Positions 1 to 64,000 of a stretch of 64,000 nt of DNA are shown here, piece by piece. The stretch is from Leptolyngbyaceae cyanobacterium C42_A2020_001 (lineage in GTDB: Bacteria > Cyanobacteriota > Cyanobacteriia > Leptolyngbyales > Leptolyngbyaceae), in the NCBI GenBank assembly GCA_015272515.1, contig JACYLN010000019.1, positions 1-64,000 of the forward strand. Direction: 5' to 3'. Every line of letters begins with the position of its first letter. Within the stretch, counting starts at the first letter, position 1. Below the pieces are notes generated by a model. That model saw only the letters and a program-made list of their open reading frames with translations. It was not told the origin of the DNA and searched no databases. The position numbers and the translations under genes were made by a program.

Positions 1-172
1 TGAGCAGAGCACCCTGCAACTACCGACTATTATCTCTTATTTCCCAACAGGTCTACTACATATCTTTGGCTACGCTGCCGTAGAGATATCCCAAACTTCT
101 TGCTAGTGTACTTGTTCACAGACACTCCCTTAAAATCACAATCTGTACAAGCAATAGCATTGTAAGCCTTCT

Positions 173-257
173 GCCTAACGGTAAAGTTGTGCGGCGGCCG
201 ACAAACTTGAATTCCCACCGATAATCTCTTTCCGGCTGCACCAACGAAGTGTTGGGC
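173..257 (-). other. attC-like recombination site (candidate)
   Basis: Read on the minus strand this 85-bp stretch starts with GCCCAAC and ends with GTTAGGC, matching the integron R'' (RYYYAAC) and R' (GTTRRRY) boxes. Inside lie GTTGGTGC (245-238) and GCACAAC (192-186), which pair with one extra unpaired base in the first box, as known attC sites do. The spacers are 5 and 6 nt. The stop codon of the esterase remnant lies about 12 bp before it, the usual cassette arrangement. The match is to the attC consensus only; no integrase is in the window and chance or decay cannot be excluded. Confidence 0.4.
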
Positions 258-269
258 GGCTCTTTTGCA

Positions 270-689
270 TTAACGAGATCGCTCCCACACCTGCTGCCAG
301 AGGTCAAGCCGTTGCTTGAGCGGATCAGTTCCGGCAGTAATACCGCTATTGGTGAACTGCATCAGGCGATCGACTGCCGGATTATGCTGTTCCCACATTG
401 GTCGTCCCCCGCCATTTGGATTCCCTGTTTTACCAAATTGCGCCCAGTAGCCACTTGTCAGATCCGCCATTTGGCGATCGCTGGGTGTGACGGCAAAATT
501 TGGGATGCCCTGAGCTAAGGGTTGAATTGCATCAGGCACATTGAAGGCAAAAGGAATCTCGCAGCCATGACGAGTGCCCATGTCTCGACCTCGCATCCCT
601 TGGAACACATAGGCATAGCGATAGAGCCAAACGGGTTGACCAGCCTGCGCCATTTCAGATGTCAAGCGATGGAAACAAACATACACCTT
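270..689 (-). pseudogene. C-terminal remnant of a type-B carboxylesterase
   Basis: About 140 residues match the end of type-B carboxylesterases (para-nitrobenzyl esterase-like). Visible are the RLTSEMAQAGQPVWLYRY segment, the catalytic-histidine motif GTRHGCEIPF and the final FGKTGNPNG...RLDLWQQVWE. Such enzymes normally have about 500 residues with the nucleophile GESAGG in the N-terminal half; all of that is missing. An in-frame stop lies about 25 bp upstream of the GTG that opens the ORF, and no further esterase sequence is seen beyond it. It is most likely a non-functional fragment. It ends just before an attC-like site, so it may be a damaged cassette. Confidence 0.7.
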
Positions 690-754
690 ACAAGAACCGC
701 TACGATGATGTCTTCAGCCGAAACGACAAAGCAGCCCAACAACTTATTTATGCC

Positions 755-860
755 GAAATTTTCTGGATAATCCGCTTAAGTAGGGCATTATCGAGAAGTT
801 TTCTGCATACTTCACTCAAGTAGGATATTATCGAGAAATTTTCCACATAATATCCCTATG
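755..860. repeat. Degenerate ~40-bp tandem repeat, 2.7 copies
   Basis: Three consecutive units share the pattern GAAATTTTCTGxATAxT followed by CxxAAGTAGGxxATTATC. Units run roughly 755-792, 793-832 and 833-860, the last one partial. It lies in the gene-free stretch 690-983, where nothing else is recognisable. Its function is unknown; it may be the junction of an old insertion, since it abuts the truncated esterase. Confidence 0.55.
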
Positions 861-983
861 TAAAGTTGCTTAACCGAGTTCGAGAGGTCATATCCCCAAT
901 GGGACGAATCAACCCATACTCTTCTAATAAATTATTACGATGATGTATCCACGAATTCTATGGTGCCAGAGTGCGATCGCACC

Positions 984-2315
984 CTATTTTCGCAACTTAG
1001 CTTGAGCCGATTTCAGCATCACCTGAGCCTCAGTATAAACGGTCGTATCTTTTTGTACTTTCTTTAGTTCGCTGATAATTCTTTGCATCTCACTCACTTG
1101 TTGACGATTTAAGGCTTTTGCACTATCAGGAATGGATGCAATGAGAGATTGAGTGAGCTGCTGAGCGCGTTCATAGGATTCTACAGAGGTTTGTTCTTGG
1201 ACTAATCTCAGCCGAGTGCTAGAAAGTTTCTGCTTGTATTTCTCCAGCAATTTTCGAGAGGCAACAAAATCAGGATCGTTTACCTCAATGGTGTTAATTT
1301 GGGCGATCGCGTCCTCCCAAAGTTTCACCGCTTCCTGCCATTCTGCTGCGGTTTGCACTGGCTTATTGGAGAACTTCTGCGCCGTTTCTGCCGCTAGTTT
1401 AGAGGCTTGAATTACACTGCCAGAACGCACATTGTCTGCCGTAAAGCCTGCCACCTGTTGAAAATCGCGCTCGTAAGCGATCAATTTCGTTCGAGCAGTT
1501 TTGCCTGCAAGCGTTTCAGAGGGCAGCGCCCGCAGGTCATCCATGCCCTGTTGCCATTGCGCCAGCACCGTTTGCTTTTGAGCAATGTCATTCACCTGTT
1601 GATACTGTTGTTTCGCAGTAGCGATCGTCTGCTCTGCTTCAGTTAATTTGGTTTGGGCATTCTTTTCTTGAAACAGCGTTGCCTGCATCCGTGCCACATT
1701 TTTGCGTGCCTGCTGAAACTCATCCAGCGTAAACCGCCAGCTACATTGAAACCAACTGCAATAGGTGCCGGGGTAGTAACCCAGGAACCAGACAGGCAAG
1801 GCATCCAGATGCTTTTGTGCCTGCTCGACTCTGGTAGCACCCAGTTCAAAATCTGCCGGACTGGTGGCTTGATTCACCAGTTGATCCGCTTGTTCCGTTG
1901 CCGCGATCGCCTGCCGATAGTTGTGATCCATGCTGATGAAACTGGGCAGCAGTACCATGGGCATCGTTTTTGCGACCGGGTATCGAATCATCGGGTAGGG
2001 CAAGTTGAGAACCCAAACACCGCCGACAATGCTTGTGAGCGCGATCGCCCCCCACTTGATCTGGTTGAGCAGTTTGGATGGCGGACGGTTGGCTTTTGCT
2101 GCCTTGCGTAACACTTTCTCATCGAAGTCGGGGAACAAATCGTCGAGCGAGTCTTTCAATTCCTCAACCGTTAAAGGATTTCCCGGTCTTGCACACAACT
2201 TTTCCAGGCGTTTCAGTGCAATTTCTTGTTGCACCTGACCAGCGGGGCTGCTAGCGCATCGGCGTTGAATCTCCGCTTTCAAAATTTCAAAGGCAGACTG
2301 ATTGAGGCAAACCAT
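984..2315 (-). CDS. Coiled-coil protein with one membrane segment, unknown function
   Basis: The 443-residue protein starts at ATG 2315; the ORF track extends 5 codons further to a TTG with no better support. Residues 1-80 form a mostly helical cytoplasmic region. One hydrophobic segment follows (about 87-106, IALTSIVGGVWVLNLPYP). The rest, about 330 residues, is rich in Ala, Gln, Glu and Lys and reads as long alpha-helical or coiled-coil repeats (EAEQTIATAKQQYQQ and similar), presumably on the far side of the membrane. No catalytic motif is visible. The TCS-type pair of cysteines in YPGTYCSWFQCSW could form a disulfide. I do not recognise a named family; similar proteins are common in cyanobacteria. 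It is followed on the same strand by nothing until the esterase remnant. Confidence 0.75.
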   Translation of the reverse strand: MVCLNQSAFEILKAEIQRRCASSPAGQVQQEIALKRLEKLCARPGNPLTVEELKDSLDDLFPDFDEKVLRKAAKANRPPSKLLNQIKWGAIALTSIVGGVWVLNLPYPMIRYPVAKTMPMVLLPSFISMDHNYRQAIAATEQADQLVNQATSPADFELGATRVEQAQKHLDALPVWFLGYYPGTYCSWFQCSWRFTLDEFQQARKNVARMQATLFQEKNAQTKLTEAEQTIATAKQQYQQVNDIAQKQTVLAQWQQGMDDLRALPSETLAGKTARTKLIAYERDFQQVAGFTADNVRSGSVIQASKLAAETAQKFSNKPVQTAAEWQEAVKLWEDAIAQINTIEVNDPDFVASRKLLEKYKQKLSSTRLRLVQEQTSVESYERAQQLTQSLIASIPDSAKALNRQQVSEMQRIISELKKVQKDTTVYTEAQVMLKSAQAKLRK

Positions 2316-2394
2316 GAGTTGAGATGGCAACTAGTTGGATAACTTCAGTATTCCCAGGTAGTAGTACCAAACCGTAAAAATTAAGTTCGTAAAT

Positions 2395-3372
2395 CTAATT
2401 CGGAATAAACAAATCGACAATAAACGGCAGATGATCCGAATCAATATTGGCACCTACGCGAGTATCTCGAACTTGAATCTCTGGACTGACTAAAGCATGA
2501 TCAATTGGAATCCACAGGAGAGGTTTGAGCGAGGCAAGCAGAGGATGGGTACTGGCAAACTGAGTTGGCGCGGGCCAGGTGGGTAAAATGCCATATCCTT
2601 GACGAGTATTTTTCAAGCCAGTCTTACTTTTGAGTCGTTTGTAATAGGGCGACCACATTGTTGTATTTAAGTCACCAATCAGGACAATTGGAGTTTTTTG
2701 CTTTTGAATGTAATCGGTGACTTGCTGGAGTTCAGCATTGCGAAATGCCGCAAGGCTAGGTAAGGGTGGAAGCGGATGAGTAGTGACCAGCATGGCTTTA
2801 CGACCATTGACCGTGATGGTGGCAGAGATTAAATCCTGTTTCGCAGACCCGAAAAGGGTGGGATTTTCCAGCGGAATGCGGCTAAAAACAGCAATATCTT
2901 TAGGAGCTTCAAAGACATAGGGCATTTGAGTCTTGAGTGGTTCCAACGACTGTAGCCAATGCTCATCTCGTTCCTGAAACACGGCAATATCTGGTTTTTC
3001 AGCTTCGATCAACGCCAAAATTTTGTCAGGATTTTGATTTCGCACGTACAGGTTTGATAGCAGAATTCGCAGGTTATGCGATGGGGGCGCGATCGCCGAT
3101 GGCACATACCAGGGCATGACTTCAACCAATTGCAGCGCCACGCAGAATAACGCAACTAACACCCAAGTGCGATGGCGTAATAAACCCAACGGCACTAGCA
3201 GCAGTGAGCTAAGCATCAAATACTGCACCTTGAAGTGACTGGTTAATTCCAGGTAAGGATGCCATGCAACCAGACTGAGTAACGAGACGAGCGTCAACAG
3301 GACAATACCGCTACCCAGTAGCCAGACCAGGTTGCGGACAAGGGGCAGTTTAGTTAAAGGATAAGATGGCAT
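2395..3372 (-). CDS. Endonuclease/exonuclease/phosphatase-fold membrane protein
   Basis: The protein has 325 residues. The N-terminal 90 hold about three membrane helices (LVWLLGSGIVLLTLVSLLSL, MLSSLLLVPLGLL, WVLVALFCVALQLVEVM). The rest is an EEP catalytic domain. Its landmarks are visible in order: LLSNLYVRN, VFQERDEHW (metal-binding Glu), LIGDLNTTMWSPYY (Asp/Asn pair) and the closing DSDHLPFIVDL (Asp-His). The active site therefore looks intact. Membrane anchoring with the domain at the C-terminus suggests an extracytoplasmic phosphodiesterase or nuclease, possibly acting on lipids, nucleic acid or inositol-phosphate-like substrates; the substrate cannot be told. It starts at ATG 3372, 95 bp after devA on the same strand. 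Confidence 0.85.
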   Translation of the reverse strand: MPSYPLTKLPLVRNLVWLLGSGIVLLTLVSLLSLVAWHPYLELTSHFKVQYLMLSSLLLVPLGLLRHRTWVLVALFCVALQLVEVMPWYVPSAIAPPSHNLRILLSNLYVRNQNPDKILALIEAEKPDIAVFQERDEHWLQSLEPLKTQMPYVFEAPKDIAVFSRIPLENPTLFGSAKQDLISATITVNGRKAMLVTTHPLPPLPSLAAFRNAELQQVTDYIQKQKTPIVLIGDLNTTMWSPYYKRLKSKTGLKNTRQGYGILPTWPAPTQFASTHPLLASLKPLLWIPIDHALVSPEIQVRDTRVGANIDSDHLPFIVDLFIPN

Positions 3373-3467
3373 GAATAAACTGGGCGATCGCGACAGGATT
3401 AGCTACACCCAGTATTCCATCGACTCCTTAGAATCAGAGCTGACTTCATCAAAAAATGATGCCAAGA

Positions 3468-4166
3468 TTACGCTGCTGCACTTAACACCGAATTACTGGC
3501 TAATTTGCCATCTTCCATGTGCACGATGCGATCGGCAACATCCAAAATCCGGTTGTCATGCGTTACCAGCAGAATCGTGCAGCCCTGCTCTTTTGCTAAC
3601 GTTTGCATCAAGTTCACCACATCCCGCCCTGATTTACTGTCTAATGCGGCTGTCGGTTCATCTGCCAGCACAATTTTAGGATGGCTCACCAGGGCGCGGG
3701 CGATCGCCACTCGCTGTTTCTGCCCACCCGATAAATCGTCGGGATAATAGTTGAGCCGCTTGCCTAAGCCTACATGCTCCAGCATTTCTGCGGCTCGTTC
3801 ATACATCACTTGCGAAGACAGATGATTGTGCAATTCCAAGCCCATTTTGACGTTCTGTACGGCAGTCAGACTGTTATGCAAGTTATGCGCCTGAAAAATG
3901 TAGCCGTTTTTTCGACGTGCAAATGTGAGTTGTGAGGCACTGGCTCCGCACAACTCTTGACCTAATACTTGCAAACTTCCAGACTGAGCTGAGCGTAATC
4001 CACCGACTAAGGTCAGCAATGTGGTTTTTCCTGAACCAGAAGGTCCAGTCATAATCACAATTTCACCTGCACAAATATCTAAACTGACATCAAATAAAAC
4101 TTGCTTGCGGAGTTTATCTTGTCCAAAGAAGTGATTGAGATTTTGGATAGAGATGATAGGAGACAT
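3468..4166 (-). CDS. devA: DevA-family ABC transporter ATPase
   Basis: The 232-residue ATPase is the energising subunit of a DevBCA-type exporter. Walker A is GPSGSGKTTLL, the ABC signature is LSGGQKQRVAIARAL, Walker B is IVLADEPTAALD and the switch histidine is in VTHDNRI. It is close to the LolD/MacB subfamily, consistent with a partner that has an FtsX-like permease. It lies 9 bp after devC and ends the operon. In heterocyst formers one DevBCA system exports envelope glycolipids with TolC, but paralogues occur in non-differentiating species, so substrate and developmental role are inferred only by family. Confidence 0.92.
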   Translation of the reverse strand: MSPIISIQNLNHFFGQDKLRKQVLFDVSLDICAGEIVIMTGPSGSGKTTLLTLVGGLRSAQSGSLQVLGQELCGASASQLTFARRKNGYIFQAHNLHNSLTAVQNVKMGLELHNHLSSQVMYERAAEMLEHVGLGKRLNYYPDDLSGGQKQRVAIARALVSHPKIVLADEPTAALDSKSGRDVVNLMQTLAKEQGCTILLVTHDNRILDVADRIVHMEDGKLASNSVLSAAA

Positions 4167-4175
4167 GGGTAATCC

Positions 4176-5351
4176 TTAAAACATATCAGCCGGATCAGCA
4201 GATTGCAGCTTGCGGGTGGCGATCGCACCCGAAATTATGCACATAATGATCGTCAGAATCAGCACCATAATGGCTCGTGAGGCAGTCATCATGATGGGCA
4301 GGGCGGTAGCATTTGCGGCGAGTTTATAAAGCCCAATTGGCAAAATGAAGCCAGGAATGAATCCTAGGAGAGCCAGAATAATCGCTTCTTCAAAGACAAT
4401 CGCGAGTAGATATTGATTGCGATAGCCCATTGCTTTGAAGGTGGCATATTCTTTCAAATGACTATTGACATCCGTTGAAAGCACTTGATACACAATCACC
4501 ACGCCCACAACAAATGCCATTGCGGTTCCCAATCCAAAAATGAATCCAATCGGACTTTCAGTTTTCCAAAAGCTTTCTTCAAACTCGATGTATTCTTTGT
4601 GCGTTAAAACCCGCACATCATTAGCAAGATGGGCTTCAAGCTGTGCTGCAACTTGTTTCGCATCATAGCCTGGTTCTAGTTTAATTAAGCCTAAACTGGC
4701 GCTAGCAGCTTCTCGACGCGGGAAGAAGTGTAAAAAGGTTTGGTCACTGGCGATGAGAATGCCATCGGCTCCAAAAGACGCACCTAAGGCGAATAATCCA
4801 CCAATCGTGATCGTTCGGCGTTCAACTTCGGTGGTGGTTGGTTTGCCCTGCTCCACTTGCGCGATCGCTTGTTTGTAGTTGCCTCTAGAGTTGCGATCAA
4901 ACAACACCTGATCCGGCAATTTGATCACGTTCAATTGCTGGTTCACTTCGGGTAGGTTCAGCGCTGGCTGATCGGGATTAAAGGCAATCACCTGAATCGA
5001 GGTGTCTTTGCGGGTGTCGGGATGTTTCCAGGTAATGACGTTGGAATAAAACGGTTCAGCCGATTGCACACCCGGAATATCTTTTGCCTGATACAGGCGA
5101 CGACGAGAAAACGTTCCCAAATTTTGAGTATTCCGCGCCTGGGGACTGACTAACACAATATCGGCATCTAGAGCACGACTCAGTTTTGTGTTGCTGTCAT
5201 ACAATGCACTTTGAAAACCGAGTTGCATAAACATCAACACATCAGCAAAGGCAATCCCCGATAACGCCACGAGCAAGCGACTGCGTTCCTTACTCAGTTG
5301 CAGCCATCCTAGCGGAGTGCGGCGTTGAATTTGTTGAATCAGTCCTGTCAT
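4176..5351 (-). CDS. devC: DevC-family FtsX-like permease
   Basis: The 391-residue inner-membrane permease has the expected layout. One N-terminal membrane helix (around LLVALSGIAFADVLMFMQLGF) is followed by a large periplasmic domain of about 230 residues, then three C-terminal helices (FIFGLGTAMAFVVGVVIVY, FEEAIILALLGFIPGFILP, MVLILTIIMCIISGAIA). It ends with KLQSADPADMF, typical for the DevC family. Its ATG overlaps the devB stop as ATGA, showing translational coupling. It is expected to work with DevB as adaptor and DevA as ATPase. Confidence 0.92.
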   Translation of the reverse strand: MTGLIQQIQRRTPLGWLQLSKERSRLLVALSGIAFADVLMFMQLGFQSALYDSNTKLSRALDADIVLVSPQARNTQNLGTFSRRRLYQAKDIPGVQSAEPFYSNVITWKHPDTRKDTSIQVIAFNPDQPALNLPEVNQQLNVIKLPDQVLFDRNSRGNYKQAIAQVEQGKPTTTEVERRTITIGGLFALGASFGADGILIASDQTFLHFFPRREAASASLGLIKLEPGYDAKQVAAQLEAHLANDVRVLTHKEYIEFEESFWKTESPIGFIFGLGTAMAFVVGVVIVYQVLSTDVNSHLKEYATFKAMGYRNQYLLAIVFEEAIILALLGFIPGFILPIGLYKLAANATALPIMMTASRAIMVLILTIIMCIISGAIATRKLQSADPADMF

Positions 5352-6538
5352 TGTTCAATTACCGCCGTGATTTGCAAGTTGGTAAATTTTTTGGCTTGTT
5401 GGCTCGATGCTGGATCTAACCCCACATGAACTTCCACGATGCGGCTGTCAATGTTGGTGCTGGGGTCCGTGTTAACGATAGTTTGTCGCTTCACCTGGGA
5501 ATCAATCCGTTCAACTCTTCCCACCAGTTCACCGGGAATTGAATCGCTAGTGACTCGCACTCGTTGACCTGGTTTTACCTTGCTGATGTCGCTTTGATAG
5601 ACTTCGGCGATCGCGTACATCTGTTGCGTTTTACCAATCTCAGCAATGCCCTCATTAGAAACAACTTCCCCAGCGCGAGTGTGAATCGCTAAGACCTCGC
5701 CATCCATCGGCGATCGCACATAGGCTTGATCCAAATCTGCTTTTGCCCGGTTCATTGCTGCAACAGCGCGATCCACTTCCGCCTGATTCGCCCGCACATC
5801 CACCGGACGTACTTCTGCAATCCGCTCCAGGTTCGCCTGCGCCTGGTTCAGTTGCGCGGGACTGGTCGATCGAATGCGACCTAAGACTGCTTCAGCTTCT
5901 TGCACACTTCTTCGAGCCGTGTCTAGTGCTAAACGTCGCCGATCCAGATCAGACGAGGAAATCGCACCTTCTTGATACAGAGACTGATAGCGGTTAAATT
6001 CCGTTTCAGCATTTTGCAACTCCGAGGTTAAACGGGCAACCGTTGCTGATTGAGCATTAATATCCCCCTGCCGCTGCGCCTCTAGCCGAGCAATTTCAGC
6101 CCGTTGGGCATTAATTTCGCCTTGCTTGGCTCCGGCTTGAGTGATCGCAAGCTTTGCCTGTGCCACTTTCACATCTTCTTGTGCTTGTTCGTAGGCTGCC
6201 TGCAAGCGATCGCGGCTATCCAAAATCGCAACCACTTGTCCCGTTTTGACGCGATCGCCCTCCCGCACCAGCAATTGCTCCACCCGGTTGCCATTGTTTG
6301 ACGTGGGAGCCGATAGTTTTATGACTTCGCCCTGGGGTTCCAGTCTCCCCAAAGCCGTAACCGTTGTGATTTTGGCTGGAGTGACCGCTGCCGACTGACT
6401 TGCTGCTTGCTGAGTAGACTGCGATCGCCAAACTCCATACCCTGCACTGCCAGCAACCAAAACCAGCGTAGTAGCCGCAAATCCGACCCAGCGACGGGTT
6501 TTCGTCTGAGAAATGCTGTCAAGCGAACTTTGCAGCAT
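5348..6538 (-). CDS. devB: DevB-type HlyD membrane-fusion (adaptor) protein
   Basis: The 396-residue periplasmic adaptor has an N-terminal anchor (VGFAATTLVLVAGSAGYGVW). A lipoyl-like half (VTALGRLEPQGEVIKLSAP and VREGDRVKTGQVVAILDS) is followed by a long coiled-coil hairpin around residues 110-250 and a closing beta-barrel domain (AYVRSPMDGEVLAIHTRAGE). The start ATG is preceded by GGAG. It is the first gene of the devB-devC-devA operon and diverges from a TetR gene, with a palindromic operator between them, so the operon is probably repressed by that regulator. It would bridge DevC to a TolC-like outer-membrane channel, which is not in this window. Confidence 0.92.
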   Translation of the reverse strand: MLQSSLDSISQTKTRRWVGFAATTLVLVAGSAGYGVWRSQSTQQAASQSAAVTPAKITTVTALGRLEPQGEVIKLSAPTSNNGNRVEQLLVREGDRVKTGQVVAILDSRDRLQAAYEQAQEDVKVAQAKLAITQAGAKQGEINAQRAEIARLEAQRQGDINAQSATVARLTSELQNAETEFNRYQSLYQEGAISSSDLDRRRLALDTARRSVQEAEAVLGRIRSTSPAQLNQAQANLERIAEVRPVDVRANQAEVDRAVAAMNRAKADLDQAYVRSPMDGEVLAIHTRAGEVVSNEGIAEIGKTQQMYAIAEVYQSDISKVKPGQRVRVTSDSIPGELVGRVERIDSQVKRQTIVNTDPSTNIDSRIVEVHVGLDPASSQQAKKFTNLQITAVIEQ

Positions 6539-6570
6539 GGGTAAACTCCTGAACGCTATTTAGGATTAAA

Positions 6571-6618
6571 CGAAACAGTTTCGTTTCGCATAAATCTAAA
6601 CTAAACTGTTTCGTTTCG
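6571..6618. promoter_or_regulatory. Palindromic operator, likely TetR site
   Basis: A perfect palindrome CGAAACAGTTTCG lies at 6571-6583, and the half-site AxTGTTTCGTTTCG is repeated at 6605-6618, with its partner ACAGTTTCGTTTCG at 6575-6588. The two copies are 30 bp apart, about three helical turns. The site is 33 bp upstream of devB and on the promoter side of the divergent TetR gene. Binding by the neighbouring TetR protein is inferred from position and symmetry. Confidence 0.6.
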
Positions 6619-6756
6619 TGGTGTCAAGAGGTATGATGGGAGGAGTCAGGAGGTAAGGGAGATGAGGGAGGGGCGGTGTTTTATACCTATCTGCCTGGAA
6701 GTCAGAAGGATTTGAGATTACCCAATCCCCAATCTTCAATCTCTAATTATTCAATT

Positions 6757-6796
6757 CCTCCCCATCTCCCTCTTCCCCAACCTCCCCATCTCCCTC
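6757..6796. repeat. Pyrimidine-rich direct repeat
   Basis: CCTCCCCATCTCCCTC occurs at 6757-6772 and again at 6781-6796 within a longer C/T-rich stretch (about 6715-6830). The stretch can be translated in frame with the TetR gene as a proline-rich leader. This kind of low-complexity tract recurs at 11228-11260, inside the membrane-protein gene at 29.4 kb and inside the GT39 gene, so it appears to be a genome-wide element here. The leader is probably not part of the TetR protein. Confidence 0.5.
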
Positions 6797-6834
6797 ACCC
6801 CCAATCCCCGCTACCTCATCATTTCCCCCCTGTC

Positions 6835-7458
6835 ATGACCACCGCCCGCGATTTATCTCCCGAAAAAACGCAAGCCATCCTGGATGGAGCCATGCAAGAG
6901 TTTTTGGAGCATGGTTATGCAGGAGCCAGGGTGGATAAAATCGTGATGGCAGCAGGAGTGTCTAAAGCAACGGTATATCGCCACTTTCCTGATAAAGAAG
7001 CCTTGTTTACGGCGCTGATTCAGCGGATGGCAGTGAGAAAAGAACTATTCCAGATGCAAAACCTGCAATCGTTGGATGAAGAGCCAGTCGTTTTCCTAAA
7101 AAAATACGCAACTGGAATGCTGGATAATGTAGCGGGCGACCCACAAGTTCTGACGTTTCTGCGAATGATGATTGGCGAATCAGGGCGCTTCCCAGCGTTG
7201 GCGCGAGCCTTTGTCAAGAACATTGAGAAACCTAGTTTGGATTTACTCACGAAATATTTTGCGTCTCATCCCAAACTCAACATTGCCGATCCTGAAGTGG
7301 CGGCACGAGCATTCATTGGCACGCTGATTCATTTCGTCATGTTGAGGTATGTGTTGCATGGGGAGGATATTGTGCCAATTGAGCGCGATCGCCTGTTGGA
7401 TAGCCTCCTTGCTCTTCTTCTTCAGTCAAACACAGTGCAGGATCAGTCAGCTTCATAG
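6835..7458 (+). CDS. TetR/AcrR-family transcriptional regulator
   Basis: The 207-residue protein starts at ATG 6835 (MTTARDLSPEKTQAILDGAM). The ORF track begins 53 codons earlier in a repetitive proline-rich stretch that is unlikely to be translated. Residues 8-60 form the TetR helix-turn-helix, with the recognition segment VDKIVMAAGVSKATVYRHFP. The remainder is the ligand-binding and dimerisation domain, whose sequence does not identify an inducer. It diverges from devBCA, with a palindromic operator in between. This is the usual arrangement for a local repressor of an exporter and of its own gene. Confidence 0.9.
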   Translation: MTTARDLSPEKTQAILDGAMQEFLEHGYAGARVDKIVMAAGVSKATVYRHFPDKEALFTALIQRMAVRKELFQMQNLQSLDEEPVVFLKKYATGMLDNVAGDPQVLTFLRMMIGESGRFPALARAFVKNIEKPSLDLLTKYFASHPKLNIADPEVAARAFIGTLIHFVMLRYVLHGEDIVPIERDRLLDSLLALLLQSNTVQDQSAS

Positions 7459-7516
7459 GAAAAGCTATCGCCCTTGCAGTCAAGAGCGATAGCGGGTTCA
7501 AGCAAAAGTCACTCAG

Positions 7517-8827
7517 TTAGTGATGACCATTGCCATTCCGGTGACCATTACCATTACCATTGCCATTCCGGTGACCATTACCATTACCATTACCATTGCC
7601 ATTCCGGTGACCATTACCATTGCCATTGCGAATGGGAGTACCGCAAGGGTAGGTAGCAACCACGAGTTCGCGGGCGGGTGTTTCTTCCAGTTCTGAGACT
7701 TTGACTGGAGAAGCCACAAAATGATTCGGATCGGCTTTGGCAGCCAGGTAATCAGCCTGTAGCTTAGCAACCATCTCTTCCCGACGGTCATACAACCGCT
7801 TGAGGGGACGGGCCTCGCACTGGTTGATGACGTAGGCGGTCATGATCGGTAGCGCGATCGTGCTGTCGGTGTAGCAAACGATGGTGTTGGGCAGCTCCTC
7901 GGGATCCACCTTGCCCCAGCTCACAGCTTCGTTAGGGGTTGCGCCGGAAAGTCCACCCGTATCGGGGCGAGCATCAGTGATTTGAATGAAGAAGTCGTGC
8001 CCCCGTTCTTCCAAACCCAACACTTCATGCAACTGAGGCTGAGTTTGCAGCATGAAGTTCTTAGGACTGCCACCACCAATGATTAAAGCGGCGCTCTTGC
8101 CTTCCACATCTGGATTACCTGTGTCACGAGCAGCGTAGGCGATCGCAGCCGTCTCATTCACATCCAGAGAGGGATCAATCACCAACTTGTACCCTTCCAA
8201 CGACAAAGCCGCCACATTCATGCCAATCGAGCTGTCGCCCGGAGATGATGTGTAAATGGGCACACCGCACTCATACGCCGTCGCCAATAGGCAGGAGTTT
8301 TTCACGCCCACTTGCTTTTCCACCTCGCGCACGTATTTACCCAGCAAATGGTGGAATTCAGCAGTGCCCATGCGATGTTGAAAGGGTTCTGCTTTCAAGA
8401 TCTCCCGAATAAACGCATCCGTTTCTAGTAGTACGTCGTACCCAAACACAATGTCGTAAATCCGAATCCGCCCTTCTTGCCGCAGTTTCACGTCATCCAA
8501 AAAGGGACTGCTGGCAAACAAATCCAACCCTAGCCCGTAGTGAATATCGTGATACAGATTTGCGCCCGTGCTGATAATCCAATCAACAAAACCATTGCGG
8601 ATCAAAGGAGCCAGAACCGACACGCCAAATCCAGCAGGAGTCATGGCACCGGAAAGGCTAAGCCCAACCGTTACGCCGTCTGTCATCACTTCGCGAGACA
8701 AAAGGTGACAAATTTCTCGCAAACGTGCCGAGTTATAGGCAGTGAAATAACCATCAATCAAGTCAACCACGCTGATTTCCGCAGGCATGGGGGAGGGTGC
8801 GATTTTACGGCTGAGCAATTTTGACAT
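7517..8827 (-). CDS. Deoxyhypusine-synthase-like polyamine enzyme
   Basis: The 436-residue protein belongs to the deoxyhypusine synthase family, which in bacteria is usually linked to homospermidine or related polyamine biosynthesis rather than to eIF5A modification. Residues 20-385 are the NAD-binding enzyme domain; motifs include [26 protein letters not shown] and [26 protein letters not shown] carries the lysine expected to form the substrate imine. The last 40 residues are an unusual low-complexity tail of Asn-Gly repeats broken by His-Arg, encoded by a minisatellite; the catalytic domain is complete without it. It starts at ATG 8827. The gene upstream is far away, so it is probably monocistronic. 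Confidence 0.85.
7525..7632. repeat. Minisatellite encoding an Asn-Gly/His-Arg tail
   Basis: The plus strand shows CCATTACCATT hexamer-like units (CCATTA, CCATTG) grouped into blocks that each end with GCCATTCCGGTGA. There are at least three blocks of growing length (18, 30 and 36 bp). On the minus strand it codes NGNGNGHR units at the end of the deoxyhypusine-synthase-like protein. All block lengths are multiples of 3, so copy-number change would keep the frame. Confidence 0.85.
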
Positions 8828-10166
8828 TTTTCAACTCCAATCAGGATGAACAGCATAAAGAAATGGGTAAGTGAATAACCGCACCAACACGGTGTTTAGC
8901 CCTTTAAAGCGATCTCCGTTTGCAGCAAGCTCAACCCCAACCGGGGCTAGGTAAAGTCAGCACTTGAGCGATCGCAAGCCACACAGCTAGCTTTCCCAAG
9001 TTGACCCGTCAAACCGAGGCGCTGACGATATCTGCAACGGTTCCATGAAGTCATCAGCAAGCAAACTCACACGCCGCCTCAAATCAACCGCGCCAGATTG
9101 AACTTCGCGTCACAAATGCCGCTTGCGAAGTTAAGCCACAGCAACGAGATCCACTTGACTATTTGAGTTAAAAAATTCTCCTTGAGAGAACTCGACCGAC
9201 CGAGTTCGCCTAGTTCACCCAACCAGTCAGACAGGAGGACTGGCTTTCGTGAAATGCGAACCTCAAAGTTACAGGTCGGTCAGCTCATACTGGGAGCTTC
9301 ACACCGATCTGCCCAGGATAGCGCGGGGTCACACTGCCGTTTCCGCTTAAGTTTCATTTCCAGATACCACAGTAAATGGTATCCAGTCAGGAAATGGAGT
9401 TTCAACGCTTCGTGTATCCTTCAGACATAACATTCTTAATTTAGCATTAATAGTTTGTAAAACATTCGTTGAAATGGGTGATTCACTTCATTTTTATATG
9501 TAGCCTACAATACATTTCAGGACGCGATCGCTTTTGGCGGCAGAAGTCACATAACCATCAAAATGCATCCCAGCGTATTTCTACCAACTTGAGTAGCCAC
9601 TTAAGAGAGACAGCAATATGCAAAGTACCAACTGCACTAGGCTTCGCCAAGAGAACCAGTTCCAAACCCGACAGCACTTTTCCTTAGAAAGCGGCAAGCT
9701 CCTCCGCACCTCTACTGCTATCCCTTATTCCTGATCACCGCTGTTCTCCCAATCGGGATACAGTTGTCAATCAGCTCCACTACTGATTCAGATGGTCACT
9801 GCTATTCAAATGACCAACCGTGCCGATTTTGAGCAAAATTAGGACAATGACTCATTCAAAATGTAAAATTAAAAGTGGTAAAGTTTTAGTGTAAACCATC
9901 TTGAATTTTCAACTTTTTTAATTAGTTCTCATTCCTTAGTGCAATCAGGCTTCTTTCTTGCATACAGATTAGACTCATACAAAACCTGATTGAGGAACTT
10001 TCAAAGGAAAGATTGGACTCCATTTTAACAACTCAAGCACTTAGTTGAATTTACGGCCAAGAAATCTACAATGAAGTAGTTGTTCCTACCAATTCTGTCT
10101 TCAACTATTCATTGAACGATATAACCAGTGCAGATATAGTCCTCCTCATTCTTGGGAGACTTCGTT
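8828..10166. other. 1.3-kb intergenic region without a convincing gene
   Basis: Between the minus-strand polyamine enzyme and a plus-strand small protein lies a stretch with only weak ORFs (9182-9430, 9469-9687) that have no family likeness and no good start signals. It holds a hairpin-rich block (9101-9396, listed separately) and a long-loop inverted repeat CAATCAGG (9942-9949) / CCTGATTG (9985-9992). The 9820-9960 part is AT-rich and could hold promoters for the downstream gene. No tRNA or known RNA family was recognised. Confidence 0.6.
9101..9396. ncRNA. Candidate structured RNA or leader with five hairpins
   Basis: Five stems lie in a row: AACTTCGC/GCGAAGTT (9101-9108 with 9125-9132), GAACTCG/CGAGTTC (9188-9194 with 9201-9207), CCAGTC/GACTGG (9223-9228 with 9238-9243), AGGTCGGT/ACCGATCT plus inner AGCTC/GAGCT (9273-9310), and CATTTCC/GGAAATG enclosing GATACC/GGTATC (9355-9396). 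The last is a two-stage stem of 13 bp. The strand is unknown: it could be a free RNA, or a 5' leader of the polyamine gene starting 270 bp to the left on the minus strand. No known family was recognised. Confidence 0.4.
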
Positions 10167-10448
10167 ATGGGTCACTCTTCTTTGTACCAATGGTCAACCC
10201 GTGCTGTTGAAGATCAGCACTGGCCCACGTTTGAGGAAATTTTGAGGCGGTTGCACCAGGAAGGAATTTATCTGCACCCCCACCAACTTGCAACGTTTTT
10301 TGTCTGGCACGGCTTACCAGTTGATTTGAGGTATGTTCCCGCTGGCTTACAACAGCGCGCTGCCAAAATCAACGACAATTATTTAGGGGATATGGCTCGT
10401 TTTGAAGCATTGAATGAACCGCTCTGGTATTCTGGTTCTCTCCACTAA
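10167..10448 (+). CDS. Small conserved-looking protein, unknown function
   Basis: The 93-residue protein starts at ATG 10167 (MGHSSLYQWSTRAVEDQHWP). The ORF track extends five codons to a TTG. It is soluble, with many aromatic residues and a central segment LHPHQLATFFVWHGLPVDLR that reads as structured helix. Codon use resembles the neighbours and no other frame competes. I cannot assign a family with certainty; such small proteins are often cyanobacteria-specific. It stands alone, 107 bp before cobO. Confidence 0.7.
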   Translation: MGHSSLYQWSTRAVEDQHWPTFEEILRRLHQEGIYLHPHQLATFFVWHGLPVDLRYVPAGLQQRAAKINDNYLGDMARFEALNEPLWYSGSLH

Positions 10449-10555
10449 CCACCTCCTTGCACTATTCTTATAACCGTTCTTAGTGGTACAAAAGAACCCT
10501 TTATCTTCTATCCTCTGAGCAAAAATCTATCCCTCAATGAATCGAGAATTGTTAT

Positions 10556-11227
10556 ATGGATGAATCTTTGAAATTAACCAACGCCATCACTGAGACAAAT
10601 CAAGGCTTGACGAGTGACCAGTACAAGCAAAAAATGCAACGCCGCAAGGAAGTTCAGGAGCAACGCCTGGCGAACATGAAGACCGAAAAAGGCTTGGTCA
10701 TTGTGCACACGGGCAATGGCAAAGGTAAAACCACTGCGGCGTTGGGAATGGTGCTGCGATCGCTGGGGCATGGGCATCGGGTGGCGATCGTCCAGTTCAT
10801 TAAAGGAGCCTGGGAACCCGCCGAAAAAGCAGCATTTGCACCGTGGACCGTTACACGAGAAAACCAATCACCTCAGTTAGAATTTCATGCAATGGGCGAA
10901 GGTTTCACCTGGGAAACGCAAGATCGAGACCGCGATACCCAACTGGCACAAACCGCCTGGGACAAAGCCCTTTCCTTCATCACCCATCCCGACGTAAAGT
11001 TAACCTTGCTAGATGAAGTCAACGTTGCCCTCAAACTGGGTTATCTCACTCCTCAACAAGTCATCACCGGACTTCAGCAAAAACCTGCCCATTCTCACGT
11101 CATCCTCACCGGACGCGGTGCCCCCCAAGCCTTGATCGACCATGCCGACCTTGTCACCGAAATGACCCTGGTCAAACATCCCTTCCGCGAACAAGGCATC
11201 AAAGCCCAACCCGGCATCGAGTTCTAA
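10556..11227 (+). CDS. cobO: Cob(I)yrinic acid a,c-diamide adenosyltransferase
   Basis: The 223-residue enzyme is of the CobA/CobO/BtuR type, which transfers the adenosyl group of ATP to cobalt in corrinoid biosynthesis or salvage. The P-loop is [15 protein letters not shown] (about residues 52-66), followed by [11 protein letters not shown] and the Walker-B-like [11 protein letters not shown]. The end [17 protein letters not shown] is typical of the family. The first 45 residues are a charged N-terminal helix ([15 protein letters not shown]) also seen in bacterial homologues. No cobalamin riboswitch is evident upstream. pyrR follows after 37 bp of C-rich sequence on the same strand. Confidence 0.95.
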
Positions 11228-11264
11228 TTCCCCTTCCCCCTCTTCCCCACCCTCCTTCTCTCCC

Positions 11265-11801
11265 ATGCCCAGCGAAGCGATCGAAATCCTCTCTGCCGAA
11301 GAGATCCGCCGTACCCTCACCCGCCTTGCATCTGAAGTGATTGAGCGATCGGGCGATTTATCGAAACTCGTCTTGCTGGGTGTGTTTACTCGGGGGGTGC
11401 CGCTGGCGCAAATGTTGGCAAAGCAGATTGAATTGTTGGAACAGGTGAAGGTGCCATTGGGCGCGATCGATATTACGTTTTACCGGGATGATCTTGATAC
11501 CATTGGCATTCGCACCCCCAACAAAACCAATATTCCCTTTGATCTTTCTGGTAAAACCGTGGTGCTGGTAGATGACGTAATTTTCAAAGGACGCACTGCT
11601 CGCGCCGCCCTGGAAGCGGTGAAAGATTACGGTAGACCTACCGTGGTTCGCCTTGCTGTGCTAGTCGATCGCGGACATCGAGAACTCCCCATTCACCCCG
11701 ACTTCACCGGAAAACTACTGCCTACTGCGAAGGAAGAAACGGTCAAAGTCTATGTGCAGGAGTTGGATGGACGCGATGCAGTGGAACTTTTGAAATCTTG
11801 A
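11265..11801 (+). CDS. pyrR: PyrR: pyrimidine regulator / uracil phosphoribosyltransferase
   Basis: The 178-residue protein has the PRTase fold. The PRPP-binding loop is [17 protein letters not shown], preceded by [12 protein letters not shown] and [10 protein letters not shown], all characteristic of PyrR. In Gram-positive bacteria PyrR binds pyr mRNA to control attenuation and also makes UMP from uracil. In cyanobacteria no pyr operon accompanies it here, so only the enzymatic or a moonlighting regulatory role can be proposed. It starts at ATG 11265 and sits between cobO and a type 2 isopentenyl isomerase, all on the same strand. Confidence 0.95.
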
Positions 11802-11813
11802 ATTGGGCATGGG

Positions 11814-11840
11814 GGTTAGGGTATAGGGTATAGGGTGTAG
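11814..11840. repeat. Heptameric short tandem repeat
   Basis: The 7-bp unit AGGGTAT is repeated (TTAGGGTATAGGGTATAGGG), ending with the variant AGGGTGT, between pyrR and the isomerase gene. Heptameric repeats of this kind are widespread in cyanobacterial intergenic DNA. Similar arrays with different units appear at 25.4 kb, 36.3 kb and inside the GT39 gene. Confidence 0.6.
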
Positions 11841-11858
11841 ACCATTGAGCTTCTTTCC

Positions 11859-12911
11859 ATGAACCCATCGGTAGAAACCCAGGTTCGCAAAGCCGACCAT
11901 TTGCGCGTGTGCCTGGAGGAAGATGTACAGTTTCGGGAGACTTCGAGTGGATTGGAGCGCTACCGATTCATTCACTGTTGCTTGCCAGAACTGGACTTTA
12001 ATGACGTTGATTTAACCACAAGCTTTTTAGGTAAAACCCTATCGGCTCCCCTGCTGATTTCCTCCATGACTGGAGGCACGGATCAAGCCAAGCTCATCAA
12101 TTTTCGGCTGGCGGCGGCGGCTCAACAGCATCAATTGGCGATGGGGATAGGCTCACAGCGCGTAGCCGTGGAAAATCCAGATGTGGCAATGACGTTTGCG
12201 GTGCGATCGCTGGCACCGGATATTTTGCTGTTTGCCAATATTGGCGCTGTGCAGCTTAATTATCAGTACGGGCTGGATGAGTGCCGCAAGATTGTAGATT
12301 TGCTAGAAGCCGATGCCTTGATTCTGCATCTGAATGTGCTGCAAGAGTGTGTGCAAACGAAGGGTGATAAGAACTTTCGGGGATTGCTCGACAAAATCGC
12401 CATGCTTTGTGAAGAGCTTCCAGTTCCGGTGATTGCTAAGGAAGTGGGAAATGGCATTTCGGGAATGATGGCAAAACGCTTGATTGAAGCTGGAGTTGCC
12501 GTCATCGACGTAGCAGGCGCGGGAGGTACTTCCTGGGCAAAGGTAGAAGGGGAACGGGCAAACGATTTGCGGCAACGCCGACTCGGACAGACTTTTGCCG
12601 ATTGGGGCATTCCCACTGCCGAGTGCATCACCGCCATTCGCGCGATCGCGCCCACAATTCCTCTGATCGCCTCTGGTGGGTTACGCAATGGCTTAGATGC
12701 GGCAAAAGCGATCGCCCTCGGTGCCGACCTCGCAGGTATGGCACTCCCCTTCCTCAAAGCCGCTAACGAATCAGAAGAAGTCCTTCATGCCCTGATTGCA
12801 ATCCTTAAAGAAGAACTAGCAGTAACCTTATTCTGCACCGGGAACGCCGCGATCGCAGACTTAAAAACATCAGATGCACTGAGGAAAACGGGAATCGGGG
12901 ATGGGGTGTAG
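11859..12911 (+). CDS. fni: Type 2 isopentenyl-diphosphate delta-isomerase
   Basis: The 350-residue FMN-dependent enzyme interconverts IPP and DMAPP at the end of the MEP pathway, feeding carotenoid, chlorophyll-tail and quinone synthesis. Family motifs are visible in order: [79 protein letters not shown] and [20 protein letters not shown] (FMN phosphate loop). Length matches the family. Cyanobacteria use this type 2 enzyme rather than the type 1 Idi. It starts at ATG 11859. Confidence 0.95.
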
Positions 12912-13330
12912 AGAGGCAACCAATGTATACATTACAGAGCAGTTCTGGCTTTGTGCCAAATGAAGCGCATTAGTAAAATTCATGCCATTCTCATGCCATT
13001 GCAGGACTTGTACCACCAAACTTCCATTTATGAGCTGGCCATTAGGCAAACCGAGAAGGTTTCTCAATGCTTTTCAACCCCGATCATGCCATTGCTCCAC
13101 CATTCCTAGACGAATCGCATCTTCTAAATTATGTAAGCTCTTGGGACTTCCTCTGCATTTCAAACATCCTGCAACCTCTGCTAAATTCGTTTCCCTATCA
13201 CCCGTTACCCGTTACTCATGTGCCTTCACCTATAGAGTGGGATTACTACGACAAACTCAGGGGTTATCCACACCGGACTTCTTCAGCCAGATTTGACAGG
13301 ATGAAAGGTGTAATCGGAGGGTAACCAATC
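12912..13330. other. Intergenic region with decayed sequence
   Basis: Besides the PIN relic, the minus strand upstream of its TGA stays open (SLHNLEDAIRLGMVEQWHDR) without family likeness. CATGCCATT occurs three times (around 12980, 12991 and 13085). The plus-strand ORFs 12982-13296 and 13067-13324 overlap each other and look like chance. The 3' end carries the leader of the DUF1232 gene, with GGAGGG seven bases before its ATG. Confidence 0.5.
12921..13073 (-). pseudogene. C-terminal relic of a PIN-domain (VapC-like) toxin
   Basis: On the minus strand the frame reads KALRNLLGLPNGQL, then VVQVLQWHENGMNFTNALHLA and QNCSVMYT. This has the pattern of PIN-domain toxins near their C-terminus, where GxDFADALHLA carries catalytic aspartates followed by a TFD end. 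Here the aspartates are replaced (NFTNA), the final TFD is lost and a TGA interrupts the frame just upstream. The N-terminal half of the domain is not found, and no antitoxin gene is adjacent. The call rests on pattern likeness only. Confidence 0.45.
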
Positions 13331-13642
13331 ATGAAATTTTCAATCGAGTCACTGTACAACTGGTATCGCGATACGCTTCGCAATCCTAAATATCGCTGGT
13401 GGATCATTGGTGGATCGTTGCTGTATCTCTTAAGCCCCATTGATATCTCCCCCGATATTTTCCCAGTCATTGGCTGGATTGATGATGGGGTGATTGCAAC
13501 GCTCTTGGTCGCAGAAGTTTCTTCAATGCTGCTCGATCGCTTGAAAGTTGGTAAAAGTTCTAGCGCAACCGAATCCTCAACAACTGCACAAGTATCTGAG
13601 CCAGATAGCACCGTTGATGTCAATGCGGTGTCAGTGAAGTAA
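13331..13642 (+). CDS. YkvA-like DUF1232 membrane protein
   Basis: The 103-residue protein is preceded by a strong ribosome-binding site (CGGAGGG). The DUF1232 core is plain: YRDTLRNPKYRWWIIGGSLLYLLSPIDISPDIFPVIGWIDD, whose SPIDxxPD segment defines the family. Two hydrophobic stretches (27-45 and 55-72) suggest it is membrane-associated. The last 35 residues are Ser/Thr-rich and disordered. The family's molecular role is not established. A strong hairpin follows the gene, so it is probably transcribed alone. Confidence 0.88.
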   Translation: MKFSIESLYNWYRDTLRNPKYRWWIIGGSLLYLLSPIDISPDIFPVIGWIDDGVIATLLVAEVSSMLLDRLKVGKSSSATESSTTAQVSEPDSTVDVNAVSVK

Positions 13643-13664
13643 GCCATAACTCAACACACCTGAG

Positions 13665-13708
13665 TTACCCCTGACGATTAGCAACACGCAAGCAATCGTC
13701 AGGGGTAA
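13665..13708. terminator. 15-bp perfect inverted repeat, likely terminator
   Basis: TTACCCCTGACGATT (13665-13679) is exactly complementary to AATCGTCAGGGGTAA (13694-13708), with a 14-nt loop. It starts 22 bp after the DUF1232 stop. The run after the stem is AAAACG rather than T-rich, so on the plus strand it is not a textbook intrinsic terminator. Its position after a gene still makes termination or mRNA 3'-end protection the simplest reading. Confidence 0.55.
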
Positions 13709-13846
13709 AACGTATGAGTTGATGAAGCGGCTATGTTCAACAATTCATTTCAGCGCTCAAAAAAGTTGCGTCAATCTGGGGTGCATCGGGTAGGCTAGTG
13801 TGCGTAGAGTCAAGCAAACAAACGCTTGTACAGGTTCGAGGCGAGA

Positions 13847-15517
13847 ATGACCTACTCACCGAGCTATCAGCCATCTGGATATTACCAGCCCTCCATTCTA
13901 GAGTTGGCACGTCAAGGAAATTTTCGTGCGATCGCCTACTGGATTAACAGCATCCTGGGGCCGCAGGGAATTTACGTACAAACAGATATTGGACGAGCGG
14001 GTTGCTTGAATATCATGGTGAATTTCCCTCGCACCAAGCATCCGCAAGCGTGTATCAAGGCGCGGCAGCGGTTGGTGCGGCATATCTGCTATCGCCTCTG
14101 GACACTAAACTCAAAAGCGATTCGGGATGTGCGGATCATGGCGCGAGTGACCGGACAGCGAGAAATTCTTTGGCGGCAGTCGATTCGCATTAGCACCCCG
14201 GCAAATACTGGGCAAGCACTCCGCCGCAAAAAGCCTTTGAGTGCAAAAGCTCGGAATGTGAAACAAGAACGATTTCAACTTTTGCGGTCATTTTTAGTAG
14301 GCAGATTGGCGATCGCAGGCTTTCTTTTCTGCTATTGGATTATTTACCTGGAAGCCACCGGGCAGCAAACGGCTGAGCAACCGTCTGTTGCAGTTACGCC
14401 TGCTCCAGAACAGGTGCAAAACGTCAACCAAACCACTGCTCAAACATCTGAAAAAACCGCGATCGCCCACACCCGTCAACAACCGCAGAACTTAGTCTTT
14501 ACGGTGCCACCTCAATTTCAAGGGCAAATTATTCACGAAGCAACCCCTCCCGCCAATGCAGAGAAAGTCGTGGCACTCACATTTGATGATGGTCCCTGGA
14601 AACAAACCACTCAGCAAGTTTTAGACATCCTCAAGCAAAACAGCATCAAAGCTACGTTCTATTTTGTGGGGCAGGCAATTCAAGAAAACCCCGAAATGGC
14701 GAAGAAAGTGGTGGAAGAAGGGCACGCGGTTGGTAACCACACTTGGCAGCACCTGATGGACAATATGGATGCTGCCACCGCAGCTCAGGAATTGGGGAAT
14801 GCGGCTCGTCTGATTTATGAAGCAACGGGGGGAGTTCGTACCTATCTGATGCGCCCACCGGGCGGTAACCTTACCGGCGAGTTGGCAAATTATGCCAAAC
14901 AACAGGGCTACATGGTTACTATGTGGTCGGCCGATTCTCACGATTACTACGTTTCTGCGCCACTCATTGTGGACAATGTTCTTACCAATGTGAAGCCAGG
15001 TGGAATTGTGTTGATGCATGATGGTGGCGGCGATCGCAGCGCCACTGTTGAAGCATTACCTCAAGTTATTTCTGCTCTTCAACGCCAGGGCTACAAATTT
15101 GTCACCATCCCAGAACTGATGGAATTGCAGGCAAAATGGGCAGCGCAACAACCGCCCACGCCCAATCCAGGAGCCGAAGCCACACCTGCCAACCCTGCCG
15201 CTGATTCAGCCTATCCCAGCAATCCATCTCCCATGGAGCAGCCATCCGTGCAACCACCACCCACAGTTCAGCCACCAGCGGCGAGCGACAGTCAACCCGC
15301 TGTGGGCAATCCGTCTGCTGTTGAAACTCAGCCCACCATCCCTTCTGCACCTGCATTCACAACGCCAAGCGCTCCTGGAACCGAAATTCCCGCCGCCCCA
15401 CCGCTTACGCAGGAAAATGGCACCACTCCGGCTCACCCGTCTCCCTTGATGCAGGATGCTGGGACAATGCCCGTTGAGCCTGTTAGTGAAACTGCAAACG
15501 CCTTCCATGCCCCCTGA
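13847..15517 (+). CDS. Polysaccharide deacetylase with N-terminal repeat domain
   Basis: The 556-residue protein starts at ATG 13847; the ORF track's TTG is 7 codons earlier. It has four parts. Residues about 15-120 form an unnamed domain (SILELARQGNFRAIAYWINS...) also found in two other proteins of this window. A membrane segment follows (SFLVGRLAIAGFLFCYWIIYL, ~147-170). A NodB deacetylase domain occupies about 230-425: ALTFDDGPWK gives the metal Asp, NHTWQH the two His, MRPPGGNLT and MHDGGG the late motifs. The C-terminal 130 residues are Pro/Ala-rich and disordered. The enzyme domain lies outside the cytoplasm and should remove N- or O-acetyl groups from cell-wall or exopolysaccharide sugars. 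The next gene overlaps its end by 11 bp. Confidence 0.9.
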   Translation: MTYSPSYQPSGYYQPSILELARQGNFRAIAYWINSILGPQGIYVQTDIGRAGCLNIMVNFPRTKHPQACIKARQRLVRHICYRLWTLNSKAIRDVRIMARVTGQREILWRQSIRISTPANTGQALRRKKPLSAKARNVKQERFQLLRSFLVGRLAIAGFLFCYWIIYLEATGQQTAEQPSVAVTPAPEQVQNVNQTTAQTSEKTAIAHTRQQPQNLVFTVPPQFQGQIIHEATPPANAEKVVALTFDDGPWKQTTQQVLDILKQNSIKATFYFVGQAIQENPEMAKKVVEEGHAVGNHTWQHLMDNMDAATAAQELGNAARLIYEATGGVRTYLMRPPGGNLTGELANYAKQQGYMVTMWSADSHDYYVSAPLIVDNVLTNVKPGGIVLMHDGGGDRSATVEALPQVISALQRQGYKFVTIPELMELQAKWAAQQPPTPNPGAEATPANPAADSAYPSNPSPMEQPSVQPPPTVQPPAASDSQPAVGNPSAVETQPTIPSAPAFTTPSAPGTEIPAAPPLTQENGTTPAHPSPLMQDAGTMPVEPVSETANAFHAP

Positions 15518-15941
15518 ACCCCATGTCAGCATCGCATCCTTCGCCTGTGCCCTGTCTGATTTGGTCGCACACTCTAAGCAAACTGGGAACCCGGAAACCA
15601 TTTTTAGCCTGGAGGAGCCATTATTTTTATCTATAAAAGTGGAATTTTCCGGTTCAGGGGCGATCGCCCTCATGCCTTTGCAACTGTCTATCCTGGTTGA
15701 GTTCTATGCCAAAGCTCGTAAACGTAGCGAAGATTTGGAACTTGGCAGTGCGACGCTACCAACCCGTGCCAAACAGTTCATCTACACACCAACGCTTGCC
15801 ATCCCAATCGGGTTAGGATCGCTAGCGGTTTTACCTGATAAAGCTTACACAATTTCTGCACTTGTCCGGATTGGAGCCAAAGGGCATCCAGCATTGATTA
15901 CTGGTTTCGTTGAAGGGCTTTTCATTCAAACGTATGAGTAA
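15507..15941 (+). CDS. Hypothetical protein overlapping the deacetylase
   Basis: The 144-residue protein starts at ATG 15507 (MPPEPHVSIASFACALSDLV), overlapping the deacetylase stop by 11 bp, which suggests coupled translation. The upstream starts in the ORF track would overlap more. Notable segments are SILVEFYAKARKRSEDLELG and a C-terminal half with beta-like alternation (YTISALVRIGAKGHPALITG). There are no membrane helices, signal peptide or catalytic motif. I do not recognise it; the coupling hints at a link to the deacetylase. Confidence 0.65.
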   Translation: MPPEPHVSIASFACALSDLVAHSKQTGNPETIFSLEEPLFLSIKVEFSGSGAIALMPLQLSILVEFYAKARKRSEDLELGSATLPTRAKQFIYTPTLAIPIGLGSLAVLPDKAYTISALVRIGAKGHPALITGFVEGLFIQTYE

Positions 15942-15988
15942 AACTCTGCCATGATGCAGGAGTGAATGAATGCCGTACAAGGAGAAAC

Positions 15989-16705
15989 ATGACACCTGTA
16001 AATCTAAAACGCTTTACATGGGTTTCTTTAACGTTGTTATTCCTTTGCTACACCTGGTTTGGCTGGTATCTAGCAGGGTTACAGACTCAACCTGCGTGGC
16101 TCCCCTCTGCCTGCTATCAGTTGCTGAGCGCTCCAACCCAGCGGGCAACCGTTCCAGATTCACCAGATTCGACCCAACCAAGCACTATATCGACTCCCAA
16201 TCAAGTTCCTGAAACAGCGATCGCGCCTTCCTCCCAAACTGCGGAACTTCAACCAGCCAAACCCCTGGAATCATCAACGTCACCTCAAAAACCTCCCCAT
16301 TTGGCGAATCAACCCAGCCAACCAGCAGTTTCTAGTTTCAGCCGCTCAACCTGTGATTTTGTAATTCAGCACAATTTGCCCGCTGGGTTTCTGGCAGTGA
16401 GTTGGGTGTTCCTGTCTTCAATGGCATTCATTTCACCCCTAACAAGTTTTAGTGGTTTTATCAGTCGTTGGTTTAAATCAGACACAGTGGCAATGCTGAC
16501 CCTATTTATGCTGGCAGGGATGGCGGCAGTGATTCTTTATTGGCTACACCTGTTTCTGCAAATTTTGACGATTTTAGCAACTGATGTGCTGGCTAGGATC
16601 GATATTCAATGTCTTGGGTTGAGCGGGATACAAGCCTTTTGGATTCTTGTTTCAATTTCCTTAACTGGACTCGTGAGCGGTTGGATAGGCAACGCAATTT
16701 TTTGA
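15989..16705 (+). CDS. Hypothetical membrane protein, four helices
   Basis: The 238-residue protein starts at ATG 15989 with AAGGAGA eight bases upstream, a much better start than the GTG at 15962. Helix 1 (WVSLTLLFLCYTWFGWYLAGL) is followed by a Pro/Ser/Thr-rich loop of about 90 residues that should lie outside the cytoplasm. Three further helices follow (LAVSWVFLSSMAFISPLTSF, VAMLTLFMLAGMAAVILYWL, AFWILVSISLTGLVSGWIG). One cysteine sits in the loop (ACYQ) and another before helix 2 (STCDFVI), a possible disulfide. No family is recognised. Confidence 0.7.
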   Translation: MTPVNLKRFTWVSLTLLFLCYTWFGWYLAGLQTQPAWLPSACYQLLSAPTQRATVPDSPDSTQPSTISTPNQVPETAIAPSSQTAELQPAKPLESSTSPQKPPHLANQPSQPAVSSFSRSTCDFVIQHNLPAGFLAVSWVFLSSMAFISPLTSFSGFISRWFKSDTVAMLTLFMLAGMAAVILYWLHLFLQILTILATDVLARIDIQCLGLSGIQAFWILVSISLTGLVSGWIGNAIF

Positions 16706-16706
16706 A

Positions 16707-16733
16707 ATAAAAAAGCAGCCAGTGAGGCTGCTA
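16707..16733 (-). terminator. Intrinsic terminator reading on the minus strand
   Basis: On the minus strand AGCAGCC and GGCTGCT pair around a 5-nt loop, followed directly by TTTTTTATTT. It lies 220 bp beyond the thioredoxin-like gene's stop, next to the stop of the convergent membrane-protein gene, and would stop transcripts coming from the right. Confidence 0.75.
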
Positions 16734-16916
16734 ACTAGTATCAGTGCATGAGGTGTAGTCTTATCGTATGAACAAATCTTACCTATCATTACCTGGTTAC
16801 TATTTTGGATACACTCTCACTTTTCCAAAGGACAATCAATTAATCGTCACAGTCATGAACATTCCTTTGGAAAAACTTGCCATACTAAATTCAACAAGCG
16901 TTTAACTGTACCTCTA

Positions 16917-16955
16917 TGCCCTGCGGTAGCTCGACTGCGGGGCAGTTTTATTTTT
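16917..16955 (+). terminator. Intrinsic terminator reading on the plus strand
   Basis: TGCCCTGCGG pairs with CTGCGGGGCA (10 bp with two G-T pairs), followed by GTTTTATTTTT. It ends at the stop codon of the convergent thioredoxin-like gene and would stop plus-strand transcripts from the 15-16.7 kb genes. The two terminators thus sit crosswise in this convergent gap. Confidence 0.65.
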
Positions 16956-17271
16956 AGTTTGTCTCGCTTAACACGGCTTGTAAGCGGCTTCTAAATTCTC
17001 CTTTGGGATGGCCGCCTTTTACTTCTCCAATAATCTTAAAGTCATCCCCTTCGGGAGAATCGCAAATAATATAAGTGGGCCAACCCATTTCTGCTTTATC
17101 AGGATACTGCGTCAACAAAATCTTGCGGTATTTGCGATAGGTGGCAGTGTCCTGCATTTTACAATCAACAAACTGCAACCCCAATTCTTCGACCACTTTT
17201 TGGTCATAAAACGACATTTTGTGGCAAATTCCACAGTCTTCTGAAGAGAATTTGATGACGGCACGTTCCAT
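16954..17271 (-). CDS. Thioredoxin-like protein with CGIC motif
   Basis: The 105-residue protein is thioredoxin-fold. MERAVIKFSSEDCGICHKMSF puts the redox pair CGIC at residues 13-16, and the cis-proline loop appears as MGWPTYIICD. The CxxC dipeptide is Gly-Ile instead of the Gly-Pro of standard thioredoxin, which alters the redox potential. It lacks a signal peptide and so is cytoplasmic. It is a likely disulfide reductase or a relative involved in thiol homeostasis; the partner is unknown. It starts at ATG 17271. Confidence 0.85.
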   Translation of the reverse strand: MERAVIKFSSEDCGICHKMSFYDQKVVEELGLQFVDCKMQDTATYRKYRKILLTQYPDKAEMGWPTYIICDSPEGDDFKIIGEVKGGHPKGEFRSRLQAVLSETN

Positions 17272-17910
17272 ATCTTTGGCATCTCCAAATGGCTACTTTT
17301 TCTATCCATCAGAAAGTTGATGTAGACCAAGCATTTCAGCGGTTTACCTGGATCTAATCTTTCTGATTAAAGCTATATTTTACGCCGTTGAGGGATGAGA
17401 AAACCCCAACTCATTACTGGGTTGGGGTGCCAAATCAGGGTGCATCTACCACCTACTGAATTCCCGTGCAAAGCGATCGCATCCGGAGAGTTTTGTGGAG
17501 AAACCTTGAAGCTTGTCCAGTGTGGCTTGAAGTTTCAGTAACGTTTTTATCAGAACAGGCGGGTGCAGAGGTCTGCGTGTCAGCATACATAAAGTGCACA
17601 GGATGCCACTTCACGAAACTTTAATAAGCGGCTCATCAGAATTGCTGAATTGCCTGGGATGAGCGAGAGTGGAGAAAGGTTCCAAATCACTCACGTTATC
17701 TATCAATCTAGGGTTTGCTTTCTGCCAGTTAAATCTGGGTACACTGAGAGACGGTCAGTTGACTCAGTAATTTCAAATTCAGCCTGATACATCCTTTCAA
17801 CCGTTGATTTAGGAAAAAGGGACGATACAGTTCAACAGTCGAAGCTTCTCTGGAAGACTGTACGTCATTGTAAGCAGGCAGCGCATCCACCGTTTTCTGG
17901 GAGGGGCATT
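17272..17910. other. Intergenic region upstream of the CHAT gene
   Basis: This 640-bp stretch holds an inverted repeat ACCCCAAC (17403-17410) / GTTGGGGT (17421-17428) with a short T-run on the minus strand, a possible weak terminator. The rest shows no convincing ORF on either strand; 17729-18142 on the minus strand is an antisense shadow. The 3' end bears GGGAGGGG, 4 bp before the GTG of the CHAT gene. Confidence 0.5.
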
Positions 17911-20829
17911 GTGACCCAGGAATTTCATCTCTCTGTAACGCCAATTCGCGATAACGAGTATTTGGTACGAACTGAACAGGTCGCACCTGGCGTGCCATTG
18001 GCAGAAGAGCAAGTGGTTTGGCACATTGACGACTGGCTGACTGAGGCAGGTCTGTTAATGGGTGATCCGTTGATGGGGCTATTGCGAAGCGGAACTGGTT
18101 CTCATACAGGCTTCTCTCAAATCGGTCCGTCGGCTTTTTCATCTCCCAACCAAAGTAAAGTTGCCGCTAATTTAGTGGCGTTTGGACAGCGCCTGTACAA
18201 TGCCCTATTTCAAGGAACAATTCGAGACAGTTGGATGATGGCGCAGGGCATTGCTCAACATCAACATCATCGTCTGCGGTTTCGCTTGGGGTTAAAGAGT
18301 ACAAAACTACATCGATTACCGTGGGAGGTGTTGTATGCAGGCGATCGCCCCCTGGCAACGGGCACAGAGGTTATCTTTTCTCGCTATCACTCCAGTTTTT
18401 CAGTTCTAAAATCCCACCAACCGTTTCGCAAAGCTATTACAGGAGATCCCAACCAGTCGCTCAAAATCCTGATGGTGTTGTCTGCTCCTAGCGACCAGGA
18501 AGTGTTGGCGCTGAAGCAAGAAGCTGCCCACCTTCAGCAAGAACTCCAAGCAACGACGCAAGCAGGGACGGGGCAATTCTCTGCGATCGAACTCACAATT
18601 CTAGAGCAACCCGGCCGTGAGCAACTTACCCAGGCCCTAGAGCACAATCATTACCAGGTGTTGCACTACGCCGGACATAGCGACCTGAGTGCCGCAGGTG
18701 GTAGCCTTTATCTGGTCAATAGCAAAACTGGGCTAACGGAGGTGTTGAGTGGAGAAGATCTCGCTGGCTTGCTGGTCAATAATGGTGTTCGGATGGCGGT
18801 GTTCAACTCCTGTCGCGGAGTTTACACAGCAACATCTGAGGCTGGGCAATCGGGCGAGGGAAATTTGGCGGAATCGCTGGTCAGACGAGGCATTCCGGCA
18901 GTTCTGGCAATGGCAGAGCGAATTCCAGACGATGTAGCGCTGAATTTGAGTCGGTTGTTTTACCGTAATTTGAAGCAGTCTTACCCGATTGACTTGAGCT
19001 TGAGCCGCACGCGTCAGGGGTTAGTGTCTTCCTATGGTTCCGACCAACTCTACTGGGCACTGCCGATCCTGTACCTACATCCAGAGTTTGATGGGTTTCT
19101 CCAGCCCTTAACAGGCGCTTCTAATCAGACGGTTGAGCTACCTACGGCTGGAGCGGGCTACAACGGTTTCTATAACACCTCAGACTACGGAGGATTGGGA
19201 GCTGAGGCGGATGGTGTTGGAGTAGAAAATGGGCGATCGCTCGATCTGCCAGCGCCTGCATCCAACCCTTTTTACAACAGCACTGTTTCCCTGGATGACG
19301 AAATTCCTGATTTTGATGAATTAGAATTTGACGACCCCGACCCTCCCGAAGAAGAGCGAGTGGCCCAACTCGTCCATGAACTTTCCCACAGCCCAACCCT
19401 GTTGGAACTGGAAGAACCGATACTGCCTGCGTCATCATCTGAGAATCTGCTGCCAACGCCAAAGGCTGCACCTGGGAAGGATGATTATTTTCAACCTCTG
19501 GGATCCTCGCACTATGGGGCACCTGCGGTTTCTAGCAATGTCCGCTCTGGCAGTGTCTCTTCACTCAACTCGCTGCCTGCTGACAGCCGATTTGGAGTAA
19601 GCGACAGCAAAGTTTACTCTGAGCTGGAAAATGTGTTAGCGGATATGGGTGGTCTGACGGATGAAATCACGGCGGGTAGCCGGGCTGTGCAAGAGAACCC
19701 AAACAGCGTGGAAGCTTACACGAACCTGGGCTGGGCACTTTATCAAAAAGGCTATTTCACAGAAGCTATTGCAGCTTATAACCAGGCAATTCGGCTCGAT
19801 TCTGGCTGCGCGATCGCCTTCAATCGATTGGGCTTGGCATTTTACCAACAGGGCAAAGTGGATGAAGCGGTTAAAGCGTACAATCGCGCCGTTCAACTTG
19901 ACCCCACCCTCACCGAAGCCAGCACCAATTTGCGGAATGCCCTGAATGATCCGGGAAATCCCCAAATCCCAGTGTTACCTCAGCCGCCCCAGTCTCAACC
20001 ACACTCAAAGCTTGAGGCGGTTCCCCATTCATCTCGTAAATGGTGGCTCTGGGGTGGGGTTGGGGCGATCGCACTCATAACTCTATTAGGCGGCTGGTTC
20101 TACTGGGATAAATTGGCTCCCTTCCTGCCGCTGCCCAACTTTTCCACTCCAGCATCGCCAGAAGCGAACTCGCTAAAAAATCTAACTCCGGCTGCTCTCA
20201 GTACGCTTGCAACCGAGCAACTGCAAAAAGGTAACATCGCAGAAGCCGAGAAGGCGATCGCGGCGTTGCTTGATCAGCCCAACCTGTTAGAAGACGCTGA
20301 CCGGGTATTACAAAAAGTGCCCAGCCAATATACTAACGAGCCAGCGATCGCCTTCTTGAAAGGGCGGGTAGCCTGGCAACGGTGGCTCAAACAACCCAAT
20401 ACGAGCGCTGAAACCGCACGAGCATTGTGGGAGCAAGCGGCAACCGCCCAACCCACTCCCCAACGTCAAAATGCTCTAGGGTTTGCCTACTACGCCCAGG
20501 GCAAAGTGGATCGGGCAGAAGGGGCGTGGCTAACATCCCTGCGACTTTCCGGCAGCAATGCCGACCCCACCCAAACACCTCAAATCGCTGCACCGCTCAA
20601 GCCAGAAATCCTAACCGCATACGCGGGGTTAGCCCTAACTGCCATGAAATCAGCAGAAACCCAACCCGCGAACCAACAAGCAATTTTGCGGGATGCGGCG
20701 CTCAAACGCCGTCAAGTGGTCTTGCAGAATGATGCAGTCAACTTTCGCCCAGAAGCCTTAGCCCTGCCCCAAAACTGGATGTGGTCCGAAAAGGCGATTC
20801 AGGATTGGGAAAGTCTTTTGAAGCAATGA
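17911..20829 (+). CDS. CHAT-domain protease with TPRs and a membrane segment
   Basis: The 972-residue protein starts at GTG 17911 after GGGAGGGG. Residues about 90-400 form a CHAT domain, a caspase-like cysteine peptidase. VLHYAGHSD carries the catalytic His (~256) and MAVFNSCRG the Cys (~301); ESLVRRGIPAVLAM also fits. Residues 450-570 are an acidic disordered linker. Two or more TPRs follow at about 590-670 (AYTNLGWALYQKGYFTEAIAAYNQAI). A membrane helix lies at about 711-732 (WLWGGVGAIALITLLGGWFY). The last 230 residues hold more TPR-like helices (ALGFAYYAQGKVDRAEG). So the protease and the second TPR block are on opposite sides of a membrane. In cyanobacteria such proteins are proposed orthocaspase-like regulators; targets are unknown. 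Confidence 0.9.
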   Translation: MTQEFHLSVTPIRDNEYLVRTEQVAPGVPLAEEQVVWHIDDWLTEAGLLMGDPLMGLLRSGTGSHTGFSQIGPSAFSSPNQSKVAANLVAFGQRLYNALFQGTIRDSWMMAQGIAQHQHHRLRFRLGLKSTKLHRLPWEVLYAGDRPLATGTEVIFSRYHSSFSVLKSHQPFRKAITGDPNQSLKILMVLSAPSDQEVLALKQEAAHLQQELQATTQAGTGQFSAIELTILEQPGREQLTQALEHNHYQVLHYAGHSDLSAAGGSLYLVNSKTGLTEVLSGEDLAGLLVNNGVRMAVFNSCRGVYTATSEAGQSGEGNLAESLVRRGIPAVLAMAERIPDDVALNLSRLFYRNLKQSYPIDLSLSRTRQGLVSSYGSDQLYWALPILYLHPEFDGFLQPLTGASNQTVELPTAGAGYNGFYNTSDYGGLGAEADGVGVENGRSLDLPAPASNPFYNSTVSLDDEIPDFDELEFDDPDPPEEERVAQLVHELSHSPTLLELEEPILPASSSENLLPTPKAAPGKDDYFQPLGSSHYGAPAVSSNVRSGSVSSLNSLPADSRFGVSDSKVYSELENVLADMGGLTDEITAGSRAVQENPNSVEAYTNLGWALYQKGYFTEAIAAYNQAIRLDSGCAIAFNRLGLAFYQQGKVDEAVKAYNRAVQLDPTLTEASTNLRNALNDPGNPQIPVLPQPPQSQPHSKLEAVPHSSRKWWLWGGVGAIALITLLGGWFYWDKLAPFLPLPNFSTPASPEANSLKNLTPAALSTLATEQLQKGNIAEAEKAIAALLDQPNLLEDADRVLQKVPSQYTNEPAIAFLKGRVAWQRWLKQPNTSAETARALWEQAATAQPTPQRQNALGFAYYAQGKVDRAEGAWLTSLRLSGSNADPTQTPQIAAPLKPEILTAYAGLALTAMKSAETQPANQQAILRDAALKRRQVVLQNDAVNFRPEALALPQNWMWSEKAIQDWESLLKQ

Positions 20830-20849
20830 ATTTACCAGCGTGGAACCCT

Positions 20850-21713
20850 TCAAAGCCAGGATTTAATTGACTTACGTTTCCGCAAATCAACTGACTCTGC
20901 CAGACGAGGTTCGTGCCAGTCTAAGGGATGAACATGATCCGCTGGAACCACAGTCACTGGAGCTTCAGAGGTTTGTGGTCGCACGCTCGATCGCACCGAT
21001 CGCATCGTTGAAGTAGGCTGAGGCAACGGGTGCCGCGCCCGTCCTGTTGGACCTGAATAAGCTTGGTTTGATCGTCCCGAAGCTGTGATCCCGACTTGCG
21101 GGAAAACAGCATCCACTTGCGGAGACCATCCGGCAAAAAATGCTTCTTGCAGTGAGTAGGGCTTCAGTCGCTTAGGTTGACGATTGACCGGCTTAGGCGG
21201 ACGGGCGGTGGGCTGCGACCCTGAGCGCTTGGCTCGCCGCTTTGGTCTCGCTGGCGCAGGTGCAGCGACAACCTGCCGTACAGTTTTCCGTACAGGTTGC
21301 CCCGATGCTTGCCGCACTAGGCGCGGTCGGGATGCAGCAGGAGACAATTGCCGAGAGACCAGAAAAGAACCAGCGGTACAGGTCACCGCGATCGCCCCAA
21401 ACAGCCAGAAAGGCACTTTCCCTTTTTGTTCCAATGGCTGAGTTGCGACAACTGAATCAGACCCGATGGCGATCGCCGAAACGCTACGACGCTCTGACGC
21501 ATTAGGACTCATCAAACTACCAACTGCCACAACCCCAATCAGAAAAACTGATACCCAAACGCCTCCCCAAAATGCCATCGGGCGAGTTTGCAGGAGATGA
21601 TTGAACCATCGCATCACAGTATCACTCGTTGCTCGATTGGAAACAACAGAACGAGTAACAGATGGGGAAGGAGTGGCTTGAGGGTGAGCGGAGTTCTGTT
21701 CCATACAATCCAT
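20850..21713 (-). CDS. Basic membrane protein of unknown function
   Basis: The start is taken at ATG 21713 (MDCMEQNSAHPQ); ATG 21704 is equally possible, while the ORF track's 21776 start lacks support. The protein has about 288 residues. Two membrane helices (FWGGVWVSVFLIGVVAVGSLM and FWLFGAIAVTCTAGSFLV) flank a short loop. The C-terminal 150 residues are strikingly basic and rich in Arg, Pro, Ser and Gln (PKRRAKRSGSQPTARPPK, PVNRQPKRLKPYSLQEAF), suggesting nucleic-acid or membrane-surface contact. It converges on the CHAT gene with a 20-bp gap and diverges from the kinase gene. No family is recognised. Confidence 0.65.
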   Translation of the reverse strand: MDCMEQNSAHPQATPSPSVTRSVVSNRATSDTVMRWFNHLLQTRPMAFWGGVWVSVFLIGVVAVGSLMSPNASERRSVSAIAIGSDSVVATQPLEQKGKVPFWLFGAIAVTCTAGSFLVSRQLSPAASRPRLVRQASGQPVRKTVRQVVAAPAPARPKRRAKRSGSQPTARPPKPVNRQPKRLKPYSLQEAFFAGWSPQVDAVFPQVGITASGRSNQAYSGPTGRARHPLPQPTSTMRSVRSSVRPQTSEAPVTVVPADHVHPLDWHEPRLAESVDLRKRKSIKSWL

Positions 21714-21879
21714 CTTGATGAATCGCCGCCATGATAGCTGTAATTCTACTAAATGCAACCAGAAAGCCGCTATCACCTGGGGAGATATATGGCGTTACTG
21801 TAAAGATTTGACACAGAAGACTCGGTTAGTCCTTAGACTGGAATCAGAATGAGACTTTAATCCGGTTACGACTACTCTC

Positions 21880-22995
21880 ATGGATTCTTCACTGGCAGAC
21901 CTGACCAACCTCCGTGAAAATAAACTTCGCCAAACACTGTTGGGAAAGCTCTGCGGCACAAAGCAGCGGTTTCGCGATCGCTACGAGATTTTGAAGATCT
22001 TGGGGCGAGGCGGCTTTGGAGTCACATTTTTAGCGCGGGATGTTGCATTACCAGGACAGCCCCTTTGTGTGATTAAGCAACTTTGCCCCAAAGTCAATGA
22101 CCCTGCAGCATTAAGCCGAGCACGGCAGCGCTTTGAGCAAGAAGCCAAAACTCTGGCAAAACTCGGAAATCATGCCCAAATCCCTCTCCTGCTGGACTAT
22201 TTTGAACTGGATGGGGAATTTTACCTGGTGCAAGAGTTTGTTAGAGGCTCCACACTGGCGAAAGAAGTCCGACGGAAAGGACCATTCTCAGAAGCGCAGG
22301 TCAAACAGTTTTTGTGGGAATTTCTGCCCCTGCTGCAATACATTCACGGTAAAAACGTGATTCATCGAGACATTAAGCCCACCAATCTAATCCGCTGCAA
22401 AGACGATGGACGGCTGGTGTTGATTGATTTTGGAGCCGTCAAAGAAACCATTTCTCAAATGGATGAATCTGGCTGCAAACAATCCACTACTCAGTTTGTG
22501 GGCACCGTTGGCTTTGCCCCGCCAGAACAGTTGGCTTCTCGCCCAGTGTACTCCAGCGATCTCTATGCGTTAGGCATTACCTGCCTCTATCTGCTCTCTG
22601 GTAAATCGCCATTGGAGTTTGACTATGAATTTGTTTCGGGGGAAGTGCGCTGGCGTAACTTGATTGAAGCAAGCACCCCTCTGGCAAATGTCTTGACGAA
22701 GATGCTAAAAATCGCTCCTCAAGAACGCTTCAAGTCAGCAACAGACGTACTCACCGTTTTGCAGTTAGAACCTTATTTTCGTCAGCTTGGGGAATGTATG
22801 AACGATATTCGCGTTCGTCCCAATACAACTCCAGAGCTAGAATTGCTGAATTTTGATTCATCGGGCTACACACCTCCGGTTATGCGAAAAGCCAGCGAAA
22901 TTCGGGAATGGCGAGCCAGGCTAAAAGCCCGCCAAGCCCGGCAAAATCGCAGTCAACTAAAACTTACCTACAGCGGATCAGGTTTTTTTAAGTAG
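21880..22995 (+). CDS. Hanks-type Ser/Thr protein kinase, soluble
   Basis: The 371-residue protein is almost entirely kinase domain (about residues 34-300). The glycine loop is LGRGGFGVTFLARD, the ATP lysine lies in CVIKQLCP, the catalytic loop is HRDIKPTN (His 162, Asp 164) and the metal motif is DFG at 183-185. GTVGFAPPEQL is the activation-segment end and SDLYALGITCLYLLSGKSP the helix-F region. All key residues are present, so it should be active. Unlike many bacterial homologues it has no membrane helix and no PASTA, WD40 or TPR extension. The 70-residue tail is basic (EWRARLKARQARQNRSQLKL). Its partners are unknown; neighbours are CHAT and papain-like proteases. Confidence 0.93.
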   Translation: MDSSLADLTNLRENKLRQTLLGKLCGTKQRFRDRYEILKILGRGGFGVTFLARDVALPGQPLCVIKQLCPKVNDPAALSRARQRFEQEAKTLAKLGNHAQIPLLLDYFELDGEFYLVQEFVRGSTLAKEVRRKGPFSEAQVKQFLWEFLPLLQYIHGKNVIHRDIKPTNLIRCKDDGRLVLIDFGAVKETISQMDESGCKQSTTQFVGTVGFAPPEQLASRPVYSSDLYALGITCLYLLSGKSPLEFDYEFVSGEVRWRNLIEASTPLANVLTKMLKIAPQERFKSATDVLTVLQLEPYFRQLGECMNDIRVRPNTTPELELLNFDSSGYTPPVMRKASEIREWRARLKARQARQNRSQLKLTYSGSGFFK

Positions 22996-23010
22996 GGTTC
23001 AATCGCGATT

Positions 23011-24201
23011 TTACTCTTCCTCTTCCTCCTCATCGCTCTCTTCTTCACTATCTTCCTCATACTCCTCTTCACTTTCCTCTTCTGCGCTGGCTTCAGAGTC
23101 GATGGAGTAGTCGTAGTCTTCAGCGATCGCGTAGTTTTCGCAGAGGGTGTCTAACTTTCCGAGGAATTCATCAGGGTCATCAATCGTCAGGTCAAAGTTC
23201 GTAATGTGAACGACGTATTCATCACCATCTTCTTCCTCTTCGTAGTCGAAGTAGTAGTCCTCTTCCGTTTCAATGTAGTTCTGGCAGAGGGCATCTAGAT
23301 CGGCAACAAACCCCTCTGGATCGCTAGTGCGAACGTAAAAATCGTAGAGCAACAGCGAACCTTCATCTGCAAAAAATGATTCGTCTTCTTCCCAAATGTC
23401 TGCACTGAAATCCAGATCACTCACAGCCCTGATAATCCACGAATCATGACCGTTGTAGTCTGAGTGGATCACGTAGTCATAAGGAATGTAGCAATAGCCC
23501 TGATCTCCCCAGGCACTGCCCCAAGAATTGCGGACAATGAACATCCGATCTTTGTCAGAATAGCCAACGCATAGCATGGCGTGCCATCCATGAGTTTCAC
23601 GAACGTTATCGGACTGTTTGGGCATCGGCACCCGTCCCCGATTCTGAGTTGCACTATCAAACGATTCACAGGTATTCAAGGCAAAGGCAATGGGATATCC
23701 TTCTGCCAGGGTATGCCGCCAGAGATTCAAATCTGTTTCAATAGCTTCGGCTTCGGTAATTTTGAAGTATGCTGCGTGTTCGTAAGCGCTGGCATCCGGT
23801 TCTTCACAGATCAATGCTTCGTCGTTTGCCCACAGATCTTCAGAACAGGCTCCGTACTCAATCAAACTGTCGATCGCGCAATACATTTGAGAGCCACTAT
23901 CTTCATGGGCGTACCCTGCCCGCGCCCGCGCATTGTAGTAGACAAACAAACGACTGACATTGCCCGATTCGCCCAAGTCTCGTTTGGCAAGATATTCATA
24001 AGCTCCAACAAAGGCGTTAGCAACGCAGCTATTGCCCACTTGTTCTTCAACGTCGGTCATGTGCTTCCGCAGATCAACTCTGCGGGGCAACTGATCTTCC
24101 TGAAACCGACCCTGCTGATGATATCTAGTATGGTCTGGCTTCTGACCAGGACGGTAGCCCCCGATGCGAGAGTTGCGATTCTGCAAAGCGCTGAACACCA
24201 T
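23011..24201 (-). CDS. Papain-like (C1A) cysteine peptidase with acidic tail
   Basis: The 396-residue protein shows the C1A triad. QVGNSCVANAF gives Cys 59, HGWHAMLCVGY gives His 207 and VRNSWGSAWGDQGY gives Asn 225. LPRRVDLRKHM resembles the mature N-terminus of papain-like enzymes. There is no signal peptide and no long pro-region, so it is probably cytoplasmic and controlled otherwise. After the catalytic domain (~60-260) come two similar segments (YDFYVRTSDPEGFVADLDAL and VHITNFDLTIDDPDEFLGKL), then a tail of mostly Glu, Asp and Ser. The tail could bind metal or basic partners or block the active site. It converges with the kinase gene (15-bp gap). Confidence 0.88.
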   Translation of the reverse strand: MVFSALQNRNSRIGGYRPGQKPDHTRYHQQGRFQEDQLPRRVDLRKHMTDVEEQVGNSCVANAFVGAYEYLAKRDLGESGNVSRLFVYYNARARAGYAHEDSGSQMYCAIDSLIEYGACSEDLWANDEALICEEPDASAYEHAAYFKITEAEAIETDLNLWRHTLAEGYPIAFALNTCESFDSATQNRGRVPMPKQSDNVRETHGWHAMLCVGYSDKDRMFIVRNSWGSAWGDQGYCYIPYDYVIHSDYNGHDSWIIRAVSDLDFSADIWEEDESFFADEGSLLLYDFYVRTSDPEGFVADLDALCQNYIETEEDYYFDYEEEEDGDEYVVHITNFDLTIDDPDEFLGKLDTLCENYAIAEDYDYSIDSEASAEEESEEEYEEDSEEESDEEEEEE

Positions 24202-24413
24202 TCAACTGGCTCCTTCTAGCATTTAGTCTTTTTGCTAGAGTTAAAGTGCCCAAATTCGGCGCAGTCCCCACGTCTACAAAGATTTGGCAGGGGGATTTGG
24301 TAGAGGCGAGTTGATCAAGAATGCTGTCTCCGGCTGAGTTTTGCCAGCAAACCCGCCCGTACAATTTGCAGAATGATTCAATTCATAATCTTGACAATTC
24401 AGGTTCAGCGTGG

Positions 24414-25241
24414 TTATGCAGGTTGCTCCAACCAGATGGGGTCGTTCAAGCGAATCGCGCCTGTTTGTAGAACAGAGGTGCGGATACCTGCAATGACATT
24501 GTTGTGTTGAGCGGTGGTTCGCAGAATGTTCAAATCATTGGGCAATCCAGCTTGCGCCAGGGTGGTTACAACACAGCGGGGGCAGGCAGTGTCAATACTG
24601 AGACGGACGCGATCGCCGATCGCTAAAATTCCCCCGACCCAATCATTTTCAACAAAGGTGATGTCAGCGATCGCTGGCTCAATCAAAACATTGGGACGAA
24701 ACCGACACGGCTCAAATTGTCCCGCTGGGTACAGTTCCTGCAAGCGAGCCAGGGTTGCCGTAGTTATTAAATGAATTGGGCAAGAATCGAAGAAGGTTCC
24801 CGGCGGCATGAACAGTTGGGTTACTTTGTCTTGATGCGCCGTGCCTGCCACGTCGGGCCAATATTGGTCCAGGCTGGGCGCTTCGGGAACCGAGGAGAGT
24901 AACTGCACTTGCCGTCCCAATACCTGCGATAGCGTAGTGTTGATATCAGTGGCATCGCTGGTGGTGGAACTGCCGTCCGGCAAGGCGAATTGCACCGCAG
25001 GCATCGCTTCCTGAGTTTGGGGAGACTCTACATAGGCGGCTTGAAACTCCAGCAGTTTTGCCCATTTCTTGGGATTCTTAGCGCTGGCAACGCGGCTGGT
25101 TTGTTTATCCCACAGGGCATAGGCGCGATCGCCCAAAATCCCCTGCTCCACCACTTCAACCGCATCCAGCTTTTCGCCTAGCATCGACTTCACCGGGTAA
25201 CGCCAGAGCGATGCCACCGTCCCAACCAACATCCGAGCCAT
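24414..25241 (-). CDS. MOSC-domain protein (molybdenum cofactor-related)
   Basis: The start is taken at ATG 25241 (MARMLVGTVASLWRYPVKSM); the ORF track begins 11 codons earlier at a GTG. The N-terminal beta-barrel MOSC_N domain occupies residues 5-110 (RYPVKSMLGEKLDAVEV, ILGDRAYALWD). The MOSC domain follows (CRFRPNVLIEP, DWVGGILAIGDRVRLSID). Its conserved cysteine lies in ACPRCVVTT. This protein class includes molybdenum-cofactor sulfurase C-terminal domains and mARC-like reductases of N-hydroxylated compounds. No specific substrate can be assigned. Confidence 0.88.
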   Translation of the reverse strand: MARMLVGTVASLWRYPVKSMLGEKLDAVEVVEQGILGDRAYALWDKQTSRVASAKNPKKWAKLLEFQAAYVESPQTQEAMPAVQFALPDGSSTTSDATDINTTLSQVLGRQVQLLSSVPEAPSLDQYWPDVAGTAHQDKVTQLFMPPGTFFDSCPIHLITTATLARLQELYPAGQFEPCRFRPNVLIEPAIADITFVENDWVGGILAIGDRVRLSIDTACPRCVVTTLAQAGLPNDLNILRTTAQHNNVIAGIRTSVLQTGAIRLNDPIWLEQPA

Positions 25242-25407
25242 ACCGTTCCATACCTTCCTGAATAACAGGCTCACGGTAACATGGTCAGTTTAGCGGTTTG
25301 GAAATACACACTACAGAAAAAGGTGCGATCGCCTGAGTCAGGGGGTGATCGCACCTTTGTGAACCAGACTTAGGAAAAAGGCAAACAGCCAGGATGTGAC
25401 TTAGAAG

Positions 25408-25472
25408 GACTGAGGATGGAGGACTGAGGACTGAGAAAGGGTGAATCCTTAGCACTCAGCACTCAGCACTGA
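25408..25472. repeat. Heptameric short tandem repeats (STRR-like)
   Basis: GGACTGA units (GGACTGAGGACTGAG) are followed 15 bp later by AGCACTC units (AGCACTCAGCACTCAGCACT). The two arrays have different heptamers and lie just downstream of the nucleotidase stop codon. This is the repeat style known from many filamentous cyanobacteria. Confidence 0.75.
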
Positions 25473-25475
25473 ATT

Positions 25476-27548
25476 CTAGGATTGCTTCTTCGCCTGACGA
25501 CGTTTGATATAGCCCAAACCCAGAGCAGCAGCAATACCTGCGATCGTCCCTGGTTCGGGAACCGCTGCTACATCCACGACCACTTCTCCAGGGGTCGCGG
25601 GTGCTACAGCAGAGGTAATGCTGCGAACGCGAATCCCTTCCCCGCTAGGAATATCGACGGCATCAATGGTGCCACCCAGGTTTTGCCGAATGTACCGTTC
25701 TAGCGCTTGTTGATAGGTGACCCCGCTGAGCGTGAACTTGCGGTCTTGGGAGATGTTTGCCAGGGTCGCAAAGTTGTCGCCGCCGTTTGCTGTGAAGTTA
25801 ATGGTTGCCAGATCAAACAGGGGAGCAGTGGGGTCAAATAGGAAACCACCCTGCGTTACGTCATACAGCAATTGTCCGGTGCGATCGTTGTTAGGGTCGA
25901 GCAAAATGCTGACAATTCGGGCACCCGCAGCAGTAATTTGTCCATCAGCGGTCACCACTTGAGCAGGCTGGGTTACGTCATACACTACTTCCAAACCAGA
26001 CAGTTGCAAGAATTGGCCGCCACCGCCCACATCGGGAGCCGTTTGCCCGGAAACTGCCCGTTCCAGAATGGGGAGTAGCTCATTGCCGGTGATGCCTGTG
26101 ACAACTGAAACAAAGTTAGAGAAGGGCAAGACATCGAAGGTGTCGAATTCAGAAATCGTATCACCGGGGTTAAAGCGGCGATCGTTGCGGATACCGCCCC
26201 CATTTTGAATCCCTACCAAAATCTTGCTGGGGTCAAGCCCCACACTCAAAGCACCATCGATCGCCGCATCCCGAATCGCATCTGCAATCAAGCTGCCAGC
26301 CAGCGTGCTTCTAGCACGGACATTGGTACGAACGCTATCCAGAGGTACATTCGTCACACCCACTGCGGCTTGTCTTAGCTCGGCAACGAATGCATTCACG
26401 GGATTTTGCACTTCACTGACCAAATCCGCGCGGGGAGCCAATCCATCGAGGGCAGTGTTACGTTTGGGACCTGTCCCAGGTTCTAAAATGCTGGTAATAC
26501 TGCCATTGGTAAATTCCACTTGCAGGTTACCAAGATATTTGTACTCACCATCCGCCGACACAATCAGGGTGGGTGCGCTACCTGCTGCTGCCAAAGTTGT
26601 TACCTGCTGCCCCGTCTCCGAATTATAAATCAAGGGGTAGGAGGGAACGCGAGCTTCATCGGCTAGAGGCAATACCGGATCTTCGGGATTTGCCAGGCGG
26701 GTGTCGCTACCTGCTGCCACGATGATGTCCACGTTCTTGAGCTGAGCTGCAAGCGCCCGCTCTTCGTTCAGGTTTTGCAGGTGGGATGCCAGCACAATCT
26801 TGTCTACGCCCTGGCTGGTGAGTCGATCCACCTCTGCCTGAACCGTGCTTACTAACACGCTAAATCCGGGCGTGCCTACCACATCCCCCAGCGTGCCGAT
26901 GTTTTCAGGGCTGGAAATGGAGCGCAGTTGAGGGGTGGTTACCCCAATTACCCCAACTCGCTCTTGCACACCGTTGACCGTTTTGGTAACGATCTGGCTG
27001 GGCTGAATCAGCGTCTTCAGGGGGCTATCGTCGGGAATGACGAGGTTGGAAGAGACGAATGGGCGAAACGCGGTGCCATCTCCTTCTGGATCAAGGAAAC
27101 GGGCAAGGGTTGCTGGACCAAAGTCAAATTCGTGGTTACCAATGCCACCTACGTCGATGTTAAACAGTTCTAGCGCCCGTGCATCATAGAAGGTTTGCCC
27201 GGCAGGAAGGCGTAAGCTTGCTTCAAATTGTGGTCCTGCCAGGAAGTTATCGCCTGCGGTGATCAGCAAATCAAAGTCGGTGCTGCTGGCATTCCGTTGG
27301 CGATCGATCAGGTCAGCAAACAACCCCACTCCGCCGTATTGGAAGGAAGTTGGCGGGGTTGTCGCTGGCACCACGTTGCCGCTACGGGTCAGCAATTGAG
27401 ATTCGCCATCACTGAAGTGCAATAAGTTGAGAGTGAAGGCTTGCGCCGCAACTGGTAATAATGAGCCTGCTAGAGTCACGGTTGAAGCCAGCAGCCAACG
27501 GCTGAGTTGAGGAAAGCGATTGGTTTTAAAGAGTTTCTGAGCCATCAT
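25476..27548 (-). CDS. Secreted 5'-nucleotidase-like protein with PEP-CTERM
   Basis: The 690-residue protein has a Sec signal (LLASTVTLAGSLLPVAAQA). The metallophosphatase domain spans roughly 38-330: LNLLHFSDGESQLL, LITAGDNFLAG, GNHEFDFG. The 5'-nucleotidase C-terminal domain spans about 390-600: IQNGGGIRND, DVLPFSNFVSV, FTANGGDNFATL. The first metal motif has D-G-E where UshA-type enzymes have D-x-H. The end VPEPGTIAGIAAALGLGYIKRR is a PEP-CTERM sorting signal, so the protein is presumably processed by an exosortase and surface-displayed. It may release phosphate from extracellular nucleotides. The second ATG (27545) has the better ribosome-binding spacing. Confidence 0.9.
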   Translation of the reverse strand: MMAQKLFKTNRFPQLSRWLLASTVTLAGSLLPVAAQAFTLNLLHFSDGESQLLTRSGNVVPATTPPTSFQYGGVGLFADLIDRQRNASSTDFDLLITAGDNFLAGPQFEASLRLPAGQTFYDARALELFNIDVGGIGNHEFDFGPATLARFLDPEGDGTAFRPFVSSNLVIPDDSPLKTLIQPSQIVTKTVNGVQERVGVIGVTTPQLRSISSPENIGTLGDVVGTPGFSVLVSTVQAEVDRLTSQGVDKIVLASHLQNLNEERALAAQLKNVDIIVAAGSDTRLANPEDPVLPLADEARVPSYPLIYNSETGQQVTTLAAAGSAPTLIVSADGEYKYLGNLQVEFTNGSITSILEPGTGPKRNTALDGLAPRADLVSEVQNPVNAFVAELRQAAVGVTNVPLDSVRTNVRARSTLAGSLIADAIRDAAIDGALSVGLDPSKILVGIQNGGGIRNDRRFNPGDTISEFDTFDVLPFSNFVSVVTGITGNELLPILERAVSGQTAPDVGGGGQFLQLSGLEVVYDVTQPAQVVTADGQITAAGARIVSILLDPNNDRTGQLLYDVTQGGFLFDPTAPLFDLATINFTANGGDNFATLANISQDRKFTLSGVTYQQALERYIRQNLGGTIDAVDIPSGEGIRVRSITSAVAPATPGEVVVDVAAVPEPGTIAGIAAALGLGYIKRRQAKKQS

Positions 27549-27690
27549 GCCTTATGAATGAACGCAACTTGGAATGAAGATTGATTTAGGAACACTGGTG
27601 AAGCGGAACTCCGTAGAATCCCCGACTTGCTAGCCGCTTCTGTGGTCACACCGTAGATTTACAGATACCGTTTTAGACTTTAGCGATCGC

Positions 27691-27719
27691 AGGTTAAGAG
27701 AACGCCAACGGAAGTTAAG
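27691..27719 (-). promoter_or_regulatory. Possible Pho box upstream of the nucleotidase
   Basis: On the minus strand CTTAACTT (27719-27712) and CTTAACCT (27698-27691) lie 21 bp apart with a weaker TTGGCGTT between them. Cyanobacterial Pho boxes are tandem PyTTAAPyPyT/A octamers with 3-bp spacers, so the outer two match the pattern and the spacing is off by 1 bp. The site is about 145 bp upstream of the nucleotidase start. PhoB control of a phosphate-scavenging enzyme would make sense; it is an inference. Confidence 0.4.
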
Positions 27720-27895
27720 CAAACTTTGAACAAAGCTGAACTTCATGCAGTCTTTACTTTTCTAGCTTGGCCCTCAAGAAAGCTTTACTTTGGCGCTGGC
27801 TTCAGTTCTGTCGGGGATGGATTTACAAACAATCACTTGAATGCATGGGATGAGTAGAATGCAACAATAGCGATAAGGTTAAGAATTGGTGGTCT

Positions 27896-28504
27896 ATGGT
27901 TAGTGAAGTGAAGTCGGTAACGGGGCGAGGTATTCCGCTCCAGGGCAATGACATCGATACCGATCGCATTATTCCGGCTCGTTTTTTGCGCTGCGTCACG
28001 TTTGATGGGCTAGGAGCACAGGTATTTGCCGACGATCGCGTTCAGATGAACGGTCAGCATCCGTTTGATCGCCCCCAGTATCAGGGAGCAGAGGTGCTGG
28101 TCGTCAATGCCAATTTTGGCTGTGGCTCTTCACGAGAACACGCTCCCCAGGCGATCGCGAAATGGGGCATTCGGGCGATCGTCGGCGAAAGCTTTGCCGA
28201 AATTTTCTTTGGAAACTGCCTGGCAATGGGAATTCCCTGCGTCACGGCGAGTGCTGCTACGACTACAACCCTGCAAGAACGGATTGCAGAGTCACCCCAA
28301 GTACTTGTCAATGTGGATTTGGAAACGATGCAGGTGACCTGTGGTGATCTTTCTGCCCCAGTGACTTTGGCAGACGGACCTCGCAGTATGTTGGTGAACG
28401 GCACCTGGGATGCCTGTGGACAGTTAGTGGCTCAGGCAGCTCAAATTCGCACCACAGCGGCGAAGTTGCCCTACGTGCAGTGGAGTCGGGCGGCTGTCAG
28501 TTGA
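27896..28504 (+). CDS. leuD: 3-isopropylmalate dehydratase small subunit
   Basis: The 202-residue protein is the swivelling small subunit of isopropylmalate isomerase (leucine biosynthesis); it pairs with LeuC, which is not in the window. Family motifs are [52 protein letters not shown] and [10 protein letters not shown]-like [12 protein letters not shown]. The GSSREHA loop binds the substrate. Length fits the bacterial family. It diverges from the nucleotidase gene (347-bp gap holding the possible Pho box). Confidence 0.95.
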
Positions 28505-28618
28505 ACGACTGATCCGTTAGTTGAGCGATCGCAGGTTTAACGAGATAGGGTGTGGCAACCAGGTTAGTCAGATGATTGACTGGATGCATAATCAAACGAT
28601 GTGTTTCCCCTTAGTTCC

Positions 28619-31600
28619 ATGCCTGCCTCGCCCGCTCGCCAAATTATTGTTGAACTGGTTGTTAAAACGGAGCATCCAGCCTTGCTTCAGGGGTTAGATG
28701 CCTGGTTGCAGTTGGGATTAGTTTCAGACCGTTTTGTGCGCCGCCTTTGCGAAGAGCAGCTCATCTGCCGCCTACCAGAAACCGCACCTCTGCCCACTCA
28801 ACCTGTAGCCAGTGAAGCCACGCCATTAGACCGATCACCCGCCTTACAACCCGGGGGTATTCCCGACTTTCTCCCTGTAGAGCCAGTTCCCACTCAGGCG
28901 CGATCGCCGCAGCGGGAGACGGCACCACGTTCAAATCGCCCACCCATCGTAGTCTCTCAGGCATTGCAAGCTCTCATGGCAGAGATCAGCGTCGTTTGGC
29001 TGCTGTTCCTGGGCGTATTTTTGGTGATCGTGTCATCTGGAGTATTAGCAGCAACTCAATGGCGCAACGTTCCACCTGCGGGGCAATATGGCATTTTATT
29101 GGGATACACTACCCTCTTTTGGCTGGCTAGTCTCTGGGCAAAGCGGCAATCTTCGTTGCAACTAACAGGCAATATGCTGGCGATCGCAACCCTACTGCTC
29201 ATCCCAGTTAATTTTTGGATGATGGACGGGTTTCGCCTCTGGAATACCCCTGCGGGAATTGGCATCAGTGCGATCGCCTCCCTCCTACTAACCATCCTCA
29301 CCCTTGCTTTACTCAAGCCTTCCAGTACCCGCATCACCCTCATCGCCGCGATCGCCCTAAGCTGGTTGCACTGGGGCTGGAGTCAACCCGGCATTCCCTT
29401 GATCGCCACCTATCTCGGCACCATCGCAGCCGCCACTATCCTTCTGCTCTCCCCATCTCCCCCATCCTCCCCACCTCCTGCCGCCTCTCCCTCTCCCCCC
29501 TTCCCCTCACTCAGCCTCGTCACCATCGCCATTGCTGCCCTGTTGCTAATTGCCAGAGCCTTGTTTGCGGCAAAAGTTCCTGTTGACCAATTGGGATTAG
29601 CAATTGGGATTTGCGGTTGGTTACTATGCTGGCTGGCACGGCGCGATCGCGTCCGCATGGGATGGTCTCGCGCTGGAACCGTATTGCTACTTTTAGCCTG
29701 GCTGGTGTCTGTCAACGTTATTCCTCCCTGGCAGGCATTGATCATTAGCAGCATGGGCTTGTGGCTACTGCTAGATAGTCTTAAGCGCACAGAACAACCG
29801 TTGTACCTGGGAACAAGCTTTCTGGTGGGGTTGCAACTGGTCTGGCTGATTTGGCGGCTTGTTCCCGCTGCCTGGCAGCAACAAATTGTGGCGTTTTGGA
29901 CACGGCTGGCTGGTAGTGAGGCAATGCCCTTGGCGCTATTGGGTTTAGGATTCTTTCCCTACGTGGTGCTAATTGCGGGATTTGCCGCTTATTTAAGGCG
30001 ATCGCAGCGTCTAGTGCTAGCACGTCAATCCGAGCTTTTGGCACTGGCACTGGGTAGTTTGCTAGTTGCCGTTAGTGTTGGCAATCCCCTCCTGCGATCG
30101 CTCACCCTCACCCTCGCCGCCCTTACCCTAATCGCCAATACCCTCACCCGGCGATCGGCTCCAGTTCCACTCATCTATCTCACTCACGGCACCACCCTCG
30201 CCAGCCTCTTCACCTGGATTCATTACTGCGTCCCTACCCTCAGTTCTCTCAATTGGGCAATTATTTTAATCACCATCATGACCGTAGAGTGGCTTTACTG
30301 CGGTTTTTGGGGCAGTTGGACGGATGAAGCAGGTCGAGAAGATGAGGAAGGCAGAAGGCAGGAGGCAGACAGAACTTCTAGCTCCCAGCCCCTATCCCTC
30401 AACCCCCAGCCCCTATCCCCCAACTCCTGGACCCAAAGCACCTGGCACTATGGTTTATTTCTGGCGATCGCCAGTTATCTGCTGCTCTGGCAATCTCCCT
30501 GGAGTCTTGCTAATCCCTGGAAACTGGTTTGGTTGGTTACGCCTGCTTTACTAACGGTGTTGGCAATCCGCGATCGCCTGCTAATTTCGTCTTGGGCAGG
30601 GTGGTTTAGTGCGTTGGCGTTAGTGGTTGCTCAACCGTTGCTGTTTGGCGCAAGCAATATTCGGCTGGCAAGTCTTGCGGTTGCAACGTTTCTGATGCTG
30701 TGGAATACGCGCCGACTGCCTAACCTGGTGACGGCGGGATTAACCGTTGGCTTTGGGTTGGGGCTATGGATTATGACCATTTGGGAGATTGGGCGCGAAA
30801 CGCTCAATTCCGAGTGGGTTGCGGTATTGATTGCTGTCACAGTTTTGCTTTTGTGGGGGCTGTGGGGGGTGTTGCAGCTCCGACAAACCGTGATCGCTCA
30901 AGTGTATCGGCTGGCGCTAGATGGATGGGCGATCGCAGTGCTGCTGCTGGCATTCCTGGTTTTGACAGTGAATCAACTGGCAGTGTATGCAGGCGAGGAT
31001 ATACCCCGATGGCCCTACCTCCTCACGGCTGCATTGCTGGTTCTAGCAACTACCATGCGGAACTGGCTCAGTCTGGTTGGCTGGGGATGGTATGCGATCG
31101 CCTGGAGTGTACAGCTTTTAGTTGCCAGCACGTTGGCGCTCACCGGGCGATCGCTGGATGTGCTTGCCACTGCCACCGTCGCCCTCGGCTTTTTCACCCA
31201 ACTTGCTGGAGACTGGCAAATTCGCCGTCATGCCAATCGCCAATCTGCAATCGATCATCCTCAATCTTCCTTCAGTTGGCACCTCATCCCCCTGCTCTAC
31301 GGGTTACTGGGAGCCTGCCTGCAACATCGGTCGTTGACAGCAACAACAGGGTTGTATACCTTCGCTGTGGCATTGATCGGCCTTAACATCGGACGGCGAT
31401 CGCCTGGATTCAAACCATTAACGATGCTATCGCTGGTGGCGGTATCCCTCAGTGCATATGAACTGCTGATTTATCAACTGTCTCAAGCCAAAGGAGGCAC
31501 TCCTGGAGATGGCATTGTGCTGCTGGCTGCCCTCGCCGCTGCACTGGCATTTGTTTATCACCTGCTACAACGATGGCTGGTGCCCTATCTGCGCCTCGCT

Positions 31601-32590
31601 TTAGCCGAGTTTCAGGCGATCGCTCACTTGCACTGGCTGCTGGGGAATGGGTTGCTCATCGTTGCGATCGCGTTCCTTCCCAGTCGCACTGGGCAATGGT
31701 GGTGGACTGCGATCGCTGCACTCCTCGCACTCTACGCCCTCCTGACCTCTCGCAACTCCCCCACCTGGACTTACGCTGGAATTATTAATCTTCTAGTCGC
31801 GCTCGTCTCCCTACTGCGATTGGTGATTCCTGACTCCACCTTGATTGATTGGGCAGGCGCGATCGCGGCTGTTATCGCGGTTGGTTTCTATTTTTCACCC
31901 TGGCGACAATTGGGGTTTGCCCGCGAACCCTGGCGGATCTCAGCCGGTATCCTTCCAGGCATCACGATTCTGCTCACAGGCTGGGGAGCCAATTTGCAAA
32001 GTTTGTTGATCGTTGCTGCCTTCTATGCCTGGTATGGCAACGCCGAACGCCAGATCCGCTTTAGCTACCTCAGCATACTACTGGCAGATTGGGCAATTAT
32101 CAGGCTGCTCAATCTCTACAACGGCAATGAGCTAATCTGGTATGCCGCAGTGATGGGTGGGTCGCTGTTGTATCTGGCTCAGGTTGACCCAGCGTTTCAA
32201 ACGCAGCAGAATCGGGAACAGCGACACTGGTTACGCTGTTTAGCCAGTGGCTTGGTTTGTTTAGCAGCCTTTTACCAGGCAGAAGTTGGGATTGCAGGCA
32301 TTGCGCCTGTTGTGGCAGGCTTTGGCGCGATCGCCGTAGAATTTGCTTTCATCCTGGCAGGGCTGCTGCAACGAGTGCGAGCATTCCTGTACGTAGGAAC
32401 ACTCACCTTTATCCTCCAGGTATTTTGGCAACTATGGCGGTTTATCAGCGATTACTCACTGCTGCTATGGATTCTGGGCATTGTCTTGGGGCTGATTTTA
32501 ATTTGGATTGCCGCAACCTTTGAAGCCCGTCGGGCACAAATGAACACCCTACTGCAACATTGGGTCGCTGAACTAGAAGATTGGCAGTAA
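28619..32590 (+). CDS. Giant polytopic membrane protein
   Basis: The start is taken at ATG 28619 (MPASPARQIIVELV); the ORF track begins 6 codons earlier at GTG. The protein has 1323 residues. Residues 1-115 are soluble and end in a proline-rich linker. From residue 125 to the end there are more than twenty hydrophobic helices in a nearly unbroken row, with short polar loops and no catalytic motif that I can see. The overall layout is like DUF2157/DUF2339-type bacterial membrane proteins, but I cannot assign it firmly. Two loops carry low-complexity, polypyrimidine- or polypurine-coded inserts (around 29.45 and 30.35 kb). It is unlinked to leuD by function. Confidence 0.8.
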   Translation: MPASPARQIIVELVVKTEHPALLQGLDAWLQLGLVSDRFVRRLCEEQLICRLPETAPLPTQPVASEATPLDRSPALQPGGIPDFLPVEPVPTQARSPQRETAPRSNRPPIVVSQALQALMAEISVVWLLFLGVFLVIVSSGVLAATQWRNVPPAGQYGILLGYTTLFWLASLWAKRQSSLQLTGNMLAIATLLLIPVNFWMMDGFRLWNTPAGIGISAIASLLLTILTLALLKPSSTRITLIAAIALSWLHWGWSQPGIPLIATYLGTIAAATILLLSPSPPSSPPPAASPSPPFPSLSLVTIAIAALLLIARALFAAKVPVDQLGLAIGICGWLLCWLARRDRVRMGWSRAGTVLLLLAWLVSVNVIPPWQALIISSMGLWLLLDSLKRTEQPLYLGTSFLVGLQLVWLIWRLVPAAWQQQIVAFWTRLAGSEAMPLALLGLGFFPYVVLIAGFAAYLRRSQRLVLARQSELLALALGSLLVAVSVGNPLLRSLTLTLAALTLIANTLTRRSAPVPLIYLTHGTTLASLFTWIHYCVPTLSSLNWAIILITIMTVEWLYCGFWGSWTDEAGREDEEGRRQEADRTSSSQPLSLNPQPLSPNSWTQSTWHYGLFLAIASYLLLWQSPWSLANPWKLVWLVTPALLTVLAIRDRLLISSWAGWFSALALVVAQPLLFGASNIRLASLAVATFLMLWNTRRLPNLVTAGLTVGFGLGLWIMTIWEIGRETLNSEWVAVLIAVTVLLLWGLWGVLQLRQTVIAQVYRLALDGWAIAVLLLAFLVLTVNQLAVYAGEDIPRWPYLLTAALLVLATTMRNWLSLVGWGWYAIAWSVQLLVASTLALTGRSLDVLATATVALGFFTQLAGDWQIRRHANRQSAIDHPQSSFSWHLIPLLYGLLGACLQHRSLTATTGLYTFAVALIGLNIGRRSPGFKPLTMLSLVAVSLSAYELLIYQLSQAKGGTPGDGIVLLAALAAALAFVYHLLQRWLVPYLRLALAEFQAIAHLHWLLGNGLLIVAIAFLPSRTGQWWWTAIAALLALYALLTSRNSPTWTYAGIINLLVALVSLLRLVIPDSTLIDWAGAIAAVIAVGFYFSPWRQLGFAREPWRISAGILPGITILLTGWGANLQSLLIVAAFYAWYGNAERQIRFSYLSILLADWAIIRLLNLYNGNELIWYAAVMGGSLLYLAQVDPAFQTQQNREQRHWLRCLASGLVCLAAFYQAEVGIAGIAPVVAGFGAIAVEFAFILAGLLQRVRAFLYVGTLTFILQVFWQLWRFISDYSLLLWILGIVLGLILIWIAATFEARRAQMNTLLQHWVAELEDWQ
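30325..30425. repeat. Low-complexity insert inside the giant membrane-protein gene
   Basis: An in-frame stretch codes REDEEGRRQEADRTSSSQP and then QPLSLNPQPLSPN. Its DNA (AGGCAGAAGGCAGGAGGCAG, then twice CAGCCCCTATCCC) is the same style as the intergenic repeats of this window. It falls in a loop between membrane helices. Confidence 0.5.
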
Positions 32591-32816
32591 GGCAATGGGC
32601 AGGGAACCTGGAGCAACACCTTTTATGGCCGTAGGCATGGTAACAAAGGCAAACCAGAACGCCCACCCAGCAATGGCTTTGCGACCTTTCCTTGTCCTAA
32701 GCGTTCTAACCAAAACTATGTTAAACCGAAGATTTCAAAATCAAACAGAGGACACACTAACGTAAAACGCTATTCAGACTTTTATTAAAGGAATCGACCT
32801 AAAATTCTCAATCAAA

Positions 32817-32849
32817 AACTGCCTGATCCTGTTTCCAGATCAGGTAGTT
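32817..32849 (-). terminator. Intrinsic terminator of the DUF1830 gene
   Basis: On the minus strand AACTACCTGATC pairs with GATCAGGCAGTT (12 bp, one G-T) around a 9-nt loop, followed by TTTGATT. The T-run directly continues the stem. The stop codon of the gene lies within the stem. Confidence 0.75.
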
Positions 32850-33208
32850 ACCGGTGCAGATCCAGCAATGATGGTACTGGTATGAGTTCCAAGTCCATCG
32901 TTTAACTGTTCCAGCCGTTGCTCGTGGTCAACATCAAATGACGCAATCACTGCGTCCTCAACCTGGAGGCGATCGCAGGGAATAGTATCCGCCAGAATTG
33001 CACTTGCCATCATACCGCAATGGATTTCTAGCAAGGCATCGGAAACTGCTTCAAACACAAGCCGCTGACCGGGAAATACGACTCGCTCAAAATACCAATT
33101 GGCAATATTAGTGATCCGGGCAATTTGAATCCGACTCGTTGCATTCACATAGCAGCAAACGATCTTGTCGCTGCTGCCGGACGGTAGGGGATCAAAGATT
33201 TGAGCCAT
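32840..33208 (-). CDS. DUF1830 protein
   Basis: The 122-residue protein carries the DUF1830 signature: KIVCCYVNATSRIQIARITN followed by ANWYFERVVFPGQRLVFEA and LEIHCG. The domain covers residues 14-90. The rest is a loosely structured acidic tail (FDVDHEQRLEQLNDGLG). It is soluble with no signal peptide. DUF1830 is almost confined to cyanobacteria and its function is unknown. It starts at ATG 33208, has its own terminator and appears to be monocistronic. Confidence 0.88.
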   Translation of the reverse strand: MAQIFDPLPSGSSDKIVCCYVNATSRIQIARITNIANWYFERVVFPGQRLVFEAVSDALLEIHCGMMASAILADTIPCDRLQVEDAVIASFDVDHEQRLEQLNDGLGTHTSTIIAGSAPVTT

Positions 33209-33493
33209 GTTAGGTAGGTAGATAAGGTGATTTTGCGAGATATATCGACCCTACCATCGAGTGATCCCCCACGGCTGTAAATCCGATTACCAACTAACTC
33301 TATGATTAAATTTTTTATGAGAATTTGTACCTAAAGGAAGAACCTTTTGTAAACCTTTTATTGCTCTTTTAGCCTCAGAAGTCTTCTGACTAGGTTCAGT
33401 GGAATGAGTTTGCTTTGTAGACACCCATCTGCTTGAAGTCGGTGGTATCGTAAAGTTGTGTGACATATTTTCAGGTTTCGCAACACTCCCATT

Positions 33494-35065
33494 ATGGATA
33501 GCCGCATTCTCTACGTCCGCCTTCCTTGCAACCCCATTTTTCCCATTGGAGTGGTGTACCTGGCAGATCACGTCCACAAGGTCTTTCCCCAGGTGGCACA
33601 ACGCATCTTTGACTTAGGTGCAGTGCCTCCGTTAGATTACGCCTCTGCCTTAGATGCTTGCATTGATGAATTTCGTCCCACGCTTCTGGTCTTTTCCTGG
33701 CGCGACATTCAGATCTACGCACCCGTAGGTGGACGGGGCGGTAATCCACTACAATACACGTTTGAGTTTTTCTACTCGCCAAATTTATTTTTGAAACTGC
33801 GTGGTGCGCTGGGACTAGTCCGCATTGCCAGTGGTTACTACGGAGAGCTTTGGCGCAATCTTGGCTTGATCAAACGCGGGACTCAACGCGCTCAACGATA
33901 CGTACCCAATGCCCAGGTAATAGTGGGCGGCGGCGCAGTCAGCGTTTTTTACGAGCAACTCAGCAAAAGCTTGCCAAAAGGCGCGATCGTTTCTGTAGGG
34001 GAAGGCGAAGCACTGTTGGAACGAGTGGTTCGTGGGGAAAGCCTGGAAAAAGAGCGCTGCTACATTGTGGGAAAAACGAATCCTCGCGATCGCCTGATTC
34101 ACGAACCCCCTGCCGCGATCGAAAAAACTGCTTGCAACTACAACTACATCGAATCCATTTGGAAGGAATTTGAATACTACTTCCAGGCACAGGATTTTTA
34201 CATCGGTGTACAAACCAAACGTGGCTGTCCCCATAACTGCTGCTACTGCGTCTACACCGTGATTGAGGGCAAACAGGTGCGGATCAACCCGGCAGACGAA
34301 ATCGTCGCAGAAATGCGCCAGTTGTACGATCGCGGCATTCGCAATTTCTGGTTTACCGATGCTCAGTTCATCCCTGCACGTAAGTATATGGATGATGTGG
34401 TCGAGTTACTCCAGAAAATTGTGGATTCTGGCATGACCAATATTCACTGGGCAGCTTACATTCGTGCCGATAATTTGACCCCTCAAATTTGCGATTTGAT
34501 GGTCAAAACAGGGATGAATTACTTTGAAATCGGTATTACCAGCGGTTCTCAGGAACTCGTGCGAAAAATGCGGATGGGCTACAACCTCCGCACTGTGTTA
34601 GAGAATTGCCGAATGCTCAAAGCTGCCGGGTTCAACGATCTTGTGTCAGTTAACTACTCGTTCAACGTGATCGACGAAACCTACGACACTATTCGCCAGA
34701 CCATTGCCTATCATCGTGAACTGGAGCGCATTTTTGGCACAGACAAGGTAGAACCCGCTATCTTCTTCATTGGGCTGCAACCCCACACCCATCTGGAAGA
34801 GCACGCCTTTAAAAACGATATTCTTCGTCCCAGTTATGATCCGATGAATATCAAACCCTGGACAGTTCGCAAATTGTTGTGGAATCCGGAACCTCTTGGT
34901 TCCTTCTTTGGAGAAGTTTGCTTGCAAGCCTGGCAGCGCAATCCTAATGACTTTGGGCGTGAGGTCATGCGGATTTTAGAAGAACGCCTGGGATGTGCAC
35001 CGCTGGAAGAAGCTCTCACGGCTCCGATCGCAACCCAACCCCAAAAGTTATTAATCTCTGCCTGA
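33494..35065 (+). CDS. Radical SAM protein with B12-binding-like N-terminus
   Basis: The 523-residue protein has an N-terminal region of about 190 residues resembling the cobalamin-binding-type domain of radical SAM enzymes (ILYVRLPCNPIFPIGVVYLA, VIVGGGAVSVFYEQL, VGEGEALLERV), although the DxHxxG cobalamin motif is not evident. The radical SAM core follows with the cluster motif KRGCPHNCCYCVYTVIEG (CxxxCxxC). It continues with FWFTDAQF, WAAYIRADNLTPQICDLM and FEIGITSGSQELVRKM. Proteins very like this are annotated in cyanobacteria as photosystem II high-light-acclimation radical SAM proteins; I recall that name but cannot verify it. The reaction is unknown. It starts at ATG 33494. Confidence 0.85.
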   Translation: MDSRILYVRLPCNPIFPIGVVYLADHVHKVFPQVAQRIFDLGAVPPLDYASALDACIDEFRPTLLVFSWRDIQIYAPVGGRGGNPLQYTFEFFYSPNLFLKLRGALGLVRIASGYYGELWRNLGLIKRGTQRAQRYVPNAQVIVGGGAVSVFYEQLSKSLPKGAIVSVGEGEALLERVVRGESLEKERCYIVGKTNPRDRLIHEPPAAIEKTACNYNYIESIWKEFEYYFQAQDFYIGVQTKRGCPHNCCYCVYTVIEGKQVRINPADEIVAEMRQLYDRGIRNFWFTDAQFIPARKYMDDVVELLQKIVDSGMTNIHWAAYIRADNLTPQICDLMVKTGMNYFEIGITSGSQELVRKMRMGYNLRTVLENCRMLKAAGFNDLVSVNYSFNVIDETYDTIRQTIAYHRELERIFGTDKVEPAIFFIGLQPHTHLEEHAFKNDILRPSYDPMNIKPWTVRKLLWNPEPLGSFFGEVCLQAWQRNPNDFGREVMRILEERLGCAPLEEALTAPIATQPQKLLISA

Positions 35066-35218
35066 CTTGTACGCTAGACACTGCTTAGGAATGAGAACGA
35101 ATTAAAAATGAAAAGTTAAACATTCAAAATGGTTTCCAGTCAGGCGTTGACACGTTTATAGCGTGCATGATTGGGTAAGCCCCAGTTCGGTGCATACAAG
35201 TGTGGAGTGTGGCGAATG

Positions 35219-35254
35219 CAAATGAAAATAGCGGTAATTTTGCATTTTCATTTG
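35219..35254. other. 11-bp perfect inverted repeat
   Basis: CAAATGAAAAT (35219-35229) is exactly complementary to ATTTTCATTTG (35244-35254), with a 14-nt loop. It lies 150 bp after the radical SAM gene and 95 bp before the esterase gene. It is AT-rich, so it could be an operator for the esterase gene or an mRNA 3' hairpin; the sequence does not decide. The remaining intergenic DNA (35066-35349) shows nothing else. Confidence 0.45.
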
Positions 35255-35349
35255 TTCATTTCCTCGTAGAGTCGCTTCCTGAAATTTAGAGGTTGGGTGG
35301 TGAAGCTATGAGGGGACGATCGCAAAATGGCGATCGCTCCTAATTTGTA

Positions 35350-36171
35350 ATGCCCCCAACTTTATACGTGAGCACCAAGTATATGGGTACAATTCAAATC
35401 CTGCGCGACTTCTACTCTCCGCAAGAGAAAATTAACCGCACCGTCCGCATTTACACACCCGACGCTTATCACTCCAATCCTAATCAGCGGTTCCCCGTCC
35501 TATACATGTTTGACGGTCAGAATATCTTCGCCCATCCAGAATCCGCCAAATACGATACCTGGTGTGCCAACTGGACAATGGACACCCTGGCATACGAAGG
35601 CAGCATCCCCCCCTGGATCATTGTAGGAATCGACCACACCAGCGATCGCTTCAGCGAATACTCTCCCTGGGTTGGCGGACGTGCTGAACGCACTGCCAAA
35701 TTTTTGGTAGAAACTCTCAAACCATATATCGATAAAACCTACCGCACACGTTCCGAGCAGCCCTGGACAGGAGTGATGGGAGCCAGTATGGGCGGACTAA
35801 TTACCCTCTACATTGGCAGAACCTACCCGCAAATTTTTGGGCGCATCGGTAGCCTTTCCGCCACGCTGATGTGGGGCAAAGGACTATTTGGCAAAGGTCA
35901 AATGTTTGGATTGTGGGACAAGAAGTTGGAGTATTGGTCAAAAATCTATGTCTACGTCGGCGGCGGCGAGAAGTACTCGTTCAATGGCGTTTGGCTAGAC
36001 TATCCCCCCATCAATCGAGATTTTTACGAACATTTGAAGAAACTAGGCTATCAAGACTACGAATTACGCTTTGAACTGGCAGAGGGCGAAATTCACCATG
36101 AAACTGGATGGCAGCGGCAACTCCCTGACATCATGCGTTGGCTCCTAGAAGATGTGAAAAGTGGGAAATAG
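35350..36171 (+). CDS. Alpha/beta-hydrolase esterase (esterase D/Fes-like)
   Basis: The 273-residue protein belongs to the putative-esterase family that includes enterochelin esterase and esterase D. FPVLYMFDGQNIF is the strand region with the oxyanion loop and VMGASMGGLITLYIG gives the nucleophile elbow (GxSxGG). EGEIHHETGWQRQLPDIM places the catalytic His near the end, and the acid is likely in YVGGGEKYSFNG or nearby. It has no signal peptide and is likely cytoplasmic. The substrate could be a carboxylic or thio-ester; nothing around it tells which. It starts at ATG 35350. Confidence 0.87.
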   Translation: MPPTLYVSTKYMGTIQILRDFYSPQEKINRTVRIYTPDAYHSNPNQRFPVLYMFDGQNIFAHPESAKYDTWCANWTMDTLAYEGSIPPWIIVGIDHTSDRFSEYSPWVGGRAERTAKFLVETLKPYIDKTYRTRSEQPWTGVMGASMGGLITLYIGRTYPQIFGRIGSLSATLMWGKGLFGKGQMFGLWDKKLEYWSKIYVYVGGGEKYSFNGVWLDYPPINRDFYEHLKKLGYQDYELRFELAEGEIHHETGWQRQLPDIMRWLLEDVKSGK

Positions 36172-36280
36172 GAGTCAGGCTTCCCAGAGCGACATTCGGC
36201 GAGCGCTCAGTCGAGCCGTCAGCCGACGGGAGTCAGAAGTCAGGAGATGAGAAAGGTCGGGGAGATGAGGCAGCTAGGGA

Positions 36281-36347
36281 GTGGATGAGTGGGCGAGTAG
36301 GCGAGTGAGCAAAGTTCCACTACCCATCTACCCGCCTACCCATCCAC
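36281..36347. terminator. Long imperfect hairpin made of heptad-like repeats
   Basis: GTGGATGAGTGGGCGAGTAG (from 36281) is nearly complementary to the mirror stretch CTACCCGCCTACCCATCCAC (36328-36347). It gives an imperfect stem of about 28 bp around a loop with CAAAGTTCC. It lies in the convergent gap between the esterase and the DUF1574 gene, so it may act as a bidirectional terminator. The units are the 7-8 bp repeats typical of this genome. Confidence 0.5.
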
Positions 36348-36355
36348 CCCTTCCG

Positions 36356-39300
36356 TTACCTCGCCAGTTGCCAGGGAATCATTACGTCCTGCGCTAAACG
36401 TCGCGACACTTCGTAGGCTCCGTAACGATTGAGGTGGCTAGGGTCAGAAAAATAATTGGACTGGGTAGTCAATGCGCTACCCAAGTCGCGATAAATAAAT
36501 CCAGTTTGCGGAGCAAGACTGAGCATAAACTTTTGAAAAGCTTCCTCATGCTGTTTACGAACTGGATCAAGGTATTCCTGGGTTAGGGGTAGGTTCACAA
36601 ACACAAACGGAATCTGTTTGCTCTGCGCGTATTGAGCCAGGGCAACCATTGCCTCAGTTTGGGTGCCTTTTAGGTTGAAGGATTCGTAGTCGGAATCATA
36701 GTCGCCTGAAACCCGCGCATACTTCTGGTAGTAGGTGGTGGGATTGAATTGAACGGATAGCGGTAGGAAACCGTCGATATCTACCTGACTTTGCCCATCG
36801 GGAGCGATCGCGCCGCCTGTGGCTGCCGATGCTGAGGGTGAGGAGTCGATCAAGCTATCAGAAGTTGCCAGCATCGCTTCTGAGTTAGGCAATTGCTGTG
36901 GCAGCAAAGCAACTACCGAATCTCGTAGTTTAGTTTTGAGCCGATCGCGCTGAGCATAAATCGTGGAAATGGCAGCAAGGCGCTGATTGAGCGTTTCATT
37001 TAACTGCTGATAATAATTTGCTACTAATACAGGAGCAGATCGTGTAGTCGTTTTGGGTTGCCCATCCTGAGACTGGGATTGGGCATTGGGAGTTTGAGCA
37101 GCGATCGCACTAGGGATGGGAGGATTACCTGCCAACAGCAATTTATATCCTTCAGATGCAACCACGCCATTGTAGGTAATGTCTTGCCGACCACTGTTAA
37201 ACGCACGAGCACCATCGGCGAAAATAATCAGCTTCGGTAGTTTGTCCTGCGGTAACATCTGACGCACAACTAAATCAACTACCTGCACTGTTGCGCCATT
37301 AATCCCCAGATTGAACACCTGAATATCTTCATATCCCTGCTCTGCCAGCATTGCTTCTAGAGCAGCAGGATCTACACCTCGCAGTGCCCGCGAACTGCCC
37401 ACGATGAGCACATCGGGAGCACCATTAATTTCTAGATAACGGCGATATAGCTCGATTTGCCCATCAAGTTGACGGCTATTGAAACTGGGAAAGTCGTCAC
37501 CCCGATTGAGAATGGTTTCGGCTTTTGCTTGCAATGGGGAAGCCGCCAAAACGTCATTTGTCCCCGATGAGCCTTGTTTGGGGGCAACCAGGACTGTTTT
37601 ACCTGGCTGAGTAAAGGCTGAGCGATCAAAGGCGCGATCGCCATGAGGCTTCGTTTTTTGCAGTGAATAGTTGGGGAGTTGGACAGTGGGAGTGAGGGCA
37701 ACAGGAGCCGCTGGAGCACTCGTTTGGGCAGGAGTCAAGGTTTGCTGTCCGCTGTCACTTAACCGAACCCAATAACCTAAAAGCCAATCGGTTTGCAGCA
37801 CCAACAGAGCACCAATCGCGCTCCACAATAAGGCAATTTTCAACCCTTGCCGAGTTCCCGCTGGTGTAGCTGCATCTACCAAAGCCAAATTGGAGTTCAG
37901 GGTTGCTGCCTCCATCGGAATCACGAGCTGCGTCCGAATCAGAGATCGCTGCACCCCCTCAATCGCACGAGCATACAACCGTTTGAGTGAAGCATCCCAC
38001 CCCTCCTGGGGCAGTTCAGACCACAGCACAATTGCTCCAGCCGGTGCTAGCAATTCATCCACATGAGCATCCGAAGCAGCAAACTCAGGTGTCACCTCTG
38101 GCACCACTCGATTCCGCGAAACAAAATCTAACCCGTAATGCCAGAGCGGTTGCTTCTGCCCAGAACGCCGCCCATACAAACGCACACCTGACACCGAAGC
38201 GATTTGCAGTGGCTTCAAAAATCGCACAATAGCAGGAGCGACTGTATCCTGACGGGGGCAGTTGGGTGCATCTGTCATGATATGGAGCAAATCGCCCTTT
38301 TGCCGAATTTGGACTCGGATGCCCCCGGTTGCCAAAGTTGTATCGAGGTCTGAGTTGAGTAACCGGGTCAGCAAAAAGGTGATGGCTTGCAAATGTCCAT
38401 GGCGAGCCAAGTCCAGGGTTGTGAGGGCGTGTTCTGGCTCAACGGTTGCGGCAAGATCGAGCCAATAAACCCAGGCTGGGGCCGCATCGGGGGAGGTAGT
38501 TATAGAATTTTTGCCAGAAAGCCCGTAGATAGCAACTGATTGAATCCCTTGAGGGGCGAGGGTTTGCAACACCGGTGTAATCGTTGCGATCGCCGTTAGT
38601 TTATCGGGCACAGCATCACCAACCCCAGCACAGGAGAGGTGCAGTGTCGAGTCTTTCAACAAAGCCGTTAGCGAAATTGGATGGGGAGCCAGAGTGCGGT
38701 TCAGTAATCGCGAGATCGCCTGCACATCACCCCAGCGTGCCCACTCCTTCAAAATATCGTTAGGAGGAGTTAAATCGACTCGCAGGAGCCACTCAGGACG
38801 AGTTTCTCCCTGCACTTGCCCAAACACAATCGCGTCTCGAAACTGCTCCAATTCCAACTCGCGCAAACGTTGAGCAATGGGTTCTGCTAAAAGCGACGAG
38901 TCAGGTGTATAAGCCGATTCGCAAATCACGAGCAACCGTTTGGCTGAACTTTCCGCTTCTCCTTGATCCAGCTTTGCCCGCACCGCAACCCCCAACGCGC
39001 TCAATGCCTGACTCAAATAGCGCGCGATCGCTTCTGCATCTCCCTGCCTCGCCAGCCTCAAGATTGTAGAATCCTCTGCACCTGAGTCTGGGCAAGTGGT
39101 ATCATCGGCGTGCTGAGTAAGAAGAGAGTGACTCTCTACGGCTTGATTTGGTACAGCCACTCTAGCCTCTGTTGCTTGAGGAGAAGTAGAGTGACTATTC
39201 AAACTAATGGCTTTCGTCCAGGTAGGCTGTGTCTGTCCCAACTGCCGACCGTAAAGAATCACTCGATGAATTTGTGGCGCATCAGGTGGCAACACCGATT

Positions 39301-39535
39301 CTAATGATGAAGTAGCAAGTGCCTGCTTAAAGCTCAGCGCGATCGCGTGTTCATCCAGTTCGGCAACACTTTCGCACAAAATATGGAGGTTGTTTCCCCG
39401 TAGGCGAACTTTAGCATGGACTTGACTGGATTGAAGCACTTGGTGTATCCAGTGAAGCAGAGGTGCTCGGCTCACTGTTGACTCCTTTGCAGTCGCCTTG
39501 AGAGAGGTTTTTTGGGGGGTTCCGTCATTCAGCAT
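36356..39535 (-). CDS. DUF1574/SGNH-like protein with four N-terminal repeat domains
   Basis: The 1059-residue protein opens with four copies of a ~100-residue domain (about 24-115, 150-255, 260-360, 370-480). The key motif LARQGDAEAIARYLSQAL is followed by a beta-rich half ending like VYGQxxGExxPxWxxxxxL. A membrane segment follows (~560-585, LKIALLWSAIGALLVLQTDWLLG), then a Pro/Thr/Gln linker. The C-terminal 400 residues are the DUF1574 SGNH-like domain: DVLIVGSSRALRGVDP (nucleophile Ser), VFNLGINGATVQ and FSDPSHLNRYGAYEV (Asp-His). That arrangement resembles DltD/AlgX-type acyl-transfer or esterase domains acting on envelope polymers. The start is at ATG 39535. Confidence 0.85.
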   Translation of the reverse strand: MLNDGTPQKTSLKATAKESTVSRAPLLHWIHQVLQSSQVHAKVRLRGNNLHILCESVAELDEHAIALSFKQALATSSLESVLPPDAPQIHRVILYGRQLGQTQPTWTKAISLNSHSTSPQATEARVAVPNQAVESHSLLTQHADDTTCPDSGAEDSTILRLARQGDAEAIARYLSQALSALGVAVRAKLDQGEAESSAKRLLVICESAYTPDSSLLAEPIAQRLRELELEQFRDAIVFGQVQGETRPEWLLRVDLTPPNDILKEWARWGDVQAISRLLNRTLAPHPISLTALLKDSTLHLSCAGVGDAVPDKLTAIATITPVLQTLAPQGIQSVAIYGLSGKNSITTSPDAAPAWVYWLDLAATVEPEHALTTLDLARHGHLQAITFLLTRLLNSDLDTTLATGGIRVQIRQKGDLLHIMTDAPNCPRQDTVAPAIVRFLKPLQIASVSGVRLYGRRSGQKQPLWHYGLDFVSRNRVVPEVTPEFAASDAHVDELLAPAGAIVLWSELPQEGWDASLKRLYARAIEGVQRSLIRTQLVIPMEAATLNSNLALVDAATPAGTRQGLKIALLWSAIGALLVLQTDWLLGYWVRLSDSGQQTLTPAQTSAPAAPVALTPTVQLPNYSLQKTKPHGDRAFDRSAFTQPGKTVLVAPKQGSSGTNDVLAASPLQAKAETILNRGDDFPSFNSRQLDGQIELYRRYLEINGAPDVLIVGSSRALRGVDPAALEAMLAEQGYEDIQVFNLGINGATVQVVDLVVRQMLPQDKLPKLIIFADGARAFNSGRQDITYNGVVASEGYKLLLAGNPPIPSAIAAQTPNAQSQSQDGQPKTTTRSAPVLVANYYQQLNETLNQRLAAISTIYAQRDRLKTKLRDSVVALLPQQLPNSEAMLATSDSLIDSSPSASAATGGAIAPDGQSQVDIDGFLPLSVQFNPTTYYQKYARVSGDYDSDYESFNLKGTQTEAMVALAQYAQSKQIPFVFVNLPLTQEYLDPVRKQHEEAFQKFMLSLAPQTGFIYRDLGSALTTQSNYFSDPSHLNRYGAYEVSRRLAQDVMIPWQLAR

Positions 39536-39850
39536 GAGAGCACAATGATAAGCAAATCACTTGGGGAAACAGAATCACTCTTGCGCCCCATAGAGATAGC
39601 ACACTTCGTAAAATCTGACATCTTTTTTCTGGAGATTGCACCGACCCTCAATTGAATCATCTAGTTTTAATGTAAACAGGTACCTGCATTGAACACCGAT
39701 TTTGGATGTGCGTTCGGAAATGTTTAATTTATAAAGTTCTTTTTTCGCAATCCTTGTTTTTCTTCTCTACCCCTGCAAAACTGGCTGTTTTAAGTTTTTT
39801 GGGTATTAAAAGCAACGACTCTATCAACGTTACAACCAACGGAGGGAGCA
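39536..39850. other. Divergent intergenic region
   Basis: This 315-bp stretch separates the DUF1574 gene (minus) from the small protein gene (plus). It is AT-rich, with several T-runs (TTCTTTTTTCG, TGTTTTTCTTC), and must hold promoters for both. No clear -35/-10 pair, operator or RNA was recognised. Confidence 0.4.
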
Positions 39851-40093
39851 ATGGCAGACGGTTTATCAGCTCAATCTCAACCCCAAAAGCAATTAGATTT
39901 GCTGCCCATTGAGATCCTAATAGGGCTAACCACAGCACCATTAGTGGCGGTCTTGGTGGGAAGCAAGGCACTAGCACAAGCGGTGAATGAACTAGGTCAA
40001 TTGAGCGAGGAAGTTTTTCGGGGCGATCGCCTGCCTCTACTGAAATTTCCAACAAACTCCCCTCCCACACTACATACGCCCGAAGCAGACTAA
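39851..40093 (+). CDS. Small cyanobacterial protein, unknown function
   Basis: The 80-residue protein has a strong ribosome-binding site (GGAGGG, five bases before ATG). Its hydrophobic middle (LPIEILIGLTTAPLVAVLVG) suggests a single membrane helix or an amphipathic helix, followed by KALAQAVNELGQLSEEVFRG and a proline-rich end. The opening MADGLSAQSQPQKQLDLLP is of a type seen in small conserved cyanobacterial proteins. It is 98 bp upstream of ppc on the same strand. The function is unknown. Confidence 0.7.
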   Translation: MADGLSAQSQPQKQLDLLPIEILIGLTTAPLVAVLVGSKALAQAVNELGQLSEEVFRGDRLPLLKFPTNSPPTLHTPEAD

Positions 40094-40191
40094 ATCCTGA
40101 TGATTCCCAAGAAGATTTGGTTTCATCAGCAACTTCAAAACCAGAGTGATAGCCAATAAAATAATCTGAATCTATCCATCCAACAGATTTC

Positions 40192-43100
40192 ATGAGCGCA
40201 ATACGTTCTTCAGCCGATGATGCTTCCAGTCCTGGAACTGCCACTGAATCTCGAGTGCTAGCAGAGACAGTTTTGACCACAGCGTCCGACTTGTTTTTAA
40301 GACTCCGCCTTAAAGTTGTTGAAGAACTTTGGGAGTCAGTTTTGCGTCAGGAATGTGGTCAGCAACTTGTCGATCTGCTCAACAAACTGCGGGAGCTTTG
40401 CTCTCCTGAAGGACAAGCACAAACCTTTGCCGAAGCTGAAGTGTTGCAAGTTGTTGAGCGGCTTGATCTGAATGAAGCAATTCGGGCTGCTCGCGCCTTC
40501 GCGCTGTATTTCCAGCTCATCAATATTGTGGAACAGCACTACGAGCAGCGAGATCAGTTGCAGTTTCGGGCGCTGGTCAACAGCGATGCTGTGGTTCAGC
40601 CTCATAACAGCGCTTTTGGCTCAGATGGTGGTGGAGAAGAATCTACATTTGCCAGTCGTTTGGAAGCGGATTTGTTGGAAAAAAGCCTGCATGACCCTAC
40701 GGCAAACCGTCAACTGGGCACTTTTCATTGGTTATTCCCCAAGCTTCTCAGCCTGAACGTACCGCCCCAGCAGATTCAAGCGCTGATTAAACATCTTGAT
40801 ATTTGGCTTGTCTTCACGGCTCATCCCACTGAAATTGTGCGCCACACGATTCGTAGTAAGCAGCGTCGGATTGCTAAAATTCTGCGCCAACTCGATCGCC
40901 TGGAAGAACGACAAGCCGCTCAAGGTCTCAACATTGATTCAGTCGATGAAGAAGACCTGCGGGATCAACTGATGGAAGAGATCCGGCTCTGGTGGCGCAC
41001 CGACGAATTACACCAGTTCAAACCCACCGTATTAGACGAAGTTGATTACGCGCTCCACTATTTCCAGGAAGTTCTGTTCGACGTGATTCCGCAACTTTAC
41101 CAGCGGATGAAGCAGGCGATGAAAGTCTCCTTCCCTGGCATGAAGCCGCCCCATTCCGACTTCTGCCGCTTCGGTTCGTGGGTTGGCTCCGATCGCGATG
41201 GCAACCCCTCCGTTACCCATCAAGTCACCTGGCAAACCGCTTGTTACCAGCGCAACATGGTACTGGATAAATACATCCAGTCCATTCGCACCCTGATTGA
41301 TCAACTCAGCCTCTCCCTACACTGGAGCGATGTTCTCCCGGAACTGCTGGAGTCGCTAGAGCAAGACCAGATCCAAATGCCAGAACTATACGATCAGTTT
41401 GCAGTGCGCTATCGCCAGGAACCCTACCGCCTCAAACTCACCTACATTCAAAAGCGCCTGGAAAACACCCGCGATCGCAGCCTCAAAATGTACCGAGGTG
41501 AGTATGTTCAAGAAGAACCCGGCGAACCCAACAAACTTAGTCACTACCGTTCTGGCGAGGCTTTTCTAGCAGAGCTTCGACTGATCGAGTCCAGCTTGCA
41601 AGAAACTGGCTTAACCTGTCGCGAACTAGAAGCCCTGATTGCTCAGGTAGAAATCTACGGTTTCCATCTCACCCATCTCGATATTCGGCAAGAAAGCACT
41701 CGTCACTCCGACACAGTCAACGAAATTGTCGAATATTTGCAAATTTTACCCAAACCCTACATCGAACTCACAGAAGCTGAACGGGTGCAATGGCTCACAG
41801 CCGAGCTGCAAACCCGCCGCCCACTGATTCCGGCAGAGTTGCCCTTTTCGGAAAAAGCCAACGAAACCATCAAAACCTTCCGCACAGTGCGAAAACTGCA
41901 AGAGGAGTTTAGTCCGGCAATTTGCCACACCTATATCATCAGCATGAGCCACGACGTTAGCGATTTGCTAGAAGTGTTGCTGCTGGCAAAAGAAGCAGGT
42001 TTGTACGATCCGGGCACTGGCATTAGCACCTTACGCGTCGTTCCCCTGTTTGAAACTGTAGAAGATCTGCAAAAAGCGCCCGCCGTTCTCACGGAGTTGT
42101 TTGAGTTACCCCTGTATCGCACGATGCTGGCAGGTGGCAATCCTGGGGTTCAAAAACACCCATCAGAAAATTCCACCTGGATGCTGACTCCCCATCTACA
42201 AGAAGTGATGTTGGGCTATTCAGACAGCAATAAAGACTCTGGCTTCTTAAGCAGTAACTGGGAAATTCATAAAGCGCAACAAGCACTCCAGAGCCTTGCG
42301 GAAAAATATGGCGTATTACTTCGCATCTTCCACGGGCGGGGTGGTTCTGTGGGGCGAGGGGGTGGTCCAGCGTATGAAGCCATTCTGGCACAACCCGGAC
42401 GCAGCGTGAACGGACGGATTAAAATCACCGAGCAGGGAGAAGTTTTGGCATCCAAATACTCTTTGCCAGAACTAGCACTGTACAATCTGGAGAAAATTAC
42501 GGCAGCAGTGATTCAGGGAAGCTTGTTACGCACAGGCTTTGATGACATCCAGCCCTGGCATGAAATTATGGAGGAAATCGCGGCGCGATCGCGCACCCAC
42601 TATCGCTCCTTAATCTACGAACAACCCGATTTTATTGATTTCTTCCACAGCGTCACCCCAATTGAAGAAATTAGCCAATTGCAAATTAGCTCCCGTCCAG
42701 CACGACGCGGCGGCAAGCGCGACTTGAGCAGTTTGCGGGCCATTCCCTGGGTGTTTAGCTGGACTCAAAGCCGCTTTTTGCTACCTGCCTGGTACGGAGT
42801 GGGCACAGCTCTGCGCGACTTTTTACGCGAGCACCCAGAAGAACATTTGAAATTGCTTCGCTACTTCTACTTCAAATGGCCCTTCTTCAAAGTAGTGATT
42901 TCTAAGGTAGAGATGACGCTCTCCAAAGTGGATCTGCAAATCGCCAGGCACTACATGAACCAATTGGTAAAACCGCAAGACATGCAGCGATTTGAACCTG
43001 TATTTGAGCAAATTGCCAGCGAGTATTACTTGACCCGTGAAATGGTATTAGCAATTACGGGGCATAAGCGGTTGTTGGATGGTGACCCCGACCTGCAACG

Positions 43101-43293
43101 CTCGGTTCAACTTCGGAATGGAACCATTGTTCCACTGGGATTTTTGCAAGTTTCTCTGCTAAAACGGTTGCGCCAATATAAGGATGAAGCGTCAACGGGT
43201 GTGGTGCGATCGCGCTATAGCAAAGGTGAACTGTTGCGGGGAGCCTTACTTACCATCAACGGCATCGCGGCTGGAATGCGAAACACTGGTTGA
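40192..43293 (+). CDS. ppc: Phosphoenolpyruvate carboxylase
   Basis: The 1033-residue enzyme fixes bicarbonate onto PEP to give oxaloacetate, replenishing the TCA cycle for amino-acid synthesis. Hallmarks are [20 protein letters not shown] (catalytic His), [61 protein letters not shown] and the C-terminal [10 protein letters not shown]. The length and N-terminal extension fit the cyanobacterial form. There is no N-terminal phosphorylation serine like that of plants. It starts at ATG 40192 and converges with the TPR gene (29-bp gap). Confidence 0.97.
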
Positions 43294-43322
43294 AGCATCC
43301 CTCAGCCTACCCTCCCCAACCC

Positions 43323-45707
43323 TCAAGCACCATTAGAGACGAGCGGCTTCCCAGCCTCTTGTCCCACCATTGTTTTGTGCAATTTTTTGATGGCATTCAC
43401 AGCCTGCTGATAGTTAGCTGAGTCGCCCTGAGTGGCAAATAATTGAGCCGCCTGCCGCAGATCCCGCAGTGCATCCATGCTTTGCCCAACTTTGGCGTTG
43501 GCTAACCCCCGGTAAAAGTAAGCGCTGGCATCTTCGGGATGCAACCGAATTACCTCGGTGTAATCCTGAATCGCTCCGGGTTTGTTTTGCAGACGAGTGC
43601 GGGCAAGACCTCGATAGAAGTAGGCGGTTGCGTAATCTGGGTTGAGCTGAAGTGCGGCTGTGTAATCTGCGATCGCACCTGCTTTGTCTCCCAACTCCGA
43701 GCGCACATAGCCCCGATTGGCATACACAATAAAGTTTTGAGGGTTGTGCTGAAGTGCGGCAGCAAAATCAGCGATCGCCGCTTCTTTGTCACCCAGGTCG
43801 TAGTGCACCAAGCCACGATTATTCAACGCCACAGCATCATCAGGACGAATTGCCAGAACTGCCGTATAGTCTGCCAGGGCACCAGGGCGATCGCCCAATT
43901 CATATCGAGTCACTGCCCGATTAAAATACGCCGCCGCATCGTTACTGTCTAAAACGGGATGATCAAACCGCTCGACCAGGGTTTGGATCAAATTTGCATC
44001 CACAGTTCGCAGCCCCACCGTTGCTTTAGGAAAGAGCATACTTGTGGTTGTCAACGATTCTGCACCCAACACGGCGTAGGCGCGATCGCACACCAAAAAA
44101 TACTCATCCGTCCCCAGCACCTTAAAGCGAAACTGATCGGGATATTGCTTCTTCAACTCCGTTAACTGATTCAGCCGATTGAACAAAAACTCGTTTTCAG
44201 TAGGACTAATTGTACGGCGCTGATCAATCGAACGAGCCAAGCCATCGCTAGAACGCCCCAAGTGCCCCCAACCAACATCCAAACAACCTTTTCGGTCTAA
44301 AAACTGCCGGAACTGCTGGATCATGTCATCATCCAAAACTGCCGGACTGGGAAATGGAAAAACCACGATTAAACGTGCGTCTGCATCCCTCAAAGCCTGC
44401 TCTAGCGCCGCTCGGCTACCGCTGCCAGTTTCCTGTCTCCCCTCTTTTAGATCCACTACCAAGTCATGCGTTGGTGCTGTACCAACCCGTGTTTGCAGAT
44501 CCACTAAATGATTTTCTGCCCATTCCACCCGGGTTGCCAGGTATTTCACCTCATTCTGCAAGGCAGAAGAATCTAACAGTTGCGGCAGACGATGCACCCA
44601 ATCGCGGAGTGTGCGGTGCTGTTGGTCTAGATCTTGAGTTTGCTGTTGTACGGTTTCTAACTGCTGCTGCAATTGCCCCAAATGATTAGCAACTAGCCCC
44701 TGCACCTCCGATCGCAAACTCGCCAGATCCAGCGAATTAGGCAGTTGATTGATCCGTTGCTCCAGAGTGTTGACGGTCGCTTCCAATGTATAAACAACTT
44801 CTGGATTAAAAGCAGGCGCGATCGCCCGGTTAGGAGCCAGCATCTGCTCAAACACGGTCATTCTGGTCGTAACAGTATCAACTTGCTTCCTCAAAATATT
44901 TGTAACAACCTTAATAGGCGCAACCGATTGCTCAACCACATCGCTTTGCTGCACCAGTTTTTCCAGTTGAGCTTCTAAACGAGCCACATCTCGGCGAGAA
45001 GCCATCTCTGCAATCACTTTAATCAGCGATTCTACATCTTGCCGCAAAGCACCTGCATCAAAGGGCGCGGGTAGCTTATTTAAGCGCCGGTTTAAATGAT
45101 TAATCTGATCTTGCAAGACTCGATAGTTGTTGAACTTTTGGTCGCCGGCCAATGCTTGCAGATTAGTTTGTAGTTGAGCTAACTCAGTTTTGCAATGAGC
45201 TAGCTCTGTTTCCAGAGTGTCTACTTTGGTGAAGTTACCGAGGCGGCTGAGAGACTCTCGTACCCCAGCGACAGAGTTGCCCAACGCCACATAAAGTTCC
45301 TTGAGTTGCGCCACATCTTGAGAAACGGCTCTCCACTCTGGTTTTGCGGCTTCCGATTGGAGGGTTTGCAGCTGTTGAGACAGTTCGTGGAATGCAGTTT
45401 GATTACGCGTTTGTAAATCTTTACGAAGGTTTGCAAGATGGAGCGGGCTGGGGAGAGCTTGAATTTGCTGCTGAAGGGCGTTGAGAGTATGGGTGTATTT
45501 TTGATCGAGCTGAGAAACGGCGGTTTCGGTAGTTTGTTGCGCGGTTTGTTCAATCTGGCGATGCTTCAACAGATTGAGCACAGCTAAGGCTGAAAGCGGG
45601 GCGGCTGCAAAGATAAACTGCTGGGAGGCAGCCGTGGCAATTGAACCAACGCCTGCACCAGCCAGCATCACATTTTCTGCAAGATTCAGCCAAGAACGAT
45701 TTTTCAC
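43323..45707 (-). CDS. Coiled-coil/TPR protein with a central unknown domain
   Basis: The 794-residue protein begins with two hydrophobic stretches (VMLAGAGVGSIATAA, FIFAAAPLSALAVLNLL) likely to anchor it. Residues 60-410 are long coiled coils with regular heptads (LQQQIQALPSPLHLANLRKD is one of several similar breaks). A compact domain around 425-570 follows (LIVVFPFPSPAVL, CLDVGWGHLGRSSDG, FRFKVLGTDEYFLVCD) which I do not recognise. Five TPRs close the protein (YFNRAVTRYELGDRPGALAD through YFYRGLANAKVGQSMDALRD). It is probably a scaffold; TPRs bind protein partners. It starts at ATG 45707. Confidence 0.85.
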   Translation of the reverse strand: MKNRSWLNLAENVMLAGAGVGSIATAASQQFIFAAAPLSALAVLNLLKHRQIEQTAQQTTETAVSQLDQKYTHTLNALQQQIQALPSPLHLANLRKDLQTRNQTAFHELSQQLQTLQSEAAKPEWRAVSQDVAQLKELYVALGNSVAGVRESLSRLGNFTKVDTLETELAHCKTELAQLQTNLQALAGDQKFNNYRVLQDQINHLNRRLNKLPAPFDAGALRQDVESLIKVIAEMASRRDVARLEAQLEKLVQQSDVVEQSVAPIKVVTNILRKQVDTVTTRMTVFEQMLAPNRAIAPAFNPEVVYTLEATVNTLEQRINQLPNSLDLASLRSEVQGLVANHLGQLQQQLETVQQQTQDLDQQHRTLRDWVHRLPQLLDSSALQNEVKYLATRVEWAENHLVDLQTRVGTAPTHDLVVDLKEGRQETGSGSRAALEQALRDADARLIVVFPFPSPAVLDDDMIQQFRQFLDRKGCLDVGWGHLGRSSDGLARSIDQRRTISPTENEFLFNRLNQLTELKKQYPDQFRFKVLGTDEYFLVCDRAYAVLGAESLTTTSMLFPKATVGLRTVDANLIQTLVERFDHPVLDSNDAAAYFNRAVTRYELGDRPGALADYTAVLAIRPDDAVALNNRGLVHYDLGDKEAAIADFAAALQHNPQNFIVYANRGYVRSELGDKAGAIADYTAALQLNPDYATAYFYRGLARTRLQNKPGAIQDYTEVIRLHPEDASAYFYRGLANAKVGQSMDALRDLRQAAQLFATQGDSANYQQAVNAIKKLHKTMVGQEAGKPLVSNGA

Positions 45708-46144
45708 AGTGATTTAACCCGGCAGATGGAAAGGGTAGTGAATTAAGTAGCGGCGCTGGATTTACCTGGCGAAATTCAACGCTTCAGTTCAATCCGCGAT
45801 CGCAGTTGCCAGCATGAGCGGAATGAAGCTTCTCCACACCTTTTCCAGAGATTTGTACACGCATCAGGAAATCTGCTGGAAGTCCAGCCGTGCCAGAAGC
45901 GGGATCAGAGAAATGGAAAATTGATGAAAGCGCAATGGTGTATTTTCGGCAATTTCTTCTAGAATCTATCCGGAGCTTGGAGGGGCGTGCTTGTATCTCT
46001 CTCATGTTTCCTAAAATTTAAGATTCTGTCCTTTTAGTGCTGGGTAGGTTCGCAACATCACGATATAATCGCGGGAAGTTTACATATCGCAAAGTGTTTT
46101 GTGTGAGAGCTGGTGCAAGCAGTTAGTGAAGGCTAGGAGTGAAC
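45708..46144. other. Intergenic region with one doubtful small ORF
   Basis: A 73-codon minus-strand ORF (45784-46005) has TTAGGAAAC directly before its ATG, a fair ribosome-binding site, but its product (MREIQARPSKLRIDSRRNCR...) resembles nothing known and is rich in Arg, Ser and Cys. It would sit 76 bp upstream of the TPR gene. I treat it as unproven. The region right of 46010 is the promoter side of the LCP gene. Confidence 0.35.
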
Positions 46145-47539
46145 GTGAAGCAAATTGAAACCGATTCCAACGTGCAACTTGAGGCTCAATCAGATGTGCA
46201 GCCTTTAGACACGTCTGGAATAATTCAATTATCCGAAAAATCATTAAGCTCCTCTGATTCCCTTAAACCCTTGAAGCGCAAGTCTTCTCAAAACTGGCTG
46301 CAAAAAGCATTGACACTCGCGATCGCGGCTTCGGTTTCGGCAACGCTGGGCTTAACGGCAGCGCTCATGGTGCCCCTGCCATTAGGTTTAATCGCTAAGG
46401 ATGGAGAAACGCGATCGCCTAACCTTTGGCAGGTGGGATTGGGCTACCAGGTAGCGCGCCCAGTTAATATTTTGATCATGGGGATTGATCGGGTTCCTGG
46501 AGCCAAAGAAGGCACAAACGAAATTTTTACTGGACGTAGCGATACGATGCTGTTGCTGCGGGTTGACCCAGTTGCCGACACGGTGAGTTTGCTCTCGATC
46601 CCCAGAGATACTCAGGTTGAGTTACCAGGCATTGGGACGGACAAAATTAACGATGCCAATGTTCAGGGTGGCGCAACTCTGGCGGCACGTACCGTTAGCT
46701 CAGTATTAAACGGCGTAACCATTGATCGCTACGTTCGTGTTAGTACCGATGCTTTTCGAGAATTGGTAGATCTCATTGGTGGAGTTGAGGTCAACGTCCC
46801 CAAGCCAATGGTTTACGAAGACAAAACTCAAAAATTGAAAATTAACCTGTCTCCAGGGCTGCAAACCCTGAATGGAGATCAGGCTGAACAGTTTGCCCGA
46901 TTTCGAGGCGACGACTTAGGCGACATCGGGCGGGTACAACGCCAGCAAGCGTTGTTAAAGGCGTTGCGGAAAAAGCTGACAAACCCAACGATTATCCCGC
47001 GTCTTCCAGGGCTGGTGCAGGCGATGCAAAAGTACATCGACACAAATCTGAGTATGGAAGAAATGCTGGCGCTGGTAGGGGCAGGGCGCAAGCTGAGTGA
47101 AGGTAAGTTCAAAATGGTGATGCTGCCGGGGCGATTTAGTTCACCAGAAGAATACGTTGCCAGTTACTGGATTATGGATCCGGTGGGGCGCGATCGCGTC
47201 ATGAAGCAGTACTTCGACGTGAATCCCGTGCTATCTTCAGACACTCCCGTCTCAGAGACAGTTCGCATCGCAATTCAAAACGCGTCTGGCAACCCAACTG
47301 CCGCCAGCCAACTGCGCCAATACCTGGCAGAAAAAGGGTTTAATGATACATACATCATCAATGATTTGCCCACCCAGCAGACGCAAACCGACGTGATTGC
47401 CCAAAAAGGTGATCTGGATGCGGCTGAAACCCTTCAGGCAATGCTGGGAGTTGGCAAGGTAGAAGCAGACTCCACGGGAGATCTAGAATCAGATGTGACG
47501 ATCCGCATTGGCAACGATTGGCTAAAACAGAAGAAGTAG
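46145..47539 (+). CDS. LytR-CpsA-Psr (LCP) family glycopolymer transferase
   Basis: The start is taken at GTG 46145, five bases after AGGAG; the ORF track's 46139 GTG would overlap that site. The protein has 464 residues. One membrane helix (~54-80, [21 protein letters not shown]) is followed by the LCP catalytic domain (~110-310): [52 protein letters not shown] LytR_C domain follows at about 370-460 ([20 protein letters not shown]). LCP enzymes attach lipid-linked glycopolymers to peptidoglycan, or act on envelope sugars in cyanobacteria. The pentapeptide gene follows after 13 bp, so they may be co-transcribed. Confidence 0.92.
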
Positions 47540-47552
47540 AGATGGATGTGTG

Positions 47553-48068
47553 ATGACAATGATGCAAGGACTGCGACGACTGATCGTGATTGGGTGTGCG
47601 ATCGCCCTGGCAGCCCTATGGATTCTTTTAAGTGCCCGTCCTGCCTTTGCGGAAGAAACAAAATTTTTGAACTACGGTAATGCCAGTCTGACAAATCAAG
47701 ACTTCTCTCATCAAAATTTAGTGGGTGGTATTTTTGTCTCCGCCGAAATGCGCGGCACCAACTTCAGCGGTGCCAACCTGACTAATGCCATGCTGACGAA
47801 GGGAAATTTGCTGGGTGCAAACCTGAGCGCCGCCAATCTGGAAGGAGCCTTGCTTGACCGCACTACGCTTTACAAAGCAGATTTGACCAATGCAATTTTG
47901 GTCGATGCCACCCTGTCTAACAGCATCCTCGATGAAGCAACCGTTGACGGAGCCGATTTCACAAATGCAATTGTGGATCGCTATGCAGTGTCCCAACTCT
48001 GTAAGCGTGCTCAGGGAGAAAATCCTGTCACTGGCGTTTCCACCCGCGAAAGTTTGGGTTGTAAATAA
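47553..48068 (+). CDS. Secreted pentapeptide-repeat protein
   Basis: The start is ATG 47553 or one of the following ATGs at 47559 and 47562. The protein has about 171 residues. A Sec signal peptide ([24 protein letters not shown]) precedes about 13 A(D/N)LxX repeats ([20 protein letters not shown]). The C-terminus ([23 protein letters not shown]) has two cysteines that may close a disulfide. The export signal implies the thylakoid lumen or periplasm. Pentapeptide repeats form a right-handed beta helix; their function in cyanobacterial lumenal members is unclear. Confidence 0.9.
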
Positions 48069-48182
48069 CCGAGGGGTTCAGGTAGGTTCTGTCAGCAGCA
48101 AGAAAATTCTTTTCTGGAAAGGGCATTATGAAATCAGGCAAGGCAATTGCTCGATGCTGTTTCCTGATCCAGGCTCTTGACC

Positions 48183-49352
48183 ATGACTCAAGCCGATATT
48201 GTAGAACGGGCAAAACAAGGGGATGCTGGGGCGATCGCCACGTTGCTGAACCAGGGGTTTAAGAAGCGCGGCATTACAGCCATCGTGAAGTTAGATCAGC
48301 ACTGTCTCATGATTGAGCTACGGTCGTTGCAAGCAATCAATCAGCTAGCCGCGATCGCAGTCATTCAACAGGGCATGAATCATCTGAAGCCAGCCCACAT
48401 TCAAACTGTTTTGGTGTCTGGGCAAGCTGAGGATGGAGCAGATAACTGGATGGAATCTTTTACGCTGTCTCAGGAGGCAAACCCCGCTACCTCCACCTTT
48501 TCCCAAGTATCCCATCCCCCATCACCGCTCAACCACCAGCGTTCATCCAAAAACCTACTCTCCCAAAGGAAGCCCTCCCCGCGTTCTGCTGCATCATCCA
48601 AGTTATTAAGACCCCAGCAGATTTCTACCAGTGGCTGGGGTGCACTACTGACGGGGCTAATTCTGGCGATCGCCCTTTTTATCCTTAGTCCGCTTAAACT
48701 TTTGTTTCGCGGCTTTTTGGTGCTGGTGCATGAAGTTGGTCATGCCATTACTCATTGGGCGTTTGGTCGTCCTGCCATTCCCACGGTGAATATCTACTTT
48801 GGCGGCGGAGTTACGATCACATTTGGGCAGATCTGGTTGCTGAATGCCCTTATCTACCTGGCGATCGCGTATCTCGTTTATCGGCTACGAGCTTACCCAA
48901 GATTGCAAGGTGTAGTGGCGATCGCAACATTGCTATACACCTACTGCCTATTGACCCGGACAAACACCCTGTTATCAACCTTCATGGGGCATGGGATGGA
49001 GCTAATCGCGATCGTGGTTTGCCTGTTTCTGGCGACCAGTGGTTATTTTTGTCGCATCAAGGGCGATCGCACAATTTACGCCATGCTTGGCTTCTTCACA
49101 TGCTTCAGCGACACAGAGTTTTCCTGGCAATTGCTACACGACTCCGATTTTCGTTATCACTACGAAGACGGCATTGGCGGCATCATCGATAATGATTTTG
49201 TGATTTTAGCGAACGAGTATTTTGGCGTAAATCTATCTGCGATTGCTCAAGCATTTCTGCTTGCCTGCCTTGCCATGCCCGCGATCGCATTCTTGATGTG
49301 GCGCTATCAACCCTGGCTCCTTTCCGCCAGTCGTCAACTGTTAAAGTCGTAG
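48183..49352 (+). CDS. M50-like membrane metallopeptidase with N-terminal domain
   Basis: The start is ATG 48183. The protein has 389 residues. Residues 4-97 are one copy of the domain shared with the deacetylase and the DUF1574 protein (IVERAKQGDAGAIATLLNQG, IQTVLVSGQAEDGADNW). A Ser/Pro linker follows, then a polytopic membrane region with about eight helices. The motif LVLVHEVGHAITHWAF gives HExxH at residues 183-187, the zinc site of M50/site-2-protease-like enzymes. The usual later DG ligand motif is not obvious, so activity is uncertain. It converges with the hybrid kinase gene (3-bp gap). Confidence 0.75.
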   Translation: MTQADIVERAKQGDAGAIATLLNQGFKKRGITAIVKLDQHCLMIELRSLQAINQLAAIAVIQQGMNHLKPAHIQTVLVSGQAEDGADNWMESFTLSQEANPATSTFSQVSHPPSPLNHQRSSKNLLSQRKPSPRSAASSKLLRPQQISTSGWGALLTGLILAIALFILSPLKLLFRGFLVLVHEVGHAITHWAFGRPAIPTVNIYFGGGVTITFGQIWLLNALIYLAIAYLVYRLRAYPRLQGVVAIATLLYTYCLLTRTNTLLSTFMGHGMELIAIVVCLFLATSGYFCRIKGDRTIYAMLGFFTCFSDTEFSWQLLHDSDFRYHYEDGIGGIIDNDFVILANEYFGVNLSAIAQAFLLACLAMPAIAFLMWRYQPWLLSASRQLLKS

Positions 49353-49355
49353 AGA

Positions 49356-52300
49356 CTAACGAGGCTTCTGCGCGATCGCCTGCTGAATATGTTCTAGCAG
49401 TTCGGTCATTGAAGTAGGGGGAGCCAGAATTTGACTAGCAAGTTGCCGTGCTTGTTCCGGCAAAGGGTTTAGCGTCGTTTCTTCCAATTCTGGGTCACGA
49501 TGGTCAAGCACAATAATCGGCGGCTTGGATTCCATTGCGCTCAGTTCCACTAGTCGTGCCAGCACTTCAGGCTGCGGCTCTCCATTCGTCCAGCAAAGCA
49601 ACAGCAAGTCTACACTTTCAGACTCAATTTGCTGCAGGACTTCCTGCCAGGAACGCCCCATCATTCCTCGCAACCCCGCTGTTTGTAAGTACTGAATCAA
49701 CGCTTGCAGCCACTCCGTTTCTTTGGGGAGTTGCCCCAACGCCTCATTCCCCACATTAAAAGATTTACCACTTTCCGTATTGCTGGGTAGGGTTGAAACA
49801 TTCATCGCTAAAATAGACGGCCGCCATACGCATCCTGCCGCGATTTGAATCACTTGCAGCAGCGTTGCCATCTCTGGAGAATCGTCCTCAACCGCGTTGC
49901 CATCTGTCTCTATAAGACAGGGAAAGATCAACAGTCCAGGAATTTGGCTGGCTGCCTGCGTCGTCTTTTGAGCGAGCGTCACAATGGGTAGGGATGCCAG
50001 CATCGGGTGATAGCTCAACTGTCGCAAGTAATCACTGGGATTGTCCAAATCTCCCCCCAGCAAGACCACATTCGGTTTCCAAACGCGGGCAAGCAGTTCT
50101 GCCTGGTCTAAATCGTCAGACTCTAAAATTCGATAGCGACGTGCCTGGAGCGATCGATTGAGGTGTTCGATCGCCGTTGATTCGGGCTGATTATCTTCGC
50201 TGCTTGCAAACAGATGCAGAATTGTGAGGTTACTAGCAGCACGAGCAGGTATATCCAGTTCTTTAGGATCAATCAACAAGTGTTGCAGGGTTTGCTTCAG
50301 CTCTTTCGGTTGAATCGGCAATTTCAGAAACCCATCTGCCCGATTCCGAAATGCCTCATCCTCATCAATCACAGTAGCGGTAATAGCAACGGGGATTGCC
50401 TCGGTTTCAGTATTGGATTTCAGCAGCGTTAACACATCCCAACCCGACAAAAGCGGCAGCAACGGGTTCAGAAAGATAATGCAAGGTTGCAGACGGCGGG
50501 CTTTTTCCAGTGCCTCGGTGCCTGATCGCGCAATCACCACTCGATAGCCCAGCCCAATTAGTTGCTCGGAGAGAGATTCTACAAACTGAGGCACGGTATC
50601 CACAATCAACATCAAGCGATCGCGGAGCTTGGGTAGTACCGAAGACGCGCTGCCGGATGCCTCCAGTACATCCCGTTGAGAATACCGGTTTGGGAATAAT
50701 AGCGGTACCCGCCCACTGGGGTAAGCAGCCAGTTGCTCATCTAATTCCTCGTCGTCCGTAGCACGCCCTCGTGTCAGTTGGGTGCGATCGGGTGGGGTCG
50801 GGGGTAGCAGAATTGTAAACTGGCTTCCCTGATGTTCTTTGGAGATGAACGTCACATCGCCCCCGTGTAACCGAGCCAGGCGACGCGTCAACACCAAACC
50901 CAAACCCGCCCCTTCAAATTGTCGCGTGAGGGGATTTTCGAGCTGTTGAAATTTTTGGAAAATGAGATGTTGCTTCTCTGATGGAATTCCAATTCCTGTA
51001 TCCCAGACGGTGAAAGCAATCCATCCACCCCAACGGCTGACCTTCAACCCCATGGGATGCCCAACTTCAGTGAATTTGAGGGAGTTGGATAGAAGATGAA
51101 CCAACATCTGACGCAGTCGCAGATCATCCGCTACCAACAGCGTTAAGTTTGGCTCAATTTCCAGGGAAAACTGCGCCCCAATTTGTTCAGCCTCTAGGGG
51201 GGATGCTGCTTTGTTGTCCAATAGCCGATTTTGCTTCGCTTGCTCAAAGGCTCGCTGACAGGCGATCTCCACATCCACCGGTCCATACAGCAACTCTAAC
51301 TGCCCCGTTTCAATCCGCGTCAAATCGAGGATATCGTTAACGACACCCATCAAATGACGGCTGCTTTGGTAAATCAGTTGGGCATAGTGAACCTGTCGTT
51401 GGTTGAGTTCTCCTAGCGTCTGGTCTTTCAACAAACTGGACAAACCCAACACAGCAGTTAGCGGTGTTTTTAGCTCATGGCTAATGCACGCCAAAAACTC
51501 ATCTTTTAGACGATTAAGCTGCACAAGATCGGCATTTTTGGCAGTCAACTCTCTGGCAAGGTGCTGTTGCTTGGTCACATCCTGCGACAAAATCAGCCAG
51601 AGCGATTCGCTGGGAGCTTGGGGTAAATCGGGCTGGGTGCGAATGGAGGGAAAATCTTGAACAGCAGAGGCAAACGCATCCGGCAAAGCGGTGGAGGCAT
51701 CTGAGTGGTTTACAGCAAGCGCCGCCAGAGTAAAGGGACGAGACGAGACTGAAGACGATTCGGTTGAATGGGCAGTGGCTAGACTGGTAGAAGGGGACCA
51801 ATCCAAATTCAAATCTGGCAGGAGTGATCCGAGGGATACTTTGACAAACTGCAAGACTTGCTCCCGCCCATCTTTCAAGGGGCAAACGCAAACGCAGGTG
51901 TTAGGGTTGGTTCCAAGCTGGCAGATACTCTCTGGAGAGGCAACGTCGGTAGCTGGGTTGAGCGATCGCTCTTCTTCAGTCAATCCAAGCGCTCGGAGAT
52001 CGCCATCATCATCGCAGTCTGAGCCTTGCACACCCAGCCAGACCGCAGCCTCCCGCCAAATTTTTGCTGGATCTGACAATTCACCTACCTGGTCACGCCA
52101 AACCCGGTTCTGGGCTACAACTTGCCCACTATCGGTTTGCAACATCAGTGGCAGCGGCAACCGCTCCAACAGTTGCAGCAGTGAGTCCAGAAGTGGTAAG
52201 TGGCTCGGCAAGCTAGCAGTAAGTTTTGCCGCCGCGGTATGCAGCGCTGCATTCATAGGAACAGGCTGCGTACTATGGCGCAATCGCAGATGCAAGATTT

Positions 52301-52946
52301 CTTCCTGCTGAGTTTTAATCCGTTGCTCCAGTTCTGCCCGTTGTGCCAACAGTTGTTGAGTGAGTTTCAAGATTTGCTGCTGTTGCGTGTGATAGTACGG
52401 GTTGATTGGAGATGGCAACTTCTCACTCAGCAGTTCAGCGTTGGCAGCACTTCCACTCACTTGCCTGCCCATTTCACTGATGTGAGCATCAGGCGGGCGA
52501 GTCAGTGCGCCTGCCAGAACGTGTAACAGGCGATCGCGATCCAGCAAGCCCACCAACACACCTGCCTGATTCACTAAGGCGTAGTTAGTACCTGGTTGAT
52601 CGGAAAGATGAGGCAAAAACTGATGCAACGACCAATCATCGGGCAAAACCGTGAGCGGCTCAATGATAGCAGGACAGCTATTTTGCAAAGAGCACTGCAA
52701 CACAGCAAGAGTACTCAGTAGGGTTGCTTTTGAAGTGCGAGAGGGCAGCGCCAGGGCTGTTAGCAGATTGGGCAAAAGCCGATGTAGTCGCACTAACCCA
52801 ATGGGTTGCTGCCAGGCATCTGTAATCACCAGGCAATCGCCCTCGTTTTGGCTCAACGTTTCTAAAATCGCCTTAAGAGAAGCGGTTCCAGAACAAGCTG
52901 GAATCGGTTGAACAAACTCTTTAAGACATGTGCCGGTCAAGGACAT
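49356..52946 (-). CDS. CBS hybrid histidine kinase with three pseudo-receivers
   Basis: The start is ATG 52946, preceded by GGGAAGG. The protein has 1196 residues. A CBS pair occupies about 1-160. A coiled coil (KLTQQLLAQRAELEQRIKTQ) is followed by a PAS-like segment (~260-420) with Cys 342, 351, 353 and 355. The kinase core starts at about 478: CISHELKTPLTAVLGL (His ~490), N-box HLLSNSLKF, VWDTGIGIP and FEGAGLGLVLTRRL. Three receiver-like domains follow. Their phospho-acceptor positions are Asn (~827, IIFLNPLLP), Gly (~963, VVLLGGDL) and Cys (~1118, DLLLLCWTN). The kinase looks active but cannot relay to its own receivers in the normal way. It diverges from kaiA. A clock link is inferred from the neighbourhood and from the pseudo-receiver parallel with CikA. 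Confidence 0.9.
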   Translation of the reverse strand: MSLTGTCLKEFVQPIPACSGTASLKAILETLSQNEGDCLVITDAWQQPIGLVRLHRLLPNLLTALALPSRTSKATLLSTLAVLQCSLQNSCPAIIEPLTVLPDDWSLHQFLPHLSDQPGTNYALVNQAGVLVGLLDRDRLLHVLAGALTRPPDAHISEMGRQVSGSAANAELLSEKLPSPINPYYHTQQQQILKLTQQLLAQRAELEQRIKTQQEEILHLRLRHSTQPVPMNAALHTAAAKLTASLPSHLPLLDSLLQLLERLPLPLMLQTDSGQVVAQNRVWRDQVGELSDPAKIWREAAVWLGVQGSDCDDDGDLRALGLTEEERSLNPATDVASPESICQLGTNPNTCVCVCPLKDGREQVLQFVKVSLGSLLPDLNLDWSPSTSLATAHSTESSSVSSRPFTLAALAVNHSDASTALPDAFASAVQDFPSIRTQPDLPQAPSESLWLILSQDVTKQQHLARELTAKNADLVQLNRLKDEFLACISHELKTPLTAVLGLSSLLKDQTLGELNQRQVHYAQLIYQSSRHLMGVVNDILDLTRIETGQLELLYGPVDVEIACQRAFEQAKQNRLLDNKAASPLEAEQIGAQFSLEIEPNLTLLVADDLRLRQMLVHLLSNSLKFTEVGHPMGLKVSRWGGWIAFTVWDTGIGIPSEKQHLIFQKFQQLENPLTRQFEGAGLGLVLTRRLARLHGGDVTFISKEHQGSQFTILLPPTPPDRTQLTRGRATDDEELDEQLAAYPSGRVPLLFPNRYSQRDVLEASGSASSVLPKLRDRLMLIVDTVPQFVESLSEQLIGLGYRVVIARSGTEALEKARRLQPCIIFLNPLLPLLSGWDVLTLLKSNTETEAIPVAITATVIDEDEAFRNRADGFLKLPIQPKELKQTLQHLLIDPKELDIPARAASNLTILHLFASSEDNQPESTAIEHLNRSLQARRYRILESDDLDQAELLARVWKPNVVLLGGDLDNPSDYLRQLSYHPMLASLPIVTLAQKTTQAASQIPGLLIFPCLIETDGNAVEDDSPEMATLLQVIQIAAGCVWRPSILAMNVSTLPSNTESGKSFNVGNEALGQLPKETEWLQALIQYLQTAGLRGMMGRSWQEVLQQIESESVDLLLLCWTNGEPQPEVLARLVELSAMESKPPIIVLDHRDPELEETTLNPLPEQARQLASQILAPPTSMTELLEHIQQAIAQKPR

Positions 52947-53263
52947 AGCCAACCTTCCCCAAAGGGAAAAAGGATCAAGGGCTTCGCTGACAACAGGGGC
53001 GGCGAGTTTTTAATTCACTTCCCAATTATGACGCTGGAAAAGCAGGAGTCGGGTAGCGATTATAATTAATTAAAAGTTCGATTATGACGAAAAATTAAGT
53101 ATTGCAAAAATACGAATGAATGTAATCCTTCACCTCCCATCTGCAACAATAAGCATCTTTAGATGAAGGAGCGTTACACTTTACTTTATATTTAATTAAT
53201 GTTTCAAATACCTTAACCCTTTGAAACCCTGATTTAAATTTACGCTCTTCAGCACCTTGAGCC
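52947..53263. promoter_or_regulatory. Divergent promoter region between hybrid kinase and kaiA
   Basis: The stretch contains the -10-like TATAAT (53061-53066), two identical TTAATTAA octamers (53066-53073 and 53192-53199), and an inverted repeat GTAATCCTTCA / TGAAGGAgcgTTAC (53122-53132 with 53164-53177). No convincing -35 element or NtcA site was found. It must contain the kaiA promoter and probably the kinase promoter. Confidence 0.45.
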
Positions 53264-54139
53264 GTGCAATCTATCCTATTGATTTGTACATTTCTACCAT
53301 TGGATACGCTGGCTCACGCTGTTTCTAAGCGATTGAGCAGCGATCGCTATCAGGTAAGCCACCATCACACGTTTGAATCATTCTGCCAATTCGTTGAGCA
53401 AGAGAAGCATCGATTGGATTGCTTAATCTTGCAGTCCAACCCAGAACTGGTTCAAGTCGCCACCTGGCTCTATGGACAGGCAACGCTTCTACCCGCCATT
53501 CTTCTGTCTGAAGCTACTGTTGCGGACCCTCACCCCAGCCCACCCACAACTCAGACACAGATCCCATTTCAGTATCACACCGCAGAAGTTCTGCTGTCAG
53601 TCACCGATCTTGAGCAACTCGACTACCACATTGAACAAGCGATCGCTCAATTCATCAGCTTGTCACCCACCTCATGGCTCAAAAACGATCCCTTCGCCAA
53701 AATCGGCGATCAGCCAGATAACCATCCATTAGTTCCCCAACAGCAGCGATTAATTGAGAAACTGAAGGAGCGACTGGGGTATCTAGGCGTGTATTACAAA
53801 CGAGATCCCAACAACTTCTTCCGCTACCTACCACCCGAGCAGAAAGTAGAGCTGTTAGAAAAGCTCAAACTCGATTATCGGGATATTGTTCTACGCTATT
53901 TCGCGAATGATGGTACGCTAAATCAGCGCATTGACGACTTCGTAAACACCGTCTTCTTCACCGATGTTTCTGCCGCACAAGTTGTAGAAATCCACATGGA
54001 GTTGATAGACGAATTTTCCAAGCAGCTAAAATTGGAAGGGCGCAGCGAGGAGATTTTGTTGGATTACCGCCTCACCCTTATTGACACGATCGCCCACCTC
54101 TGTGAAATGTATCGACGCTCCATCCCTCGAGAATCCTGA
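53264..54139 (+). CDS. kaiA: Circadian clock protein KaiA
   Basis: The 291-residue protein starts at GTG 53264. It is full length: an N-terminal pseudo-receiver domain (~1-135, LLICTFLPLDTLAHAVSKRL) and the C-terminal four-helix KaiC-binding domain (~165-290). The signature blocks ERLGYLGVYYKRDPNNFFR, VVEIHMELIDEFSKQLKLEG and HLCEMYRRSIPRES match KaiA closely. KaiA binds the KaiC tail and stimulates autophosphorylation. Some cyanobacteria have a short KaiA lacking the receiver-like half; this one has both. kaiB follows after 39 bp. Confidence 0.97.
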   Translation: MQSILLICTFLPLDTLAHAVSKRLSSDRYQVSHHHTFESFCQFVEQEKHRLDCLILQSNPELVQVATWLYGQATLLPAILLSEATVADPHPSPPTTQTQIPFQYHTAEVLLSVTDLEQLDYHIEQAIAQFISLSPTSWLKNDPFAKIGDQPDNHPLVPQQQRLIEKLKERLGYLGVYYKRDPNNFFRYLPPEQKVELLEKLKLDYRDIVLRYFANDGTLNQRIDDFVNTVFFTDVSAAQVVEIHMELIDEFSKQLKLEGRSEEILLDYRLTLIDTIAHLCEMYRRSIPRES

Positions 54140-54178
54140 GAAGCCATTCTGCATCTGTCGTCAGAACGATAAAACTCT

Positions 54179-54508
54179 ATGATTCCTCTTAAGAAAACTT
54201 ATGTTCTGAAGCTGTACGTTGCGGGCAACACTCCCAACTCAATCCGAGCGTTGAAAACTCTCAACACAATCCTCGAAGAAGAGTTTAAGGGAGTTTATGC
54301 CCTCAAGGTAATTGATGTTTTAAAAAACCCCCAACTAGCCGAAGAAGATAAAATCCTGGCAACTCCAACCCTGGCAAAAATTCTGCCACCTCCCGTTCGT
54401 AAAATCATTGGCGATCTCTCCGATCGCGAAAGGGTTCTCATTGGTCTTGATCTGCTGTATGAAGAACTGCGGGAAGACGAAGTTGGAATCGATAAAGAAG
54501 TGCTTTGA
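54179..54508 (+). CDS. kaiB: Circadian clock protein KaiB
   Basis: The 109-residue protein has the thioredoxin-like KaiB fold. [20 protein letters not shown] opens it, [20 protein letters not shown] and [20 protein letters not shown] carry the fold-switching region, and [14 protein letters not shown] ends the core. KaiB binds phosphorylated KaiC and sequesters KaiA. Length agrees with the family. It lies between kaiA and kaiC on the same strand; the 39- and 73-bp gaps leave room for an internal promoter only before kaiC. Confidence 0.98.
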
Positions 54509-54581
54509 TGAGCACCTTTTGTGGTAAACCTAGCGATACAGCTTGCCAACCCAACGATATAAGCCTGGTCTATAAACTGTT

Positions 54582-56132
54582 ATGAATCAACTCAGTCAAG
54601 AAGCTAATAACGGACTGAATGCAGTCGGAGTCCAAAAAATTCGCACCATGATTGAGGGATTTGATGATATCAGTCATGGCGGATTGCCCGTTGGCAGAAC
54701 CACGTTGGTAAGCGGTACCTCTGGCACTGGCAAAACCCTCCTCGCTGTGCAATTTCTCTATAACGGCATTACGTATTTTGATGAACCTGGCGTATTTGTC
54801 ACATTTGAAGAAGCGCCCGCCGACGTTATTAAAAACGCCTTTAGCTTTGGGTGGGACTTACAAAAGCTGGTAGACGAGGGCAAGCTATTCATTCTCGATG
54901 CCTCTCCCGACCCTGAAGGACAAGACGTAGTTGGTAATTTTGACCTGTCTGCTTTGATCGAGCGGATTCAATACGCCATTCGCAAGTACAAAGCCAAGCG
55001 AGTCTCGATTGACTCTGTCACCGCCGTGTTTCAACAGTACGATGCAGCCTCGGTAGTACGACGAGAAATTTTCCGCTTGGTGGCGCGGTTGAAACAAGTG
55101 GGCGCGACAACCATCATGACCACAGAGCGGATCGATGAGTACGGTTCCGTGGCCCGATTTGGGGTGGAAGAGTTTGTCTCCGATAATGTCGCCATTGTTC
55201 GCAATGTGCTGGAGGGGGAGCGCCGCCGCCGAACGATTGAGATTCTGAAGCTGCGCGGAACAACTCATATGAAAGGAGAATATCCTTTCACCATCACCAA
55301 CTACGGGATCAATATCTTCCCGCTGGGGGCAATGCGCCTAACCCAGCGATCATCCAATGTGCGGGTCTCTTCGGGAGTCAAAACACTGGACGAAATGTGC
55401 GGAGGAGGCTTTTTCAAGGATTCGATCATTCTGGCAACCGGGGCAACGGGTACGGGCAAAACCTTACTGGTCAGCAAGTTTTTGCAGGAGAGTTGCATTC
55501 GTGGGGAGCGATCGATGCTGTTTGCCTACGAAGAATCTCGCGCTCAACTGTCCCGCAATGCTTACTCTTGGGGCATTGACTTTGAGGATTTGGAACAGAA
55601 GGGCTTGCTTAAGATCCTGTGTGCGTATCCAGAATCTGCTGGTCTAGAGGACCACTTGCAAATCATTAAATCCGAAATTGCCGAGTTTAAGCCTGCTCGG
55701 ATTGCGATCGATTCTCTGTCTGCTCTGGCACGGGGGGTCAGCAACAATGCCTTTCGGCAGTTTGTAATTGGGGTGACCGGATTCGCCAAGCAGGAAGAAA
55801 TCACTGGCTTTTTCACCAACACCACTGATCAATTTATGGGATCACACTCCATCACGGATTCCCACATCTCCACCATTACTGACACAATTTTGATGCTGCA
55901 ATACGTGGAAATTCGTGGGGAGATGTCGCGGGCAATCAACGTGTTTAAGATGCGCGGTTCCTGGCATGACAAAGGGATTCGCGAGTACACGATTAGCGAA
56001 CATGGTGCGGACATCAAAGATTCGTTCCGCAACTTTGAGCGCATTATTAGCGGTTCGCCCACTCGCATTTCGGTGGATGAAAAAAGCGAACTTTCTCGCA
56101 TTGTGCGGGCTGTGCAACGGGAAGAGGAATAA
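54582..56132 (+). CDS. kaiC: Circadian clock ATPase/kinase KaiC
   Basis: The 516-residue protein has duplicated RecA-like domains. CI has Walker A GTSGTGKTLLAVQ and the catalytic pair in VTFEEAP; CII has GATGTGKTLLVS. The phosphorylation sites are present as HIST (Ser ~430, Thr ~431), with Thr ~425 just upstream (SITDSH). The A-loop and tail (SGSPTRISVDEKSELSRIV) for KaiA binding are intact. All hallmarks of a functional oscillator are therefore present. It converges with the MocR gene (11-bp gap). Confidence 0.98.
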   Translation: MNQLSQEANNGLNAVGVQKIRTMIEGFDDISHGGLPVGRTTLVSGTSGTGKTLLAVQFLYNGITYFDEPGVFVTFEEAPADVIKNAFSFGWDLQKLVDEGKLFILDASPDPEGQDVVGNFDLSALIERIQYAIRKYKAKRVSIDSVTAVFQQYDAASVVRREIFRLVARLKQVGATTIMTTERIDEYGSVARFGVEEFVSDNVAIVRNVLEGERRRRTIEILKLRGTTHMKGEYPFTITNYGINIFPLGAMRLTQRSSNVRVSSGVKTLDEMCGGGFFKDSIILATGATGTGKTLLVSKFLQESCIRGERSMLFAYEESRAQLSRNAYSWGIDFEDLEQKGLLKILCAYPESAGLEDHLQIIKSEIAEFKPARIAIDSLSALARGVSNNAFRQFVIGVTGFAKQEEITGFFTNTTDQFMGSHSITDSHISTITDTILMLQYVEIRGEMSRAINVFKMRGSWHDKGIREYTISEHGADIKDSFRNFERIISGSPTRISVDEKSELSRIVRAVQREEE

Positions 56133-56143
56133 TTCTCTTGCAA

Positions 56144-57619
56144 TCAGGCGACGGCTTTGCGTTGGATGTTTCTGCTGGGATGGAGCGATCGCTTCAGTAA
56201 ATTGCCCAGAACGATCGCGCCCCGTTCAATATCTTCAGCGGAATGCAGAAAACTCAACCGCAGGGCTGGGTACCCTTTTTGACCGGGGAAAAACACCGAA
56301 CTATCAAAAATTGCAACATTCTGGGCGATCGCATCTCGGCAAAGTGCTGGAATCGAAACGCACTCTGGAAACTGAACCCATAAGAATAGTCCTCCCTGGG
56401 GCACTGTCCAGGTAGCTTCTTCCGGGAAATGCTTCTCCATAGCTTGCAGCATAGCGTTGCGGCTTTGCAGATGGGTTGCCCGCAAACGGTTGATATGGCG
56501 ACGGTAGTGACCTGATGCCAAATATTCGCTAACGATCGCCTGCGAAACCGTTGAACTATGAAGGTCATAAAGCAACTTGCGACTCAGCAATGTTTGATGG
56601 TTTTGCCGATTCGTGACAATGTAACCCACGCGTAGCCCTGGCATCAACGTTTTGGAAAAGGTACCCAAATACGTTACCCAACCTTCGCGATCGAAGGCTT
56701 TAATTGGCGGCGGAACCGGTTCAAAGTTTAACCCTTCATAGGCGTTGTCTTCCAGAATCGGGCATTCATACTGTTTTGCCAGTGCCACCAATTGCTGCCG
56801 ATGTGCCTGAGTCGTGGTGATCCCGGTTGGATTATGAAAGGTGCTGATGGTAAAAATCAGCCTCGGTCGATGACTTTTGAGGTATTGCTCCAACAGTTCC
56901 AGGTTCATCCCCTCCGCCGTCATCGGAATCCCAATCACTCGTGCGCCTAAGGTGTCTAACACGGCAAGCGTTCCAGCGTAGGTGGGACTTTCTACTACCA
57001 CCCAGTCTCCTGGACGGACAAAGTGGTGAATTGCCAGAAACAAACCTTGTTGGGAACCTGTGGTAATAATCAGATCATCGGCTGAGACTTCTAACCCAAG
57101 TTGAATCAATTGCTGGGCAATTTGCTGCCGCAGCATCAGTTGCCCTTGTGGCTGATTGTAGTGAAACAGGCGATCGCCTACATCTGTCATAGCGCGGCGG
57201 GCGATCCGTGATAGATCTTCGGGTGGTTGCGGCACACCAAAGCCAAAATCAATCCTGTCAGGATGACGGTTGGCTTCGGTAAACCCGTTGTAGAATTTGC
57301 AGAACGAGCCGCAGGGATGTTCAGGAATAATGACAGACTGAGCCGGGGCAAAGGTTGGCTCCAAACTGGGAGAAGCAGAAGGCGGCTGGCTAACAAAGTA
57401 GCCCGATCCTGGACGAGCCTGAATCAAACCATCTGCCTCCAGCATTCCATAGGCTTCGATCACGGTAAGTTTATTAACTTGAATTGCATCCGCCAGCCCA
57501 CGGATCGAGGGAAGTTGGTGTCCGGGTGGCATTACGCCTGATTGAATGAGGTGCTTCAGGCGATCGCGAATTTGCAGATATAGGGCTTGTCCAGACTGGC
57601 GATCGATGGGAATTTTCAT
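56144..57619 (-). CDS. MocR-type (GntR-aminotransferase) regulator
   Basis: The start is ATG 57619 with GGAG seven bases upstream; the ORF track adds 31 unsupported codons. The protein has 491 residues. A GntR winged helix (~10-75, PIDRQSGQALYLQIRDRLKH) is joined by a linker to a type I aminotransferase-fold domain. The PLP lysine lies in GTFSKTLMPGLRVGY; TGSQQGLFLAI and ILEDNAYEGLNF are further landmarks. MocR proteins sense PLP, amino acids or polyamines and control vitamin B6 or amino-acid genes. No obvious target gene is adjacent except the divergent small protein. Confidence 0.93.
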   Translation of the reverse strand: MKIPIDRQSGQALYLQIRDRLKHLIQSGVMPPGHQLPSIRGLADAIQVNKLTVIEAYGMLEADGLIQARPGSGYFVSQPPSASPSLEPTFAPAQSVIIPEHPCGSFCKFYNGFTEANRHPDRIDFGFGVPQPPEDLSRIARRAMTDVGDRLFHYNQPQGQLMLRQQIAQQLIQLGLEVSADDLIITTGSQQGLFLAIHHFVRPGDWVVVESPTYAGTLAVLDTLGARVIGIPMTAEGMNLELLEQYLKSHRPRLIFTISTFHNPTGITTTQAHRQQLVALAKQYECPILEDNAYEGLNFEPVPPPIKAFDREGWVTYLGTFSKTLMPGLRVGYIVTNRQNHQTLLSRKLLYDLHSSTVSQAIVSEYLASGHYRRHINRLRATHLQSRNAMLQAMEKHFPEEATWTVPQGGLFLWVQFPECVSIPALCRDAIAQNVAIFDSSVFFPGQKGYPALRLSFLHSAEDIERGAIVLGNLLKRSLHPSRNIQRKAVA

Positions 57620-57695
57620 GACACCGCTCCAAAGTCTGTCAGCACTATAATCAATCTGCTCAAAAATCACCTGATACAGTTGGGCGAGATTTTGC

Positions 57696-57725
57696 CAGAA
57701 CAGTTCTGCCAATTTGCACTGTTCT
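57696..57725. promoter_or_regulatory. Possible MocR operator
   Basis: CAGAACAGTTCTG (57696-57708) is a palindrome around one central base, and the half-site CTGTTCT returns at 57719-57725. The pair lies about 75 bp upstream of the MocR start and about 90 bp upstream of the divergent small gene. MocR regulators often bind repeated half-sites in such positions. Binding is inferred. Confidence 0.35.
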
Positions 57726-57813
57726 AGTCAAACCTGTTAAATCTGTACCTTCTCGAATCACTGTTGCGCCAACGACAGTGGAGAGGTACGGTTCGTTCAC
57801 GAGGAGCAGACTT

Positions 57814-58062
57814 ATGAAAACCCAAATTCTACCCTCGTCTGTCCTCTCTACACTCTTTACCCAACTCAATCGTTTCTGGTCATTCTTGATCGACATGGGC
57901 AGTCGCTACCCGGATGTGCGGGTTTGGCAACGACGCGATCGCCGAGGTGATGCAGTTTGGCATGGCTACGATCCCACCAATGGCGATTACGTTTCCTTTG
58001 GCACAGAAGACGAAATCCGTAGCTGGATCGAACAACGCTACTACACCCGCGATCGCGATTAA
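57814..58062 (+). CDS. Small basic/aromatic protein, unknown function
   Basis: The 82-residue protein starts at ATG 57814 after GAGGAG, which is much better than the ORF track's 57778 start. The N-terminal half is amphipathic (SSVLSTLFTQLNRFWSFLID). The C-terminal half is a compact motif, YPDVRVWQRRDRRGDAVWHG followed by DPTNGDYVSFGTEDEIRSWI, reading like a small beta domain. It seems to be of a kind shared by cyanobacteria, but I cannot name it. It diverges from the MocR gene. Confidence 0.7.
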   Translation: MKTQILPSSVLSTLFTQLNRFWSFLIDMGSRYPDVRVWQRRDRRGDAVWHGYDPTNGDYVSFGTEDEIRSWIEQRYYTRDRD

Positions 58063-58140
58063 GCCCCAACTCCAGAATCCTTGCCTGACTTGAGCGATCA
58101 CGGCACAATGAAGATAAGGATTTTAGTTACGTTTTTTAAC

Positions 58141-59448
58141 ATGATTCTGGAGCCGCAAACGCTTTCTCCTGTCCACCCAACCCCCACTCTTGAAGCTCAC
58201 CTTCAACCAGTTGATTCTCAGCCAAAACAGCTTGACTACGATGTGGCGATCGTCGGCGGCGGCATTGTAGGACTCACCTTTGCCTGTGCTTTGAAAGATT
58301 CTGGCTTGAGGGTGGCGCTGATTGAAGCGAAACAGGAATCAACAGCGGTTTCCAGAGGGCAAGCGTATCATGTGAATTTGCTCTCCAGCCAAATCTTTGA
58401 TGGCATTGGCGTATGGGAGCAGATGCACCCTAATGTGAATCCGATTGAGCAAATTCGCTTATCGGATGGCAACTATCCTGGCGTGGTGCAGTTTCTGCTG
58501 CAAGACTTGAAATCCCCCGCGCTGGGTTACGTGGCTGAACACAAAGTACTGCTGGAAGCACTGCAAGCCTTCTTGCAAGAATGCACGAATGTTACCTATC
58601 TCTGTCCGGTGGAAGTCTGCGCGACTCAGTTTCATGCAGATGCAGTGGAATTAGCGTTGAAACAAGGCGACCAAACCTGGACGGTACAATCGCAGTTGTT
58701 GGTTGCGGCCGATGGGGCGCAATCTCCCATCCGGCAACAGGCAGGTATTCGCACGATGGGCTGGCAATACTGGCAATCGTGTGTGGTGGCATTCATCAAG
58801 CCCGAAAAACCCCACCAAAATATCGCCTACGAACGCTTTCAGGCGGATGGTCCATTTGCCATTTTGCCCCTACCTGGAAATATTTGCCGAATTGTGTGGA
58901 CGGCTCCCAAAAAAGAAGCGGAAGCCATTCTGGCACTGGATGATGCAGCATTTCTAACTAAATTAAAAACTCGTTACGGTAATCAGATGGGCGAGTTGGA
59001 ACTGGTAGGCGATCGCTCCCTGTTTCCCGTCCATCTAATGCATAGTCATCGTTACGTGCAATCTCGGTTAGCGTTGATTGGCGACGCAGCCCATTGCTGC
59101 CATCCCGTGGGCGGGCAGGGTGTCAACCTGGGCATTCGGGATGCGGCTGCTCTGGCAGAAATATTAAAAACAGCACACCAACAAGGGCAAGATCTTGGCC
59201 AATTAAAGACTCTCCGCCAATACGGGCGCTGGCGCAAACTAGAAAACTGGAAGATCCTTGCCTTTACCGATTTTCTCGATCGCCTCTTTTCCAACACCAT
59301 TTTGCCCATTGTGGTGTTACGTCGGCTGGGCTTGTGGATGCTGCAAAACATTTACCCTGTGAAACTGTTTGCCCTCAGGCTCATGGTGGGCTTGAGCGAT
59401 CGCCCCCCCAAACTAGCGCAGCGATCGCCGCAAAAACCTTCGCTTTAA
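58141..59448 (+). CDS. FAD-dependent UbiH/COQ6-like monooxygenase
   Basis: The start is taken at ATG 58141 (MILEPQTLSPVHPTP); two upstream starts in the same frame are possible. The protein has 435 residues. The FAD site is DVAIVGGGIVGLTFACALKD, the ribose-binding motif is ALIGDAAHCCHPVGGQGVNL and the middle DG motif is LVAADGAQSPIRQQAG. This pattern defines the UbiH/UbiF/COQ6 aromatic-ring hydroxylases; in cyanobacteria a relative hydroxylates the plastoquinone precursor. No quinone genes are adjacent, so the substrate is inferred from the family. Confidence 0.88.
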   Translation: MILEPQTLSPVHPTPTLEAHLQPVDSQPKQLDYDVAIVGGGIVGLTFACALKDSGLRVALIEAKQESTAVSRGQAYHVNLLSSQIFDGIGVWEQMHPNVNPIEQIRLSDGNYPGVVQFLLQDLKSPALGYVAEHKVLLEALQAFLQECTNVTYLCPVEVCATQFHADAVELALKQGDQTWTVQSQLLVAADGAQSPIRQQAGIRTMGWQYWQSCVVAFIKPEKPHQNIAYERFQADGPFAILPLPGNICRIVWTAPKKEAEAILALDDAAFLTKLKTRYGNQMGELELVGDRSLFPVHLMHSHRYVQSRLALIGDAAHCCHPVGGQGVNLGIRDAAALAEILKTAHQQGQDLGQLKTLRQYGRWRKLENWKILAFTDFLDRLFSNTILPIVVLRRLGLWMLQNIYPVKLFALRLMVGLSDRPPKLAQRSPQKPSL

Positions 59449-59524
59449 GAATGCTGATTTTGATCAGTCCTGTAATTTTGTTCCTTAGGAACGTGAATTT
59501 AATAACATCGAATTTTTCATTTAA

Positions 59525-59583
59525 ACTCACCTCTCCCCCTGCCCCTCTCCGGCTCGGAGAGGGGTGCCGCAGGCGGGGTGAGG
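59525..59583. repeat. Inverted repeat of the CCCCTCTCC...GGAGAGGGG type
   Basis: CCCCTCTCCGGCTCGGAGAGGGG forms a tight hairpin, and outer arms CTCACCTCTCCCCCTGC and GCCGCAGGCGGGGTGAG add imperfect pairing. This resembles a dispersed palindromic element found in many bacterial genomes. It sits between convergent genes and may also act as terminator. Confidence 0.6.
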
Positions 59584-59640
59584 TTGCCGGAGTTATTTAA
59601 TCCACGATCCTTAAGCAAAGGCAAGCGAGAATTTAGCGCT

Positions 59641-62600
59641 TCATCCTTTCATGCGCTCAGCTTTTTGATACGTCTGGGCATGGTGCCAAGCTTGCATCAC
59701 GTTGCCTCGCATCAATGCGGCAATTCCACTCAATGCGTGCAGTTCTGCCAAGTCAGAATTGAGTTTCAACGCTTTTTCCAAAGCAATTTGGGCGGCTCCT
59801 GGACGAAAATCATACAGATTGACAAATGCCAAATAAGCATAGGCAAATGGATTTTGAGCGTCTAGCTGAGTAACTCGTTCCAACGCCGCGATCGCAGGTT
59901 CAACCTGCCGCCTCAACACAGTCGCCAGCGCCAACGTGTAAGCGAACTGCCGATTGCCCGGCTCCTGCTGCAGCCGATACTCCATTGCCTGTTGCACCTG
60001 CACCAGATAATCCTGAATTGGGTCATATTGATTGATACGGCTAATTTCATCAGAAATCCGATCCAGTGATTTCGTTCCTTGAGGTAAAGTACTCGCCAGC
60101 GATCGCAACTGCGTCAGCAAATCCACTTCAGGCGCAGGCGTGAGTGTTGTGGCTGGGTCAAGTTGGAGACGAGCGGTAACTGGCAACACCGTAGCTTTAC
60201 CAGTCTGCCGATTCAAGTAAACTGCCTCCAGAACGTAGATACCAGGAGTTGCATTGGCAGGCGGCAACATCGCCAACCGTTCAATCACTTGAAAACGGTC
60301 AGACTCTTTCACCTGTTGAAGCATTTCAGGATGCAGCATTCCCATACCAATACCGTGATCATGCAACCAGCGATCGCTTTTGGCATTACCAGAAGAGTCG
60401 TGCCCTTGTCCATTGGGTTGGTCTTGCCTGCGCCAGGTCAACAACACTAATCCTGACTGCAAATCACCCCATGATCCCGACCATTGATAGGTCACTGGAA
60501 TCGGTCTGCCAGGAGGAGCCGTTGTTGGGAGGGTGATTTGGTCTAGCTGGATGGGAGTGGAGGGTGAAAGTGGGAGTGGGGGAGTGGGGACGGGGGGGAG
60601 GAGTTGGGAGGAGGAAGATGAGGAGAATGGGGAAGATGAGGAAGATGAGGTGCTTGGTGATTGGTGATTGGTGATTGGTGATTGAGGAGTCGAAGAATTT
60701 TGAATTTTGGCTTCCGGTGAGTCAGCCGAACCGAATTTTGAATTTTGTTCTCCCTGAGTCAAACCGAAGGGAATTTCTCCTCTATCTCCCTCATCTCCCT
60801 CACCTTCCGCCTCCTGCCTTCTAACTTCCACCGCAGGCACTTTGCGCCGAAATAATCTCAATTCGCTGCCGTCGGGCAAGTTCCAGCTTTTTTGCAGCTT
60901 AAAATCGCCGCGTTGCTCCACCCCTTGCACGATCTCGGCTTGGATTTCAGGTTTGCGAATAGAGCCTTGATCCCCTGTTTTAGTCAAAAACCAGGGGAGC
61001 GATCGCCGGTCTTGCTCTAAAAAGGATTTGCGCGTGCCCACCTGCCGTCCGTACACCTGAAAATTGTGAGTCAGCCCATAGTAGTTAATGTTGTGTTGAT
61101 TAACAGCAGGGGTAGAGGGCAGTACCCCAATCGTTGATCGCAGGTAGGGGTCTATCTTTGCCACTTCAGCAATCACTTCAGGATGCGGGTAAGCTTCACC
61201 TCGGTAGGGAAAATAGCGATTGGGATAACGCTGAGTGAGATGGTTGGCGCTAGCAAATATCGGAAACAGTGTTGCAATCATCAACAAACCAGCCAGGGCA
61301 ACGCTACCCCATTGCACCAAACGCCACGATCTCGGCAACAAAGTCAAACCATACGCCAGCACTACTGATAGAACTGGCAGAGCCGGTGCAAAATAGCGAT
61401 CGTCCTTATTGGGATTCAGCGTAGACAGCAGGTAGGCTCCCGCCAGAAATACTAGCAACCAGACCAGCGATCGCTGGGAAGTGAGAAAAACTTGCTGGCG
61501 ATACTCCATAGACTTGGGTTCGTAATCAATGCTGTTCAGCCGTTGACTACCAACCCGCGATCGCCGCCAGAAAAAGACCAACCCCAACAATGGCACAACC
61601 AACAACGGCACCGACACCATAATCGGCAATCGGCGTACATAAAACGTCCAGGCATCCAGCGACAGCAGCGAAGGCGACCCCTGAATTGCTGCTGAATCGA
61701 TCGTTGCTCGTTTACTGGAAGTCAGGATCAGCAACCAATTGGTGCGATACCACGGCACCCAAACTGGCAACGAAACCAACAACACCACTCCTAACTGCGC
61801 CAAGCGTCCCCATGCCCGTCGCCGCATAGTTTCGCCGCCTACCCAAACAATAGGCACCAGCAAAAACAACGCGGCTGATTGCTTCGTCATCAACGCCAGC
61901 CCCAGAGTAATGCCAAACAGAACCGCTAGAAGCCAGGGGCGGAGGAAAGAGGGGAGAGGGGGGAGGGGAATGGGGATGAAGAATAGGGAAGATGGGGAAG
62001 GGGGGAGAGAGGAAGCGGGAATAGGTAATTGGTGATTAGTGATTGGTGATTGCTGTTTAGGGGATTCTTCCAACCTGGAATCTGGAATCTGGAACCTCAA
62101 ATCCTTTTGACTCCTGACTTCTGACTCCTGGACTCTCTCTTCTCCCTCTCCCTCACCTCTCTCCTCTTCCTCCCCCTCAAGCTCTGCTCCTCGCCATAGG
62201 GTTAGGCAGAGAAAACACAAAACCACCATTGCCGTGAGCGGATGATCCAGCAAAAACTCCAGGCGAGATTCGTATAGGGTGGGCAGAAGTATGCAAAATC
62301 CGGCTGCCCAGAGACCCACTCGCCTATTGAAGAGATCTGCCCCCAGACTGTACACACTGCCCAGCAAGATAGCGCTGAAGACCAGAAATAGCAGAATCAT
62401 CTGGTCGGGAGTTTTGCCAAAGAGGGAAATGATGGGAGCCGTTGAGATATAAACCAGGGGCGGAATTTTGGAGGAGAGTAACCAGAGGTTTGTCCACCAC
62501 GTGCTAGAGAACCATTGAGGTGTTTGTAGAGCATTCCAGTAAGTAAGAGACCCGGTTAGATAATCGGCGGCATCCCATGCGGGGGTGGTGTGGTCTAAGG

Positions 62601-62718
62601 TCAACCACAGGCGATCGCTCACGACACTTGCCAACCAGATTCCACCCAGAATGGGGAGATCGGTTAGCCAGCGACGGTGCTTAAATGAAACCGATTTTGG
62701 GGAATCGCAGCCCACCAC
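59641..62718 (-). CDS. GT39-type membrane glycosyltransferase with C-terminal TPRs
   Basis: The 1025-residue protein starts at GTG 62718 (62715 GTG also fits), 10 bp after the GNAT gene, so the two are probably co-transcribed. The N-terminal ~520 residues are polytopic. The first loop motif LDHTTPAWDAADYLTGSL carries the acidic residue typical of PMT/ArnT-like glycosyltransferases, and about 10 helices follow. A periplasmic-type region continues, then TPR-like helices near the end (FAYTLALATVLRRQVEPAIA, FAYAYLAFVNLYDFRPGAAQ). Two low-complexity inserts (61.9-62.2 and 60.6-60.85 kb) interrupt it in frame. Such enzymes use polyprenyl-phosphate sugars to modify proteins or lipids. The substrate is unknown. 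Confidence 0.85.
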   Translation of the reverse strand: MVGCDSPKSVSFKHRRWLTDLPILGGIWLASVVSDRLWLTLDHTTPAWDAADYLTGSLTYWNALQTPQWFSSTWWTNLWLLSSKIPPLVYISTAPIISLFGKTPDQMILLFLVFSAILLGSVYSLGADLFNRRVGLWAAGFCILLPTLYESRLEFLLDHPLTAMVVLCFLCLTLWRGAELEGEEEERGEGEGEERVQESEVRSQKDLRFQIPDSRLEESPKQQSPITNHQLPIPASSLPPSPSSLFFIPIPLPPLPSFLRPWLLAVLFGITLGLALMTKQSAALFLLVPIVWVGGETMRRRAWGRLAQLGVVLLVSLPVWVPWYRTNWLLILTSSKRATIDSAAIQGSPSLLSLDAWTFYVRRLPIMVSVPLLVVPLLGLVFFWRRSRVGSQRLNSIDYEPKSMEYRQQVFLTSQRSLVWLLVFLAGAYLLSTLNPNKDDRYFAPALPVLSVVLAYGLTLLPRSWRLVQWGSVALAGLLMIATLFPIFASANHLTQRYPNRYFPYRGEAYPHPEVIAEVAKIDPYLRSTIGVLPSTPAVNQHNINYYGLTHNFQVYGRQVGTRKSFLEQDRRSLPWFLTKTGDQGSIRKPEIQAEIVQGVEQRGDFKLQKSWNLPDGSELRLFRRKVPAVEVRRQEAEGEGDEGDRGEIPFGLTQGEQNSKFGSADSPEAKIQNSSTPQSPITNHQSPSTSSSSSSPFSSSSSSQLLPPVPTPPLPLSPSTPIQLDQITLPTTAPPGRPIPVTYQWSGSWGDLQSGLVLLTWRRQDQPNGQGHDSSGNAKSDRWLHDHGIGMGMLHPEMLQQVKESDRFQVIERLAMLPPANATPGIYVLEAVYLNRQTGKATVLPVTARLQLDPATTLTPAPEVDLLTQLRSLASTLPQGTKSLDRISDEISRINQYDPIQDYLVQVQQAMEYRLQQEPGNRQFAYTLALATVLRRQVEPAIAALERVTQLDAQNPFAYAYLAFVNLYDFRPGAAQIALEKALKLNSDLAELHALSGIAALMRGNVMQAWHHAQTYQKAERMKG
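60590..60840. repeat. Low-complexity in-frame insert with GTGATTG heptads
   Basis: Inside the glycosyltransferase gene the plus strand shows GGAGGAGGAAGATGAGGAG tracts and GGTGATT repeated four times (60655-60684). On the minus strand it codes polyserine and SPITNHQSPSTSS. The style equals intergenic repeats elsewhere in the window. Confidence 0.65.
61930..62190. repeat. Second low-complexity in-frame insert
   Basis: The tract codes GEEEERGEGEGEERVQESEV, then QQSPITNHQLPIPASSLPPS in the same glycosyltransferase. GTGATTG-like heptads (62021-62050) and GACTTCTGACTCCTGGACT units are visible. It lies in a loop between membrane helices. Confidence 0.65.
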
Positions 62719-62728
62719 GTCAATCCAG

Positions 62729-63166
62729 CTAGCGCAACAGCTTTTTCATCCTAATATGAGGAATTCCGGCTTCCTCAAAAACCTGCCCCTCTGGCGCAAA
62801 CCCAAACCGTTCATAGAACGCCTGAACGGGCTGTTGGGCGTTCATACAAACCGTTGTGATCTGCTTTTCAGTCAACCATGCCAAAACTGATTCCATGAGT
62901 GCTTGCCCAATCCCTCGACCTCTAAACTCTCGCAATACCGCGAATCGTTCAATCTTAGCGGTGCTAGCATCCAACCAGCGAAGGCGAACTGTACCCACCG
63001 CTTTCTCACCCTGATACACCAGCATGTGCTCCGATTCGTTATCCCTGCCATCAAATTCCAGCGTTGGATCAACTCCCTGCTCAATTTGAAACACAAGGTA
63101 ACGGATTTTGTGAATCTGAGGCAAATCCTGAGGCAGGTTTGCCAGCCGAACAGTTAATTCATCCAT
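62729..63166 (-). CDS. GNAT-family N-acetyltransferase
   Basis: The 145-residue protein has the GNAT fold. Strand beta4 is AKIERFAVLREFRGRGIGQAL, containing the acetyl-CoA pyrophosphate loop R-G-x-G-I/A. VQAFYERFGFAPEGQVFEEAG is the classic C-terminal motif with the tyrosine. It resembles the ElaA/YjcF-like single-domain acetyltransferases. The acceptor is unknown. It starts at ATG 63166, diverges from dprA (36-bp gap) and precedes the glycosyltransferase gene in the same direction. Confidence 0.9.
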   Translation of the reverse strand: MDELTVRLANLPQDLPQIHKIRYLVFQIEQGVDPTLEFDGRDNESEHMLVYQGEKAVGTVRLRWLDASTAKIERFAVLREFRGRGIGQALMESVLAWLTEKQITTVCMNAQQPVQAFYERFGFAPEGQVFEEAGIPHIRMKKLLR

Positions 63167-63202
63167 CGTTCTGTTGAGCAGAGGATTGGGTATTCTCTGT
63201 TC

Positions 63203-64000
63203 ATGGTAATAGAACGAGCTTATTGGATTGCCTGGTCACAGATTAATGGCATGGGTCCCATTTTATTAAGGCGCTTGCAGAAGCACTTTGGGACGTTAGC
63301 CACTGCCTGGAATGCCAGCGCTACAGATTTACTGGAAGTGGATGGGTTTGGGTTGCTGACGGCGGATGCAGTGGTGACAGAGCGTCGCAGGCTAGAGCCA
63401 GAGCAACTGTTACAGCAGCATGAACAAGAGAATCCCCGATTTTGGACTCCCGCCGATCGCGATTATCCCCGGTTACTGCTAGAAACGCCAGACCCGCCAC
63501 CGCTGCTTTACTATCGTGGCGTTGTGGAGCCGCAGGAGTTGACAGGGTTCGCGCCAATGGTCGCGATCGTGGGCACTCGCACTCCTTCTGAGTACGGCAA
63601 GCGTTGGACGCAGCGGATTACCACATTACTGACTCAGCAGGGGTTTACGGTGGTGTCTGGGCTGGCAGAAGGGATTGATACGGAGGCGCACCGCAGTTGT
63701 TTAGCAGCACGGGGGCGAACGATCGCGGTTCTGGGCTGTGGGACGGATGTAATTTATCCCTGGTCGAACCGAAAACTGCATCAGCAGATTGTGCAGTCGG
63801 GTTTGATACTGAGTGAGCATCCCACAGGGACTAAGCCAGATCGCATCTTTTTCCCGCGCCGAAACCGCATCATTGCAGGGTTGTGTCGCGCTACGTTGGT
63901 AATGGAAGCAGGAGAAAAATCGGGCGGGCTGATTACGGCACACTACGCCAATGAGTATGGACGAGAGGTGTATGCACTGCCTGGCAGTTTGGATAATCCC
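63203..64000 (+). CDS. dprA: DNA-processing protein DprA, 5' part
   Basis: This ORF is not in the track because it has no stop before the window end; 266 codons are visible from ATG 63203. An N-terminal SAM/HhH-like region (LLRRLQKHFGTLATAWNASA) is followed by the Rossmann domain: VAIVGTRTPSEYGKRWTQRI, VVSGLAEGIDTEAHRSCLAA, TIAVLGCGTDVIYPWSNRKL, FPRRNRIIAGLCRATLVMEA and GREVYALPGSLDNP. DprA loads RecA onto incoming single-stranded DNA in natural transformation. Cyanobacterial DprA is required for competence in some strains. The C-terminal part lies beyond the window. Confidence 0.95.
   Translation, partial: MVIERAYWIAWSQINGMGPILLRRLQKHFGTLATAWNASATDLLEVDGFGLLTADAVVTERRRLEPEQLLQQHEQENPRFWTPADRDYPRLLLETPDPPPLLYYRGVVEPQELTGFAPMVAIVGTRTPSEYGKRWTQRITTLLTQQGFTVVSGLAEGIDTEAHRSCLAARGRTIAVLGCGTDVIYPWSNRKLHQQIVQSGLILSEHPTGTKPDRIFFPRRNRIIAGLCRATLVMEAGEKSGGLITAHYANEYGREVYALPGSLDNP

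Follow-up and report, generated by a model that had tools for sequence, protein, structure and literature searches.

A recurrent, undescribed domain of cyanobacterial membrane proteins and its possible role as a docking or regulatory module

Introduction

Why should proteins as different as an SGNH-type enzyme, a polysaccharide deacetylase and an M50-like membrane protein carry the same unnamed domain, and what might it do there? The question is raised by a 64,000-nt stretch of DNA from Leptolyngbyaceae cyanobacterium C42_A2020_001 (contig JACYLN010000019.1), referred to below as the window. An initial annotation of the window had taken the domain for a common docking or sensing module of envelope enzymes, and we have examined its existence, fold, distribution and carriers.

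Results

Six copies of one homologous domain in three window proteins

Profile searches identified the unit, about 95 residues long, as one homologous domain, and the six copies in three proteins counted in the initial annotation were borne out (Table 1). An HMM built from 17 copies from other proteins, with no window copy in the model, scored copies 1–4 of the array in the 36.4-kb protein at 42.8, 53.8, 41.2 and 64.6 bits, the deacetylase copy at 51.9 bits and the M50-like copy at 73.5 bits (E 7e-15 to 6e-25 across the six), with a training set that is not wholly independent as its members were gathered via a model seeded on the window copies. Beyond these six the same HMM found no further stretch at E < 0.2 in the three proteins, and the best score among 3000 shuffled controls (1000 per window protein) was 7.3 bits. 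A lone array copy used as the query picked up one at another site of the genome, within an unrelated gene (E 1.9e-7). The possibility that HMM comparison might reveal the copies to be unrelated is thus answered by the recovery of all six with the held-out model; pairwise identity between the window copies is only about 20–30%. The motif by which the domain had been recognized proved to be loose, since copy 3 does not have the GExxPxW form and copy 1 is without AxxGD, and it is the terminal Trp that is invariant. As for the two single-copy proteins, the one at 13.8 kb matches Polysacc_deac_1 above the cut-off (E 9.4e-34) and the one at 48.2 kb matches Peptidase_M50B weakly (E 0.036; its 14.2 bits fall short of the cut-off of 26).

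Table 1. Coordinates of the domain copies and of the proteins that carry them in the window
Feature	Position	Strand	Evidence
Membrane-anchored polysaccharide deacetylase; likely start ATG 13847 (listed ORF 13826-15517 from TTG 13826)	13847..15517	+	ORF, Pfam
Domain copy, deacetylase N-terminus	13892..14191	+	profile
1059-aa protein: four domain copies, one membrane helix, low-complexity linker, SGNH-type hydrolase/acyltransferase domain	36356..39535	-	ORF, Pfam, alignment, model
SGNH-type catalytic domain; GSSR (S715), D1031, H1034	36359..37489	-	Pfam, alignment, fold
Helix 561-593 holding the predicted membrane span	37757..37855	-	prediction, model
Domain copy 4 of the array, residues ~373-472	38123..38422	-	profile, model
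Domain copy 3 of the array, residues ~264-361	38453..38761	-	profile, model
Domain copy 2 of the array, residues ~155-256	38771..39067	-	profile, model
Domain copy 1 of the array, residues ~30-113, partial (first helix and AxxGD missing)	39200..39460	-	profile, model
Polytopic M50-like membrane protein, HEVGH motif; likely start ATG 48183 (listed ORF 48177-49352 opens at TTG 48177)	48183..49352	+	ORF, weak Pfam
Domain copy, M50-like protein N-terminus; predicted structure pLDDT 92.5	48195..48467	+	profile, AlphaFold

The domain matches no family in Pfam, NCBIfam or the PDB and is probably confined to cyanobacteria

The domain had been called unnamed, and in the collections searched it is: sequence searches of Pfam, NCBIfam and the PDB gave no family match, the top PDB profile matches being designed helical proteins, and no family characterized there accounts for it. 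With 26 single copies as queries no Pfam-A family rose above chance level, and the complete match list held no family of effector-associated domains (EADs). In the open literature we found no account of the domain. A phage origin was rejected as no phage record matches and a search of viral structures was empty at E ≤ 0.001; a role in anti-phage defence was rejected as padloc matched only AAA+ and kinase carriers, none of them window proteins.

The genome to which the window belongs holds 12 copies in nine proteins, and up to about 20 matches occur per genome. The domain is carried by 34 of 36 well-assembled relatives sampled and, in a phylum-wide sample of 386 genomes, by 101, all of them within the class of the window; among the phylum-sample genomes listed, small ones of 1.7–2.3 Mb are without it. 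When one canonical copy was used to query 84,980 prokaryote species, 39 loci were confirmed, all cyanobacterial; a plasmid collection gave two matches, both cyanobacterial, and a phage collection gave none. Restriction to cyanobacteria is therefore likely, short of proven, as the species, plasmid and phage scans detect close relatives only. One copy (G104:C1:856709-856933) is broken by an in-frame TAA and probably belongs to a decayed gene. Within 36 kb (window 13.8-49.4 kb) lie three of the nine genes that carry the domain in this genome, a clustering that is probably accidental because in G002, a genome of the same genus assembled as a single contig, the matches are far apart.

A small alpha/beta fold with one invariant tryptophan

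Structure prediction gave a confident small alpha/beta fold. The AlphaFold model of the 48.2-kb copy, aligned with 26 diverse copies, has a mean pLDDT of 92.5 and consists of helix 3–11, helix 15–29, strand 31–38, strand 41–48, helix 54–68, strand 75–82 and strand 88–94, an order that recurs four times in the model of the 1059-aa protein, minus the first helix in copy 1. When this fold was compared with the PDB by Foldseek there were no matches at E ≤ 0.001, the best plausible ones being 4hlb (alpha-lytic-prodomain-like; TM 0.49, E 8e-3) and NusA2 (9f9u; TM 0.45), which suggests, as far as the model goes, a common small alpha/beta topology and no relationship. Folds of the SCOP d.52 type (KH type II, alpha-lytic protease prodomain-like) have an alpha-beta2-alpha-beta2 core, and the domain shares with them at most topology, as the 4hlb match comes without sequence support.

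Across 178 non-redundant copies the final Trp (Trp89), carried by a conserved hairpin YGR..G..P.W, is the sole invariant residue; the near-invariant positions (A10, G13, A17, I/L18, L42 and W89) are all small, hydrophobic or aromatic. Polar positions vary and no strictly conserved polar constellation of the catalytic-site type occurs among these copies, which together with the nature of the conserved core tells against a catalytic site or one for a polar ligand and favours a scaffold with a surface tuned to each partner. Surface positions are poorly conserved and apart from the hairpin there is no evident common interface. A nucleic-acid-binding, KH-like domain would belong to the same small alpha/beta class, and the Foldseek matches above and weak S3 matches given by our first profile point that way, but every one of these matches is below significance, a GxxG-type motif and a consistent basic patch are both absent from the 178 copies and the partners of the domain are not nucleic-acid enzymes, so that we regard this as very improbable.

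The four-copy array of the 36.4-kb protein is old

The full-length model of the 1059-aa protein, made from 20 orthologues, consists of four domains, helix 561–593, a disordered stretch and a two-part SGNH-type domain; as its overall confidence is low (pLDDT 63.4, pTM 0.43), the arrangement of the domains is not readable from it. S715, D1031 and H1034 are invariant in the 20 aligned sequences. The best fold matches of the outside domain are the SGNH proteins TesA, PAF-AH and DltD (prob 0.90-1.00, E only ~0.01), and Pfam DUF1574 scores 27.9, just below its cut-off of 29.1. The Ser-Asp-His residues and the SGNH fold are thus present, and hydrolase or acyl-transfer activity is putative. The protein shares GSSR ... 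SDPSH motifs with DUF1574/SGNH hydrolases and DltD but differs from them in the four-copy, probably cytoplasmic array in front.

The same genome also encodes an SGNH paralogue without the domain (L284, a 446-aa ORF at G000:C89:103600-105900) that has GSSR and DPSHLNRYG motifs and a signal-peptide-like start, and array-less versions in other genomes (L285, L286) have N-terminal export-like sequences. Such starts make it most likely that the SGNH enzyme of the 36.4-kb protein acts outside the cell, in which case the array would sit across the membrane helix, inside. The existence of these array-less forms also implies that catalysis is independent of the array, which would then be an optional add-on.

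In a tree of the 178 copies, which is based on few columns and has many unresolved forks, each array position groups with its counterparts in other genomes, with 1 to 4 changes per position as against about 14 to 20 when labels were shuffled. This indicates that the array was fixed early and is old and kept, with copies that are not interchangeable, and it rules out recent tandem duplication of the four copies. Array, membrane helix and the three residues S715, D1031 and H1034 are retained together in 19 orthologues. These findings bear on the idea that the domain is a passive spacer, or an adaptor for folding or export that has no specific partner. Linkers that vary freely and copies that diverge to <30% identity would suit such a role, but an invariant Trp, a near-invariant core over 178 copies and an array in which each position is conserved separately in 19 orthologues would not, and we give the idea only a slim chance.

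Most carriers place the domain in front of a membrane helix

A carrier set of 67 ORFs from eight genomes was assembled, and in 63 of these the domain is N-terminal. Membrane helices were called by a simple hydropathy scan, the same crude predictor being applied to carriers and control genes; a helix follows the domain in 51/67 carriers as against 12/35 other window genes (Fisher p 8e-5), or 53/67 as against 19/35 at a laxer helix threshold (p 0.012). The position before a membrane helix, described at first for the three window proteins, therefore holds in most carriers. The 14 of 67 that show no helix after the domain include a few fragments, C-terminal copies or predictor misses. Of 101 single-helix carriers, 74 have more K+R on the side of the helix where the domain lies and 16 have fewer (Wilcoxon p 2e-9). 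As this is the positive-inside pattern of an N-in protein, the domain probably lies on the cytoplasmic side, as had been supposed. Three carriers (L045, at C89:95890 of the window's own genome, L026 and L210) combine the domain with a single hydrophobic helix and an HTH-like C-terminus; a domain inside would place the HTH outside, so here either the helix does not cross the membrane or the topology is reversed.

The partners were labelled from Pfam and motifs, many carrier loci having been cut 1.5 kb from the match, and the TerB-like, ATPase-like and propeller labels are our own reading of the sequences. Extracytoplasmic parts seen are CapA/PGA_cap, polysaccharide deacetylase, SGNH, Pilin_GH and aspartyl protease domains, and M50-like and PrsW proteins are polytopic carriers. 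Signalling carriers comprise a Ser/Thr kinase with ankyrin repeats (L133), a kinase-domain-membrane protein (L198) and a CheW protein (L217). Two TerB-like/AAA+ ATPases (L046, L216) have a C-terminal copy, and further carriers are ATPase-like (L115, L116), EcsC-like, pentapeptide, ankyrin and TPR proteins and short stand-alone copies. The attachment to an outside enzyme put forward in the initial annotation is thus often found, and most carriers are envelope proteins, but the specificity for such enzymes did not stand: an envelope-only role is too narrow given the kinase, TerB-like/AAA+, CheW, pentapeptide, ankyrin, TPR and EcsC-like fusions. In many carriers a helical repeat, W..A...WQ.A..LM..VP......AQ....Y, recurs outside after the membrane helix (L044, L224, L189, L192, L218, L243, L244, L252 and L286), and it also combines with SGNH and CapA-like domains in other arrangements.

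Most carriers are dispersed in the genome and a few adjoin (tandem genes in G065, G007, G104 and G411), which means that there is no operon-encoded cognate, and the shared partner that was to be sought by co-occurrence was not found. All 84 genomes that have the SGNH core also have the domain, but this is not independent evidence because the SGNH core usually carries the domain itself.

Two further explanations can be weighed against the range of carriers. The first is a module that binds lipid or the membrane surface and, acting as BON domains do, lays proteins on the inner membrane face; the likeness in size and in mixed helix/strand topology, the preponderance of membrane proteins among the carriers and a slightly positive mean charge (+1.0 over 178 copies) are what it would lead one to expect. 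The spread of that charge is wide, however (s.d. 3.8), most carriers already own a membrane helix, soluble CheW and AAA+ carriers exist and profile–profile comparison with cyanobacterial BON domains gave a probability of 0.25%, all of which makes this explanation improbable. The second is a cytoplasmic sensor of small molecules that relays a metabolite or second-messenger signal through the membrane helix to the enzyme outside. Sensor domains typically serve many outputs with a single module, as is seen here with kinases, CheW, proteases and exopolysaccharide enzymes, and the conserved YGR..G..P.W hairpin with its invariant Trp could be read in the same sense; we nevertheless think it rather unlikely, since no polar pocket residues are conserved across the 178 copies, four diverged tandem copies kept as positional orthologues are unusual for a ligand sensor and single-pass attachment via long low-complexity linkers hampers signal transfer.

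Discussion

The reading that we prefer, and to which we give about an even chance, is that the domain is an undescribed, apparently cyanobacteria-restricted and non-catalytic docking or regulatory module, lineage-specific and promiscuous. Fusion of its copies to many unrelated partners is the usual mark of an interaction module. The domain would normally be the N-terminal, cytoplasmic end of membrane proteins of type II that have their enzymatic or structural part outside, and we infer docking, in which a shared cytoplasmic partner, or further copies of the domain itself, might hold each copy in place. Outside enzymes (SGNH hydrolase, polysaccharide deacetylase, CapA-like and pilin-like proteins, M50/PrsW peptidases) could in this way be positioned or switched from inside and coordinated with other carriers such as kinases, the AAA+ ATPase and CheW. 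The fixed series of four distinct copies in the 36.4-kb protein would then be a multivalent inner-side tail on a tethered SGNH enzyme. Counted against docking are the missing operon cognate, the 14/67 carriers without a helix, the HTH-like architecture and the weak surface conservation. More doubtful is a lineage-specific wiring from inside to outside in which the domain, through domain–domain contacts or a common hub, would couple kinases, an AAA+ ATPase and signalling of the CheW type to polysaccharide, pilus and protease enzymes outside the cytoplasm. Candidate hubs of the domain network are the AAA+ proteins L046 and L216 and the kinases L198 and L133.

The closest parallels are adaptor domains of other families. 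EAD1-EAD10 are small non-enzymatic domains that occur many to a genome on very diverse outputs, are abundant in some cyanobacteria and have been proposed to act by homotypic recruitment (Kaur et al. 2020, PMC7159879). Our domain is like them in its many copies per genome, its diverse non-homologous partners and its want of enzymatic features, but its copies match no EAD model in Pfam-A; a comparison of 80 full-length carriers with Pfam likewise showed no EAD among the top 25 families listed, and an EAD1 search of the window's own genome gave no match, the controls being equally silent. EADs sit on conflict effectors whereas the carriers described here are mainly membrane-anchored envelope proteins; the copies are mostly not beside a core NTPase bearing the same domain, although the TerB-like/AAA+ proteins L046 and L216 exist, and they tend to stay with their partner. 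Because there is no Pfam match, no consistent adjacent core partner and mostly membrane-anchored carriers, we have not filed the domain as an EAD, and the best reading, by analogy, is that it may work like effector-associated adaptor domains without being one of them.

Bacterial TRADD-N is a cyanobacteria-rich adaptor joined to variable modules, pentapeptide and NTPase among them (PMC8195603); its fold is RRM-like, its beta2-beta3 turn bears a conserved Ser and it lies between two globular domains (PMC8195603, PMC7159879). Variable fusion partners and cyanobacterial richness are shared, but membership is ruled out by the different order of elements, the absence of the conserved Ser and the N-terminal placement (63/67). 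BON (PF04972) is similar in size, in its mixture of strands and helices and in its association with the envelope; it too was ruled out, by the hhalign result given above and the absence of a Pfam match, and the BON carriers found are separate proteins from the carriers of the domain.

Dozens of cyanobacterial proteins concerned with capsule, cell wall, pili, proteolysis and signalling thus share a module that no searched library recognizes, and as Pfam, NCBIfam and the PDB are silent on it these carriers are annotated by their other half only or as hypothetical. Naming the domain would connect them, and one domain with one invariant Trp offers a concrete handle on the question of how, from within the cell, cyanobacteria position and regulate their extracytoplasmic enzymes.
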